Shown here: positions 1-64,000 of the stretch, one piece after another
Layout of the letters: each line of letters begins with the position of its first letter
Numbering within the stretch: position 1 is the stretch's first letter
Assembly (NCBI GenBank): GCA_010093605.1
Contig: MU004185.1
Location: 1,385,334-1,449,333, forward strand
DNA length: 64,000 nucleotides
Direction: 5' to 3'
From: Lophium mytilinum
Lineage: Eukaryota > Ascomycota > Dothideomycetes > Mytilinidiales > Mytilinidiaceae
Made by a program: the position numbers and the translations under genes
The notes under the pieces: model-generated
Database searches by the model: none
What the model saw: only the letters and a program-made list of their open reading frames with translations
What the model was told of the DNA's origin: nothing

Positions 1-1319
1 GGCAGACGAGAGTCCGGCGAGTCGTCACTCACCAGCCGGGAAGAGCTCGTGTGTGCCCTGTTTGAGAGTCGGATGTGCCCGCAAGGGTGCTCAAGGTGAA
101 ACACGCGCGCAAGGAATAGTGATGTCGGGAGCAAGGATGCAAGAAAAGCACATGACATCGGCCGATGGGAGGCAGTTGATACTGGGAAGAGCATTGTATT
201 CCTGTACATAGAGAAGAGAAAGAATCTATGAATAGGAGAAACTTATCGAAACTAGTGATGCTGTTTGGGACGCATTATTTACAGTTTGGATCAAACGGTG
301 AGGGTCTCGGGCCTGCAGGATGGGCAACCTTGTTGCCGCAGCGACTCCCTCACGGCTCGACACGTCAATGGTGAGGCATGGAGGCTGAGCATCGTGACGT
401 TTGCAAGGCGATCCAACCAGCATAGTGCCGTCTACCCATTGGCGGCCGCAGGATATCGTGGATTCGTGAGGATGATAGCGGCCGTTGGCGGATGGACATG
501 CGCAGAGCCCACCCCACATGCGGCGGAGTGCATGCCGTCTCTCGTGCCGCGCGTGGCATCCAACGGCGTGACGGGTGATTTGGATGGGCTGTCGTACCGA
601 GCTTTGCCTGTGCAACTCTGGTGGCCCAGACGAGGCTGTCGCCGTGGTTTGCGCAACGGCAGACAGGCGGCCGGGTCGAGCGGCTCCATCGAATGGTTCG
701 AACAGCGGGCCGTCTGGGCATTCCTATACGGCAACTGCTTCATATGTACGATCGGGGAGCGCGCAGTGGAGCGCGTCTTGTCAGCTCGCACGCAGCAGAT
801 CTCATCTTAACGGCGGTGCGTTCGGCCAGCGAGAGGTCGCAGAGCGGGATCCCCTAGCAGGTCAAGCTTTTTAGCGTCCCTAAAGCAAATTAGCGACTTC
901 GGTCTGCGTTCCAATAGTTGCCCAGGCAAAATCCACAGCTTCACCCGCCCGTGCGACAGCGAGCCCCGAGCAGCCCCTTCACCTCCTCAAACACTCTGCA
1001 GGAGGGCTTCACGATCCTCAAACACTCTCGCTCGCTGTCCTCACCCCAAGTCACTCGTTCTAGCATTGCATTAGCCTCGTCGATAGCGTTCCTGCGCCCG
1101 CTGCAGTGAGCTAGGTACCGGCTCCTCACATCCCGCGCCACCACCAATCACCACATTCGACCCGTCTGCAACACTCCGCATCCTTGGAAAGCGTCATGCC
1201 CGCCTGGGCTTCCTCCTGACCGTCGTCTCTGGCCTGGCTCTTATCCTCCGACATCACCACCAACACCCACACCTCTACGGAACCCCCTCCTCCCACATCG
1301 CCGTCGCCCGGCTCAGGCA
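1..1319. other. Intergenic, upstream of RAX2
   Basis: No convincing gene. Several open frames overlap one another on both strands between 226 and 870, but none has recognisable domains or splice logic. At the very edge the minus strand is open from an ATG at 158 to base 1 and contains a GTGAGT donor-like site, so a gene starting here and running out of the window is possible but unproven. The last few hundred bases should hold the RAX2 promoter; no clear TATA box was picked out. Confidence 0.5.
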
Positions 1320-4300
1320 ATGAGGATGCTCTCCTCGTCGCTGGCCTCCCGGGCGAGCACTATTGCGACCCTCATCGCGTCACTCTGCCTTCTCCGTGGA
1401 GCGACCGCGTTCAATTTTGCTCCCATAGCTTCGCCCGATCTCGACTTGAAGAATCTCGGCCGCGTCGCCCTCGCCGGCGACTTCGACTCAATCTCACTCT
1501 ACCAATTCGAAGGACAGAACGAAAATGCCGCATCGCCGAGCGCTGGCTCGCTGCTCACCCGATTCCCCAATGGCGTCTTCACGTCACTGCAGGAAACCGA
1601 CGGCGAGATCCGCGCAATGTGCCCGTTCATCTCCAATGGTACACTGCAGGGTATAGTCTTCGGAGGAAACTTCACCAGCGTCGGCGGCGTCGCTGCGCAA
1701 GGCATCGCCCTTCTCAACGTCGACAACGCCAAAATTACCGCTCTCCCTGGCCTCAATGGATCTGTCAACGCCCTCATGTGCGACAAAGATACTAGTAGAG
1801 TCTACGTTGGAGGATCTTTCACTGGCGGCGGTGCGCAGAACGCAATTGTGTGGATAACGGACTGGACAAACATGCCATTCTCAGGATTTAATGGACCGGT
1901 TACGTCTATCGCAAAGGCTTCCAATGGCAACGTTATCTTCGGCGGAACGTTTGATGGATTGGGAAACACCACGACGCCGAAAGAGAAGGATGTCCAGGTC
2001 ATTCCGGTCAGCTCCGCCAATATCAGCGCCGTCGCAACGACGACGACCGCCGGCTTCACCGATCCACGAAACATCATCTGCAAGACTGGGTCACAGGATG
2101 GCCCAGGAAACACCTGGCTGTTGCAAGACAACGCTCCCGGGTTCTGGCAGGCGAACTTTGGATTTGGCTTCCAGCCGTCCAAGCTGCGTCTCTACAACAC
2201 TGTGCAGTCTGATCGAGGTACCAAGGAGTGGCGCTTCACTGCACTCCCTGACGGTGGCATCATGAACTTTACCTACACTAATACCGCTGGCGAGACGGCA
2301 TACTGCGATTCTAGATGTCCACTACCGCAGAACAACAACACCTTCCAGGACTTCCACTTCGTCAATACAGTTGGGATGAACAGCTTCCGCATCGACATCT
2401 CTGCCTGGTACGGGAAAGGAGCAGGGCTCAGTGGCATTGAGTTGTTTGAGAATGACATCTACTCGTTCGCTGTCAACGATTTCAACGAGCCTCTTTGCGA
2501 TGGTGTCAGTAGTACTGGAGCGAGCTCATCGTCTACTGGCCCCTGGAGTGTCTCCCCATCTGGACAAAGCAACGCTCAATACTTGACCGCCACCTTGCCA
2601 GGACCGAACATCACTGCCGACTCCGCCGAGGTCGTTTTCAAGCCTGACATCAAACAGTCTGGCAACTACACTGTCACCATCTTCACTCCCGGATGCACCA
2701 TAGACGGCAACACCTGTGCAACTCGTGGCCGGGTCAACGTCACGGGCAATATGGCTGCCTCGACTAGGTCGGGTGTGCAGCCATTCCAGTCCGTTCAGCT
2801 CTTCCAAACCAATATGTTCGACAAGTACGATCAGATCTATTACGGTTACGTGGATGCTAGCAACGACGCTTTCCGCCCTACTATTACGCTTACTCCCGTT
2901 GCTGGCCAGACAGGACCCTTGACAGTTGTAGCCCAGAGAGTCCGGTTCGAATTGAACTCCCCAACCACAGGCGGCATAAACGGCTTGTTCGAATATGAGG
3001 CAAACAAGCAGGTTGTCAGCAGCGACTTTTCTACTTCCGCTATTGACGTTGCCGGCGCCGGTTTGAGTCCTAGTCAGGCTCCAGTCACGTCTCTTATTGT
3101 AGATGGTGACACCTTGTACGTCGGCGGCAACTTCACAGGCGACGGATTCAGCAACATCTTCTCAGTTAGTGGCGGAAATGCAACCAGCCTTCCCGGAAAA
3201 GGCCTGGACTCAGAAGTTTTGACGTTGTACCAGAATGCTAGCACCCTTTATGTCGGCGGTAACTTTACCAATACCGAGGATGGCAAGAGTATCGGCCTGA
3301 AGGGCGTTGCTGCGTATTCGACCACTACCAAGGCATGGCAGCCTCTTGGCGGCGGTGTCAATGGAGTAGTCATGTATCTGGTGCCTGTCCCTCTCAACTT
3401 CACTGGAGAGAACGCCGCAGAAGAATGCCTGTATGTCAGCGGTACTTTCGACAGCGTGTTCGGCTTCGGCAATGACAAGACGTTCTCGGCGGACAATTCC
3501 GCCATTTGGGTCCCGTCTCGCCAGAATTGGCTACACAACCTCAACCTCACCACTATCTCCATCTCCGGCGTGCTTATGGCCCAATCCGAAATTCCTGGCT
3601 CCGCACCAATCTTCTCTGGATCCGTCAGCTCCCAAGCCTTTGGCGCGAGTGGTGCAATACAGCTTACTTCGGGCAAATCTATGGGACTCGGACAGTACCC
3701 GATCAGCGTTCAACCACAAAGTTCGTCCGTCTCGTTGCGCAAGCGAGCTATCAATGGCCAGCAAACTATTTCTGGGGTTGTGACTGGTCTCATTTACACG
3801 GAAAACAACCTGAATATCACGCTCTTGGCTGGCCACTTTGCCGCCACTGGATCTGATGGTGCCAATATCACAAACTTGTTATTCGTCAATGGCTCAAACT
3901 CCGACAGTGTTACTGGAATGGGTGACGGTATTGACTCGGATTCCGTATTCCTGTCCCTCGCAGCTTATGGAACAACTCTGTTTGCGGGAGGTGTCATATC
4001 CGGGAAGGTTGATAACAACGACATCGAGGGATTGGTTCTTTACGATCTCAACAACGCCACATATGCCAACACTCAGCCCGCTGGCCTTCAGGGCAGCGAC
4101 GCCGCAGTGACCGCTATTGCACCCAAGCCGGATTCCAAGGACGTTTACATCGGCGGAAACTTCCTGTCGGCGGGAGCTTTAAGTTGCCCATCTGTGTGCA
4201 TCTGGAGTACCGAACGCAGTCAGTGGGTGTCGCCTGGGGATGGTCTCTCAGGCAACGTCTCTTCCATGACCTGGATCTCCAACAACAACCTTCTTATCGC

Positions 4301-5151
4301 TGGAAACCTTACCGTTAATGGTAATACCACAACCCTGGTAACATTCAACGCTCAGAAGCATGAATTTACCGAGTTCTCTGGAGCTAGCACCGTTCCTGGT
4401 GCAGTTACTGCGTTCTGCCCCGCAAACAACGATGGCTCGCAGTTCTGGGTCGCTGGCACCGCTAGCAACGACACGGCTTTCCTGGAGAAGTTCGATGGTG
4501 AGAAATGGGTCCCAGCTGCTACTGGCCTCGGTGCAGGTACCGACATCCGCGGTCTCCAAGTCCTCTCTCTATCCAAGGATCACGACAAGACCGATCTCCT
4601 TGAGAATGACCAGATTCTACTTGTCTTAGGACAGGTCAACGTCACCGGCTTCGGCAACGCATCTGCGGTATTGTTTAATGGAACGGCCTTTACCCCCTTC
4701 ATCCTGTCGAATACGGGTACCAATAGCCCAGGAAGCCTATCCCAAGCCTTCGTAGAGAACCCTCAGAACTTCTTCAGCACCAAGAGTAGGTTCACCATTT
4801 TCGTCAACGACTACGATCGGAGGAGCCTCTAGTCACATTTCTTACTCCCTTATCCCCCTTCCCATGCACCCCCATGCCCAATGTATTATAGCTCTGGAAC
4901 CTCGACTAACCGTCTTAGAAAAACATCTTGCCCTCGGCTTCGTCGTCCTCATCGGCCTGGCTATCGCTCTTGCCATCACCTTCCTCGTTGTCGTCCTCGG
5001 CATTCTCGCCGAACGACTGCGCAAAAAGCAGCAAGGCTACGTGCCGGCCAACCAACAGATGTTCGACAAGAGCAGCAACCTCAATCGGGTTCCGCCGGAA
5101 CACTTGTTCGGCACGCTACACGGCAACGGCAACGGGCGAGGTCCACTCTGA
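1320..5151 (+). CDS. RAX2: RAX2-like cortical polarity marker protein
   Basis: Two exons, 1320-4785 and 4919-5151, give 1232 aa; the 133-nt intron starts GTAGGT and ends CTTAG. RAX2 proteins are large type I membrane glycoproteins that mark sites of polarised growth, budding or septation together with RAX1. The sequence shows an N-terminal signal peptide (about residues 1-30), a long extracellular part with many repeated blade-like motifs of the form VGGSFT, GGNFT and YIGGNF, and dozens of N-x-S/T sites. The second exon supplies the single transmembrane helix (about 1160-1187, LALGFVVLIGLAIALAITF onwards) and a cytosolic tail of about 45 residues. Without the intron the protein would stop at 4832 and lack its anchor, which supports the splice. 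The start is the first ATG and is followed directly by the hydrophobic signal. Length and architecture fit the family well. It converges on ERO1 downstream. Confidence 0.93.
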
Positions 5152-6374
5152 TGCTAAGGAACTACTTGAAGCATCTCTCTTCTTTACGACGTCACGGGCT
5201 TGTGGGGGGTTTTTCCGACACTTTGTACAAAGTTTCCGTCACGGAGTTTCAATGGTACGGAACCGGGGCGCACCCGGAATTGGGAGGGACGAGAAAAGTC
5301 CTCTCTTGTCGATCGATTTTGGTTTCCCATATGGTACGTATGGGTGTGCATCTAGAGGCGTTCTGCGTGGTTTTTATCTTGCCCAATATGCCCCACAACA
5401 TCCCCTGGCGGTTTGCTGGATTCGTGGTTCCGCTGGAAGGCGGTGGATGGTTAGGAACAGTGGTTCGGTTGGTGGGTTGCAAATTCTCTGGACTGGCGAC
5501 CGGAAAACAATCCTCGACCAACTTTCTCCTGGACCGGCGACTTTACAGCTTCGTCGCATGCATAGCGACTCCCCCTCTACTCGACTTTCCCCTTTTTTCT
5601 TGTGTGTTGTTTTCTCTCTCTCTCTCTCGCCCACAGCAGCCTTTTTTGGTCTTGCTCTTCTTGATACCACGGATACGATTGCCTACCCGAAACTCGAATC
5701 GCACCGACTATACTCCGCCGTTTTAATGTGTTACTTTCCAATACCTTTTCCGGGCGATGCGATGGATGGGAGGATGGCAAGTAGGTTGGATGGATGGTGG
5801 ATGAGTGGCGATGAGTCGGTGGATGTAATTAATTGGGCGGGAGATGGGGATATGCGGTGTTAGAGCGACGTCTCGCTCTGACTGGGGAGGGATGAGAGCG
5901 AAGTGGCGTGCATGGGTTCCTTAGCTATGGGGGGTATGCTAAGGGTAGATAGCATTGAATGGATATTCAATGGGAAAACTTTATATGAGTGGTGTACTTG
6001 GTGTGGTGTTCGTGTTGGTGATGCTTGCGTGCTTTTAGGGAGTCAGCCCGCGAAGAGCAGACTACTACAACTGGAGTCTCGGAGGGAGAGGTGCCCACGT
6101 GAGGGCAACAAGAGATCACAGTCGTGCAGACTTCTCCTTTGTTACCATTTACCGTTTAGTCACGTGTCCTCTAATCAGCTACTGCTTACAAAACGTATGG
6201 GACGGTGACAATAGTGTACGTTCGTCTGGCCAAGCGATATATCAAAGACTGAAGTATCTACACCACGAAGCAAAAACGCCCTCTCCAATGCTCCCGATCA
6301 AAAAACTCCGGTCATGGTGTTCCCTTCCAATGCCCGAAGCGCCTTTCATAATGCTTTGCACATATCCATCTAAT
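5152..6374. other. Convergent intergenic region RAX2/ERO1
   Basis: Holds the 3' ends of two convergent genes. Long overlapping open frames (4881-5863 on +, several on -) are rich in Ser, Arg and Pro, show no domain and overlap the RAX2 last exon in other frames, so they are treated as noise. A short TC dinucleotide run lies at about 5613-5628. Nothing else is seen. Confidence 0.6.
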
Positions 6375-8375
6375 CTAAAGCTCATCCCGCCTCGGAAACT
6401 TAAACTCCCAGCTCCGCGGCCGCATCGGCAGCCCGAGCCAGTAGTCCCAAACGCGGGACATCTCAATAATGAAGATCTTGAACCTATAACCAGTAATGGA
6501 ATTGTCAGTTTTGCGTTCCACTGACTTTTTGAAAGATTGTGCCGACGGTGGGATATCGGTAGAAACTCACACTTTCTCGGGTATCGCCAACCAGCTCTTG
6601 AACACGTAGATGAAGGCGCGGGAGACGAGATCGTACTCCTCCCAAAACTCCTCCATGAACGTGAGGCCCGCGCGGTTCGAGCGCGTGAAGTCAGGGAAGC
6701 CATCATCATCACCCTCGGGCTCCTGCGCGTCCTTCTCCGCGTCGACGTCGAGGGAGAGCTTTGCTTTGACGGCTTCCGCTTCCTCCGTCGGCCACGCCTC
6801 GACCGTCTTGACGCCGTCGCGCTCGTCGATCATGCGGCGGAAGTGCTTGATCGCCGTCAGGCTGTGGGAAAGGCGGTCCATGGTGTTGAGCAGCGCGACG
6901 AGCTCGGTGCGACGCAGCGGCGGGTCTTTGCTGGAGTCGTTCTCGTCGAACTCGAAGAGGACTTTGAGCGCGGTGCCGTAGCCGGCTGTTTGCACTTTGC
7001 CCCATAGCCGGCACTTGTCGCAGCCGACGCAGTCCATGATGCGCGATACGTTGCGGAAGCGGTTGCGGAAGTCTTCTTTCAGCGTGACGCCGGCCCCCGG
7101 CTCGCGGAACATGACGGACTCATCGAAGATGGCGGCGCCGGAGGGCATGGCGGAGGCGAGGCGGAGCACCATGGCTTTGGTGATTTGGTCCTGCTCGGGG
7201 TCGGCCGAGCAGAACTCGTAGTCGGCGACGTGCTGTTTTATCTTGCCGACGGCGCGCAGGATGAGGGCGTAGTTGAAGTAGAGGTTCGAGATGCGGTCGG
7301 GGAATTTGTGCAGGCGTTGTTCGTAGCAGGCGAGGTTGGGGGACCATTCGCCCGTGGTTTGGTTGAGGTAGTCCCAGCATAGGTGGGAGGAGATGGAGGC
7401 GTGCATGCCGCTGACTACGCGGTAGAAGACGCGCTTCTCGACGCAGTCGTCGTCGAATTCTATGGGTTCGAAGCCGGACGAGCCGCCCTGCGCGATGGCG
7501 GATTGGACGCTGGCTTGCACGCTTTGCTCGCGTAGGATGTTCCCTAGAGCATTCGCGGCTTCGAAATTGGGTCCTCCAAAGCCCCCGAGGAGGTTGTTGC
7601 CGCTGGATAGTTCCGCAGGTTTCGCTGGCTTGGAGAAGCAGTTTTCGCGGTATATGGCTTCCCAGACCTGCTGAGACCCAGCACCGGCATAACCAGTGAA
7701 GCGCTCCGGATTGTCCTTCAGGCTCACGTAGTCGCCTTTTGCGCTTGCCCCCTCATCGTCCGGCACGCAGAAGTCTCGCTCGTCGCATTCGTCGTCGTAT
7801 TCCACCACACAGCTCTCTCCAACATTTTCTCCCAGCTTGCCCTGTAAAGGCTTGGCTTTACGCTCTTTCTGCTGTCTCTTGCCAGGGTGCTGGGCTGTTG
7901 GTCCCTCCAGTCTTCCCAACTCATGTGCCCGCCAGACTAGCGGAATGTCCTCTTCATTCTCTAACGTATTCACAGCACAGGCGCGGTTCCCACACATGCC
8001 ATTCTCGTCGGACCAGAAGGGGCATTTCTTATTAAACAGGTTCAGGCGGTAGTGGGAGAAGAAGTCGGTATTCTGGGTAATCGAGTGGAGGTACGGGTGG
8101 ATGGCGTCGTTGAGGCTCTCGAGGGTGGAGTAGGAGGCACAAGCATCAGACACAATAGCCCCAGGTTCAAACTGCGGCACACGTTTAGGACTCTTCCTCT
8201 GGATCTGGATCTGGATCTCCACGGCGCCCGCGGGCGCGGGGCACGTGAAGGAGAGGTTGCTTACTTCGCACACGTTCGGTGGGAGCGGATGTGACTTGGT
8301 GGCATGCGATGCCGCGCGCGACGTCCCAAGCAGTGCGAACACTGCCAGGTAGAAGCCGTGCGCTGCGGTTCGCAT
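6375..8375 (-). CDS. ERO1: ER thiol oxidase Ero1 with C-terminal RDEL
   Basis: Exons 6571-8375 and 6375-6483 (intron 87 nt, GTGAGT..TATAG) give 637 aa. Ero1 is the FAD-dependent oxidase of the ER lumen that reoxidises protein disulfide isomerase and passes electrons to oxygen. Visible features are a signal peptide (residues 1-22), the N-terminal shuttle and structural cysteines in KKCPFW..MCGNRAC (C118, C128, C133), and the active-site motif CVGCDKC (C449, C452, C455) followed by RLWGKVQTAGYGTALK. The short second exon adds VWDYWLG and ends in Arg-Arg-Asp-Glu-Leu then stop. RDEL is a plausible KDEL-receptor retrieval signal, which would give this copy a direct retention device. Without the splice the protein would end at 6567 after PEKV. 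The Gln/Ile-rich stretch near residue 55 comes from a GGATCT hexamer repeat in the DNA. Confidence 0.95.
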
Positions 8376-9001
8376 GGTGCTGTTGCTGTCCGAGCCAGGC
8401 CTTGAGGTACTCCAGGTATTAGCAGAGGTCCATCCAGTCCAGAGTCCGAGGCGGAGAGTCCTACTTACAGGCAGAGCACTCTGATCGAATATATGTATAT
8501 TCGGCGTTTACGAGCGGGTCGGAGGGATTGGCCAATCGCCTTATTGAAAGTTCGGGGTCAAAGAGGACAAATGGGGGTGCTAGGAAGTGGGTGTTGAGGA
8601 CATGGGCGTGGCGGTCGAGACAAAGGAAGGAGGCTATTCAAGGGCAATATAAATTAATTGAGGGAGCGATACATGACACGGGGAGGACAGCAATATGTTA
8701 GTGAAACTCTTAGAGTGATTATATTTGGAGCTATACAGGGGCGGCTACAGATTGGAAATCAGGCCATGCTGTTGGTTTGGAATCTGTCCTTTTGCGCCAC
8801 CACGCACCGCCACCGGACGAGATTGATGCGCGGAGGGTGGCGGCGGGAAGCGATCCATGTCTTTCAGACCCTTGCAATATCAGACGACGAAGGGCCTATC
8901 GAATGCTTTAAGTGACACGTTGGTATGCACCCATAAACTTGGCTCACTTTTCTACCATCCTGAAATCCCTGGGATAGACCAGCCCGAACCTTTAACAGAA
9001 A
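8376..9001. other. Divergent intergenic region ERO1/rhodanese-like
   Basis: About 630 bp between two divergently transcribed genes; must contain both promoters. No ER-stress element or clear TATA box was identified with confidence. Confidence 0.55.
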
Positions 9002-9668
9002 ATGGCACAAGAAGCACCACCATCCACTGCTCCATGGCACGCTGCATTCCCCTCTCCACAGCACACTGCGCCGCTCGTCACACGCGAAGACGCTCTTGCA
9101 GAGCTCGGGTCGGGAAGACTGCTTCTCGTTGACGTGCGCCGGACCGACTACGAGGGGGGGACTATCAAAGGGAGTCTTAATCTGCCGGCACACAGTTTCT
9201 ACTTGAACCGGGCCGCGCTCTACGACCTCTGTACGCGAGCTGGAGTTAAGGATGTGGCGTTCTATTGCGGTACGTATTCTGCTTAGGCTCTCATAAGGCT
9301 GAATAGGCTCGAGAGCCTCATCGGCACGTGGTGGCTCGTGGAGGGCGCTTGTGTTACCTTCTAGAACTATTCTATGAGACAAAGAATGAAGCGGGAGTTG
9401 CAATACACCATCGGAGGCTTGTCATGGGTGGCATTCCGGATATCTGTTGTCCCCACGCTGAAGCTTGGCCATAGGTTCGTCCAACGGTCGAGGCCCCCGG
9501 TGTTCGGGCTGGTTCGCGGACTTCATATCCGAAAAGGGGGGCGAATCGTCTATACGGGCGTTGACTCTAGATGGTGGGATCAAGGGCTGGGTCAATGCAG
9601 GTGGAAAGTTCCTCGAGAGCATGGAGGGATTTGAGCCGGAATATTGGAAGCAGTTTGCACAAGAATGA
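9002..9668 (+). CDS. CDC25-like rhodanese-domain phosphatase/arsenate reductase
   Basis: Exons 9002-9269 and 9475-9668 (205-nt intron, GTACGT..CATAG) give 153 aa, a single rhodanese domain. The first exon holds the LLVDVRRTDYEGGTIKGSLNLPA core with the CDC25-type CH2A region. The splice restores the catalytic loop FYCGSSNGRGPR, that is Cys-x5-Arg with the extra residue typical of CDC25 and Acr2/Ych1-type enzymes rather than the six-residue thiosulfate sulfurtransferase loop. Small fungal proteins of this type act as phosphatases or arsenate reductases. The sequence alone cannot choose between them, and there is no neighbouring arsenite pump (ACR3) to support the arsenate role. The start codon follows AAA, a good fungal context. 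The C-terminus GFEPEYWKQF fits family ends. Confidence 0.85.
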
Positions 9669-10233
9669 GCCACTTGTTAGATGCTACTCTATCCTAATCA
9701 ACGTGCCTCAACTAAAAGATTCCTTCGAACACATAGCTTCAAGATGACGCAGGTACCGTTGATTAGAAAAGACGTCCGTGAGCTGACTACACTTGCGGAA
9801 CCTACAGCAGCCCCTAATTGTAGTAGTCTGTACGACTTTATCCACATCATTTCAGGATAGCGCTAACTGAGGTGATCTGGCGATATTACCATTTGCTCTA
9901 ATGCAGAACCTCCATCTCGCTCAAAATTGTAAAAGTCAATCAAGGCTTTTTATAAAGTTCCAGACACTTCCACACAAGATCGTAGCTTGCTCAATTTTCT
10001 TGAGGACGGCACGAGCCCTTCTTGAGGTTAACGGATTCAACTACCATAACTCTAATCTATAGATTTCTGTAGTGAATCAGATTGTATTCAAGCGATATGG
10101 TGAGCTGATGTCAGGGTCCAAAAGGCCCAAGCTTCGACCTCACCCCTGTGTTCAGCCTCGCAGATCATAAGCAACATCTCAATTGAGCTGCACACAAGAC
10201 GGCCGTCAGATTCATCCTTCAGCCCCATTCTCA
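9669..10233. other. Intergenic, upstream of ERG26-like gene
   Basis: About 560 bp, moderately AT-rich, with no open frame worth calling. It contains the promoter of the downstream sterol dehydrogenase gene. A non-ATG open stretch continues the ERG26 frame upstream to about 10183, but the first ATG in frame is at 10234. Confidence 0.55.
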
Positions 10234-11493
10234 ATGGCTCTCCCCTCCTCGCAAGTGCCTTCGCTAGGCCATGTTCTCGTAACGGGCGGCTGCGGCTTCC
10301 TGGGCCACCACATCGTCGATCTCCTGCTGGAACGTCACCCTCAGACCCGCGTCTCCGTACTCGACCTCCGCACGACCTCGAACCGCAGCTCGAACCCCAA
10401 TGTCTTCTACTACGATGGCGATCTCACAGACAAGGATGCGACCAAGGCGCTCTTCCAGAAATTGAAGCCTGAGGTGGTGATACATACCGCAAGCCCTCAC
10501 CACAGTGCAAAAAATGATATCCTGTATAAGGTGAATGTGGATGGGACGAAGGCGCTACTGGAGGTGTCCCAAGAGACGGGTGTCAAGACCTTCGTGCATA
10601 CGAGCTCTGCAAGCGTCATACATAACCCCGAGGAAGAACTAGTCAATGCGGACGAGACATATCCATTGATCGCGGGAAAGGAACAACCTGAATATTATAC
10701 CAGCACAAAGGTGGGTAACATCCCCTGTTATTCATTGCGCATTCGCTGTGGTATTGCTGGCTTCTACTAGTCTCTCGTAAAGCACATTACATTGTCATAG
10801 GTATCTCATACGTAGAGCGCTAATTGAACACAACATCAGGTCTGGGCCGAATCAGCCGTCCTCGCTGCCAACCGTACTCCTGCCTCTTTCCTCACCTGCG
10901 CTATCCGTCCTGCTGGAATATTCGGCGAAGGCGACGTCCAATTGCTGCCCAAGATGCTGAGCGCCTACTTCAAAGGCCAGCATAAGTTTCAGATCGGCGA
11001 GAATAAGAACCTCTTCGATTTCACCTACGTGAAGAACGTCGCTCACGCGCATCTCCTCGCCGTTGTCGCTCTCCTTACTACCCACAAAAAGCTTCCATCG
11101 ATTCCTCTCGACACAGAGCGGGTGGATGGTGAGGCATTCCTAGTCACCAACGGCCAGCCAGTATACTTCTGGGACTTTCCTCGCCAGGCATGGAAGGAGG
11201 CGGGCAACACGCTGCCTATTGAATCCGTCTGGCACTTGAGTTTCGGGACTATGATGGTGGTGGGAAGCTTGCTGGAGTCGGCATGCTGGCTACTGGGAAA
11301 GACGCCGAATCTCAACAGGCAACAGGTTCAATACAGCTGCTGGACGCGATATTACAACATTGACAAGGCGAAAAGGAGGTTGGGTTACAAACCTATCGTG
11401 CCGCTCGAGGAGGGGATCAAGAGGGGAGTGAGGTACATCTTAGAGCAAAGGGAGAAAGAGGCAAACGGGCTTGCAGCGAAGAAGAACTTATAA
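10234..11493 (+). CDS. ERG26: ERG26-type sterol C-3 dehydrogenase (decarboxylating)
   Basis: Exons 10234-10710 and 10840-11493 (129-nt intron, GTGGGT..ATCAG) give 376 aa. This is an extended short-chain dehydrogenase of the 3-beta-HSD family, most like sterol-4-alpha-carboxylate 3-dehydrogenase. That enzyme works at the ER in C4-demethylation of ergosterol precursors with ERG25 and ERG27. Visible features are the Rossmann motif VTGGCGFLGHH near residue 20, an acidic residue after beta-2 (VLDLR, favouring NAD), and the catalytic Tyr-x3-Lys in YTSTK (Tyr155, Lys159). The exon junction falls exactly after the catalytic lysine. RPAGIFGEGD and the YVKNVAHAHLLA segment follow as in the family. A hydrophobic stretch near residue 290 fits ER membrane association. 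Fungal paralogues of this family exist, so a secondary role is possible. Confidence 0.85.
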
Positions 11494-11856
11494 GCTCTAC
11501 TATACGAATTTAGTGTTATGACAATCGGCTTGCTTGTAATGTACGTAATGGGAAGGGTGTGTGTGTGCATAGTACGTTCTACATCTCTATTACCCGTATA
11601 ATGCTAGTATGTATGTCATAGAAAAGCATTTCTTTGGGGAAATTCATCGCGTGTCTGTGAAAGCTCTTACGCATCGAATTTCAAGAAAGTAATATAGTTA
11701 TCATTCAACACTGTTCTAACGCCATTTCAACTTTGTGAGAGCTCCAGCATCAAAATACTACCCCGGATCCTACGTATGTACGTAAAAATGACAGAGGGTG
11801 ATGTGTATCCCCTTCTCTACCTCTTCTTTCGATTCTGTGCCGCGACTTGACTATTA
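11494..11856. other. Intergenic, 3' of ERG26-like gene
   Basis: AT-rich 3' flanking sequence with TATGT/TACGTA-rich stretches near 11540-11610 that could serve for polyadenylation. No gene seen. Confidence 0.5.
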
Positions 11857-12135
11857 TTAAACATTGCCAGTGATCTTGCGCTTGACGATACAGCCCAGGT
11901 TCTGTCTTTTCCTCCTACCCCCACTCGTCCAGTCGATCGGTCCCGCGGGTGTCTCAGGCGTCTCAATCTCCTCTTTCTCAAGCTTGCGCTTCTTCGTGAA
12001 AGCTTGGCGAGAGAGCTCAACTACTATTGAGAGATCGTTCACCTTGACTTTCAAAGCATACGGGAAACCCAGCTTGTTCTTCAACGCCGCCTCACCACTG
12101 GCCGCAGACTTGTCCAACAACTTGTCAGACAACAC
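11857..12135 (-). pseudogene. Open frame, possible C-terminal remnant of YJU2 copy
   Basis: An open stretch of about 92 codons without an ATG start at its beginning. It ends with a basic tail (QAFTKKRKLEKEE, then GGRRKRQNLGCIVKRK). Fungal YJU2/CCDC94 proteins also end in a basic, low-complexity tail, and the frame has the same strand and order as the YJU2 N-terminal remnant at 12760-13164. I therefore infer it may be the C-terminal end of the same degraded copy, separated by about 600 bp of other sequence. A YAG just upstream (around 12136-12138) could be an old splice acceptor. The resemblance is weak and it may be an unrelated open frame. Confidence 0.3.
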
Positions 12136-12206
12136 CTACTCGCCCACCCTAGACTCGGCCTTAACTCGGTATGCCTCCTCTCAATCCATCTCACCTCTTG
12201 CTCACC

Positions 12207-12786
12207 ATGACCCTAGACCACGCCCACAACACCTTCCCCATCTCCAAGTACAGCAAGCGCACCGCTACTCCCAAACGCCGCCTCAAAGTCGTACATTGAC
12301 GACATCATCGATGCCAGGCGCAACATAGATGGAAAACCTATCGCAACCAATCTTGCCAACGAACTCCGCGTACTGCTCATGTCGGCGGAGCCCAACGCTC
12401 CAAGGGCCTACCCAGGGATACCCCACGATCTGCAAGAGAGCCTCTCGAGTCTGGCAGAGACGATGGAGGAATGCTACGGAAAACATATCACAAATCGTAA
12501 TGTCAATCAATTGTACCAAAATATCTTACTAACGGTGTCCACAAGCATGCCGCAGAAGACAAATGTTGGAAACATCAACACAACTGCGGCCGCCGACCCG
12601 TACCTCCAAGCCAACCCAGCGATCAAAGGAGCCTTTCTCCAGTTCGTTAGTGACATGCGGGCGAACCACAGCGGGGACCCGGCAAAGTTTGTGGCCCCGA
12701 ACGGGAACCCAAACGCCACATTGTGCATCGTAGGCTCCTATTTCCCAGATCATGCGTTCCCCCTCCTCGCGCTCAAGACGATCTAG
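12207..12786 (+). pseudogene. Unidentified gene remnant with a frame change
   Basis: An ATG at 12207 opens a frame (MTLDHAHNTFPISKYSKRTA..) that stops near 12300. The neighbouring frame then stays open from about 12214 to a stop at 12786, with protein-like composition: SYIDDIIDARRNIDGKPIA, ETMEECYGKHITNRNVNQLY and FLQFVSDMRANHSGD. I do not recognise the family. The change of frame near 12290 could be a one-base indel or an unseen intron. The 3' end runs straight into YJU2-derived sequence (12760 onward, opposite strand), so the last residues are read from the other gene's antisense. It looks like a fragment inserted into, or recombined with, a degraded YJU2 copy. Confidence 0.35.
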
Positions 12787-13164
12787 GCGCTCCTCCTCTG
12801 TCTCCTCGGCGAGCTCAGCCTCACGCCACGGCTCAGACTTACGCTTTGCCCCACTCTCGCACTCGAAATCCCCGTGCTTAGGATCTGTGCAGAGAGTGAT
12901 CTGAGTAGAGCAGCCAGTACAGCGGATGTAGAGTTAGATTACATCAATGTTAAAGTATTTTTCCCTAGAAATTTCTTTTTAAGTATTAAATTTCTATCCT
13001 TTATAGATATATTCCCCGCAAGAGTTGCATTTTATAGAGAATAGGGCTATAATATAGGAGGTTAGTAGTTTCTTAGCTAACTTAGGACCAGAGTTAGTCT
13101 TTCTAATCATAGCTGGGTCGAAATCGGGAGGATAGTACTTCGAGATGACCTTTCGTTCGGCCAT
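12760..13164 (-). pseudogene. YJU2: RIP-damaged copy of splicing factor YJU2 (CWC16/CCDC94), 5' part
   Basis: Reading the minus strand from the ATG at 13164 gives [20 protein letters not shown], the hallmark start of YJU2/CWC16 spliceosome proteins (step-one catalytic activation, Prp19-associated). It is followed by [12 protein letters not shown], then LYIRCTGCSTQIT, then TDPKHGDFECESGAKR and EPWREAELAEETEEERLDRL. These are the paired CxxC zinc-ribbon motifs and the ESGA..EPW block of the family. Three in-frame stops interrupt it: KG*KFNT*KE and VI*LYIRC, at positions where the family has Arg or Lys. Two can be explained by CGA to TAA double transitions, and 12930-13080 is strikingly AT-rich, as expected from RIP. 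Similarity stops near 12760, where foreign sequence begins. RIP acts on duplicated DNA, so an intact YJU2 should exist elsewhere in the genome. Confidence 0.85.
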
Positions 13165-13920
13165 GGTGCCGTGTGATGAAGCGAGCTTGCGAAGGTAGTC
13201 GACTAGGAAAGGGTTTGTTGGGTGGTCGGGCTTTACGACCTTTGGTGGGGGTGTCGAAATGGACGTTACGAGCTTCTAGTGGTGGTATTGAGACACCGTG
13301 TAAGCTTGTGGTTTCGAGATGGAAATCTGGAGGTGCTGGCTACCTATTTCAGGAAAGTGCGAAATCACAGCCCCATTAGAGCGCCTTGTGTGTTATTAGT
13401 CTTCTTGGTAGCGATCTGGACCTAATACGGGGCCCCGTGGGGAACGGTAGGCTTGGCGACAGACCGCGGTCTGGTTTCCTCGTCCCACAAAAACAACCTC
13501 ATCATCTCAGCATCTACTCGCTGGTAGCTTCCTCACATGCGCCGTACGTTCGAGAGTGGACTGATTCCTGACCTCACTCACCCACTTCTTGAACTGTCAC
13601 GACCAATATCAAGCAGTTGCTCTAGGGGGTTGATGCTGCTACCGTGGAAGTATGAGCTTTCGTGCTGCAGGACGTGTATAGCTCAGTCCCTGGTAGCGGT
13701 AAGAGATTCTGGAGTAAACCATGGCTGGCCCAAGGTCTGGGGAATGAGGGGTCTTTAAGAGCTGTGTTTTCTTCATTCCTTTCGTTATCTCCACAACCAT
13801 TACCTCTCAAAATTAAAATTCCCATCCTAAGTCTTCTATCTCACAAAAAGCACAATTTTTATCATAACCAACTATCTATTTTCTAAGAAAACAAGTCTAC
13901 CCACAAAGCCACACCGCGCC
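13165..13920. other. Intergenic region
   Basis: Several short open frames on both strands with no recognisable content. The last 100 bases before 13921 are A-rich and likely 5' UTR or promoter of the downstream gene. Confidence 0.5.
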
Positions 13921-14550
13921 ATGCCTCCTCCCGCAGCACGCACACGCACACTCTCCCTCTCCCTCGCCCACGGAATCTCCCTTCAGACATCCGACCAGCC
14001 CGCCTCCCCGCCCCCCTCCAGCACAACTACTCCCACCACTCCGCGCGCCCCCCGCTGGTCCCACCGCTTCTCCTTCGGCCGCCTGACCGCAGAGATCGCG
14101 GCACTGCCCCTCGACCCTATCCCATATTATCCGAGCTCGGACGCTATTGCCATGCCCGCAAGCACAGCTCCGACCACAGCAACCCCACCCACGTTCGCCT
14201 CCATGGACTGGGCACTGCCTACTTACGACGAGCACTACTCGCCTACCGATAACACTAGGGTGCGGAGACGGGAGAGCGACTGGCCCACCCGCCGGGAGAT
14301 TGAGGCCGAGGCCGGGTTTGCGATTGTGTATCCGCATGAGGCGTCGCAGGGGTCGTCGGTGGAGTATCGCGAGGTGTCGGGGGAGGAGGGGGAGAGTGAT
14401 GATGAGGCGGTGCAGGTTGGGACGGTGCAGGATGTGGGGCGGAAGAGGCGGGGGAGTAGTGTGGTGCAGGGGCTGAGGAAGGGGTTGGGATGGGTGAGGA
14501 GGTTGAGTTCGGGGACTGGGCGGAAGGGGAGTGTTGATGCGGTGGAGTGA
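13921..14550 (+). CDS. Unknown Ser/Pro/Thr-rich protein
   Basis: A single exon of 209 aa starting at the first ATG. I do not recognise a domain. The first 60 residues are Ser/Pro/Thr-rich (DQPASPPPSSTTTPTTPRAP), followed by WSHRFSFGRLTAEIAALPLDPIPYY, a DWALPTYDEHYSP motif, a RRESDWPTRREIEAEAGFAIVY segment, an acidic patch (EEGESDDEA) and a basic tail with RRGSSV and RRLSSG, which look like phosphorylation sites for basophilic kinases. No signal peptide or membrane helix. The coding strand is C-rich in the first half and G-rich in the second, an unusual skew switch within one small gene. It is probably a real, disordered, lineage-restricted protein, but antisense open frames over the same interval mean this is not certain. 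Confidence 0.6.
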   Translation: MPPPAARTRTLSLSLAHGISLQTSDQPASPPPSSTTTPTTPRAPRWSHRFSFGRLTAEIAALPLDPIPYYPSSDAIAMPASTAPTTATPPTFASMDWALPTYDEHYSPTDNTRVRRRESDWPTRREIEAEAGFAIVYPHEASQGSSVEYREVSGEEGESDDEAVQVGTVQDVGRKRRGSSVVQGLRKGLGWVRRLSSGTGRKGSVDAVE

Positions 14551-14838
14551 GGGTTGGGGTTGGCGTGGAGAGCGAGGGATACCACTCGCGACGTCGTTCG
14601 CTTGAGTCGGCTTTGTACAGCTGTTGGCTCACCTACCTACGGTCTTTAATTTTTAAAAGGTTGCTTCAGCTTCGGTTGTGTAGTCTCATCCCAAACGAAC
14701 ACCAAGACGGATCTGGTTGATTGATGGCAAAGTTGAATGTTTTGCTAAACTAGACATATGACGGCATTGAACCCCCCGTGACACTGTGGCAATACTTTAC
14801 AAGTCCTTCGACTACCAGTGCTTATCCTTTCCATTACT

Positions 14839-15678
14839 TTACTCAGTCTTCGGTTGCTTGTACATGCCCTTGAAGTCCCAGTTGTTCAGGTAGCCACAGC
14901 CAGCCTACAAAAGTGTGAGTACTCTGAAGAAAACCTTTCAATCACTTGATTAGACTTACACTGAGGTAGGTGGCGAATCCCAGCCATCCCAGATAGGGCG
15001 CGAGCAGCCAGCCGCACACAGGGTCGACCTGGCCCCAGATGTAGGCCAGATAGCCCGTGACACCAGTAAGCGCAACGATGTCGACGGTGGCTTCAATGGG
15101 GCGGCGGAGGCCGAAGAAGAGAGGCATCCATAGCAGATTCAGGCCGAGTTGGATCGTGTAGAGAGTGGCTCCTTGCTGGGGCGTATTAGCATTTGTTGGA
15201 TCTCGAGCATGAACAAAAAGCAAGCAATCAAACGAAGGAGCTGTCGCTCTCCTATGTTGGGACGAAGGATAGGAGTTTGACCTCGACGCGTGACCTTAAG
15301 CAAAGCTAAATGAATAAAAGGAAACAAACTACGAACCTTGGCGAGGATCGTCTTGTTTAGGTCAAGCGATGTGATGCCAGCGTTCCACGCGCGGTAGGCT
15401 GTGTAGCCCATGGTGGCATACAGCGCCGTCCATACTGGGCCAAACACCTGAGGTGGAGGGTCGAATGGCGGCTGTTTCAAGGCAAGGTGCTCATGATGCT
15501 TCTTGTCCGCTGCATCACCGTTCATCAGTCACTGGCCAACCTTGAGGCAGAAGAGCGAGAACATACGGCGGGTCGAAAAGCCAATTCCAGTCCCTAGAAC
15601 GACTGGCAGCAAGATTGACGAAGCCGGGTGCTCGAAGATGGAGGCCGGCAGCGTCAGGGACGGCACGTAGGATGTCAT
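14839..15678 (-). CDS. TspO/MBR family membrane protein
   Basis: Four exons, 15567-15678, 15337-15509, 14960-15175 and 14839-14904, give 188 aa; the introns are 57, 161 and 55 nt with GTATGT, GTTCGT and GTAAGT donors. The family (translocator protein, peripheral benzodiazepine receptor) has five transmembrane helices and binds porphyrins and sterols, in outer mitochondrial membrane, ER or plasma membrane. Diagnostic pieces are [51 protein letters not shown] (the second Pro/Trp block) and [21 protein letters not shown]. The last exon adds a short tail [18 protein letters not shown]. Each block sits in a different exon and all phases agree, which supports the model. The role in fungi is poorly defined; stress-related haem or tetrapyrrole handling is the usual suggestion. 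Divergent from ARS2. Confidence 0.9.
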
Positions 15679-16581
15679 GATGCAAACGCGCAGTGGTTGT
15701 TCTTAGACGCTATTCGGGTACCTGCGCAAGACAGATGGTATAGCTCCCAGTAGTGTCTTGAGCTATGATTGTAAAAGGGTGAATGAATCAGCAGTGAGAC
15801 GGTGTTGCAGCAGACATGGACTCTTTTATGTCTCGCACTTTGTCTTGTCTCCTCATCGCCTGGTGGTCCGACCTGCGGTGACGCGCTCGCTCGCCAAAGT
15901 CACGGGAACGGGATCGGCTAAAGCTAGCGCCAAGCTCCGCAGCCAAGCCGGGCCGAGCGAGGCTGCCGCGCAACAGCCTCATTAGCTCCAGCTCGTCCAG
16001 CCGCCCTCCAAACCTCAACACCAACCTGGACCTCTCGTCAGGCCAGGCCAACCGCACCTTCGTGAGTGCAGACAATACTTGTTAGGCCTCCTCTACCTTA
16101 TTGTTCGTCTCCCTCCCCGTACAAACCCTACCTTAAGCTGCCCTTGCCCTTGTTCGCGGATTCATGCCGCCCCCTCCCAGCTTCTTCTCTTGCCCATCAT
16201 CTCTTGCGGACGCTTATGTCGCTGCGAATGCCGCCGCTTCGCTAGCCGACGTCCTCTTGTTATCACTTAATTAGCCCCGCCCGCTTGTCCCTCGTCACGT
16301 CTCTTCCCCGTTATCATGACGACCGATTCTAACGCGCCATATGGCAAACAGCTTCTCCCGGACGATTGTCGCCATCGCCGTCGCCCTGCCGCCTCCTGCC
16401 TGCCGTCGCAATCGCCTGCCGCCCGTGCGCCGAGACAGCTATAATTGCTTGTCTAGCTGGGGCGACTCTCGTGCTAATCACCAATCCGACACAGGCTCAG
16501 CAGCTACCTCCATCGATACTACGATTCTTCCTCGGCACATGTTAAAGAGTCCTGCCTCTCGTTGAGCAGCGAAAGCCCATC
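15679..16581. promoter_or_regulatory. Divergent promoter region TSPO-like/ARS2
   Basis: About 900 bp between two divergent starts. From about 16080 to 16560 the plus strand is pyrimidine-rich (CCTC, CCCTTGCC runs), which is common in fungal housekeeping promoters and 5' UTRs and fits a leader for ARS2. Short open frames here lack any recognisable content. Confidence 0.45.
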
Positions 16582-19492
16582 ATGGATTCATACCCGTATG
16601 TTTGTCTTATAAACTCTATGCCAAACCATCTTGCTGATCCAAACCATCTTTAGCAACCGTGAGACCGGTGTCGACTCGTACCGCCGCCGTTCGCCTGGTA
16701 AGCAACCACCTTCTCGATAGTCGTTATCATCTTCACCTACACGTCGTCCTACTTCTCGTCATCCACGAACGTAACACTCTCTACTTTACACCTGATCGTA
16801 CAAACCTCATTCTACCCTTTTCCCATCATTCTAAAGTCAAGCCTTCCCCTCCTTATCAGACTCATACTTACTCTGTCGTTTTCAGCAGGCACCGATCGCC
16901 GACCGCGCGGCAGCCGTGGACGTTCTAGATCTCCGCAAGCCATTGACCGATACCAGCCGTCTCGGGATCGGGATGATTACTACCCTGGAGGTGGTCGCGA
17001 CGAGCGCGAACATCCTCGTCGGCGCCGATCGTCGGGTCACGCCGTCCCACCAACGATAGATAGATACGTCCCCGGCCAGGAGTCGCCGTTCACGCCCACC
17101 ATGACGACGAATCCCGTCCCGAACCCGATGACACTCGAGTTCCAAGTTGGCTTCAATTACTTCGCGGAGTGGTGGCGTATGGAACAAGTCATGAAGGAGG
17201 AAAAAGAGCGCGCGAAGAATGGCGGCAGAAAACCGGTGCTGAAGGGTGAGAAAGAGGCTCGGGAGGAGCGAGGAAAAGAGAGGGAGCAAATCCAAATCGC
17301 ATACGACGAGTACAAGGAGCAACTCCAAATTCAAATGGCCCGTACCTTCGTTCGACTCCACAAGAATGAGGAGTGGTTCAAGGAGCGCTATGACCCTGAA
17401 TGCAAGGCTAAATTCCGCGCAAAGCTTGCAGAATTCCGTCAAGCTGCATACGCGCAATGGGAAGCGGATTTGGACTTGGGCGTGTTCGACGACTTTACCC
17501 TCGAGGGAATCTATAAGAACGAGAGCAACGGCGCCGGTGGTGTTGTGGAGAAAGAGGAGGGTGAGACCACTGCGGCTAATGAGGTGCTTGGCGTGGGAGA
17601 CCTCCTGCCCTCAAGAGGCGGCGATCTTCGCGACGAAAATGCCCTCAACCAGCCAACGCTACTCATTAAGACCATATCTCCGTCGGTTAGTCGGGACAAA
17701 ATGGAGGACTTCTGCAAAGAGCACCTCGGAGAGGAAGCCGGTGGATTCAAGTGGCTAAGTTTGAGCGACCCAAATCCCCTCAAGAAATGTCACCGAATTG
17801 GCTGGGTAATCTTGAATCCTGCTGAGGATGAGCCAATGGAAGAGGACCGGGGCGATGGCCGCGACCCGGAAGAACTCGAAGACGCTGCGATCAAGCTTGA
17901 GTCAGAGTCTTCCGCTCCCGTGGGCCCTGCTAGCAAAGCGCTCGCGGAAATCAATGGCAAGACCATCATGGATGAAGAGCGTGGAAACTTTACCTGCCAT
18001 GTGGGAATTCACGAACCGCCCCAGGTTCCGCGCAAGAAGGCTCTATGGGATCTCTTCTCTGCCCCGGAGAGGATAGAGCGAGATCTGCAGCTAGCCGAGC
18101 GATTGGTCGCGAAGATGGATGACGAACTTGGACCCGACTACGATGGTGTCCACAAGATTGAGCACCGTGTGGATGAGCTTCGTAACAAGGGCTGGCTACA
18201 ACCTCCTGTCAATGCTCCAGCCAGTGTCAAGAAGGCGAAGGTGGACGAAGAGCTGGAGGAAGGAGAAGACGCCACTATGGACGACGAGGAGGAAGAAGGA
18301 GCCTTTGAGGACGAGGTCGATGACGAGGAGCTGCTTGCCAAGAAGAAGAAGCTTGATCTTCTGATTGAGTACCTTCGTCGAGTGTTCAACTTCTGCTTCT
18401 TTTGCGTCTTCGAGAGTGACTCTGTTCACGAGCTTACTCGCAAATGTCCCGGAGGTCATCTTCGTCGACCGCGGTCCAGCCTGACTACTGCCGCGAAAGC
18501 AACTGCCAAAGCTACAGCAGAGGGTGCCCCGTTTCCGTACAAGAAGCAAGAGTCAACCGGAGACGCGGAAATGGCGTTGTCGCCAGTGGAACAGAAAAAG
18601 ACGCCGCAGCTTGGTGTCAAAACTCAGCAGCAACTCCAGCGCGCTTACAACTGGGTCAAGACTTACGAAGACAAGTTGCTCCAAATTCTCGAGCCGGATA
18701 GCGTGGATATCAAGAAGCTGGGTGGTAAGCCACTCGAGGAGGCTGTCGAGGACGAACTCACGAAGCACGTGAGGCAAGAAGACGAGTCCAAATGGCGCTG
18801 CAAGGTTCCAGAATGTACCAAGCTGTTCAAAGGCAGGGTTTTCTGGCGAAAGCACGTCGAAAAGCGCCACCCCGAATGGTTCGAAAAGATGCAGCAAGAT
18901 GTAAGCATAGAGAGGCCGTTTTTCTTAGGATCTAATATGCTCAGAAATACTAATTGAGGTACGATAGGTGAACCTAGTGAATGTCTACGTCTTGGACCCT
19001 GCGCACATTGCACCTTCTCGGAGCGATGCTAACAGCAATGGTCATTTCCCAATGAACAACCATATCACTGCCGGCACACCACGTGGCTTCAACCTCTCTG
19101 CCATGCCCTTCATCCCCGGTGGTGTCGGCAACGGTTTCCCAGGTCCGATGGGTATACAAGCATTCATGAACCCCGGAGGCATGAACATGGGCAACTGGAA
19201 CGGGATGGGGGATGACGATCGACACCAGTCTGGACCTCGACGAAACGGAGGCAATAGGTTCAACAATCGGGCGCCGGGCCCTTACGATCGACAGCAGCGA
19301 GACGGACGTAATCAGCGCTGGAACTCTGGTCGTTTGACGCCTCCGCGAGGGGGCGGTCGTCCTGGCACCGGCCGGAACCTGGAAGGTGGTCCTGGTACGT
19401 TCCAATCCCGCGATGTCATCCCAGAGCGAAAGCTTCGCAGCTATGAGGACCTAGATGCTGTTGGCGGCAGCAACGCCGAGCTCAACTACTAG
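16582..19492 (+). CDS. ARS2: SERRATE/ARS2 zinc-finger RNA-processing factor
   Basis: Four exons, 16582-16595, 16654-16697, 16886-18900 and 18968-19492, give 865 aa. ARS2/SERRATE bridges the nuclear cap-binding complex to RNA decay and processing machineries; the fission yeast orthologue is Pir2. Features in order: a short Arg/Ser/Asp-rich start (SYRRRSPGTDRRPRGSRGRSRSP), the ARS2 N-terminal helical domain (MTLEFQVGFNYFAEWWRMEQV, then ERYDPECKAKFRAKLAEFR), the RRM-like middle (LLIKTISPSVSRDKMEDFC), an acidic linker, LDLLIEYLRRVFNFCFFCV, then the C2H2 finger C-x4-C..H-x4-H in WRCKVPECTKLFKGRVFWRKHVEKRH, and a Gly/Asn/Arg-rich C-terminus. Exons 1 and 2 are only 14 and 44 nt. Exon 3 has a tandem CAGCAG acceptor, so an Ala residue may be alternatively included. 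A long open frame alone would give a protein lacking its N-terminus and C-terminus. Confidence 0.92.
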
Positions 19493-21072
19493 GTCTGTGC
19501 ACACAGGCTTGACAACGTCTGGCTGTCTTCGATGCACTTTCAAAATCGAGGGTTTGTGTGATGCTGTCCTTTCCTGGCGCGTGGGTCATGTCGTCTTAGG
19601 TTGCATATGACGAGGATTGGAGTGGGCAGGCAGCCTCATATCTGGCTTGCACTTGTAAGAGTATTTGGGGGTTGGGTTCATCCGATTTTGCGCTTCGGAA
19701 TGCTGAGAGGCCATTGTGCTTGGGGCTTTCGTAGCTTTCTTCCCTTTCTGGGGCTCCGTTTGCGGACGAGCTCGGGCTGCCAGTTAAAAAAGGGAATTGA
19801 TGCAATTGACCTATTTTCTTCCTTTGGTGATTTGTTTTACTAATCATGAACATTGGGCCTATTCGCGCAGCCGTGTTGTTCAGCACCGTTTGAGGGCCTC
19901 TGATACACTGTGGAAAACTGCAAAGCTATGGTTTTGGCAAGTGTAATAGCTCTTAGGGCCACCCCAGACGGTGTTAGACTGCGGGGTGTATGTCTCAATA
20001 TGCTCCGTTTCACTGACAATAAGATTCCATAATCTACGCTATGCATACAGGTTTATCACTGTTTGGCCCCAATGTTGCTCACTCAACACCACCGTGGGGG
20101 GTAGCCTGGATGTTTAGTAGCTAATAAGGCAAGAGGCAGTCCAATCTACATTGCTTGAAATTCAACATCGCGCTCAGATCTTCGAGATGCTGTGGAGTAC
20201 TCCAAGCGGTGGCGAGTCAGTGGACCAGACTTATGGGCTGTCACTGTATAGTACCCTTTCTTGCCACTGGCAGAGGTGCCTCAACGGCTGCTCAAGAATA
20301 CTAAAAATATACAGAGGTAAGAGAGCTCCGTTTTGAACAACGAGCAAACTTGCCGGGTCCCCTCAAACAGCAGTGATGGAGGAGTCGCGTACGGAGTAGG
20401 ACTAGGAGCTCCATGGTGGGGTGTAGGCTAAGCTTTGCTGCGGGGCTGGCTTCCAAGATTCCACTTCGCATCACTTCCCAGTTTAGAGACGCCGTTGCGG
20501 CGGCCGGTGAGCGTTCAGAGACCCTTGCCCGGCCGTGTTGCCGTGAGCATTACATTGGATGTTCAGGGCGCTTTCTGCTTCGGTGCTGGACGCGCTTTGT
20601 CACATTATTGAGCCCCTCAGCCCTAGAGCCGCTGTGCCGCCCAAGTGTGAAGCCGCCCTCTAGCTGCGCCATTCCCCGGTGACGGAGACGACCTTGGCAC
20701 AAGACAAGCTAACGGCCTTCTCCAAGAAAGTTGACCATCTGCCCCGGTGCACATGGCCCCGAAGGCCCCTCTACCGACCCTCCACACCACCAAAAGCTGA
20801 CGGCTGCAGCTTCCCTCTTACTTGATCCCGGCCGCATCACTAGCTAGGCCTTTGTGCGGCTGACTTGACCTTCTGCCGCTTCGGGCTTGTCCCACCATTC
20901 GCACTGCTTCCTGGCCCATTTCACTACCCTCTCTTGGCTGCCCAGCGAGAAAGACAACCATCTTCTTGGCCGCCACTCGTCATTGACACGCGTCGATACT
21001 TCAAGCCTTCCCTAGACCCTATACTCCGATATCTTCCTCCCGACCATCCTACATCGCACTCCGAGGCACAGC
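19493..21072. other. Intergenic ARS2/PX-domain gene
   Basis: About 1.6 kb. It contains the 3' UTR of ARS2 and the promoter of the next gene, which has a pyrimidine-rich proximal part (20860-21060). Small open frames are present but none has recognisable content. Confidence 0.5.
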
Positions 21073-24000
21073 ATGGTGGCCCACGACAACACCTCTCCGC
21101 AACGTCAAGCTCCGGCCCTCAAGTTAAACGGTGCAGTCGAACCAACAACCATGGACACCGTCCCGCCCCTTCAGAGCTTCGGCGAGCCAGACTCGAAGCT
21201 CAAGAGGCCGGTACCAGCCAGAGCGGGCACCTCGAATTTCTCGAAACTATCTACAAACACTGTGCCGCCGGAGGGATCCATTCTTACCGGGAAGCAGGAG
21301 CATTGTGAGTAGCTGCAACCGACTTCCTTGGAAGTAAATAGTAACAGCTTCCGCAGATCTAAAGCGACAGTTACTTTCCAAACAAACAAACTACGAGATA
21401 GCAGAGCTCAACTCACCCACTGCGCTCCAGCGATTTGGCGCCCCGTTCCGCTCAGACGCCGGAGAAGTTCCCCCAGAAGACTCCGAACTGCCCATCCTCC
21501 GCTACATATTCGTACACCATGTTCGGAACTTTCCGTTCCTCGACAAGGCCAAGGAGAAGGAGTTTTGGCAGGACAAACTACAAATTGTAGGTTTTGCGAC
21601 TGGGCAAAGTCCAAAAATAGGTGCTAACGGAGCTATTGCAATCTTGTAGTTCCTAGAATCATTTGCGAACAAGCACATCTCATCCTCGGAAGATCGCTTA
21701 GAAGAGACAAAGCGGAGGAAACTGGCCGGGAAAGCCGAGAAGTTGGTGGAACTGATGATGGTGTCCGGCATACCTACAGCCTCAGGATACGAAGAGCGCA
21801 TCCGTTTCTCGGAGCTTGAGGTTGTCGAGCGAGGGGCCAGTGAGAATGGCCTTGTTGTCAACGTTCCCAGCGGCCACGACATAAACGGCTGGGACGTCAA
21901 CGTAGCAGGAGTGCGAACCATGTCTGTCAAAAAGCACCTTCGATACCATACACATGCGGTAGGTAACAAGAGATTCACCAATTCATTGGTCGAAAAAAGG
22001 TTGAAAGTCGCTAAAACAACAATAGGAATTTCTCCTCCGAGTCAAAAAGGCTGGACAACCGGAGATCTACGTTGGTCGCCGTTACGCCGATTTCGTACAA
22101 GTCCACAAACGAATACGACTGGAGCTACCCGGAAAAGTCTTGGCTCCCCTTCCAAGGAAAAACAAGAAGAACTCGTTGCTGCGATCAGACGCAGATGATG
22201 ATGCGGATTCGATTTCTTCGGGATCAACGCAAGAAGCCCCAGAGCCTTATGACACTGGAAATAGCGGCGGTGGCTTACGAAGCTACTTATTTAGTAACCA
22301 CCGTCGAAACGCATCCACTTCTTCTCTGAGAAGTGATAAATCCCCCCTGAGAAGTGGTAAATCCCCACGAGCATCCGTTGATAATGTTGCTTTCAAGGAG
22401 CCCCGAGTTCTATATAGAGAAGAGCAACGAGTCTCTCTCCGCGCTTTCCTGCGCACGTTTCTGCAGAACGAAATTATCTCTCAGTCAAGCGCAATGCTAC
22501 AGTTCTTGACCGGAAACCCGATCGAGTTGAACGAGGAAGAAATGGAAGATATCGACAGGCGGAAGGAGATGGATGAAAAGCGCATGGAAGAACAGAGGCA
22601 GTTCTACGAGATTGCTAGAAGGCGAGCAGCGGAGCTAGACGTACATATGGAGAAGTTTCGGCGAGACATTGTTGAGCGCAGTGAGTGCGCTGGTTCTCGA
22701 ATCAATTGAGCATATACTAACCTAGAACAGATGGCCTGTCACACTTGTTCCGGGAAATCCGCGAGAAGACCACGATAGCACAGCTTAAACCTGAATATCA
22801 GAAGTTTGCCGAATGGCTTCGGATAGAGTAAGTCTTCCAAATCACAGCATAAACCAATACTAACAGGATTCAAGAGTCGCTGCCACTCTATATCATCTCT
22901 TTCTTGCCGAGGATAACTCTCCAGAACTCTTTGCTCAAGCGAAGAGAATTCACTCTCTCGTACCATATACCCTTTTGAAAAACGTCATTCGAATAGCCAA
23001 CCCAGCGGCCGTCATGAATGGAGTTCTAGATCTGTTCCTGGCTCAACCCTTGGGCGCTCGTTCCCTTATGCAGCGCATGTTTGGAATGGCAATCAACGAT
23101 GGAGTAAAATCAGTTCAGAAGTCTATCGATACCCTAGCCTCAACTAAGATCCAGGACCCTGTGCTAGTTGAGAAAATCAAAGCTTTCACCCAAGCGAGCG
23201 AGGACATTAAAGAAGCGATCAGGCTTGAGGCGCAAGAGGAAGGCGTCGATGTTGTTGTCACGATTCTCCGGTCCGAGCACATCTCGCCAGAGCTCACATC
23301 GGAGCAAATAACTAAAGTTTTCAACGCTTACGTCGCGTGGAATAGCGCCGTAGAAAACACTCGCAGCCGTTCGATGAGCCGAAAGTCGAGTAGCTTTAGT
23401 GCACTTAGCACAGTCAGCAACAGCACGGACAAGTTTGTTGATGAGGAGATGCGAAGTGGCGCGGAGCTGTTTGCACATTTGAAACAGCTTCTCAAGCTGT
23501 GTATGAGGCAGCGCGATAAGTTGATGATGATGCAGATTATCGAAGAGGTCAGATACCCCTTTTCGCAACCACGATGGTTTTGTTTACTGATGCCAAACAG
23601 CCGACAACCCTACACCTATTCCGCGACCTATTTTCGATCTTCTACGAACCTCTAGTGCGCGTCTACAAATCTGCGAACGTCTACAACAGCATCACAGACT
23701 TCGCCATGTTCGTCGACGACACCATCAAAACCATCGAGGCCGCCCAGCGACAAGACGTCTCCGCCGACCCCAATCAAACCGTCCAGTCGTTCATCGACCT
23801 TTGCGCGCGGCACGAGGATGACTTCTACAAATTTGTGCACGAGGTCCACATCCACGACAACGGGCTCTTTGACCAGCTCATGGGCTGGTTGGAGGGCATC
23901 CTCGAGTTCCTCCGCAAAGGACCCAGGGGCGGTGGAAAGCTAGACATGAATGCGCTATTCCAGGGCGCCATGGACTCCGGCCTCATCGACAAACGCGTAG

Positions 24001-24464
24001 CAGTCCGCGAGATCAATTCGTTAATCCGCTGGCAAACGGCGCGCAAGAAGTGGCATCAGGACAAAACAAGGCAGAAGATGGCGTCTAGTGGAGGCGACGA
24101 GGCGGACGGGATGATGGGCGGAGGGATTGCGGGGTTCAAGAGCAGCGATTTTGGTCTTAACGAGGTGAGTGCCTGCTTCTTTGGTCTTCAAGAATAGATC
24201 AGATATACTGACCTATCTTTCCAGCTCGACCTCCAAGACCTCGAACTCGACGTAGAAGACGACGACTTCTACGAGAGCGAGAGCGACGAAGACATGGACG
24301 ACGAGGAAATCGCCAACCCCATCGCCGCCGAGCGCAAGCGGCGGGCGCGCGCGCAGGAGCGGCTGAGGCGGACGGCGGGCGAGCCGAAGAAGCCGCCGAT
24401 TGTCGAGCTGGATAAGATGCATCCGAGTTTCCTGGCTATGCTGAGATCGGTGTTGGCGGAGTAG
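21073..24464 (+). CDS. PX domain / DUF3818 protein (Lec1/YPR097W family)
   Basis: Eight exons: 21073-21304, 21357-21586, 21650-21958, 22026-22680, 22731-22827, 22875-23547, 23601-24164 and 24225-24464. All junction phases agree and the total is 999 aa. An N-terminal PX-associated helical region (EIAELNSPTALQRFGAPFRS, then LRYIFVHHVRNFPFLDKAKEKEFWQ) precedes a PX phosphoinositide-binding domain (EFLLRVKKAGQPEIYVGRRYADFVQVHKRI, with LAPLPRKNKK) that has a long Ser-rich insert. The DUF3818 block follows (RVSLRAFLRTFLQNEIISQSSAM through the HLFRDLFSIFYEPLVRVYKSANVYNSITDF segment), then an acidic/basic tail ending FLAMLRSVLAE. The yeast member Ypr097w/Lec1 acts in lipid and sterol movement. The PX insert contains a tandem LRS(D/G)KSP repeat from a 21-bp DNA duplication near 22326-22368. 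Exon 6 uses a TTCAAG acceptor a few bases after a better-looking AACAG, which would shift frame. Confidence 0.93.
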
Positions 24465-25334
24465 ACAGACGCTGTTGTTGCTGGAGACGGGGATGGGAAT
24501 GGGTGTGTGTAGTAGACGTGGCGATGAATCGATGATGATACCTATGCGATGCGGGCGTTTTTTTGAGCTTTGGGATGACCCGTTGGGATGTGGGGAGGGG
24601 TGAATATGAGTGGGCCTGGGAATGGAGGAAAGACATTGTTAGCTTTGTTTGCTGTGGATAAGCGTGAGATAGGCGGGCTAGCTGGTGGCTGGTTAATACG
24701 TTGGGCTGACGCCTGGAGAGGGCGTTTGTTCGCGGTACCTGCTTTTGGTTGTTTGTGGGTTGCGATTTGCTTGGGGAAAGAGATGATGAAAGCGATTCCT
24801 GGGACAGTAACATATCGGAAGAGAGGAATGGTTCGAGAGACAGGGCCCCTTTATATCTCTAGGCCGTCTAGTGTACGAGCTAACGTTGATAAGATGCCAA
24901 ATGGAGTGCACATTGCACATAATCTATGGAAAAGCTAGATTGGTTAGACGCTGTGGCCCCTATGGGTAGACAACGACGACCCTCGCCGTCCTCTAATGTC
25001 AACAAAAGTCACGAATCTAACCGTTCGAAGCTTGAACTGTTAAACGTAAGTGTGAAAGTGCATTCCAATGGCCTTCATACTTGAAGGGCTATTTTATTCG
25101 ATTTTCGTAATCTACTCTCGGAACGTCGTCCAAACCAGTATTCCGGTATACTCTCTGACCCTATTTGAATCCACGACCACCGCGCGGTCGGGCACTGTCA
25201 CGTCACCTTAGGCTTTTCGATTGAACCGCCGGCGTCCGGACTTTCCGCTGTGATCCCAAAATGACTGAATACCAAACGCCTTACACCAATGTATGCTTAG
25301 GAGTTATCGTTCTCCTTACGCAGCGGCTCGAAAC
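24465..25334. other. Convergent intergenic region PX gene/NSA2
   Basis: About 870 bp between two convergent genes. Short open frames only, with no recognisable content. Confidence 0.55.
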
Positions 25335-26343
25335 TCATAAAAGGAGGGCATTGATGCAGCCATCATTTTCCGGGTTACTGTAGCATATTAGCATCATCTT
25401 CGTAAAAACTACGACTAGACGAGATGAACTTGACTTACTTCGTAATCTGAGCATAACGACCCCATACTACCTTCCCGCCTGCCGTGACCAAGCCAAGATC
25501 GCTCACATTGACCTCAATGATCGTGCCCCGAGTGAGCACACCAAGCTGTGTGTACATCGGGTTCTGGGGGTTCTTCTTGACGGATATGATGGGAAGTTGG
25601 ACTGTGACTGCGAGCTCGGTGTGCGTAACGTTGGCCTTCTTGTACCGCAATCCCATAGGCCGAATAAAGCGCTCGTACTTGACGGGTCGGCGAGTGAAAT
25701 CAGGCCCAACAAAGGTAGGCTTTGTGACCACCCTCTTCCATCCCTTCTTTCTGTTTCGACGTTAGAATCGGCACTCTTCTAAGTAGGAAAGCGGGGGTGG
25801 CCAGGAGATACTTACTGTGTCTTCTTTCCTGTCTTTACGACTGAGAACATCTCCTCCTCAGATATGCCCTTGACCTTCGCTACAAATTATCAGCAGTGTT
25901 TGATTGCAGCGGTCCGATCAAGCTTACGTAGCGGAACGCTAAACCTAGCTGCCTTCTCATTGCGCTTCTGCTTGATGGCGCTGGAAAGCGCCTTCGCATT
26001 CTTCTCAGATGACCGATCCAGCAGATATTGTGGCAGTGGCGTGGATGACGGTTCGGCGGCTTCGCTGCTCTTGACATTTCGTTCCTCATGCGCCCTAATC
26101 GTCTTCTTCATCTGGATCTTCTCCTTCCTCCTCTTCTGCTGATACAGCTTCGCTCGGAGACCGCGGAAGTTCTGCGCATTTTCGCTGCCCTTGTGCTGCT
26201 CACGGGCTATGCGCTTGCGTTTTCGTTCTTCGTAGTCGAAGCTGTAGGATAATTTAGGGCCAGTCGCTCGGGAATACTGTGCGCGAGACGTACCGCTTGC
26301 CATGCTGCTTCGCATGTCTTTCCATATACTCATTCTGAGGCAT
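25335..26343 (-). CDS. NSA2: Ribosome biogenesis protein NSA2
   Basis: Five exons, 26294-26343, 25928-26241, 25816-25879, 25439-25750 and 25335-25377, give 260 aa, almost exactly the family length. NSA2 (TINP1 in animals) is a nucleolar factor on pre-60S particles needed for 27SB pre-rRNA processing. It starts [27 protein letters not shown], carries [30 protein letters not shown] and the eS8-like C-terminal domain ([71 protein letters not shown]), and ends [11 protein letters not shown]. The final 14 residues lie in a 43-nt exon recovered through a TACAG acceptor. Head-to-head with the mitochondrial ribosomal protein gene, 200 bp between start codons. Confidence 0.96.
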
Positions 26344-26543
26344 TGTGACGGTAGTTCTCCCTTGGCGGAGGGGGGATAAAGTTTCGTGCTGGAGGGGCGG
26401 GAATGCGAGAGGTTGAAGAGAAATCGGGCGGGCGCCAAGATTTCGCCGGCCGGATCAACTAATCCGCCGTCTACAACTTTTGACCTGGGGCTTCTCGTCC
26501 GCGTCCAAATATCAAGGTATCAATTGCTTCCACAAATCTCACT
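26344..26543. promoter_or_regulatory. Shared promoter NSA2/bL21m
   Basis: Only 200 bp separate the two ATGs. Both genes serve ribosome production (cytosolic 60S assembly and the mitochondrial large subunit), so a common bidirectional promoter is plausible. No specific site was proven. Confidence 0.5.
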
Positions 26544-27254
26544 ATGATATGCCGCCGTGCTTTCCTCGAGGCACGAAGTGCGCTCTCGTCATCCCTCAGG
26601 CCTCAACTCCGCGCCATCACAACCGTCTCTCACACCACCGACCCCTCGAGCATCCCCGAGACTCTCATCAATCCCGGCTCCATCTCTAAGAAGTCACCCA
26701 AATCCGCCGCCATTGACCCTCAATCGAATTCGCTACCTATGGCTATAACGCAACAGCCGTCACCACTACCTGCGACTCACATCTCCATCGAAGCCCCCGC
26801 GACCCCCTCCGCTCTCACAAAGAGCGTTAAGGAACTCCTCCCTCTCCTCCGCGCGCAGCCACCGTGGTACATTACCACCCACATCCATGGACGCCCATAC
26901 CTCATCACAGCCGGCGACACAATCCGCCTACCCTTCCGGATGCCAGACGTGCAACCCGGTGACATTCTCCGGCTGAATCGCGCGACACATATAGGCTCAC
27001 GCGACTTCACGCTGCGCGCACCAGCGCCAATAAAGGGCACGCGGGATGGACCGGGGAAGACGCTGTATTTGGATGAGAGACTATTCACGTGCCGGGCGAC
27101 GGTTTTGGGGACGGAGAGCGAACCGATGCGGATTAAGGAGAAGACGAAGAGGCGGCAGCGGCATATTAGGACGGTGAAGAGCAAGCACCGGTTTACGGTT
27201 TTGAGGGTTATGGAGGTGGATGTTAAGGATGTGGGGGAGGTGGAGGGGGCTTAG
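26544..27254 (+). CDS. MRPL49: Mitochondrial large ribosomal subunit protein bL21m
   Basis: Single exon, 236 aa. The N-terminus MICRRAFLEARSALSSSLRPQ is rich in Arg and Ser with no acid for the first residues apart from one Glu, as in a mitochondrial presequence. The bL21 fold follows at about 105-230: AQPPWYITTHIHGRPYLITAGDTIRLPFRMPDVQPGDILRLNRATHIGSRDFTL, then a C-terminal basic RRQRHIRTVKSKHRFTVLRVMEVD, which matches the KRR..H(R/K)Q..T.(L/I)RI signature of L21 proteins. Its yeast counterpart is Mrpl49. The first ATG is used. The residue 25-100 stretch is a low-complexity linker typical of filamentous fungi. Confidence 0.9.
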   Translation: MICRRAFLEARSALSSSLRPQLRAITTVSHTTDPSSIPETLINPGSISKKSPKSAAIDPQSNSLPMAITQQPSPLPATHISIEAPATPSALTKSVKELLPLLRAQPPWYITTHIHGRPYLITAGDTIRLPFRMPDVQPGDILRLNRATHIGSRDFTLRAPAPIKGTRDGPGKTLYLDERLFTCRATVLGTESEPMRIKEKTKRRQRHIRTVKSKHRFTVLRVMEVDVKDVGEVEGA

Positions 27255-27595
27255 GCATTTTGGAATCTATGGGCGAAGGAATGAGAGACGTCAAACGCAT
27301 CAATTGTACAATAAATGTGGAGATATGATGGGCAACATTGGTCAGCTTTCTGAATCATGTATATAAAGGTCTCTCCGGTCTCTTTGGACCAGAAGCTATC
27401 CCTCTACCAATGGGTATATCCGTGTCAAGATTCAGGCGCAACTTCGAGATGCTCTGCTAGTGCTCATGTTCTTTTCCTTCTTGGAACCAGCTAAGGCTTT
27501 GGACAAATACATAACCTTGCCTTCGGAGCTGGAGTAGCTAACCTCTCATGGCATGTTTTGCTATGATATCTTTGCATTCTCTGAAATTCTGTGTC
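27255..27595. other. Convergent intergenic region bL21m/CSN4
   Basis: About 340 bp of 3' flanking sequence for two convergent genes; nothing else seen. Confidence 0.6.
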
Positions 27596-28900
27596 TCAAT
27601 GCACCATGTGAGCCGCATAGTAGTCCTGCTTATGTTAGCACAAGAGCGACAGGTTGTCTAGCAGCTAACTCACGGGATATTGCGTCTGTATCATAGTCGT
27701 CACCTTCTCTACCTCCTCTGACAGACTCTGGACATTAGCATCCCACTTCCTCAGTTCTCTACCAACGATCCTCTCGGCATGGCCAGTCTTCCTCTCTCCA
27801 CTCCCTTCGCCCTCGAAGAAGATGAACCGGTCAATCTGGTCGATGTGGCCAGCCAACCGCCCTTGTTCTATCATCTGTGCAGCGTATGTCTCAGCCCGCT
27901 CGGCATCCACACCAAGGAGCTCACCCAACTGATCAAGCCCAATGTTGTTGTAGAGCCGTGAGGCACCTAGGAGGTTGTGCTCCAGCACAGCTTTGTCCAG
28001 TACTGTTGACCCATCCGAGGTTTTCGCCAGTTGATGGGGAGAGAGCTTCTCAGCGAACGTCTTGACTTCCTTGGGAGACAGCAACCTATCGAAGAAGATC
28101 TTCTCTAGAATGCCAAACTCCTCGACCTGCGAAGCCCGATCGTCCTTGTACAATCTCGCCAGTGTCCGACCGCGTTGAGGTCCAGCAGGTGCGAGGACAG
28201 CGCACACGATAGCCGCAGAGAGAGCTCGCAACCGCTCATCCTCGTCGATGATAGTCTCGAAACTCAGGTTCTGGTAGGCCTGGCTAGCTTCAAGGAAGCT
28301 GCGCTGAGAGTCGAGAATCCTAGCCCGACTGAGTTGGAACTGCAGCCTGGTTTCTTTGTCGTGCACACCAAAGAGAACATTCTTCACGCGATTGATATAT
28401 CCAAATGCATTCGTCGGGTCGTCCTCCTCGAGATAGCACCGCACAATCCGAATCCACACCTTCGCCTTGTCGTCGTCCGACACCGCGCGCTGAGACGAGT
28501 CGAGCGTTATCCTCTGTAGGATTTGTGCAGAGCTCCGAAAGTCCTCCTGGGTTTCGTACGCATCCGCTAGTATCTCCTTGATCTGCGTATCTTGCTCCTC
28601 GTATGAGACTACTTTGGGCGCTAGTAGCTCCAGCACCTTCTGCCCCACTTCAATTTTGACATCTGGATCCTTCACGTGGCGGAACTGGTCGACGAAGGCG
28701 GCGAGAAGCGGGCGGGAGGCGACTATGCCTAGCGAGTCTCCGAGAAGTGATCTGACGTAGGTGATCAAGTTGCCTGGTAATGTGTCGGGGGTGGAAGTGG
28801 TGATGATAGCTTGGAGAAGCTCGTTGTACCCAGCAGACTTGTCGGCTGCCGTAGAGGATTCTACCCGCGCGAGGGCTGAAGGGACGTCTAATGCAGGCAT
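27596..28900 (-). CDS. CSN4: COP9 signalosome subunit 4
   Basis: Exons 27674-28900 and 27596-27628 (intron 45 nt, GTGAGT..ATAAG) give 419 aa. CSN4 is a PCI-domain scaffold subunit of the COP9 signalosome, which removes NEDD8 from cullins; in Aspergillus it is csnD, linked to development and light response. Helical repeats occupy residues 1-270 (for example VGQKVLELLAPKVVSYEEQDTQIKEILADAYE and AFGYINRVKNVL). The PCI/winged-helix part is at about 280-385 (VEEFGILEKIFFDRLLSPKEVKTFAEKL, AVLEHNLLGASRLYNNIGLDQLGELLGV, AAQMIEQGRLAGHIDQIDRFIFFE). The last exon replaces a premature end (PVS stop) by QDYYAAHMVH. Acceptor choice (AAG or CAG three bases later) changes one Gln only. Same strand as LCL3 and ATG14 upstream, but separate promoters. 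Confidence 0.95.
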
Positions 28901-29185
28901 GGTGGATGGTGTGGAAGGAGAGCTCGTGGTTGGTGGTGTTGGAATAGTTTGATGATGCGGAGTTGGCGGAGGTGATGAGGGGAGCTCTAGTTAGGCAGCA
29001 AGTCACCCACAGCAGAAGCTAGTTAGACCTTTTCACCGCTTCAATCACTATGTACAATAGTTTGGAGAGTAACATGAACCAAATCAAAGTGAGGTTCAAC
29101 TTCAATTTGTGCATTTACGCTTAAACGCAGCTTCACTAGGGAATTTATGTAGTCGGGAACACTATATACAGCCCCACTACAGCCT

Positions 29186-30099
29186 TCATTTCTTGGCCGC
29201 AGCTTTCTTGACCTCAGTTTTGTCTGATGCAGTCATACGTGTCTTGTACTCTCGCGGGCTCTCCATATCCTTTGCCCTCTGTCCACGAAGCCTTTCCCAC
29301 AGCGAAGGTTGTGTCCATATGCCCTTGGTCGCCAGACGCGCTTTCTCCTCCGCCTTCCTGTATTTTTCCTCAAACTTCCCGAATTCGGAACCGCTTTTGG
29401 CTTCGTATATGGTCGCCAGACCGCTCTTGAGCATTTCCAGTCCCACATCCCGCCTGAAAAGCCCTTTGCGAACAAACACCGTAGCTATGACCCGGTCGTA
29501 TTGATCGCGTCGATATATCTTAGCTCTCACGCGCCGATTGAGGATATATGCGGATAGCCAGTCGTAAGCTTCTTTAGAGTATGGCTGTGCAGGGTGGCCG
29601 AAGTGTGCCATTTCAGGTGCATCGATACCGGCTATGCGGATGTGAAGCTGGATATACTTGTGAGCACGGGCTTCGAGGAACTGGGTGCAAGTACATGATG
29701 CTCTAGAGAATTAATACGTACAGTCTTAGCAGACAGTTCATCCCGCCTTTTCGGCACCCTCTTCCATGGAAGCCAGCCCCATCCTGCTATCCTCCCTCCC
29801 GGTGTATGGAAGAATCGGAAATTGTCCGCATCTCCGACGCTCGTCACTTTCCCAAAAAGACTCCGCCGCCTGAAGAGGTCTGGTTTTATGTAGTTGACAC
29901 TGGGTATACGCCGGAGATATGATTTGTACAACCGAATGAGTGTAAGTGTGGTGATTGTGAGGAGGACCGAAGGGACAACAGTGCGAGCTTCGGTGTACTG
30001 CGACCAGTCTGTCGTGTTCAAGCTCTCAGCCCATGATACAGGGCGCTTTCTGTCGCTGTCATCGACGTTGTGCGGATTCTGCGACCAAGGCCATCGCAT
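29186..30099 (-). CDS. LCL3: Membrane-anchored staphylococcal-nuclease-like endonuclease LCL3
   Basis: Exons 29722-30099 and 29186-29647 (74-nt intron, GTACGT..TCCAG) give 279 aa. LCL3 is a conserved fungal protein with one N-terminal membrane helix and an SNase (TNase) domain, located to mitochondria or membranes in yeast; its biological substrate is uncertain. Visible parts are MRWPWSQ with [18 protein letters not shown], the helix [20 protein letters not shown] (about 43-62), [24 protein letters not shown], then the nuclease core [50 protein letters not shown] and [29 protein letters not shown]. The splice joins AKT to LHIRIAG. The ATG chosen matches the family start. Confidence 0.95.
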
Positions 30100-30399
30100 T
30101 GTTGGCTCTGCTTGGTGGTGATGGTGATGTTAGCCTGAGATCCCTGGCCATTTTCTGGTGGACCGTCACTCGTGCACGTGCACGCGGGCCGGAATATCAA
30201 CTTGAGCCAAAGACATTAATATTGTCACTTAGATACCCAGAAGGCGAGGGAACTCGTTGTTTGATATAATTTCTTGATTAAGTGGTGTATTCTGACGATC
30301 TCATTTGTCAAGCTATCTCTAGTGTTCAATGGTCTAATATATGATCTAGGTACCTAGGTAGCGTGCCAGGAGATGTGCTGCTAATATCGCTGCTATCAT
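30100..30399. other. Intergenic LCL3/ATG14
   Basis: About 300 bp with the LCL3 promoter and the 3' end of ATG14. It contains a CACGTGCACGTGCACG-type run near 30170-30185 (overlapping palindromic CACGTG E-box-like sites), a possible bHLH factor binding site. Confidence 0.45.
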
Positions 30400-32068
30400 C
30401 TACCTCGAACCCTCGTTGGTTCGGCTCTTCAACTTCGTCCACCCATTCACGCCCCTCGATTTTCCTTGTCCCATGTCCTCGGTCTCAACAGCTGCGGTGG
30501 CGGCTGTAGCTGCTGCAGAAGTAGCTACACTCATGACACTGCGGGTATCGTCTGTCAGACCTGTGTTTCTCCGCTTTGGCCCAACAAGGATGGGCTCTTC
30601 AGCGATCACATCGTCCATACCGTGCCACTCTTTCTGGTCCAGCACCTCCCAGCCTTGAACTTGCTGATCAGCAAGTAGCATAGCGCTCAAGCTGTCAACG
30701 ATCTTAGGTGGTGTCAATTTCCAGCCTCGAAGATAACCCGCGTTTTCAGCGGCCCCGAGGAAAGAGTGCGAAGTCCCGTGGGAAAATTCACCGAATTTGA
30801 CACTCGCTCTGGAAGGTCGTGTCGGGGTTCCGGTCTGGCTCCTGCCATTACCGGATGTGAGCTCTCTTCGCGAATCGGTTCTGGTCGTAGAAGGTCGGTG
30901 GCCCTGCTCAAGAAGAAGACGGAACAAGTTTCTTCCCAAGGAGCAGACATCTTCCCACTCATTGAACTCATCCTGCAAGCCTTGGGTTCGGCACAACCAA
31001 GCTACATCGTATGCCAGGAGTGACACGCCTTCCAGGAACATGGCGTACGCCTGCGGGTCTTGCGTAGCCAGGTCCATCAACGGTCGATCAATAAATAGTG
31101 TCCGGGGTCGCGGGAGAGGCCTGTGGTGCTCAAAGCTTCGCGATGCATCTGGGCTATTGCTTGTAGAAGCTGTTGGCGTAGTACCTGGGAAAGGAACGTC
31201 TCGAGATTGATAGGAGGAGGATGGAGAAAAAATCGTTGGTAGGGGATAGTCTCGGTGTGGTAGTGTAACCTCGGCGGGGAGGCGGACAGTGAGATAGTGA
31301 GATATTTGAACCACGAGCTGAGCTACAGCTGTGATCGAAGCCGAAACCTCGAAGAACGAAGCATCTGAGAAGTTTAGCTATTACCCATAGTCCTACTTAG
31401 GTGAGCCTACTGTTCAAGTCTCGGAGGTCGACAATCGGAAGGGTATCACCCGGACCGATGTAGTATATATCGTACAAACCCCCGTCTTTAGCCTTCCGCC
31501 ATTTCTGCTTCAAGCCAGAGAGCTTGGCAGCTTCTTCGCACAATGTAACACGAGCCCTTACGGTGTAACTGTGATATTTATCCCAGTTGTGTTTCGTCTC
31601 GTTGATACTCTCTTGTACATTATCCAGTTCCTTCTTTCGTCGTGCGGTGATGTTATGCTGCACCGACTGGAGGTCGGAGTGACGCTGGGCCAGGACAGCC
31701 TTTCGAGCAGCGTATTCCTTCCTAGCTTGCTCTAACTGCTGTTGTAGCATAGAAGCATGCTCGTTGATTTGGGTTGTGGTCTCCTTGATCAAGGCAGTCT
31801 CAGCCTTTGTCTGTTCTAGCTCCGCGCCCATGGTGCACTTCTCCCGGTCTACCATTATAGTCGTGTGGGAGTTTCTGATGCTATAGTGCGTCTCTGCACT
31901 CTCATCTCCTTGGACGACGGCCGTGACGCGCCTTGCCTCTTGCTCTCGGTCTAGGAGAACTTCTGCAAGCTGCGCGCGGTGAGGAAACAGGGTGGCTCGG
32001 GCGCATGTTGCGCAGTGAAAGGGCGATGGTTCTGAGCCTATGGCCCTGTTGCAGACAGTACACTCCAT
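30400..32068 (-). CDS. ATG14: Autophagy protein Atg14 (PI3-kinase complex I subunit)
   Basis: Exons 31411-32068 and 30400-31364 (46-nt intron, GTAGGC..CTCAG) give 540 aa. Atg14 (PF10186 family) targets the Vps34 phosphatidylinositol 3-kinase complex to the phagophore assembly site. Visible features are the N-terminal Cys pairs in MECTVCNRA..FHCATCAR (C3, C6, C19, C22), which are the usual zinc-knuckle-like start, a long coiled coil (about 70-200: ELEQTKAETALIKETTTQINEHASMLQQQLEQ), then LSGLKQKWRKA and the C-terminal lipid-sensing region with LVVQISHYLTVRLPAEVTLPHRDYPLPTI and LLAYDVAWLCRTQG. A Ser/Thr-rich insert interrupts the C-terminal domain. The start is the only in-frame ATG near the Cys motif. 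UVRAG/Vps38 shares this architecture, but the N-terminal cysteines favour Atg14. Divergent from a conserved unknown gene. Confidence 0.88.
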
Positions 32069-32530
32069 GGTGTGAGAAGAGGTGGTCGGTTCGAGGTTAT
32101 CCAACCGGTGGTGGTGTGTGTATGGAGAGCGAAGCTGTAAGGCAGCATGATTGCGGCAGGCGGCTCTTAGGGTATTCAACGCTCCATATTCACCAGCCTG
32201 CGATAATTACGTTTTGAAGATGGCGATAGCAAAGGCCGTACGGGCGAACTGTAGATATAAGCGGCGTGTATTTGTAGGGGCGATGTGAGGGAACATCAAT
32301 GTGCGAGATGTAAGGTGGGAGGTCATGTACCCCAATGACGCCGGAGCCAGATCCCTGCATTTCTAATCTTGGCAAAACGCGGACCTCCACCCTCACCTCC
32401 GTGCCTTAGGCCCCCACACCCCCACCACCTAACCACAACTGAGGTCAAGGTCACGCTTCTGAGAGCATGGAAACATGACTTGATCATTCACTCACCCACA
32501 GCAACTGACACTGCTCCTCACAGCCCTCTC
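32069..32530. promoter_or_regulatory. Shared promoter region ATG14/unknown gene
   Basis: About 460 bp between divergent starts. A C-rich stretch (CCACCCTCACCTCC, CCCCCACACCCCCACCACC) lies near 32380-32430 on the plus strand. The downstream gene's reading frame is open through part of this region from a non-ATG position, so its start could lie further upstream only if a non-ATG codon is used. Confidence 0.45.
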
Positions 32531-33322
32531 ATGGACCTTCCCTCATCCGGACTTTCTGATCCTCCATCATCGCCTGCATCCTGTGGCCAACCAGCGATTC
32601 TAAACATCGTCACTGATCGCAAAAGGTCCTTCGCCGAAATGGTTGATACTCGCCAGTCCAAGAACGGACGAGCTAGAGAGCCCATCCCTACACGAAGGGA
32701 AGAGCGCTCACAGAGCCCAACACTTACCGCGAAGGGCGAAGGGCGATCGTCTCCAGACTCGCAAACTACTCAGCGCCAGATTCTTTCGGACGAAAACGAT
32801 GCTCCAGAGCTGAATGGAGCAGAAGCAACAGAGCCCGTCGACCCGGCTGAGAAGATTGAGGACTTCGACTGGGGTAATCTCGAAGAACGGTACCATGACG
32901 CTATGGACAAGAACATTGATGTCGAGCAACGACTCACGGAAGAATGGGACGACCTTATGAATGTAATCAGCTCTACCCTTGTTTAGCATCTTCTTTCGAT
33001 ATTGATCTTGGTCCACAGTTCTTCAGCATATGGCAAGAAGCCAGCAAGCACCACGAGGTCGATCGCTCGTTCAGACGGTAAAGCCCTTGATCAACGCTGT
33101 GTATAAGAATGCAAGTACTGATATACTATGCAGCCTTCGGACGCGGACGGCTCACGTGCAAAACTCGGAAGAGAACCTCGAGAAAACGAGGGTTCATTGT
33201 AAGTGACGCTTTGCCACGGCTAGACAACTGGTATCTCTCCATGAGCATAGACTAATCACTTCGCAGACATTCAAGTCGTCAGGGCTTTCGAGAGTGCGTT
33301 AGACCTGCTGAACACGCGCTGA
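32531..33322 (+). CDS. Conserved fungal protein of unknown function
   Basis: Four exons, 32531-32962, 33019-33077, 33134-33198 and 33267-33322, give 203 aa with consistent phases. I recognise the shape of a conserved Pezizomycotina protein without assigned function. It has a disordered start (MDLPSSGLSDPPSSPAS), a basic/Ser-rich middle, then a helical C-terminal half: EKIEDFDWGNLEERYHDAMDK, EEWDDLMNFFSIWQEASKHHEVD and RLRTRTAHVQNSEENLEKTRVHYIQVVRAFESALDLL. That last segment looks like a coiled-coil or four-helix element, which suggests a subunit of a larger complex; that is inference. Without splicing the reading frame would end at VISSTLV and lose the conserved C-terminus. Head-to-head with ATG14. 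Confidence 0.8.
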
Positions 33323-33944
33323 AGGCAATGACCGACGTGCTCTCCAGGTGCTCTGAACCTTACCCTTCATCACCGAGGATGGCAACAAATGTTCACTGAG
33401 GCGCCCTGGACTGTTTCCGGGAAATCTGAACGAGTTCATTCGCCGGCTGCATCGACTCCTGACCGCCGTCATCAAGCGTCCCCCGAAGATGTGTATCCAG
33501 GGTCTGATTTCCATCTGAAAAGGTGTACCGTCTTGTAGGCGTTGGCGGAATACCCTGTGTTTAGTACTACTATTTGCTTGTCTGTTGTTTGTTTTGCACA
33601 TGCATAGCGTTGCCTGGCGTTTGTTTCTGTGCCACATAGTCGTAACTTTTTCTGCTATGTTTCAATTGAGCTTTCTATATAAACGCCTAGTCCATCATCT
33701 ATACTTCTTGTGACCCAGGTCTATTTTGCCCATCGGGCTTAGTGAGCCCTAATGGTGGCTATATCGCATCACAACATGTCCAACTGCTCAATATGAAAAC
33801 AAAGTCTATGTAGCCTCGGTCAAAGGTCTTTGACCAGTGGTAATACTGGAAAAAAAAAGGGTACAAAAGACATCAGATGCGCGGGTATGCAGAGATGCGA
33901 TTCCAAAAAGCTCCCATATGTTCAGAGCATAACAACAAGAACGC
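33323..33944. other. Convergent intergenic region
   Basis: About 620 bp with 3' ends of two convergent genes. Short open frames only, and an A9 run near 33851-33859. Confidence 0.55.
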
Positions 33945-35316
33945 TCATAGCAGAGGGTTAGATCGGTACTCTGGCACAACCCCATTCGTCTGGGACTTCT
34001 CGGCTTGGTTCTCGGCGTCGAGTCCGTTCTCAACGGCCGGTTCTTGATCCATGAGCCACTTTTCGGCCTCGAGGGCTGCCACACATCCAGAGCCTGCCAC
34101 TAGTTAGCTTTTGTGTACTGCAGATGAGAACTCGAGATCTACTGACCTGCACTCGTGATGGCCTGTCTGTACCGCTTATCTTGTACGTCTCCGGCGGCGA
34201 ACACGCCCTCGACGCTAGTTAGACCTCTACCGGCCTGTGTGATGAGATAGCCATCCTCGTCCATGTCAAGCTGCCCCTTGAAGAGTGTGGTTGCTGGGTC
34301 GTGTCCCACAGCGTAGAACAGACCCCTTGCTTCGATTTCTTGCTCCTCTCCAGTGACGTTGTTCTTGATAACAAGAGATGACATGAGCCCATTCTTTTTC
34401 TCCTCGCCCTTTATAAGCACACCGCTATGGTTGAACTTGACCTCAACCTTCGGGTGCGTCGTCAGACGGCGCGCGTTTGTCCTGCTGGCCCGTAGTTTGT
34501 CCCTCCGTACCAGGACTGTAACCTTCTTGGCCTTCTTCGTCAGATACAATGCCTCTTCAACGGCTGAGTCGCCTCCACCAATGACAACCAAAGACTGATC
34601 TCTGAACATGGGCAGCGAGCCATCGCAAACAGCGCATGCTGAAACACCATTGCCCCAGTACTGGGTTTCTCCGGGCAAATCAAGCCTTCGAGCCTTTGCG
34701 CCTGTGGCGATTATCACCGAGTCCGCGGTGTGCTCCTCCGGTTCGATCTCCTCATCGTCTCCCATGGGGTGTAGCCAGTATTTGAAAGGGCGGGTCTTTA
34801 GGTCGATTTTCGCGACAGTCTGGGATACGATCTCGGTGCCGCATTCTTCGGATTGTTCGCGCATTTGGTCCTACATCGCGAGGTCTATTAGCCGGTTTCC
34901 TTATAATCTTGTAAGGGAAAAATAGGGCTTACCATCAATTTACCGCCCTGGATCTTCTTGAAGCCGGGGTAGTTCTCGACTTCGTCCGTGGTGGTCAATT
35001 GTCCGCCGGCAGCGATTCCGAGCGCGAGGAAGCCTTCGTATAGGACCGCTATTCCAAGATTAGCCAATATCCACACGGCCACGAGGGATCAAAGTACACA
35101 CGATTCAGATCAGCCCGAGCGGCATAAATGGCGGCTGTATGGCCAGCTGGGCCGGAGCTGTAGTCTGTCTGTCAGCATGTGTTGCCAGACAAGAGGTGTC
35201 GCGTGTGTGGGGAGCAACAACGCGTTTGACGTACCCAATGACTGCCGGTTCTGTTAGCAATGGGCTTTCTAGCGGCAAGACTGGAGGCGAAACTTACTGA
35301 CAACTTTCGAATGCAT
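33945..35316 (-). CDS. TRR1: Thioredoxin reductase (low-Mr, NADPH-dependent)
   Basis: Six exons, 35298-35316 (19 nt), 35235-35241 (7 nt), 35102-35157, 34933-35048, 34147-34870 and 33945-34093, give 356 aa. The enzyme moves electrons from NADPH through FAD and a CxxC pair to thioredoxin in the cytosol. Splicing reconstitutes the FAD motif [21 protein letters not shown], then [25 protein letters not shown] and [15 protein letters not shown]. Exon 5 carries the redox site SACAVCDG, the NADPH motif [12 protein letters not shown] with VRRD, and [21 protein letters not shown]. The last exon gives [13 protein letters not shown] and an acidic tail. The 7-nt microexon supplies only the isoleucines of VVIIG, but it is required to keep frame. 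A single TRR1 is usually essential in ascomycetes. It could also be a cluster-type GliT-like reductase, but the close match to TRR1 blocks and the housekeeping setting argue against that. Confidence 0.95.
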
Positions 35317-36335
35317 ATTCCGGGAGCCTCTGGCGACTGTAGATAGAGGTTTAGGAAGTTGAGGGAGCCCCGCGGCAGCCGAGTTTCGCTGCTGGAACGA
35401 TGCGGCTGCTGCGATCGGGATTGCAAGGGAAGATAATATGGGAGAGGCACTGGCTCTGCGAAGAGTTGAGGCGAACAGGATGGCGGCTGGCGAGGTGGGT
35501 TGCTTTGTTGTACTTATTCACTCGGGCACGAGGGGTGTTGTCCGAGGCTGTCGAAGATCTTTATAGAGCCAATAGTGGGGGAATCCTCTAGAAGTTCGAT
35601 GTGCAGTGACAATTACTCTGGCGCAAGGTGTAGGGTATGGCGTGGATTTGTGAGGGCAGGGAGTGACAGATGATGAAGTAGATCGTGGTGAGTTGCAAGA
35701 CAAATGTAAATTTGGTTGCGATATCGCCATCGATGCCGATGGCCGTCTAGCCCTCCCGCCCTGCTTACGAACCGCGACTTCGAGACCTTTGGGGATTTAT
35801 CACGCCCGAAACCCCACCGACAGAGCCTGTCCCACCTCTATTTGTCCATGCTATTCTGGACCCTTCGTCCGGTGCGTGATTCAGGAGCCGAGCCGAAATA
35901 CTACCTCCTACATACAAATATGCGCCTCGGAACTTCAGCCGACCAGGATACAAAGAGTACTAACACTGGCGGGCCTGGAAACAGTGCATTGTCATCAATA
36001 CTTACCCCTTGTGACCATGTTCTATTCGCTCTCTTAGTGCTTTAATCAATGTGCGATAACTGGATGATGCGAGGTCGTTAAACCGTTCATACGGTAAACT
36101 TAAGGCCATCTGAGACATCAGAACGGCGCATACAAACTGGACGTGTGACCTGTCGCTCCAGATCGGTGTCGCTCCTTCGAGGTCTACAAGCAGCAGAAAG
36201 GGAGTATATGCAGATACATAACAAGGCACTATCACGACGTCATAGGACTTCGCATGTATAAGCGGGATGCGCGATTCCGAATCAACGTCTCAGCCCTGTT
36301 AGGCCTGTGTACAGCAGATCCACTATGATATACCA
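35317..36335. other. Intergenic TRR1 promoter region
   Basis: About 1 kb upstream of TRR1 and downstream of TRM82. The frame directly upstream of the TRR1 start is open but out of phase with it, so there is no evidence here for an extended mitochondrial form. Small open frames at 35663-36045 lack recognisable content. Confidence 0.5.
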
Positions 36336-38102
36336 CTAGTCCTCCGCACCCGCTCGCTTTCTCAAGTTCTCAATACCGTAAAAGATGTCCTGCAACGCAG
36401 CTTGTTTCCCAGGATTCTCCGCATTGGCCACTTCCACCTCTCTTCCAAGCAGACCATCGCCTTGTGCCTGGTCATTGAGCTGTTCGAGTATTACGTCTAG
36501 TATGGATGTAATACTATATCCACCACTTGAACCTGGCGAAAATGCTTGTATCCGATGTGGAACGTCCTATGGCAGTTATTAATTATGATCATGGAGAGAC
36601 GGGTGAAGTGGCTAGCCACTCACTTCTTTCTGACGCAGCATTGTGGTAGATCCGGGCTCACGTGTATGGTCGATAGACACTATGATGACCTCCGTGCTCT
36701 GGCCAGATTCCAAGAGCGTCAGGTCCAGAGGATTTCCAACTAATGGGAGAGTCTGCTGCAGACTAGAGACCTTCTTTTCGCTATCAATCTTGAAAAGAAA
36801 CAAGGCTGGTACCCCTTCACAGGTCACAAGCACGCTATCCTAGCCTAGGCTTAGCGATCGGTATGGACTAAAGCAGTATGAGAGATATTACCCTTGAGGA
36901 TGAAGACGGAATCGCCCAGATACCTGAAACAGCAACTTTAAGGTCTCCTTCACTCTCCTGTGGCGGTCTAGCATGCTGGGGATGTGCTTTGAAGAAATCC
37001 AGCACTGGCTGCTTGATACTGATCTTTTCCAGCATACGACTGTTCAGCCAATCCCAGACAATGAGATCATCATCTCCACCACCGGATATGAGGTCTCCAG
37101 AACCTGTCAGACAGAGCTTGCTGACGAACTCCCGGTGGCCTTGACAAAAGCCTTCAATGATATGAGACTGGGGGGGTCCTCGCGATATGCGAATATGTTC
37201 GTCACGATCGGCAGTAAAGATATAGGTACGGGGCTTTGCTTCTGCCTTTTCTCCTGCGATTTCAGCGTACAAAATGTCAGTAAGCATTGACACATGCCCC
37301 AAAAGGAGGTCATGTTTGAACTTGAGAGGCCCCTTCGTCTTAGGCTGAAGTTTCTGCTTAAGTTGGTCCTCGAGAGCTTTTCGATTTCGTCCCGAGTGGA
37401 CTGTAAGTGGGGTCGCCGTGGGAACGAAAGACGCTGATGTTTCCTTCTTCTCCTGCGCGGCCACGAAAATGTCGTCGGCATCTGTGGGAGACGGTACGAG
37501 TGGGAGGGCGTAGACATCTCCGAACTTGTCTGCACAAAGAATAGTCGCGTCGTTTTCAATTAGTGTCACCGCGCAGGGCCGCTTTGGCATAGGCCTTGAA
37601 CAGTGTTAATTATACAATCGTCAAATGCAAGACACGTGTCTCACCTTTCACTTAAGGGTTCCAGTCGACCGGTCAGGTCGAGGCGAAATACACGAAGACA
37701 TTTGTCTTCTGCAGTGACGGCAACGAGATGCTGATAATCGCTGGTGACCACTAACTTGGACACATTGGGAGGTTCTTCTGCCTGTTTCGATAGCTTCACC
37801 TTCTTCCCGGGTGGTTCTTGCGGCTCGTCTGCGTGCACAGGCTCCTAACAATGCTTAGCTCTCACTCGTTATACGTGACAGTCTTCTGCCTGAAAGAATC
37901 AGATCAACGTTTCATCAAATCCCCCAATTCAAGGGTTTTCACTCACTACAGGCTCTGATATCTTCTGTGACGACCAAACGGATGTAGCGCCGCTGGAATG
38001 GCAGGAGTAAATTCTCGGGCCACTTGCAGCAAGCAGTACCCACGAGCTGTGATCCTGCGGGTCTGGTCTACAAGCCTGGACACACTGGAAAGGAACTGCC
38101 AT
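36336..38102 (-). CDS. TRM82: tRNA m7G46 methyltransferase non-catalytic subunit Trm82
   Basis: Five exons, 37947-38102, 37645-37844, 36892-37594, 36624-36839 and 36336-36566, give 501 aa with matching phases. Trm82 is a WD40 protein that stabilises the catalytic subunit Trm8 for N7-methylation of G46 in tRNA. Recognisable parts: MAVPFQCVQACRPDPQ start, KLVVTSDYQHLVAVTAEDKCLRVF, KRPCAVTLIENDATILCADKFGDVYALPL, LLLGHVSMLTDILYAEI, YIFTADRDEHIRISRGPPQSHIIEGFCQGHREFVSKLCL, LISGGGDDDLIVWDW, and the C-terminal IFYGIENLRKR. Exon 4 was taken from an ACTAG-type acceptor at 36840 to keep frame into DSVLVTCEGVPALFLFK. Filamentous-fungal copies have an insert after the second blade as here. Head-to-head with RPP0. 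Confidence 0.94.
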
Positions 38103-38337
38103 CTTTCCTTTCGTACGGATGAAGTGATGTTAGAGGACTGGAGTCAGTTATGTGATCTGCATAAATTGTTCAAGTTAGCCTTGCTCAACGCGGCTAGCGC
38201 TCGCTTCGCACGGGCCCCCACTCCATTTTGCTTTCACGACATCTTGGAGAGCTGCCGGGCCAACTCCATCGTCTCTCCATAATTCAACAACACACGTTCA
38301 AGTCCTTAAACATCCCGGATTCTCATATACGAAGATC
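38103..38337. promoter_or_regulatory. Shared promoter TRM82/RPP0
   Basis: 235 bp between two divergent ATGs of translation-related genes. The RPP0-proximal part is pyrimidine-rich (CATCGTCTCTCC), as in many fungal ribosomal protein leaders. Confidence 0.5.
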
Positions 38338-39503
38338 ATGGGGGGCAGAACCGCCAACAAAGCCGGCTACTTCGACAAGCTCAAGGCTCTCCTCGAGGGT
38401 AGGCGTCTCCTCCCGCGCATCTATGGTGCCAGCAATTGACCTTCGCGTAGAGTACAAGAGCATCTTCGTCGTCACTGTCGACAATGTCTCGTCCCAGCAG
38501 ATGCACGAGATCAGGCAGAGCCTCCGTGGTGAGGGTGTCGTCCTGATGGGGAAGAACACCATGGTGCGCCGCGCCATCAAGGGCTTCATCGCCGAGAGCC
38601 CAGAGTACGAGCGCATTCTTCCCCACGTTAAGGGTAAGCGCTGCTGTCTGGTTCTGTATTACTGGCATTCGCTGATCTGCTGTAGGCAATGTCGGATTCG
38701 TCTTCACCAACGCCGACTTGAAGGAGACTCGCGACAAGATTCTCTCCAACCGTGTCGCGGCTCCCGCTCGTGCTGGTGCTATGGCTCCCCTCGAGTACGT
38801 ACAAATCTGAGGTTAAAGGCTAGAGAGCATGGATGTTGACTGAATGTGTAGCGTCTACGTTCCTGCTGGTAACACCGGTATGGAGCCCGGTAAGACCTCG
38901 TTCTTCCAGGCTCTCGGTGTCCCCACCAAGATTGCTCGTGGTACCATCGAAATCACCACGGACTTGAAGCTCGTCGAGGGCGGAACCAAGGTCGGAGCTT
39001 CCGAAGCTACTTTGTTGAACATGCTGAACATCAGGTATGTATCTGCTGAACTCCCTCGGGTCACAACGGAGGGCTAATGCCGAAACAGTCCCTTCACCTA
39101 CGGTATGGGCATCTCGCAGATCTACGACAACGGTCAGACTTTCGCGTCCGACGTTTTGGATATCGAGGAATCTCAGCTCCTCAAGGCGTTCTCCTCCGCC
39201 ATTGCCACCATTGCTACGATCTCGCTCGCGACTGGCTACCCCACCCTGCCATCTGTCATCCACTCTGTCGTCAACTCCTACAAGAAGGTCCTTGCTGTTG
39301 CTATTGAGACTGAATACGGCTGGGATGAGATTGAGGAGCTCAAGGATCGCATCCAGAACCCTGACAAGTACGCGTCTGCTGGACCCACCACTACCTCCGG
39401 TGGAGGAGATGCCGCACCTACCAGCGGCTCTGGCCCAGCTGAGCCCGAACCGGAAGCGGAAGAGTCGGAAGATGAGGACATGGGCTTTGGTCTCTTTGAT
39501 TAG
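38338..39503 (+). CDS. RPP0: 60S ribosomal stalk protein P0 (uL10)
   Basis: Five exons, 38338-38398, 38451-38633, 38686-38794, 38852-39034 and 39089-39503, give 316 aa. P0 forms the base of the ribosomal P-stalk, binding 28S rRNA and two P1/P2 dimers and recruiting elongation factors. Features are [40 protein letters not shown] and [17 protein letters not shown] (rRNA-binding part), then [32 protein letters not shown] (domain II), [15 protein letters not shown], and the acidic C-terminal signature [14 protein letters not shown] shared by all P-proteins. Four introns near the 5' half is usual for ribosomal protein genes in filamentous ascomycetes. Confidence 0.98.
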
Positions 39504-40013
39504 AGAATTCATCGCAATTTCTTCAAGGCGTTGTCACGATACAACCTCCATGAAATTCGGCTCAGGTACAGAACATGCTCATGAGTGAAGACTCAGCCCA
39601 AAACTTTAAAATCAAACCAAGAATACTATGAAGCAGTGATGTCTTTTTGATCAGGATTGAGCAGCAAACATCTCGGCCACTATACATACTCAGGTACGTT
39701 CTTCTTCTTTCATTTATTTCCCGCGGATGATTACACATTTTTAACCCTGAGTTCTTCAATGAGGATTCAAACGCAACAACAACTCTAATTTTTTTATGAC
39801 GCACTACAACTCGATACAAATCTATGTTCTGTTTGCTAGTCTTTGTACTAATCGAGTTCCATAGACACCCGTAGATCTCGTTCGATCAGCCAATGCCCGT
39901 GACTACCATGCTCGAGCCACAGGTCTTGACATACCATCTCTATTCGTGTGAGCGTCTGTGACATGGACTGTGTCAAGCCATATGCGCCGCTTTCACGCTC
40001 TGACATGCTTCTC
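39504..40013. other. Convergent intergenic region RPP0/GNAT
   Basis: About 510 bp of AT-rich 3' flanking sequence; no gene seen. Confidence 0.6.
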
Positions 40014-41108
40014 CTACAATCGCCCCAAATCCAGTCTCACCCAGTAAACAGTCCACCAAGGCTTTCCTCCCAGACTCTTGCAAACGCTCTCACTCTGAAC
40101 ATTACCCTGATAAACATCCGCGTGTGCCCAATCATCTTGGTTTTCCTCATCCTCTGCAGTGTTTGAGACATTATCCCTGAACAGCTTCGAAGCGAGAGAC
40201 TTGGCAATCCCACGGCCTCTGAATTCCGGCTTGACATGGAGAGACGACAAGCTTCCATCATGCCCCAAAAACACCCATGCAATCGGCTTCTCAGAATTCG
40301 ATGGGAACACAGCAAGACTCTTCAACTGCAGCAAGGTCGCAGCTGCACGCGGGATAGCGGTCCCAGCTTGCACAGTCGCGATATCTTGAGCGCGAACTTC
40401 GCCCCACCGTAGTCCTTCTGGCAGTGGCTTCGGAGTAGGCGTGCTGGATACTTTCAAGATGAATTTCCCGCATGGTGCGTTGAGACCGGGAAACTCCTCA
40501 CGCACGAGGTGCCGCTCGGTGAGGACGGGTAGAAGCTTCGAGTTCAGGGTTCCCAGCGTTAACACCGTTGGGATCAGGAGGTGGGTGAGGTACGCAACGG
40601 GTGGAACGTCTTCTATAGAGAGACTAAGGCCTTTGAAGCTCTGTAACGAGGTTGCGGTGGCGGCTAGGTCGAGGTGTTTCTGGTTCTCCGGACGGATCGG
40701 GGGGAGAGGGAAGGTGGAGGCGTGGCGGAGGGTAGATAGGAATAAGGAAGTGCAAGTAGGACATGATAACTTTTCTGCGTTCTCGGTCTCATCACTGCCT
40801 TGTGAAGCTGATTCGACGCCGTGACTAGCATGCTCAGGTACTTCGCCGCTTACAAACACCCACATCTCGGTCTCGGGGCGGGATGAACGGTCGAAGAAGC
40901 AGGCTGCGAAGCATTTCGGCCATTGTGGAGCGGTAGAACTTTCTTGTTCTGCGGGCGGGAAGGTAGCTAAGACGTGAGCAGTCGGGCTTTGGATCTGAGC
41001 TTGTATCCGTCGGTACAGCGGGATGCTGTATGGGAGGTATGAACGGAGTGCTTGGAGGAGAAGAGGGGAGGTGGCGGGGTGCTCGTAGACTTTGTCGGTG
41101 TACGACAT
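40014..41108 (-). CDS. GNAT-family N-acetyltransferase (FR47-like)
   Basis: Single exon, 364 aa from the first ATG; the frame is open a little further upstream but only with a non-ATG codon. The C-terminal third is a GNAT fold: AWVFLGHDGSLSSLHVKPEFRGRGIAKSLASKLF contains beta-4 and the acetyl-CoA loop R-G-R-G-I-A (about residue 305), followed by DVYQGNVQSESVCKSLGGKPWWTVYWVRL, typical of the FR47 and glycine-N-acyltransferase-like group. The N-terminal two thirds are not obviously conserved, as in many fungal members (PYSIPLYRRIQAQIQSP and an insert with a CPTC pair). The substrate is unknown. No pathway context is given by its neighbours. Confidence 0.82.
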   Translation of the reverse strand: MSYTDKVYEHPATSPLLLQALRSYLPYSIPLYRRIQAQIQSPTAHVLATFPPAEQESSTAPQWPKCFAACFFDRSSRPETEMWVFVSGEVPEHASHGVESASQGSDETENAEKLSCPTCTSLFLSTLRHASTFPLPPIRPENQKHLDLAATATSLQSFKGLSLSIEDVPPVAYLTHLLIPTVLTLGTLNSKLLPVLTERHLVREEFPGLNAPCGKFILKVSSTPTPKPLPEGLRWGEVRAQDIATVQAGTAIPRAAATLLQLKSLAVFPSNSEKPIAWVFLGHDGSLSSLHVKPEFRGRGIAKSLASKLFRDNVSNTAEDEENQDDWAHADVYQGNVQSESVCKSLGGKPWWTVYWVRLDLGRL

Positions 41109-42722
41109 TGTAGAGGCTGAGTTGCGCAGTCTTTTGGTGTTGATGGAACTGTTATATCCAGGCGTGTTCAAGGATCATTTTGAGTCATACAGAGGCTTGA
41201 AGGATTTCAGCACTCGTGCATGACGAATATAGACTGTTGTCCAAAGTTGACGTTCGGTCACCTAGCGCGAAAACCAAAACAGACACTACCGTACAAGGTA
41301 ACGAGTTCGGGTGTCTTAGGGTAGGAACAGTAATCTTCTAGCCAATGGATTTTTTAGCCGGTCAGAAGTCGGTCATAGCTAGAGAAAGATGGATACTAGG
41401 ATCGACTTTTATATCGCATTAGTTGACCGGACGTGAAGACGTTTGAGGACTTAGAGGACCTGCCTATTCTGTTAATAGTTTAGGGAGGTTTGGCGAAGGT
41501 GTGGAGGTTTTCTATGTCAAGGTGGTGCAAAGGCTTTCCCTCCAGATCATTCCCATCGAGTCAAACATACCTCCATCTTCAGCAGAAACGCCGTTACGCT
41601 TCTTGACTCGGTTCTGAAAATACATCAAAAGACCACAAGCAGTGACTGGGAAGTATACACAGATCCAATGCTTGCTCACGGAACCGACCAACAAGACGCA
41701 GGATGACAGAAGTAGCGACAGCCATAAATTCTAACCAGTCGAACACTTCTCTTGGAATGGATGAAGAGAGACCGCAGTATCATCTTTAGAATGCCATTGA
41801 GACTATTGATTACGAGTTCATCACAGCGCAAATATGCGTTCCACGGCGTCTGCATGTCTTGTGCATACAGAGATGCTTGAAACACGTGGAGTGTTCGGAA
41901 ACACAACCCCATAGGAATGGGCAATTTTGCATTCGTCTCTCGGGACCGTTGGCAGTAGTAGTTTGGTATAAGATGATATTGTCATATATGCGAGGTTCAA
42001 AACAGCTAGATTCTTATATAGAATAGTTCTAGCAACATGGGTCACACTCCCTTCCACTCTTTAAACCACAACCCTCACCACTTTTTTCTCAGCGATAAAA
42101 TCATCTCTTTCAAGAATCTTCCGTTCTCCCAAAAGCCAGGAAAGTAATGCAAGCAATGTCCGCCGATCATGGCTTACTCACACTCGCTCCATGCACCCCT
42201 CCTCCACAAAACCTCTAAAAATAGTACCCAAGTACTTGAGCCTTCATGTCGCACTACTCTGATCTTCCTGTTCTCCGCTCAAAGCAGCATGTCAAATACG
42301 CCATTATGCCCAGAATAAGGCTTACATACGGCTCCTCCGCTCCCAGAACGTTGTGCAGAGGTTGAGTAAACATTTCACGCCAGACACACTCACAAATGCG
42401 AAAGGCTAAACTCCGAAATCTCGTCTCCAATCCCACCCCAACGGGAGGTACCCGGTGCTCGGGCCGCTGGAAATACCGGGGATATGCATGCTGGACGTGC
42501 TGCATAGATTAAATGCAGGGTCTATAATTAACCTTACCGATCCTCTTTCGCGAGCGAATGCTTGGGATGTTCCAATTTGGAGGTGGGTCTTGGATTTACC
42601 AAGACGGCACTTCCTAGTAAGGCTAGGAGAAGGTGAGGATATAAGTTCGATCTTGCTGCTTCCGACAACGTAGGCCTCTTCACCACTTCTTTTCAAGTCA
42701 TCCTTCAATCAAGTTCGAAACC
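41109..42722. promoter_or_regulatory. Long divergent intergenic region GNAT/GH105
   Basis: About 1.6 kb with no convincing gene; small open frames of 60-100 codons overlap on the minus strand without recognisable content. The length of the upstream region of the GH105 gene suggests substrate-dependent regulation, as for other plant-biomass genes, but no specific regulator site was proven. Confidence 0.45.
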
Positions 42723-43843
42723 ATGGTTTCCGCCGCGCTGGTTGCGAAAGTCCTCTCTCAAGCTGTGACTCTAGCGGTGCATAGCTGGGAATACGGGACT
42801 GTGTGTGAAGCCTTGCTGGAATGGAAGAATCCCGAATGGTCTGTCTTCGGCGCAGATCCGTTTCCGGGTGGGAAACTGCCAGTCTTGAACGTGGACCAAG
42901 TGGACGCTTTGAGCTATGCCAAACCGCATATCCGGACGGATAACGACACACTCATCGATGGTGCTGGTGAGTACAACTCTGCTCGATATTCAGCAATAGA
43001 GCTTTATACTAATTACCCTATTCAGGTGCCGCAGGCGACCCAGCCTCTCTCGGCGTGCCAGCCCTCCTGATCGGGAAGACGGACAGCGTCTACACCGACG
43101 CCGCAGTCCGGCAAGAAAAGCACCTCATGAACGTGGTCCCGCGCTGGCCCAACGGCGCCATCTCCCAGCGTGAATCGCTCCCCGAGCTATGGGCAGACGA
43201 AGTGTACATGGCTCCTCCATTCCTAGCCTACTACGCGGTAGCAAAAAACAACCTGGCTCTAGCAAAAGAATCCGCTCGCCAATGTCTCCTCTACCGAGAC
43301 GTGCTTGTCACACCTACCGGGCCCTGGTACCACATCACCGGCCCGCAAACCACTGACTTCGGCCTCTGGAGCACCGGCAATGGTTGGGCCGCAGGAGGCA
43401 TGGCACGCGTCCTCGCCACCCTTCGCAAATCCCCCTTTGATAGCGCCACTAAGATTGAGCAGAGCTCCCTCACCGCCGCCATCAAGCACATCATCGACAG
43501 CGCCATAGCTCTCGACACTGATTCCTCCGGTCTGCTGCGAAACTACCTCAACGACACCACCTGGTTCGGCGAGATTTCGGGCACCGCGATGCTGACAGCG
43601 ACAACGTTCCGGCTGGCTGTGCTAGCGCCGGATAGCTTTGGCGGGAAGTATACGAAGTGGGCAGAGAAGAAGATGGGGATTGTGGACGCGGGGATTGACA
43701 CGGGGACGGGGATCGTAAGCCCGGCCATCAATCCGCTGAATTGGCATGACAAGACGCCGTTTGTGACGGGAAGTCCGGAGGGGCAGAGTTTTGTTGTGCT
43801 GATGCATGCGGCGTATAGGGATTGGAAGGCGAAGAAGAGGTGA
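42723..43843 (+). CDS. GH105-type unsaturated rhamnogalacturonyl hydrolase
   Basis: Exons 42723-42966 and 43026-43843 (59-nt intron, GTGAGT..TTCAG) give 353 aa. GH105 (YteR-like, six-hairpin fold) removes the unsaturated uronic acid left at the non-reducing end of pectin-derived oligosaccharides by lyases. Signature pieces are VPRWPNGAISQRESLPELWADEVYMAPPFLAYYA, which contains the W-x-D-x-x-YM block with the likely catalytic Asp, then TDFGLWSTGNGWAAGGMARVL and LLRNYLNDTTWFGEISGTAMLTATTFRLA. No strong signal peptide, so it may act inside the cell on imported disaccharides, as known members do. The last 13 codons, the stop and a few bases are tandemly duplicated (43-bp unit, 43806-43898). Confidence 0.88.
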
Positions 43844-43898
43844 TTTGAATGCGGCGTATAGGGATTGGAAGGCGAATAAGAGGTGATTTGAATGCGGA
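43806..43898 (+). repeat. 43-bp tandem duplication over the GH105 stop codon
   Basis: A 43-bp unit beginning ATGCGGCGTATAGGGATTGG is present twice (43806-43848 and 43849-43891), plus a third partial start. The two copies differ at one base (GAAGAAGAGG against GAATAAGAGG). The first copy encodes the final residues YRDWKAKKR and the stop; the second lies in the 3' UTR. It probably arose by replication slippage. Confidence 0.9.
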
Positions 43899-44436
43899 AG
43901 GGGAGGAAGATGCTCAAAGGTCTACTGAACGAATGAAGGAAGAAAAGTGATTTCTTTTAATGACGAAATGGTCTAAAGGTGGACTTTGATCGTCCCTCAG
44001 AAAGATGAATTATGATGGCTGATTACGTCTATCGATATTGATTTGAATGAAAAGTCTATGCAAACCTACTTGCTAACAGTGCTATTTTCCCTCTCAAACT
44101 TCTAGTATAGTCCTGACTTACTCCTCAAACAGCGGCGAGAGTCGTTTACAGCGTCTGTGTCCGCTCTCACTCTCTCACTCTCTCTCTCTCTAGAAGCTGG
44201 CCTCTCATCTGGAGCTCGCACGATGCACTGGAGCATGTCCAACGGTGGCGACCAAGTGTCCACAACCTCTTTTCCCAAGTGCCGCAAGACCCTCTGGGAC
44301 GGCTCTGCCTCTTATTTTAGGATGTTGTGTCTCATTTAGGGCTTGGACGATGCACTGGGGCACCTCAGAAAGTAGCAAACAGATATCCCGTTCCAGTCTT
44401 CTAGATGTGTTTTCTGATTCCATGTGTCCACTGGTC
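43844..44436. other. Convergent intergenic region GH105/7-TM gene
   Basis: About 590 bp; holds the second copy of the 43-bp duplication and a TC/CTCACT microsatellite at about 44163-44192. No gene seen. Confidence 0.6.
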
Positions 44437-45830
44437 TCAAGTAGAAGGCCCCTGAGGCACCCAGGGACTCGGATGAGGAGTATCCGTAAACCCAGGCGTG
44501 TGCGCAGGGCTCGTACCGAACCTAAGCGTTTGCCCAGGACGCGGGCTTTGACCCGGACTTATCGAAGACGTCGAACTGAACCTGGGACGGCTGAAGTTAG
44601 GTCGTGGACTAAGGCCCGGACTATGACGCGGACTAGGCCTTTCAGGACTCGGAGTCCTGCTATCGCTGTGCGTCTGCGCTTCCAGACTGGAGTAATCGGC
44701 CGAGTGATGAGGCGCCGGATTATGTTTCGGCATGAACGTCGCCATCTCCTCGCCATGGCTCCCATCGCGCGCATGCCGGCTTGGAGTGGCGGCGAGCGAG
44801 AAGTGCTTCACCCCGCGCTCAGACTCGTCGTGCTCCTCCCAGAAAGACTCCCAGCCTGCGAAGAGGGGGAGCGCGAGGAGGAGTACGGGCAGGAACTGGC
44901 CGAATCCCCATTCCTTCTCGCTCCCTCGGATGTTGACTGATGCTACTCCTAGGGCTTGTGTCTTATGGAGTGCGATACCCCCATATGCGATCCCATAGAT
45001 CGCGTAGAGAGGCGCTAAGAACCAATTGCGGATGAACGCCCACCCCTTGAGTATCTTCCCCTGCTTGTGCTCGAGGAAGTACATCGCGATGACGATGGAA
45101 AGGTGTCCACCGATCGCGCCGACCAGCAAGACGCCCCATCTCCCCGCAAACGCAGCTTTGAAAGGCGGTCGGTGGCCCTGGTAGAAACACGCCAGCGGAG
45201 ACGACGCGTGCAGGCCAGCGATGTTATACGAGTACGCAATATACGACGTATACCCCAACAGCCCGAGATTCCCCATCATAAAGAAGATCCTCGGTAAGTT
45301 GACCCACGGGTTCGCGACGAAGAAGTTGCGCAGGGCGACGAGTGTCAGCAGATGCGTGACGGTGGTCAAGAAGGCGAGTTCGACAACGATTACGAAATGG
45401 TAGACGGAGAGCTCGCAGTGCTTCAGGATGGCGGTGAATTGGACGGCTAGGCCGGTGACGAGCTGCGTGTCGCTGAAGGCGAGGAGGTTCTTGCTGAGGA
45501 TGCGGAACCAGAACATGTGCGTGCGCCAGTTGTAGTGCTCGCGGGAGTAGTCTTTGGCGGGCAGCTTTTGGATGTGCTTCCGGGAAAAGGCGCGGATGGA
45601 GTTGTAGCGCTCGAGGAACATCACGACGAAGGCGAGTACGAAGGCGAAACAAGTTGTGGTAATGAATGATATTATGACCTATCAATCCGGTTTTAGTGTC
45701 GCACGAAGTAGGAGTTGTATGTAATGAGAGAAAAACTTACGCCTATACCCGCAATATCTGGATTCGCTGGTACGACTTGGTTTTGAGAAATGCAATCGAC
45801 CTTGAACTCTTTACAGGTGAGGATCGTCAT
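44437..45830 (-). CDS. Seven-transmembrane protein with Pro/Ser-rich tail, unknown function
   Basis: Exons 45741-45830 and 44437-45678 (62-nt intron, GTAAGT..GATAG) give 443 aa. Exon 1 gives MTILTCKEFKVDCISQNQ and an extracellular-looking start with two cysteines, followed by about seven hydrophobic helices: VIISFITTTCFAFVLAFVVMF, QLVTGLAVQFTAIL, FVIVVELAFLTTVTHLLTLVAL, IFFMMGNLGLLGYTSYIAYSY, WGVLLVGAIGGHLSIVIAMYF, LAPLYAIYGIAYGGIAL and QFLPVLLLALPLFAGW. The last 120 residues are a cytosolic, Ser/Pro/Arg-rich tail with degenerate SPxxSPR-type repeats. This layout belongs to an expanded, uncharacterised group of fungal membrane proteins of about 400 aa; it is receptor-like in topology, but no ligand or G-protein link can be seen. 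Confidence 0.78.
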
Positions 45831-46629
45831 CTTGAAGCCGTAGCGATTTTTTTCTCGACGTTCGGGGGAACGCGGTCCAGATGGCCAAGCTATATGTCTT
45901 ATCGCTCTGTGACAGTTTCACCATCTGACAAGAGGCTGAGGTTGACCCTGTGAGGTAACGGGGCGTGCCGCAGCAGCTAGGCGGAACTTGAAGCCACAGG
46001 TGTGATGTGCCAATGTTGGAGGCAGTGCGCCGGGTACTGTTCTAGGCATACGGCAGAGAAAGTTCCTTCTTCTACCCGCCTCCACCTTCCTTTCAGTACG
46101 CTATAGAAAGCTATCTGCGAAGTTTGCCTCTTCTTGGGTTCGACAAAAATTGCCCAGCCTTGTAACAGGTTCCTAAAATAAATCAGACGTGTTTGATCGT
46201 AGTTGGGGGCGGACACGTGCATGACGAAGTGGGGGCGGTGCATGTCTGAGCCTCCCCCGTTGCACCCCACCATCTCTTCTGCAAAGATACTCTTTAATAG
46301 TTCTGTAGTAACGTTGCATGTGTGCTCAATAATCATTCAATATGCAATCGCAGACATTTTGGACATAACAATGGCCAATGGTGCCAGCCTTTCCGCCCAG
46401 CCAACTATATGCTCATGCGATAGTGCAGCCAAGCCGTATCGCAAGCAGAAAAATTATAATCAGGTACAGTGAAAGCGCCGGCAGAATGCATAGAAACGAA
46501 ATATTGAATAGCCGCTCTACCCCAGCATCGAAGGAAGGCCTGCTTGCTCCAAAGCTCATGCATCACCTAACTCTTACTCATTCCACGTCTTTCGTCACAA
46601 GGCCCGATTATCTTCTCTTCACCTCCTGT
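45831..46629. other. Intergenic 7-TM gene/EPT1
   Basis: About 800 bp; promoter of the 7-TM gene and 3' flank of the phosphotransferase. An open frame at 45977-46336 (minus) has no recognisable content. Confidence 0.5.
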
Positions 46630-48279
46630 TCAATCCTTCCGGCCTTTCCCAAGACTTCCATTAGTGCCACCATTTGATATGCTGGACTTCTCCGAGACTG
46701 GCGATTTTGAGGGTATGGTCAAGCAGTTGATACCCAAGTACTCGCAGATCCTGCCGATAACCAGGACCGCCCAGTTCGCATAGACGATGCCCGCGAAGAC
46801 GAAGTAGCACCAGAGGTACATATACTCGGTCTGCGCAGAGATGGGAGCAAAGAGATCTCCGATAATCGGAAAGTATGGGAAGTTTATAGCCACTCCTGCA
46901 ATTATCAGAGGTGTCAACATGACTGTGTACATTGGGAAAGGCTGATGCGTCAGGTGCGCGAGAATAATCTTCGTCGTCATCCGGCCAAAGACGAGGGACA
47001 TAGTCAAGCAAAACAGGACTAGGTGGTTGTCTGTGAGGAGATTCGAATGCGGTGACCCTAGCCACGCGGCAGTTGAGGCGACAAATATTACCATTGGCGT
47101 CCATTCAACGAAGAGGGGGAGAATGGATAGGCCTTGGGCGCGTCGGGCTTTTGATACGTTGACGATGCAGGCTGGGAGATGCGCGATCAGGAAGCTGGAA
47201 ATGAGAATTGGGACCCATAGGTCTCGGAAGGTCGTTTGTCCAATGTGAGGCTCGAGTGAAGGGAAATGGGCTATGAGTGGTGTCGACCACATCTCAGGGC
47301 CGTAGTACCCAGAAAGAATCATTATAGTACATGCGAGAATGAGGCCCTCTGCTCTAGATTAGTGAAACCGCCTCAACGTAATGATAAGTAGCAGCCTATG
47401 CTCACCTGTTGGCCCATTGAAGTATCCAAGGTAGAGAGTATGGGTGTGGTAGGTCTCCCAAGTGGAGAAGAACATGGGGAGACAGGGTATTAAAGCCGTG
47501 AAGGCGCCGGTCTTGGTGGGTCCGTACCCCATCGCAGCAGTCTCTAGAAGACTAGCAAGCGTGCAGTTGAGAGAGTCAATGCCGTGACTGTAATCCGATC
47601 AGCATGGTGTTTATAAATTGGAGGATGGCCGAGTTGTGGCATACTCGAATAGCTCTCCCAACCCACTCGACGTCCCGGTTCTGCGTGCTTGTTTGCCATC
47701 CACATTGTCCATTGTGGAATACCTAGTAGTCCTCTCGTCAGCGCTGTTCTAAATATTGCGGTCCAGGCTGCTTACATCCACAATCCAATTGCAAAGCTGT
47801 AGTACAACCATGACGGACCCTTTATCCGAGCAAATGTCAGTTGGCCGGCGTGTCCAACAATCCCAGAGAGTATCATCTTACAGGTCCAACCAGGTCTGGC
47901 ACGAAAATCGATAACAATGCTACGTTTCCGAGTATGAAGAAGAAGCCAAGTAGGGTGACCATGTTCGGCGCGAGCCACAGCGGGAGGAGTTCGACGAAGC
48001 CATTCCACTGCGCATCTTATAGTCAGACAAGGCTCTAGATGGAATGTTATAGGGGTGTCTGGTCGTACGTAGTGCTTGAGGATGTAGCGTGATATTAAGG
48101 ACTTGTCGACACTAGAGTATTTGTATGTCTTGAGATGAGCGAGAGCTTCGTCGGACACACATTCGTGCGCCGCTTTCTCTATGACAGAACATGTTAGCAA
48201 TGAGTCCTGTGCCGGGTATGCAAACGACCCATATGCGGGCGGCCGTGAAGGTGGTGTACGTACTGCTGCTCGGCTTCAT
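46630..48279 (-). CDS. EPT1: Choline/ethanolamine phosphotransferase (CDP-alcohol family)
   Basis: Seven exons, 48264-48279 (16 nt), 48069-48178, 47882-48007, 47776-47819, 47645-47722, 47406-47587 and 46630-47348, give 424 aa. The enzyme transfers phosphocholine or phosphoethanolamine from CDP-choline/ethanolamine to diacylglycerol, the last Kennedy-pathway step, in ER or Golgi membranes. The catalytic signature D-x2-D-G-x2-A-R-x8-G-x3-D-x3-D is complete only after splicing: MDNVDGKQARRTGTSSGLGELF from exon 5 joined to DHGIDSLN from exon 6, the Asp codon being split by the intron. Other matches are ALAHLKTYKYSSVDKSLISRYILKHYWNGF, LAPNMVTLLGFFFILGN and a run of about eight membrane helices. 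Cpt1 and Ept1 cannot be told apart from this sequence. The N-terminal exon is short and rests on splice phase and consensus. Confidence 0.93.
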
Positions 48280-49330
48280 GTTGGGGGAGGTCGTCACAGG
48301 GAGCGGGAGAGACATGGGCCAGGTGTTTGATGTAGACTTCGCGGGGTGAGTTTTGCTATGACGATATAGTCAGGGCCATATCAAGGCGGTATAAGACACA
48401 AGGGCAGGCGTCTGTTGAGGTTGGGAAGTGACGGGACGTCAAGTTTGGCAGCGGCGCAGATATTCTATAATCTCGCGATCGGAGGGCCCGGGACGACCAG
48501 GGCCCACGTACCTGCAAGCAAGATCCGCAGAGTCGTGGGCTGAGGGCATCAACAACTCGCACGTGAATTCATTACGCAACGTCAAATGTGCAGCACCCTA
48601 GCATCAATTGAGACACAGAACAGTCGTGAAGGGAGTGGCATAGGGATTGATCTCGAGTCTCAACATGACTCGTGACCTACCAAATCGATCGCGGGGACTG
48701 GCCCAGGCGGAGTTTTGGTACTGGACCCTTTCACGTGCTTGCACTCAGCAAAGTACTTCTCGGATCTGATAAGGCATGTATTCGAGAGCTTCTTTCATTG
48801 GAATGTTCCGCTCCGGGTGCTTAGAACTACCATGAAATGATTCTGCATAGTTATATATGTACATACATACCATCTCTTGTCAACACTATCAAAAACTCGA
48901 TTACTATGAGCATAATCCGCTTTGGATGAATAGTGAAATCGCTAAACGGCCTCATGCCGTACTATCTGCACAATCGGAGAAGGTCGTCGTAGACAAAGTG
49001 GTAAAATACTCATTCCGTCCGATCTCGGAAGACACATGAGCACTCCATGAAGTTATAGAAAGGCATTATTGATCTAGCTGAGAGGCACTAGACTTCATCT
49101 CAGTATGCAAAGGCCCAAAGCTTCTTCAATCGTCTAAGCAGACATGCAATTATGATTAATCCCTGTAGCCGTCCCATGCGAGCATAATCCCTGAGAGCGA
49201 CCCAATCGCCGTCTCAATAACCTTACCAATTCCCCATTAATCAGTCCCAAGCTTTTCATCATTGGCCGTCAAAAGAGCGTCAAATTACATCCAGATTCTT
49301 AAGCTAGCGGACCGTCTCCCCACAAGACAT
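48280..49330. other. Intergenic EPT1 promoter / MCO 3' flank
   Basis: About 1 kb; no supported gene. A short ATATATGTACATACATAC run lies near 48853-48871. Confidence 0.5.
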
Positions 49331-51467
49331 TTACTTTTTCGTGGTAGTCTTCGCAGTCGTAGTTGTCTTCTTGTCATCACTTTTTGTCGTCGTAGTGGCC
49401 TTGGTGGTAACCGTCGTGGCCGCTGTTGTGCTCGTCTGTGCGGTGGTAGACTTAACGCTACTCTGGAGGGTAGAGGGCACTGCCGCGCTCGGGTTGTTCC
49501 AGTATGATACTAGGGCTTCCTCAACTTTGTCAATATCCTTGTACGCATCAAGGAGGTACAGCTCATTGATACGCTCTTTAATGTGCTCCTCCTCGAAAGC
49601 GCTGTCCGTGATATCTTTAGAGCGGAACCGCTGCTCCATGGGGTCGATAAAGTGGGTGGTTTCGGGGTAGCCAAAGTGTTCCAGCACGGTAACGTTGAAG
49701 GCAGCCATCATGTCGTGGTCCTCGTGAATCAAGTTGTGGCAATGGAACATGTACACGCCATCCCAGGGGGCATAGCGAGCGATGACTCGAACAGTCTCAC
49801 CAGTTCCTAAGAAAACCACGTCTTTTAGGGCCACCTTCTCGTACTCAAGAACGGGACGACTCCCGCCGGTGCGTGAAAGAATTTGCATGTCGATAAGATG
49901 GATATGAACCTGTTACCAATCAATTAGCCGAGTTCTTCGAGAATCATCGTCGGTAACTGTCCAAGAGGCAAAGTAAAGATGACACAGGAGAAATTTACCG
50001 GATGAGACCATCCGCCACCTCCGTTTTGCAATTCCCAGATTTCCACTGCTCCACGTGGAGGCTTCGCAATGATACGGTTCTCAACTTCAGAAAACGTCAC
50101 GCCATTGATCTCCCATTCGCCATTTGTTCGCTCAAAACGGAAGGTCCTGTCAACTCCGCTCTTTAGCGGCGGGAAGGGAACTTCCCTTAAAGGTGATGGG
50201 ACGTTCCCGTTTCCTTGCTGGCTCGTAACCGTGTTTCCAACAACAAATTTCATGACCTTGTCGGTGCTGTTGTAGTCCTCATCGGCCTGTACTTTGCGGT
50301 TGTTCCTGAGTGTGACATTCTTGCCTGCGAATTGGGTGAAGTCGAACACCATTTCCCAGCGCTCGGCCATCGAGATATGAAGAAGATCCGATGTAACTGG
50401 CATGCTCAATAACCCAGCGTCGGAACCGATCATCTGGAACGGAATCTTCGTTCCCAATGCACCATCAGCTTCAAACCATAGCTGGAATGCACGGCTGATA
50501 GACGTATCGAGAAATCGGAAACGGTATTTGCGTGGCTCGACCTTGAAGTAGGGCCATGGCTGACCATTGACATGTATCACATCGCCGTAAAGACTGACAG
50601 TCTCAGAGGCAGGGCTGAACAAGGTACCGTCACTGTTGTACTGTTTGGCGGCAAGAGCCAACGGGATGTCATAATCCCCGGCCGGTAGGCCTAGGGCATC
50701 TTCGGCGGGGTCGTGGAGAATGTAGAACCCGGCTTGGCCAAAATAAGCATTCTCGGCAGTGTGGTGGACAGCGTGATCCTAGACAGTGTTAGTGAGGGTT
50801 GCGTCATAGAAAAGCCAATAGCACATACATGGTACCACAGAGTGCGGGCGTTCTGCTTGTTTGGATAGTCTGCAGGGAGCACATCGGATTAGACTCCAAA
50901 TCCCAGGGTAATATTTCGATCCGCTTCGGGCTAGTGAACTTACAATAATCCTTATACTGGCCCTTCTGTGTGGTGTCTTCGGCCCAGCCATCGAATGGCG
51001 CTCGGCCTGCTGAGTGTCAGAACTAGAATGTTTCTTGGGACGTTTCAGAGCCATACTGTAACTTCCATGCAAATGAACCGAATTGGCCAAGTCCCCGTGG
51101 TTGATGAATCTCAAAACAGCCTCTCTTCCACGCTCCATGTGGAATGTAGGGCCTGGTGAGATTCCATCGTATCCGATGAGCTGGGTTTTACCCAGGCCGG
51201 GATAAACTTGCTGCTCCAGAGGTTTAATGTCGACTTCATAGTAGTCAATGACCGCGCCGGTGGTTTGGTTCACATATGATCTACAAGCATAAGTAGCTGC
51301 ATTCCGAATTGAGGATCTGATGCTTACGTTTTTGGCGTCTTAACTGGAGGAAGCGGGAGTGGGAACTGGTAGAAGTCCTTGTACACAGGACTCAGCCACT
51401 TGTCATCGCCTGCGAGAGAAGTTCCTGCTAGGAGTGCCACAAGGGCAAGACACCGGAGGCTTGTCAT
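49331..51467 (-). CDS. Secreted multicopper oxidase, bilirubin-oxidase type
   Basis: Six exons, 51328-51467, 51057-51280, 50944-51006, 50829-50869, 49999-50778 and 49331-49909, give 608 aa. A signal peptide (MTSLRCLALVALLAGTSLAG) is followed by three cupredoxin domains. All four copper-binding blocks are present, several built across splice junctions: HLHGSYS, WYHDHAVHHTAENAYFGQAG, HPVHIHL, and HCHNLIHEDHDMM, the last with Met as axial ligand of the type-1 copper. The WSHPVHIH context, with Trp two residues before the first His, is that of the bilirubin oxidase group rather than classical laccases. Likely substrates are phenols, tetrapyrroles or metals; this cannot be settled here. The C-terminus carries a 60-residue Thr/Ser/Lys-rich tail (TTAATTVTTKATTTTKSDDKK), which may be O-glycosylated or cell-wall-binding. 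No melanin cluster genes are nearby. Confidence 0.92.
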
Positions 51468-52709
51468 GGCCAAGGAAGGAAGAGACGTATCCACAGCGTA
51501 CACGTCTTTGGGTAATACCAAGGAAAGCTTCTTTGAAAGCCACTGATCGCGATGCTGAACAAGTTCTGAACGAAGGCTGGGCTAATTTATATCTTTCAAA
51601 CTCCCTCTGCCAGCTCAAGAGCTAGCCACACCTCGTATCGAGAGGTTAACGCCCGACAGAGCCTTCTCTCCGAGCCGAAAGTGCTCGAGTGCTGTCCCCT
51701 TCATGGGATCCACTTCGACTCTGCAAACGCGAGGTCTTGGGAGGCATTTTCGAGGCTTCATGGGCGTCCAGACTTCCCCTTCTCCGTGCTCGGCGCCATG
51801 TCTGGAGGCGTAGAGCCAATATGCGGCCTTGGAGTGAAGCCTTCGGCACGACATTCATGGCTTGCGGCTAACACGCGGGCGAAAGTCTTGAATCTGAGCT
51901 CCATGCACTACCGCGCAGGATCGAGTGGCTTAAAGGTAGCTCATGCTGCATGCACACTGATAATAGGTTGATCCTGGTTATACCCTCATGGCTTTGATAG
52001 CACGTACGAAGTAGGAAACAACGGCACTTTAACACGCATACACTCGGATAGATTCATACAGCATGACTTGTAGGGACATAGGAAGAAGGACGACCAAAGA
52101 AACTCGCTCCCCAGCTAGATCCTAATAGAAATATATGCATAGAGTCCTAATGAGCAAAGGAAAGCGAGTGCGTCAGGTTTGGCCAGTCGAGGATGGGCTA
52201 TTGTCAAGAACGCACATAATTAGAGAAGTGGCGTAAGCCACAGAGCGCATATTCAGGCGGTCAGCCCCGCCCCCGACGAAAGGCGAGGAGGGCGGAAGAG
52301 GTGACAGCTGGTCGGAAGACTTCCAGTATGGTAGTCCGACTGGAGCGCGCGCGGTCAGTCCTGGGATCATGGCCCAGAGGATTGCTGAAGTTAGCTAGAT
52401 GCGGAGGCTAATCGACTCCTCGGTCCTCCCGGGCTGCACGATCAAACATCGCGTTCTCTTGGACGGGGACACGGAGCTAGGGATGGTTGGTGGAGAGTTG
52501 GATGGGCAAGGTCGTAGCTGAGGGCGGAACGGTGGAGTGGAACCGCAATCTAGAGCTACGTGCCAAAAAATCCAAGAGTCTCTTTTCCGCCACGCCAAGG
52601 AACCAAGACACTTCCACCACGAGGGCTTGTATTCCCACCCTTTCGGTTGGACCACGATAGACCATGGCCCGGTGACCAGGTAGGAAGCGGTCTGATCCCT
52701 GATCTTCCA
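51468..52709. other. Intergenic, left flank of the transposon
   Basis: About 1.2 kb of normal GC content with several overlapping open frames of 60-130 codons on both strands and no recognisable domain. It carries the promoter of the multicopper oxidase gene. Confidence 0.45.
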
Positions 52710-52720
52710 GTTGGGTGCCG
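52710..52720 (+). repeat. Left target-site duplication (11-bp direct repeat)
   Basis: GTTGGGTGCCG, identical to 56967-56977, immediately outside the left inverted repeat. Confidence 0.75.
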
Positions 52721-52724
52721 GTTT

Positions 52725-52768
52725 GGATCCGGGCAGGCCGATTGCGTAGGCCGATTGATCACGTGCTC
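52725..52768 (+). repeat. Left terminal inverted repeat of MULE
   Basis: 44 bp starting GGATCCGGGCAGG. It contains an internal direct repeat GGCCGATT (twice, 13 bp apart) and ends in CACGTGCTC. It matches the reverse complement of 56917-56960 with a single G/A difference, itself a RIP-type transition. Confidence 0.92.
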
Positions 52769-53159
52769 TTGTAAACAAACTTAACCGAATTTTATAATTT
52801 TTATAAAATTATTAAATTAAACTTAATACTAATTAAATATAAATAACTATTAAATTATATAGCGCCCTCTTTAAATTCTATAGCCTTAATATTCTAATAT
52901 ATATACTTACCTCTAGTAAATTTAGAGAACTTAGGCCCTTTAGAAGTAGCCGGGCGCTTTCTATTTTATACTATATTTTTTATTATTTTTTTTACCTTTC
53001 TATTCTATTTCTTTCTATTTAATAAGGGTTCTTCTATATAGTTCTTATTTTTATAGTTAGGCTTATTATTATTAATACTAAGAATTATCTTATCTAGGCC
53101 CTAATTATCTATTTTATTATATCTATAGTAAATTCTATTTATATAAGTTAAATAAGGAC

Positions 53160-55530
53160 CCCCTATAACTATAGTATATCTAGAAGCTAGAGAGGGGGTA
53201 GATATAGATAAGATTATCTATAAAATAAGATAAGAATCTCTATTAGAAGTGCCCTATAGTAGTAGCTTACTATCTAGATAGTTAAAGAATATTATATTAT
53301 TAATAACTTTCTTCTCTATTTACTTTTCTTTCTTTTTATTATACTTTATAGAGTACTCTACCTTATTAAAAGGCTCTATAGCCTTAGTAGTATTATCTAC
53401 TATATTTTTATTATTTTTATCTAGCTTCTAAAGCTCTATATAGTTATATTATAATAGATTAAATTAAGGTTAGTAAGTAGCCTTATAGGCGGCCTAAGTA
53501 GCTCTTTTTTTTTTAGCCTTCTTTTCTTTATATACTATAATATTAGCTAAACTCTTAGCTAACTCTATACTAGTTAAAGCCCTCTAATTTACTTTACTAT
53601 ACTTCTTTATAGGTTATAGGTAATAAACTAATAAAGGTAGAATAGTAAACTCTATATTACTTAGTACTAGCTAGAGTTTACCTTTTCTCTTTAAATATAA
53701 GGTAATTTAGCCCTCTAGCCCTTCTAACTTAGTAGTAATATAGCTAACGTTATTATCTAGAAGCCTATTAACTTAATTAATAAGGTAGAGGGCTATATTA
53801 TATATTCTATTAATTTTAATAGCCTAATTTAATACTAGATTACTCTCTATTATAATACTATCTATAAAATAAGGCGCCTATTCTTTCTTAGCTATTATAT
53901 TCTATACTAGCTTCTAGCAAGGGTAAATAAGGCCTAATAGAATAGCCTTATCTATAAGAACGCTTTAAGAGAGGAGATAGAGGTATAGAAGACTAAATTA
54001 GTAAGAATTATTATACTTATAATTAGATAGAGACTAATCTTTATCTATATATAAAGCTAATATAGCTAATAATATATTCTTAGCCTTATAGAGTAAATTA
54101 AATACCCTCTTAAGTATAAAGTATATAATTTTCCTATTTAATTTAGTAAAGTAATAGCTAAAATAATTAAGTATAATTTTTCTTAGAAGTATAATCTTAT
54201 ATAAATATTTCTTAGCTACTAACTTACTAAATAGAATATTTATCTATATCTATAAATTTTACACGCACCTTTTAAGACTTAATTAGGGGTTTATAAAGTA
54301 CTTTAAGGCGTAATTTATACCTTTAAAATATATAGAGCCGGCTATACTAAAATTTAAAAGCTTTCTAGTAAGGTATAAGTTAAGAAAGTTAAATAAGAAA
54401 ATAAGATAAGGCTAGTAGTATAATAGGTACACCGCCTATAATATAATATATATAGAGTATATATAGACTACCTTTATATATTTTTAGTTTATAGTAAGTA
54501 TATAGATAAAAATAGGTAGGCTATAGAGCCTTATATATAAGCTTACGCCTACCTATATATAAGATTAATATAGAAGGTATACTAAGTATACCTCTATATA
54601 CTAAATTTTTATAATATACCTATCTTTAATATGCGTAGAGTATATAGATAATAAAAATAATAGAAAAATTTAAAAATATAATAAAAAAAGCTCTAAAACT
54701 TACTAGATATAGACTATTATTAAGTACTTCTCTTTAGCTATATATATATTCTTAAACTAGGGCTTATTAACCTCTTAGAGCTTATCTAGAATTATTTTAT
54801 AATTTTTTTTAAGGTTCTCTATAGTTAATAACTTTATATATAGCTAGAATAACTTCTTTACCTCTATATAATATATAGTAGTATAGTTTTTACCTTTAGT
54901 AATACTCTTATTAATTTACTTTTTTATTACCTTTACTCCGTGCTACTAATAGAGCTAGAGAATAATACTAAGAAACTACCTCTATAGTAGCGCGGCTCTT
55001 AACCCTTTTCTAAAGTCTACTATAATTACTTTAGACCTATAATCTTTAGGCTAAATAGAACCCTCTATATACTCTAATATAAAGCTCTAGAAAATAGCGT
55101 CCTTCTCCTTTTAAAGAAAGAATATAGCTAAAAAGAAGCGGTTTATATTAAATACGCTAGTAATAATTCTAAGCTTTAATTTAGCCTAATTTATATTAAA
55201 AGTGGCGTCTATTTAGTAGTAATAATTAGTAATAAATCTCTAGCTAAAGGCCTCTATATTCTTAGTCTAGAAAACTATTTACTAGAGATTATAGGCTATA
55301 TATTTATCTATATATAGATTAACTTTATATATATATTATAAGTAGTATTTAAAGCCTATAGTATAAAGGTAGAGCTCTAAAATAAAGAGGGTATTCTTCT
55401 TTATATACTAGTTAGATAGAAGAGTATATAGGTCTTACGCTAGATTATAGTACTTTTTTTTTAATATACTTAGCTCTTAGAGGTTTAATTAACGCCTAGT
55501 AGTTTTATATATTTTACCTATTCTTTATAA
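53160..55530 (-). pseudogene. Degraded MULE transposase
   Basis: Read on the minus strand, this stretch is a long frame broken by many TAA/TAG stops. Around 55280-54880 it gives AFS*RFITNYYY*IDATFNIN, then AKLKLRIITSVFNINRFFLA, VIIVDFRKGLRAALL and L*L-Y-*-*-H-GVKVIKK. These match the MULE transposase core: first catalytic Asp in D-ATFN-N (codon at 55207-55209), second Asp in the (G/V)DF-KGL block (about 55015-55017), and the C-x-W-H motif in which TGC and TGG have become TAT and TAG (about 54940-54950). Near 53420-53165 the frame VDNTTKAIEPFNKVEYSIKY is also protein-like. The boundaries are estimates; the whole of 54880-53420 was not aligned. Confidence 0.7.
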
Positions 55531-56049
55531 TTTAATTGCCCTCTCTATAGCCTTATAGGCCTCTAGCTAGTAATTTTAGTAGTAAATATATATAAATAGA
55601 TTTAGTATTATTCTATAAGCCTTATTATCTTCCTCTAAGTATTTTCTATAGTAATCTAGGTACGTAATTATAGAAATCTAGGCTATTTCTATACAGCCTT
55701 TATATATTTATATCTAACTAATATATATACTCTATAAGTAATTAAACTTACCTATAATAGTTCTCTTCTTCTACTAACTATTCTTCTACTTTAATTTACT
55801 TAATTAGTAATAGTTCTAGGTTTCTAAACTATAGTATTTATACACTATATAGATTACCTAAACTTTTAATATCTTAGTACTAGATCTAGAGTCTCTAACT
55901 ACTAGAAAGCCTTTAAAAAAGAAGTAATCTATATAGCGCTTAATACCTTTCTTCTATAAGTTAAACTTCTTACCCTTAATAGGTTCTAGAAGGTAGTAAA
56001 TAGATATTTAATTAATTACTTTTTATATAGAGGTAATAAGATTTAAATA

Positions 56050-56750
56050 TAACTAAATATCTAGAATCTAAACGCGGCGCTATAGAGGTAGTATAAGAGA
56101 GCCTAATTATAGCTATAGTTTATCTAAAGAGGGGCGTGTAGGTCTAGAAGTATAGTATTAAGAATTAATAAAGTTATAGTATTTTTAAGTAGATAATAAC
56201 TTAATAGATTATAGAAGTAGAGGAAACTTATTAGAGTACCTAGGTAGACTACTTTTAGTATAAATAGTAGGGGTAGAAGTTTTTAGAGGTATAGAACTAG
56301 AGCCCTATATACTTAGCTAATAAGAGAGAATATATAGAGGTATAAGAGGGGTTAATTTAATTAGAATTAGCCTTTTTTTATAGCTAGATATATAGCTATA
56401 TAGCTATATATAATACTAAATAATATAAATAGGCTAAATAAAGGGCTAATTAAAATAGAAAGGCTATATAGAAGGCTGCATAAATAGTAAGTATAGTAAT
56501 AGAACTATATAAAGTAGTAGAGGAGGCCTTTTAATTAAAGATTTATATAAAGAAAGAGGGCTTCTATTATTATCTAATAATAGATTAGATATTATAAATA
56601 TAGAGAATAGATAGAAAATAAAAATAGAAGAGAGAGAAGCTATTTAATATTAAAATTAATAAAATTAGTAAGGATTTCTATAATAAATATACCTATATAG
56701 GCGCGTTAAGGGCGCAGTTCCCTACTATTAATTAATAATATATTCTTATA
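56050..56750 (+). pseudogene. Second degraded open frame inside the MULE
   Basis: From about 56050 the plus strand becomes purine-rich and gives a frame with regular stops but protein-like sense: YLANKREYIEV*EGLI*LEL, then IELYKVVEEAF*LKIYIKKE and KLFNIKINKISKDFYNKY. It is Lys/Glu/Gln-rich and opposite in orientation to the transposase. The family is not recognised. Confidence 0.4.
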
Positions 56751-56916
56751 GCTAACTAACTAAAAATATACTAGATATAATATATATATATATAGCTATT
56801 AATTTATTATATTAGATTAAAGTTGCGATAATTATTAGTGGAGTTGTAATTTTTTGTATAGGGCTATTCTAACATGGCCGTGTTTTAATTTTGTGAAGTT
56901 TATAATATAGGCGAGC

Positions 56917-56960
56917 GAGCACGTGATTAATCGGCCTACGCAATCGGCCTGCCCGGATCC
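56917..56960 (-). repeat. Right terminal inverted repeat of MULE
   Basis: Reverse complement of the left repeat (52725-52768) with one mismatch; begins GAGCACGTGATTAATCGGCC and ends GGATCC. Confidence 0.92.
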
Positions 56961-56966
56961 TGGCCG

Positions 56967-56977
56967 GTTGGGTGCCG
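56967..56977 (+). repeat. Right target-site duplication (11-bp direct repeat)
   Basis: GTTGGGTGCCG, identical to 52710-52720, just outside the right inverted repeat. Confidence 0.75.
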
Positions 56978-57401
56978 CAGAGCTAATTACGGCACAGATC
57001 GAGTACGTAGGACCAGCCTAGCTGGAGATCGATCGACCACTACGGAACCTCCAAAGATTCCAATTCGCCTTGTATTATCGTGTAAAGCGTAGGCTTCCCG
57101 AGGCGCTGAAGTAGCCAGCGTGGATCATGGACCATTTGAGCCAGTCATCTGGCCCACTGGAGCGGAAGTGAGCCTTGCGTGCTCACCTTGCCCGATTCAA
57201 GCCGTGGAACCTCAGCTCCTCGTGTCTAATAGTGTGTTCGGGCACTATTCCCGCGGACGACCCAGGCCGTACTTCCTCATGCGGACCCCACAAGCACTTG
57301 GCCCCTGACCTTGCCAATTCTTTGGGTCGGTGACACAGCAGCATTCAGACCCGCACTGTACACTCCATACGTGTCAGGCATCATCCATACCGTGTATGAG
57401 T

Positions 57402-57840
57402 CTATTGCCACAACAAAAGGAACTTCGCATTCGACCACCTGAAGCTCTTGCGGTGGTATTTGGTATTTCCGCCAGCTTCTTTGCGTATTGAATCAGTGTA
57501 CCGTGGCGGCATATATATGAGAATAAGTTGGAACACCTCACACATCGTGCCATTTCTGCTTGGGAGGATCCAATCAGGATCGTGAAATCCCTGCTGAGAC
57601 ACCAAGGCAATCCCCTCGTAGGCTGCAGAATCTGCTCTGCCGTCGACTAAAATAGGACTTCTCACCCCTTCAGTCTGCCGTATTATGTTCTCTTCAGCCT
57701 CCCACACCATTTCAATCCTTCGCATATGGACTTCAAGAGCATCCCAGCAAGTGTAAAGACCTGTAGTCCACTCGCTAGGAAAGCCCTCCTTCTGTTGCCT
57801 CCAGACTCGTCGGGCCTTCAACCAGAACCTCGGCGATGGG
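57402..57840 (-). pseudogene. Possible gene remnant, family unknown
   Basis: The minus strand is open for about 145 codons ending at 57402, without an ATG at its start, and has protein-like composition: PRFWLKARRVWRQQKEGFPSEW, then TCWDALEVHMRRIEMVWEAEE and VSQQGFHDPDWILPSRNGT. A further open segment upstream (58056-57935) ends at a GTGAGT donor, but the two could not be joined in frame. I do not recognise the family. It could be a decayed gene or a chance frame. Confidence 0.25.
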
Positions 57841-60128
57841 CGACACCGCGTTCAAGCCTTCTCATGCGCAATCTATCGGAGAATTGCATGCAGAGACTAA
57901 CAACGGACATGGCCTGAGCGACCAGCCACTCACATCTTGCGCTTTTCCGAGATGTAAGCCCGGAACACCCCAGCTGGGCCTCTTTTGCTTCAGTGGGGGA
58001 TGGGCGTCGCAAAGCCATAGCTGAGGCATGATCTGATTGACATCAGTACACTCCACTGTGACCCTTTTGGGAACATGACTCGTTGTAATAGATAATGGAA
58101 GCGCTCACATGACACGGCAGTTCTCTGCCTTATGTACAATCGCGCCGAAGGTTTGCCAAGCTGAAACATAATATCCTGAAATTCTAGGGTCCCCAGGCTT
58201 CCCGGAACTGCTCAAGACCATATGTGCAATTTTCTCCGAGTGGGAACTCTATGATACCTTCCTTACCAATTGCGAGGATTTTCACATGCCTCTCCAATAT
58301 TAATGACTGAATTCAATGCACTTATGTCTCTAGCTTTCTCGTTGCGACATAAACATAATCAGCAGAATCTACATTGGCGCAGTAGATTACTTGGTTCTAG
58401 GTCTTTGCCCGCTTGTTTCTTCATTCGATAGCACACCAGTTTCTCAAAACACTCCTTATCAGACTCGTTTCACATTCGATCATGTCACGAAGCACTCTTG
58501 GTCTTTACAAGAGAGGGTAGAGCCTCTTTGAAAATCTCTTGAACTCATATCCCATATCTCTACCTCTCCCACTCCAAGTGCTCATATTCCTGGAAGAAGG
58601 CTCCTGAGATGAAAAGTGTTTGGATATGCCCTTTCAGTCCCAAATCATCGTCAAAGATAAGATCAGTACAGAGTCTAGCATGCATAAGAAATAGCTTAAG
58701 ATTAGACAAAGAAGACCCGATCCGTAGCTCTGTGGCTAGAATCGCCGCATCTAGCCTTGCGCTTTTATATCAAGCGAAACTACCAAGGCCTTGGCTCCTA
58801 TCATTGGCACAGTGTGGATGTCTAACCCCATAGCTCCCCAAGCTTCCACTCCTTTCACCAGTGATTCTCAAGCTGAGAAGAGATCTCATCTGGTGACATT
58901 TAGCGACATTATAAGATATCATGGCAACATCATTTGGCTGAGGCAACGCCTCAAAACCGTACTTGTCTTTGGCATGCGAACTCGATCGTCTTACGCATTT
59001 AATTAATGCACAATGGAGATTTGGAGCAGGATGATGAGTGTCCAGAACTCCTAGGGCGCATGCTCCATGGACTCGTGCCCATGCGGTACGAAAATGAGGA
59101 ATCCAAGATGCTGTACCGAACGAGAAGCGGGCAAGTGATTCACAGGGGGGTGAAGGGACGGGCGGTGAGATGGGCAACTTGGGATCGGCCCCTCTTTTTC
59201 GATGGAGGAAGCGGGACGGCCGGCTGATCTGAGGAGGGTCGGAGAAACGAGAATTTGTTCAGTCAAGGCAACCTTTTTGATCGCTTGAGCCCCAAAACAC
59301 GGACTTGCTCGGGAAACGATCCAAAGCTGACAACTCCTCAGCTCTCCGCTACTGCCTTAAAGCGAACTAGCTAGTGGCTGCATACTGACGTACTAGTGTC
59401 CAGCGTCTTCAGCTCTCCACAGATACTTCGAATTGGGTCAGCTGTACTGATTGCATATCAATGTATTTGAGAGCATTGGGCTCGTCACAGGGCATACGAT
59501 TACGCAATCAGCATGCATGAAGCACGCCTCCAAGTTATCACTGCAGAGAAGCGTATTTTTATGGAGCTGATCGTACTGTCCAGATACCCAATTGGCTGTC
59601 TCTTGGCTTTACAAACCAAGGGTTGTAGGTACCGTGTTGGCAAGGGTGTTATCGTGCTTTTCATGGACCAGTTGAGCTCGCAGTCAGTTTACATAAGTTT
59701 CAAATACTATTGCGTCATTTATGTCTATGCTGCTAACACCTTTCTTCAGCTTGAAGGGCCTCTCTTACATCTCGTGCCTTATTTGACTACAATCATACTG
59801 GCTAGCATTATGTTGTATTCAAATTTGTAGTATAACACATACCCACAGATCCTCGGCTCAGCAGATTAGAAGGAAAGCTTCAGGACCTACCAAAGGTCTC
59901 ATGATGATATTCTCTCGTCTGAATGAGACACCTTTTGCAAAGCTGAGCAGATAAGTCTGGAAGAGGGGTACCAAATATGCATATGCGCGTCGGGAAACCC
60001 TCGCACCCCACCCGCTCGCTTGCCCGCAATGATGAGTGGCCGCCCAGGAGTATCGATCCAGCTGTAAATTTCAGCTTGACCAGGCCTCAGCTAGCCACTT
60101 ACTGTAGGACAAACGAAGGCTTTACGTG

Positions 60129-60136
60129 AAGTATTT
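60129..60136 (+). promoter_or_regulatory. Possible TATA box
   Basis: TATTTAAA about 125 bp upstream of the start of the small ORF at 60259. Confidence 0.35.
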
Positions 60137-60258
60137 AAACCCATGATTAACATCGTTCCCAACGTCCATCATCCACACAATACTCGAATCATCTTTACGA
60201 GTAACCTCATCCATACTTCTTCAGTTCCTCAACTTTGAAACACTTTTCCAATTACACA

Positions 60259-60612
60259 ATGTCTCAGCAACAAGCCAACCCCAAAAAGGTCGACTCGATC
60301 AGGATCCTCATTGAGAACCGTCAAAACGCAGGCACAGAACCCGCAACCTTCTCTCCAGACATCCGTACCGACGGCACTCTCTTCAATTTTGGAAGCGGGT
60401 TCAGTCAGCCACCACTGCTTCCCAACGCTACAAAGCCTATTTTCGCTACCCACATCTCGCACAACAATTCGAATTATATTCTCTCGATTGCCACGTCCGG
60501 AAATGCGACTGCACCTCCTTCGGCGATAGAGGCTGGAGTGCCTGTTGCGCTTAATGGAGGTCAGAAGGTCGATATTCAGCAATGGACTATCATGCCGAAT
60601 CCTAAGTTTTAA
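60259..60612 (+). CDS. Small unknown protein
   Basis: Single exon, 117 aa, starting at the first ATG after an A-rich leader (TTACACAATG). No signal peptide, no cysteine and no recognised domain. The composition is Asn/Ser/Thr/Pro-rich with alternating hydrophobic stretches (IFATHISHNNSNYILSIATSG, ALNGGQKVDIQQWTIMPNPKF), which looks like a small all-beta protein. A TATTTAAA box lies about 125 bp upstream (near 60129-60136), which favours a real, regulated gene. It stands alone in a gene-poor stretch, which fits a lineage-restricted accessory gene. Confidence 0.6.
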   Translation: MSQQQANPKKVDSIRILIENRQNAGTEPATFSPDIRTDGTLFNFGSGFSQPPLLPNATKPIFATHISHNNSNYILSIATSGNATAPPSAIEAGVPVALNGGQKVDIQQWTIMPNPKF

Positions 60613-62736
60613 GGCGGGATTTTATAGCTATCTTTGCGGCTTAGGAAAGAATCCTATATATCGTCTTTATCTTTGGGGAGCCAGGGAACGACACAGTACG
60701 CAGAAGGATTTGAGGACAGCGCTGAAAAGATATCTGGTTTTTCCTAGAAATGAAATAATGACTCGCTTTGCAACTTTTATCTTGAGATCTACTTTTTTGT
60801 TTAACATTCGTAGCCTATAATTGCTAAGAACTGCGTTCAGTATCCATCTCTACCAACTAAGTTTTGGCACCAGCAAGAACACAAGTAGAGTGATCAATGT
60901 ATCAACCGGTTGTCCTGAGGATGAAATTTACCATAGGCAGCAATGACTGTCGGATGAGATCAGTCATGAAAAGGCTCAATGACTTGAACAACCCAATGAA
61001 GGTCGTTCATACTGGTACTGCAACTATAATGGCCTGCTCTACAACTTTTGAATCAGTCCCTGCACGTGCGGCGTCTGCATCACCACTTTCTGCTGGACCA
61101 GTACTGCTACGGCAGGATCTGGCTCCCAGTTCGGCTGCTGTTGATTATCGCATATATACGGACACTCTCTGTACTGATATTATTTACCGCAGAGGCAGGG
61201 CCGTAGGCCAGGTTCTGGCAGCGGGCGGTTTGTAGAACCTGTGCTGCTGCTAGTGCTAGAAGGCACATGTGGTGTATTGATTCCAACCCCCTGCAGCGTT
61301 GTAGCGAATGCTGCCTGGCTTATGGCCGATCTAGATGCTGCAAGCGTACCTTGTCGTTGTGTGCGGTATTTGTTCATGAGCTTGATAAGGCAAGGTGGAT
61401 ATTTCGCTGCTGTAGCACAGCGCCGGGCGTGCTTCTTTGTTCCTCTGGTAGCTAGAGAACTTAGGGTCATTCTCTTGAATTGCTGAGAGAAAGTCGTGCT
61501 GCCCTCGCTTGCTAGTAACCTTAGGCAGGTTGAGAAGCACACACTCCTTGTAGTAGGTTGACCAGTCCTGTAGCTAGCGCTTAACGTATGATGACTCAGG
61601 AGCGGCGGACAGCTTTGAGGGCGGTCCTGATGCTGCTAGCCACTGGAAGAAGATTGGCTTGATCACCCATACTTGGCCTTGATGAAAGTCGGTAAATAGA
61701 ATGGATGAAGATAATGAAGAGAATGTTGGGACATGGATTAGTATGTGCTAGGACCTCCCCATTTCGAAGCCACGAAAACGGGCTTCTTGCCGCATCAAAG
61801 GAAAGAAACTACCAATTTTCAGATAGCTTATGCGGAACGATAATAAGGAACAAGAAAAAAGTCATGATGATGGTAGAAAGGTAATGAGAGGGGAAAGAAA
61901 TAGATACGGGATGAGGTTGTCGTAAAAATTGGCACGTGCACACGCTAGCTTACTATAGTAGACAATTCGCAGCCGAGATCTCCCTTTTCACTATCAGCAT
62001 CTACATTCGCGTTGGACTCATCACAATCTCGATCCTTTGATACACTGACTGATCAGTCATCTGGGACACGGGCACAAAAGGGCATGAGCTTCCAGTCGTC
62101 CTACATAAACGCCGAGCTCGATTAGTTCTAGCCTTCCCGGTCGGATCCCGACACAACGCCCTTAATCAAATGAATGAAACACGCACGCGGTGTTTCCAAA
62201 CGAAGATCACCTCGCATTCGCAACTATCTCACCTTCTCATTCGACCGTCTCTTGCCAAGCGCTATGTCAATCTTCGAACACGAAGGCGGCTGCGAAAACC
62301 ACATCTTTCTCCACTTCATGAGTTTCAAAACTCACCATTCTCGACCTAACCACGCCCACATGCTTTGTCCATATGTTTGTCTGCTCTACTCATCACAAGT
62401 TTAACATGGTCTAGGATGCTACCCCGAGTCGCTACCAATGTAGGACCTAGTGTGACATGAGGCTTGCGCTGACCCTGACCCTTCATCGCTACGAGATAAT
62501 ATGGAAAATGCGCCTACTTAAACATGCCTTCGCTTTCCCCCACTTGCAACTCCATCTAGTAGTGAGAACGTCTTGAAGACATTTCCACTTCATTCATTCA
62601 TTCCTTTTCATCTTCACGTTCATTACATGGCATAGACTGCCAACGCTCTTTTCAAGTCCACTCCCATACCTTCATTACTGTGTCAGCTCAAGACCATTGA
62701 ACGCGCCATACACCGACCAAAAGCTTCATATTCATC
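60613..62736. other. Gene-poor region before the AA14 gene
   Basis: About 2.1 kb. It holds the remnant at 61330-61710 and overlapping low-complexity open frames at 60897-61235 and 61180-61542. The proximal 200 bp before 62737 should be the AA14 promoter and leader. Confidence 0.45.
61330..61710 (-). pseudogene. Gene remnant with in-frame stop and frame change
   Basis: On the minus strand a frame reads FHQGQVWVIKPIFFQWLAAS, then PESSYVKR, a TAG stop, and LQDWSTYYKECVLLNLPKV with FLSAIQENDPKFSSYQRNKE. Beyond about 61450 a neighbouring frame has more protein-like content (TKKHARRC..LIKLMNKYRTQRQ), suggesting a frameshift. The TAG lies where a CAG (Gln) would restore the frame, a RIP-type change. 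The family is not recognised; it may be a piece of a transposon gene. Confidence 0.4.
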
Positions 62737-64000
62737 ATGCATTTCCAAACTCTCCTTCCATTCGTCCTCGCCGGTCTGGCAACCGCTCACACCGTCCCTT
62801 GGGTCAAAGGCATGTACTGCATCAACGGAACGTCCCACGAAGACGCCCCCAACACCAACACGGCGGTCAATCCCCTCTACAACCTCGCAAAAGCCGACTG
62901 GTGGTTCCAACACGATCGTGGCTGCGACGCATATCCCCCAGACGAAGGCGACATCCTCGAATTACCTGCCGGCGGTTCCTTCGAAGTCCAATTCGCCCAC
63001 AACCGTGCGCAGACCACTCTCTCTTACGACGGCCAATTCACATCTATCTGGCCCGATGGCAAAGAGCACCCCGAGGACTGGTCCGGACCAGGTAACCCAC
63101 CAGAGTGTATCACGGACGGGACTGGAGCTCTACACACGAACAATCAGACCATGGCCGCCGGCTCCGCGTTCGCTATCTCTTACAACTCTGAGCTCTCTGA
63201 CGTGACAAGCGAGAACCTTGTAGTCTTCACCGTGGCTGCTCACACGCCATGGAAACGTCTAGCTTCATTTGATGTCCCCGCTGCGCTGCCTGCTTGTCCT
63301 CCTGGTGGCTGCCACTGCGCCTGGCTCTGGATCCCGAACGGTTGCGGACAACCGAACATGTATATGGCCGGCTATCGATGCAACGTCACTGGCGCTACGT
63401 CTACCACACCCGTTGCGAAGGGGCAAACTCCCGTATATTGTCCCGATGACGCGAGCAAGTGCGTCAAGGGCGCGAAGCAGATGGTCGTATGGAACCAGGC
63501 GGAGGGGAACAATGTTGAACTTGGAGCTTGGGAGTACCCAACGTACAGCGAGAAGATGGGATGGAGCAATGGCGCGCAGAACGATATTTTTGAGGAAGGT
63601 GCTACAGCGCCTTCGGTTGCTTCTGGTCACACTTCGGCTGCTTCTACTCTTGCAGCTGCAAGCTCGGCGCTGGCCTCTGCGGCTACCACTGTTTTGTCTT
63701 CTTCTAGTCCCGTTGCGTCTTCTTTGCCCGCTTTTACGGTCAGCTCATCGACAGCTTCGCCATACTACCCAGTCCCAAGCAACAGCACAAGCGCAGCCTT
63801 TGGGACGACTGGCTACGGCACCGGCCACGGCACGGCACCTGCTGCGAGCTCGACAGTGATTTCTGCCGTCGAGGTTGCCAGCTCCGCGATTGCCTCCGTT
63901 TCTTCCGTGTCCATATCCACAGTGATCTCGACTATTACCGCACAGGCGCCTACCATTACGCACAACCACCATCACCATGCTTCGACGAACGCTGCGGAAC
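62737..64000 (+). CDS. AA14-family lytic polysaccharide monooxygenase (3' truncated by window)
   Basis: The frame is open from the ATG at 62737 to the window end (421 codons seen, no stop). AA14 enzymes are secreted copper monooxygenases reported to attack xylan on cellulose. The signal peptide MHFQTLLPFVLAGLATA is followed directly by His18, which would become the N-terminal copper-binding histidine. The second brace histidine is probably His169 (VFTVAAHTPWKRL). Family blocks follow the expected order: LAKADWWFQHDRGCDAYPPDEGD, LELPAGGSFEVQFAHN, LPACPPGGCHCAWLWIPNGCGQPNMYMAGYRCNVTGA, CVKGAKQMVVWNQAEGNNVELG and GWSNGAQNDIFEEGA. After about residue 290 comes a long Ser/Ala/Thr-rich tail ending at the window edge in HNHHHHAST. 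A GPI anchor or binding module may follow outside the window. No introns in the part seen. Confidence 0.87.
   Translation, partial: MHFQTLLPFVLAGLATAHTVPWVKGMYCINGTSHEDAPNTNTAVNPLYNLAKADWWFQHDRGCDAYPPDEGDILELPAGGSFEVQFAHNRAQTTLSYDGQFTSIWPDGKEHPEDWSGPGNPPECITDGTGALHTNNQTMAAGSAFAISYNSELSDVTSENLVVFTVAAHTPWKRLASFDVPAALPACPPGGCHCAWLWIPNGCGQPNMYMAGYRCNVTGATSTTPVAKGQTPVYCPDDASKCVKGAKQMVVWNQAEGNNVELGAWEYPTYSEKMGWSNGAQNDIFEEGATAPSVASGHTSAASTLAAASSALASAATTVLSSSSPVASSLPAFTVSSSTASPYYPVPSNSTSAAFGTTGYGTGHGTAPAASSTVISAVEVASSAIASVSSVSISTVISTITAQAPTITHNHHHHASTNAAE

What the first reader, a model, noticed from the sequence alone, without database searches (positions are those of the whole stretch)
52710..56977. 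A dead Mutator-like element with intact ends marks an AT-rich island
44-bp terminal inverted repeats match at 43 of 44 positions and are flanked by identical 11-bp direct repeats, while the 4.1-kb interior is almost pure TA-rich sequence. The GC-rich ends have been spared relative to the interior. Minus-strand translation recovers the MULE transposase catalytic blocks with Trp, Gln and Arg codons turned to stops. This gives both a family assignment and evidence for RIP activity in this lineage.
Basis: partly seen in the sequence, partly recalled or inferred. Interest (0 to 1): 0.7.

Follow-up and report, generated by a model that had tools for sequence, protein, structure and literature searches.

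The report
RIP-killed Mutator-like transposon, ends spared
This is an ordinary fungal jumping gene of the Mutator kind that was destroyed by a repeat-mutating defence, except for its two ends, which probably stayed readable because the mutation fades out where the repeat meets unique DNA.

Summary
Confirmed, with corrections. Window 52719-56966 is a 4248-bp Mutator-like element (MULE) in a 43.2-Mb genome. The inverted repeat is 50 bp (46/50). The AT-rich island is the element itself. Two more 4248-bp copies have their own 9-bp duplications; 380/387, 370/376 and 247/250 pairwise differences are transitions. Direction is seen in another MULE family here: against a lightly mutated copy, 459/466 and 639/647 changes are C>T or G>A, CpA first. 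Read-through hits Pfam MULE, just under cut-off in the window copy (25.8 of 27.6 bits), above it in the C22 copy (29.0). A sister family is 49% identical over 895 aa, with like ends and 9-bp duplication. The ends are not immune: a relic of this element in AT-rich DNA is mutated to the tip. In one search, 5 of 5 mutated elements with AT-rich flanks have AT-rich ends; 5 of 7 with normal flanks are spared (not independent cases). New member of a known kind. Whether dead copies moved after RIP stays open.

The parts
52710..52718 (.). left target site duplication, GTTGGGTGC
   Evidence: identical to 56967-56975
52719..56966 (-). Mutator-like element, 4248 bp, RIP-degraded; transposase reading frame on the minus strand
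   Evidence: two further copies of exactly 4248 bp without gaps at C3:1885252 and C22:167613
52719..52768 (+). left terminal inverted repeat, 50 bp, tip CGGTTT
   Evidence: 46 of 50 with the right arm; 6 CpA+TpG retained
54973..55215 (-). stretch matching the Pfam MULE transposase domain in read-through, with the blocks IDATF and VIIVDFRKGL
   Evidence: PF10551, residues 586-666 of the read-through, 25.8 bits, E 1.5e-5, under the cut-off of 27.6; blocks read
56917..56966 (-). right terminal inverted repeat, 50 bp, tip CGGCCA
   Evidence: 5 CpA+TpG retained
56967..56975 (.). right target site duplication, GTTGGGTGC

Best explanation
A DNA transposon of the Mutator superfamily inserted here and duplicated 9 bp of target (shown by the anatomy; cut-and-paste movement is inferred from the superfamily). 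It existed in several copies, and repeat-induced point mutation turned C to T in them, CpA first, until the transposase frame held about a hundred stops (spectrum shown; the sexual cycle and the enzyme are inferred). RIP acts over the shared repeat and tends to fade near a border with unique DNA, so the last 50 to 150 bp, inverted repeats included, stayed readable (pattern shown; fading as the cause is inferred). Where a repeat lies among other AT-rich repeats the ends are hit too (shown in a relic of this element; in five other elements judged from base composition).
For: 9-bp duplications at four of four complete insertions: GTTGGGTGC, CTCGCCAGC, GTACCTACC and, for the 636-bp short relative, AACTTGTTG. 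Three full copies of 4248 bp, no gaps; transitions 380/387, 370/376, 247/250; 8 columns with other changes. PF10551 hits. Sister family L057: 49% over 895 aa of read-through, like ends, perfect 68-bp arms, 9-bp duplication. RIP spectrum in a second family, mutated fraction in its two copies: CpA 0.84/0.97, CpG 0.51/0.80, CpC 0.09/0.20, CpT 0.01/0.04. Fading in that second family too: L049 keeps 7 of 16 CpA sites in the outer 100 columns of both ends against 46 of 307 inside, L052 2 of 16 against 6 of 307 (tallied from the bins). C5 DNA methyltransferase family genes at three loci. End table and the relic end.
Against: The window copy scores just under Pfam's cut-off, the C3 copy only 14.8 bits (E 0.039), L057 24.6. 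The third catalytic residue was not placed. L049 and L052 have normal flanks, yet of the 6 CpA+TpG that L036 holds in its outer 50-mers they keep 3 and 1, so fading is a tendency, not a rule. L057's outer 50-mers hold few informative sites (2 TpA, 2 CpA+TpG each). The five elements in AT-rich flanks have no unmutated reference; three lack a target duplication, the duplications of L055 and L039 are AT-only and weak, and L051 and L055 have nearly the same arms. Orthology of the methyltransferases to RID or DIM-2 was not tested. The species is unknown.
Confidence: 0.93

Rival explanations
1. It is an element of another superfamily, such as hAT, or an unclassified element with terminal inverted repeats.
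For: The window copy's Pfam score is 1.8 bits below the cut-off and the C3 copy's is 14.8 bits.
Against: MULE was the only transposase family hit in 12 read-through frames (six of the window copy, three minus frames each of C3 and C22): three hits, one per copy, all in the corresponding frame; the other two listings were RMF (E 0.89) and DUF1514 (E 0.16). C22 passes the cut-off. The 9-bp duplication occurs at four of four sites; hAT elements of another fungus have 8 bp (PMC6710886, passage).
Confidence: 0.03
2. The ends were spared because a protein or chromatin on the inverted repeats shields them from RIP, not because mutation fades at repeat borders.
For: W, C3 and C22 are spared in all six arms save one site, while L049 and L052 of another family are not well spared in normal flanks, as a family-specific shield would have it.
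Against: The same right end in the C2 relic, lying in AT-rich DNA, differs from C3 at 31 of 120 positions, down to bases 1, 2 and 7. The second family also keeps more CpA near its ends.
Confidence: 0.12
3. The dead element was moved after RIP by transposase from elsewhere, so the spared ends are those of copies that could still move.
For: 86 stops are common to all three copies, which hold 106, 92 and 91. Independent hits would give about 10-28 CpA sites mutated in all three copies of the interior, while 661 TpA are common there (1322 counted on both strands) against about 161-268 expected from unmutated DNA of that length (halved sums). At sites outside CpA where the relic keeps C, hits in W, C3 and C22 coincide more than by chance (odds ratios 16, 29 and 9; p 0.001, 5e-6, 0.04). 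Ends are intact and each copy has its own duplication.
Against: Much shared damage also arises without a shown dead ancestor: in the control family 279 of 338 CpA sites are mutated in both copies, and hits coincide outside CpA as well (odds ratios 20 at CpG, 13 at CpC), though at interior CpA only weakly (2.9, p 0.22). Retained CpA sites are mostly GCA (48% of 115 against 11% of common TpA), so site preference explains part of the overlap. The relic keeps only 5 usable CpA sites, and counts by context are confounded by natural TpA and by contexts that RIP itself changed.
Confidence: 0.2

Closest known systems
Mutator-like elements of ascomycetes, Hop group, sub-group MULE-Cglob (51-bp ends, Table 1 of PMC6446971; passage seen)
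   Same: MULE transposase, end length 50 against 51 bp.
   Different: No sequence of that group was at hand, so membership is not tested; its duplication length is 'not indicated' there. The same table lists Phantom-Ca of ascomycetes with 9-bp duplication and 34-bp ends.
VdMULE1-3 of Verticillium dahliae (PMC3441728; passages seen)
   Same: Fungal elements with a MULE-domain transposase and inverted ends; 3.4-3.6 kb.
   Different: 8-bp duplication at one element; ends of 53-86 bp in the text (73-86 in the table) with terminal GGNAA, against CGGNNNGG and 9 bp here.
RIP-mutated hAT elements with intact ends in Pseudocercospora fijiensis (PMC6710886; passages seen)
   Same: RIP-biased elements with recognisable inverted repeats and target duplications (99 complete ones there).
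   Different: hAT, 20-bp ends, 8-bp duplication; two end positions show RIP.
Repeat-induced point mutation of Neurospora (PMC4858203; abstract passage and section 11 seen)
   Same: [quoted passage not shown] one construct there shows a paucity of mutations in its first ~130 bp.
   Different: Here seen in natural repeats of an unnamed fungus, with CpG also strongly hit.

Membership tests
Mutator-like elements (MULE) | transposase with MULE domain (PF10551) | tested here: met
   C22 copy 29.0 bits over the cut-off of 27.6; window copy 25.8, just under; C3 copy 14.8
Mutator-like elements (MULE) | target site duplication of 8-11 bp | tested here: met
   9 bp at four of four complete insertions; range from PMC6446971, passage
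Mutator-like elements (MULE) | terminal inverted repeats (14-500 bp in most, absent in some) | tested here: met
   50 bp, 46 of 50; range from PMC6446971, passage
Mutator-like elements (MULE) | complete DDE triad | tested here: inconclusive
   IDATF and VIIVDFRKGL read (their role recalled); third residue not placed
RIP-mutated repeat | C>T and G>A excess between copies, CpA preferred | tested here: met
   transition excess in this family; direction and context in a second family
RIP-mutated repeat | high TpA/ApT and low (CpA+TpG)/(ApC+GpT) | tested here: met
   1.64 and 0.09
RIP-mutated repeat | dependence on a RID-type methyltransferase in a cross | not testable with these tools
   methyltransferase-family genes are present; no cross or deletion possible
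hAT | 8-bp duplication and hAT domain | tested here: not met
   9 bp; no hAT hit in 12 frames
Hop sub-group MULE-Cglob | phylogenetic placement of the transposase | not tested
   no reference sequences at hand

The most novel reading that the evidence does not exclude
RIP spares the borders of dispersed repeats, so it turns autonomous DNA transposons into dead bodies with working ends, and some of these (perhaps W, C3 and C22) then moved again with transposase made elsewhere: RIP would make non-autonomous elements rather than simply ending mobility.
Probability: 0.2. Interest if true: 0.6.

Novelty: new member of a known kind. Interest (0 to 1): 0.3.

Why it matters
It gives a case, with an in-genome control, in which RIP damage stops short of the ends of isolated repeats and reaches the tip of the same end in an AT-rich setting. 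That bears on how transposon ends are found in RIP-active genomes and on whether dead elements could still be moved in trans. The context spectrum of RIP in this lineage (CpA, then CpG, little CpC) is measured. The element itself is ordinary.

Tried and rejected
An 11-bp duplication: rejected, other insertions fix the tip at CGG and the duplication at 9 bp.

RIP before the copies spread: tested by site patterns among the copies, with a relic as witness, by context and against a control family; inconclusive, with results on both sides given under the third rival. One search, a first run of the control, aligned two elements in the wrong orientation; it is void and replaced.

End table: all 17 MULE places lie in stretches that I held. 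Twelve gave a row (11 from regions, and the C22 copy); W and C3 make 14 rows. Dropped: L040, L053, L054, L056 (no credible inverted-repeat pair) and C17:202177 (inside L039, not examined on its own). L047, L050 and L051 have no duplication, so their borders are less certain. A contrast between L047 and L048 as one family was not drawn, since their outer ends differ.

Papers: PMC4858203, PMC3441728, PMC6446971, PMC12543289, PMC4352252, PMC6710886 and PMC6737239 were seen as passages found by terms (section 11 in full for the first); PMC4000310 is not held. Among the listings of searches and these passages I saw no statement of a border rule for natural repeats; the listed papers were otherwise not read.

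Full report
What was checked. The window lies at G000:C5:1385334-1449333 of a 43.2-Mb, 24-contig genome. The inverted ends, direct repeats and AT-rich interior of the finding are all there. GC is 0.24 inside and 0.56-0.57 in the 300-bp flanks. So the island is the element, not a larger region that the element marks.

Anatomy. Comparing three other complete insertions fixes the borders. Each element begins CGG and ends CCG and is flanked by 9 identical bases: GTTGGGTGC here, CTCGCCAGC at C3:1885252, GTACCTACC at C22:167613, AACTTGTTG at C1:3416465. The first three elements are each 4248 bp and align without gaps. The C1 element is 636 bp and not RIP-mutated by its indices (TpA/ApT 1.11, (CpA+TpG)/(ApC+GpT) 1.05); its arms match at 89 of the first 92 positions and both carry the inner sequence of the left end. 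Part of its interior resembles C3:2326497, 81% over 106 columns. A further place, C2 near 7.9 kb, holds a relic that lacks the left end and most of the interior.

RIP. Differences among the three full copies are 380 of 387, 370 of 376 and 247 of 250 transitions; 8 of 4248 columns hold other changes, two of them in the tips. The window copy is the most damaged: GC 0.253 against 0.328 and 0.333. Within this family direction can be read only over the left 94 bases shared with C1: there, past the tip, the window copy differs at 9 positions, 8 of them C>T or G>A. It is read at length in another MULE family of the genome: against the lightly mutated element at C2:1522872-1525723 (its frame is itself interrupted), the copies at C5:2082314 and C19:946282 differ by 459 of 466 and 639 of 647 C>T or G>A substitutions. 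CpA sites are mutated at 0.84 and 0.97, CpG 0.51 and 0.80, CpC 0.09 and 0.20, CpT 0.01 and 0.04. The genome has C5 cytosine methyltransferase family genes at three loci; two were scanned, one has a BAH match below the cut-off. I did not test whether they are RID or DIM-2.

Family. With stops read as residues, one frame of six in the window copy hits Pfam MULE (25.8 bits, cut-off 27.6, E 1.5e-5). The corresponding frame scores 29.0 bits in the C22 copy and 14.8 in the C3 copy. Whole-genome search lists 17 MULE places, 16 over the cut-off, the C22 copy among them; counts there are lower bounds. One of them, C10:819482-823753 (L057), is a sister family: 49% identity over 895 aa and 43% over 520 aa to the window read-through, 4272 bp, perfect 68-bp arms with the pattern CGGNNNGNTCCGGGCAGGCC...ACGTGCTC shared by both families, and a 9-bp duplication. 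Its own Pfam score is 24.6 bits. The window frame holds 106 stops, 60 TAG, 45 TAA and 1 TGA; which were Gln, Trp or Arg codons cannot be read from this copy.

Why the ends are spared. In W, C3 and C22 the two outer 50-mers hold 11, 12 and 12 CpA+TpG in all, while interior 50-mers average 0.27, 1.17 and 1.44. The end itself is not immune: in the C2 relic, which lies in AT-rich DNA, the same end differs from C3 at 31 of 120 positions, including bases 1, 2 and 7, all 31 C>T or G>A by my reading of the printed alignment. One search lists 14 elements, 2 of them little mutated (L036, L037). Of the 12 mutated ones, 5 have AT-rich flanks, and all 5 have AT-rich outer 50-mers (TpA 8-15, CpA+TpG 0-3 each). 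For these five there is no unmutated reference; 3 have no target duplication, the duplications of the other 2 are AT-only, and L051 and L055 have nearly the same arms. Seven have normal flanks: W, C3, C22, L057 and L048 are spared; L049 and L052 keep 3 and 1 of the 6 sites that L036 holds. W, C3 and C22 are one family, and L049 and L052 another, so the seven are four families. In the L049/L052 family the ends are still less hit than the inside: 7 of 16 CpA sites kept in the outer 100 columns against 46 of 307 inside for L049, 2 of 16 against 6 of 307 for L052 (tallied). I take this as RIP fading where shared homology ends. A Neurospora paper notes that mutation keeps to the shared homology and that one construct lacked mutations over its first ~130 bp (PMC4858203, section 11).

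Did dead copies move? For: 86 stops are common to all three copies; shared TpA far exceed what independent hits predict; outside CpA, hits coincide at sites where the relic keeps C. Against: in the control family 279 of 338 CpA sites are mutated in both copies and hits outside CpA coincide as well; retained CpA sites are mostly GCA; the relic has only 5 usable CpA sites; counts by context are confounded. Open; I give it 0.2.

Swapped tips. Bases 4-6 of the ends are TTT at one end and CCA at the other. In C3 and C22 the left end has CCA, in the window copy TTT, with the inside in the same orientation. C1 has ACT and TTT. Recombination between the two inverted arms would flip the interior against the tips; gene conversion is as possible. 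Not tested.

Verdict. Ordinary in kind, useful as a case of border sparing.

Noticed in passing
window 52722-52724 and 56961-56963: Bases 4-6 of the two tips (TTT left, CCA right) are exchanged relative to the copies at C3 and C22, as if the interior had been inverted between the arms.
   Followed up: partly
L011 466-1101 (C1:3416465-3417100): A 636-bp unmutated relative whose two arms both resemble the left end; its interior partly matches C3:2326497 (81% over 106 columns), possibly a captured fragment.
   Followed up: partly
L036 3873-6724 (C2:1522872-1525723): A lightly mutated MULE of another family, 130-bp arms and 8-bp duplication; its DNA gives 72 matching pieces in the genome, many of them end pieces counted on both strands.
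   Followed up: partly
window 49331-51339, minus strand: Pieces of a multicopper oxidase gene (Pfam Cu-oxidase_2 and Cu-oxidase_3); the element lies about 1.4 kb beyond the upstream-most piece found.
   Followed up: no
L044 1-3312 (C9:1580320 region): Large C5 methyltransferase with DUF7893 and a sub-cut-off BAH match, DIM-2-like by size and domains (label recalled).
   Followed up: no
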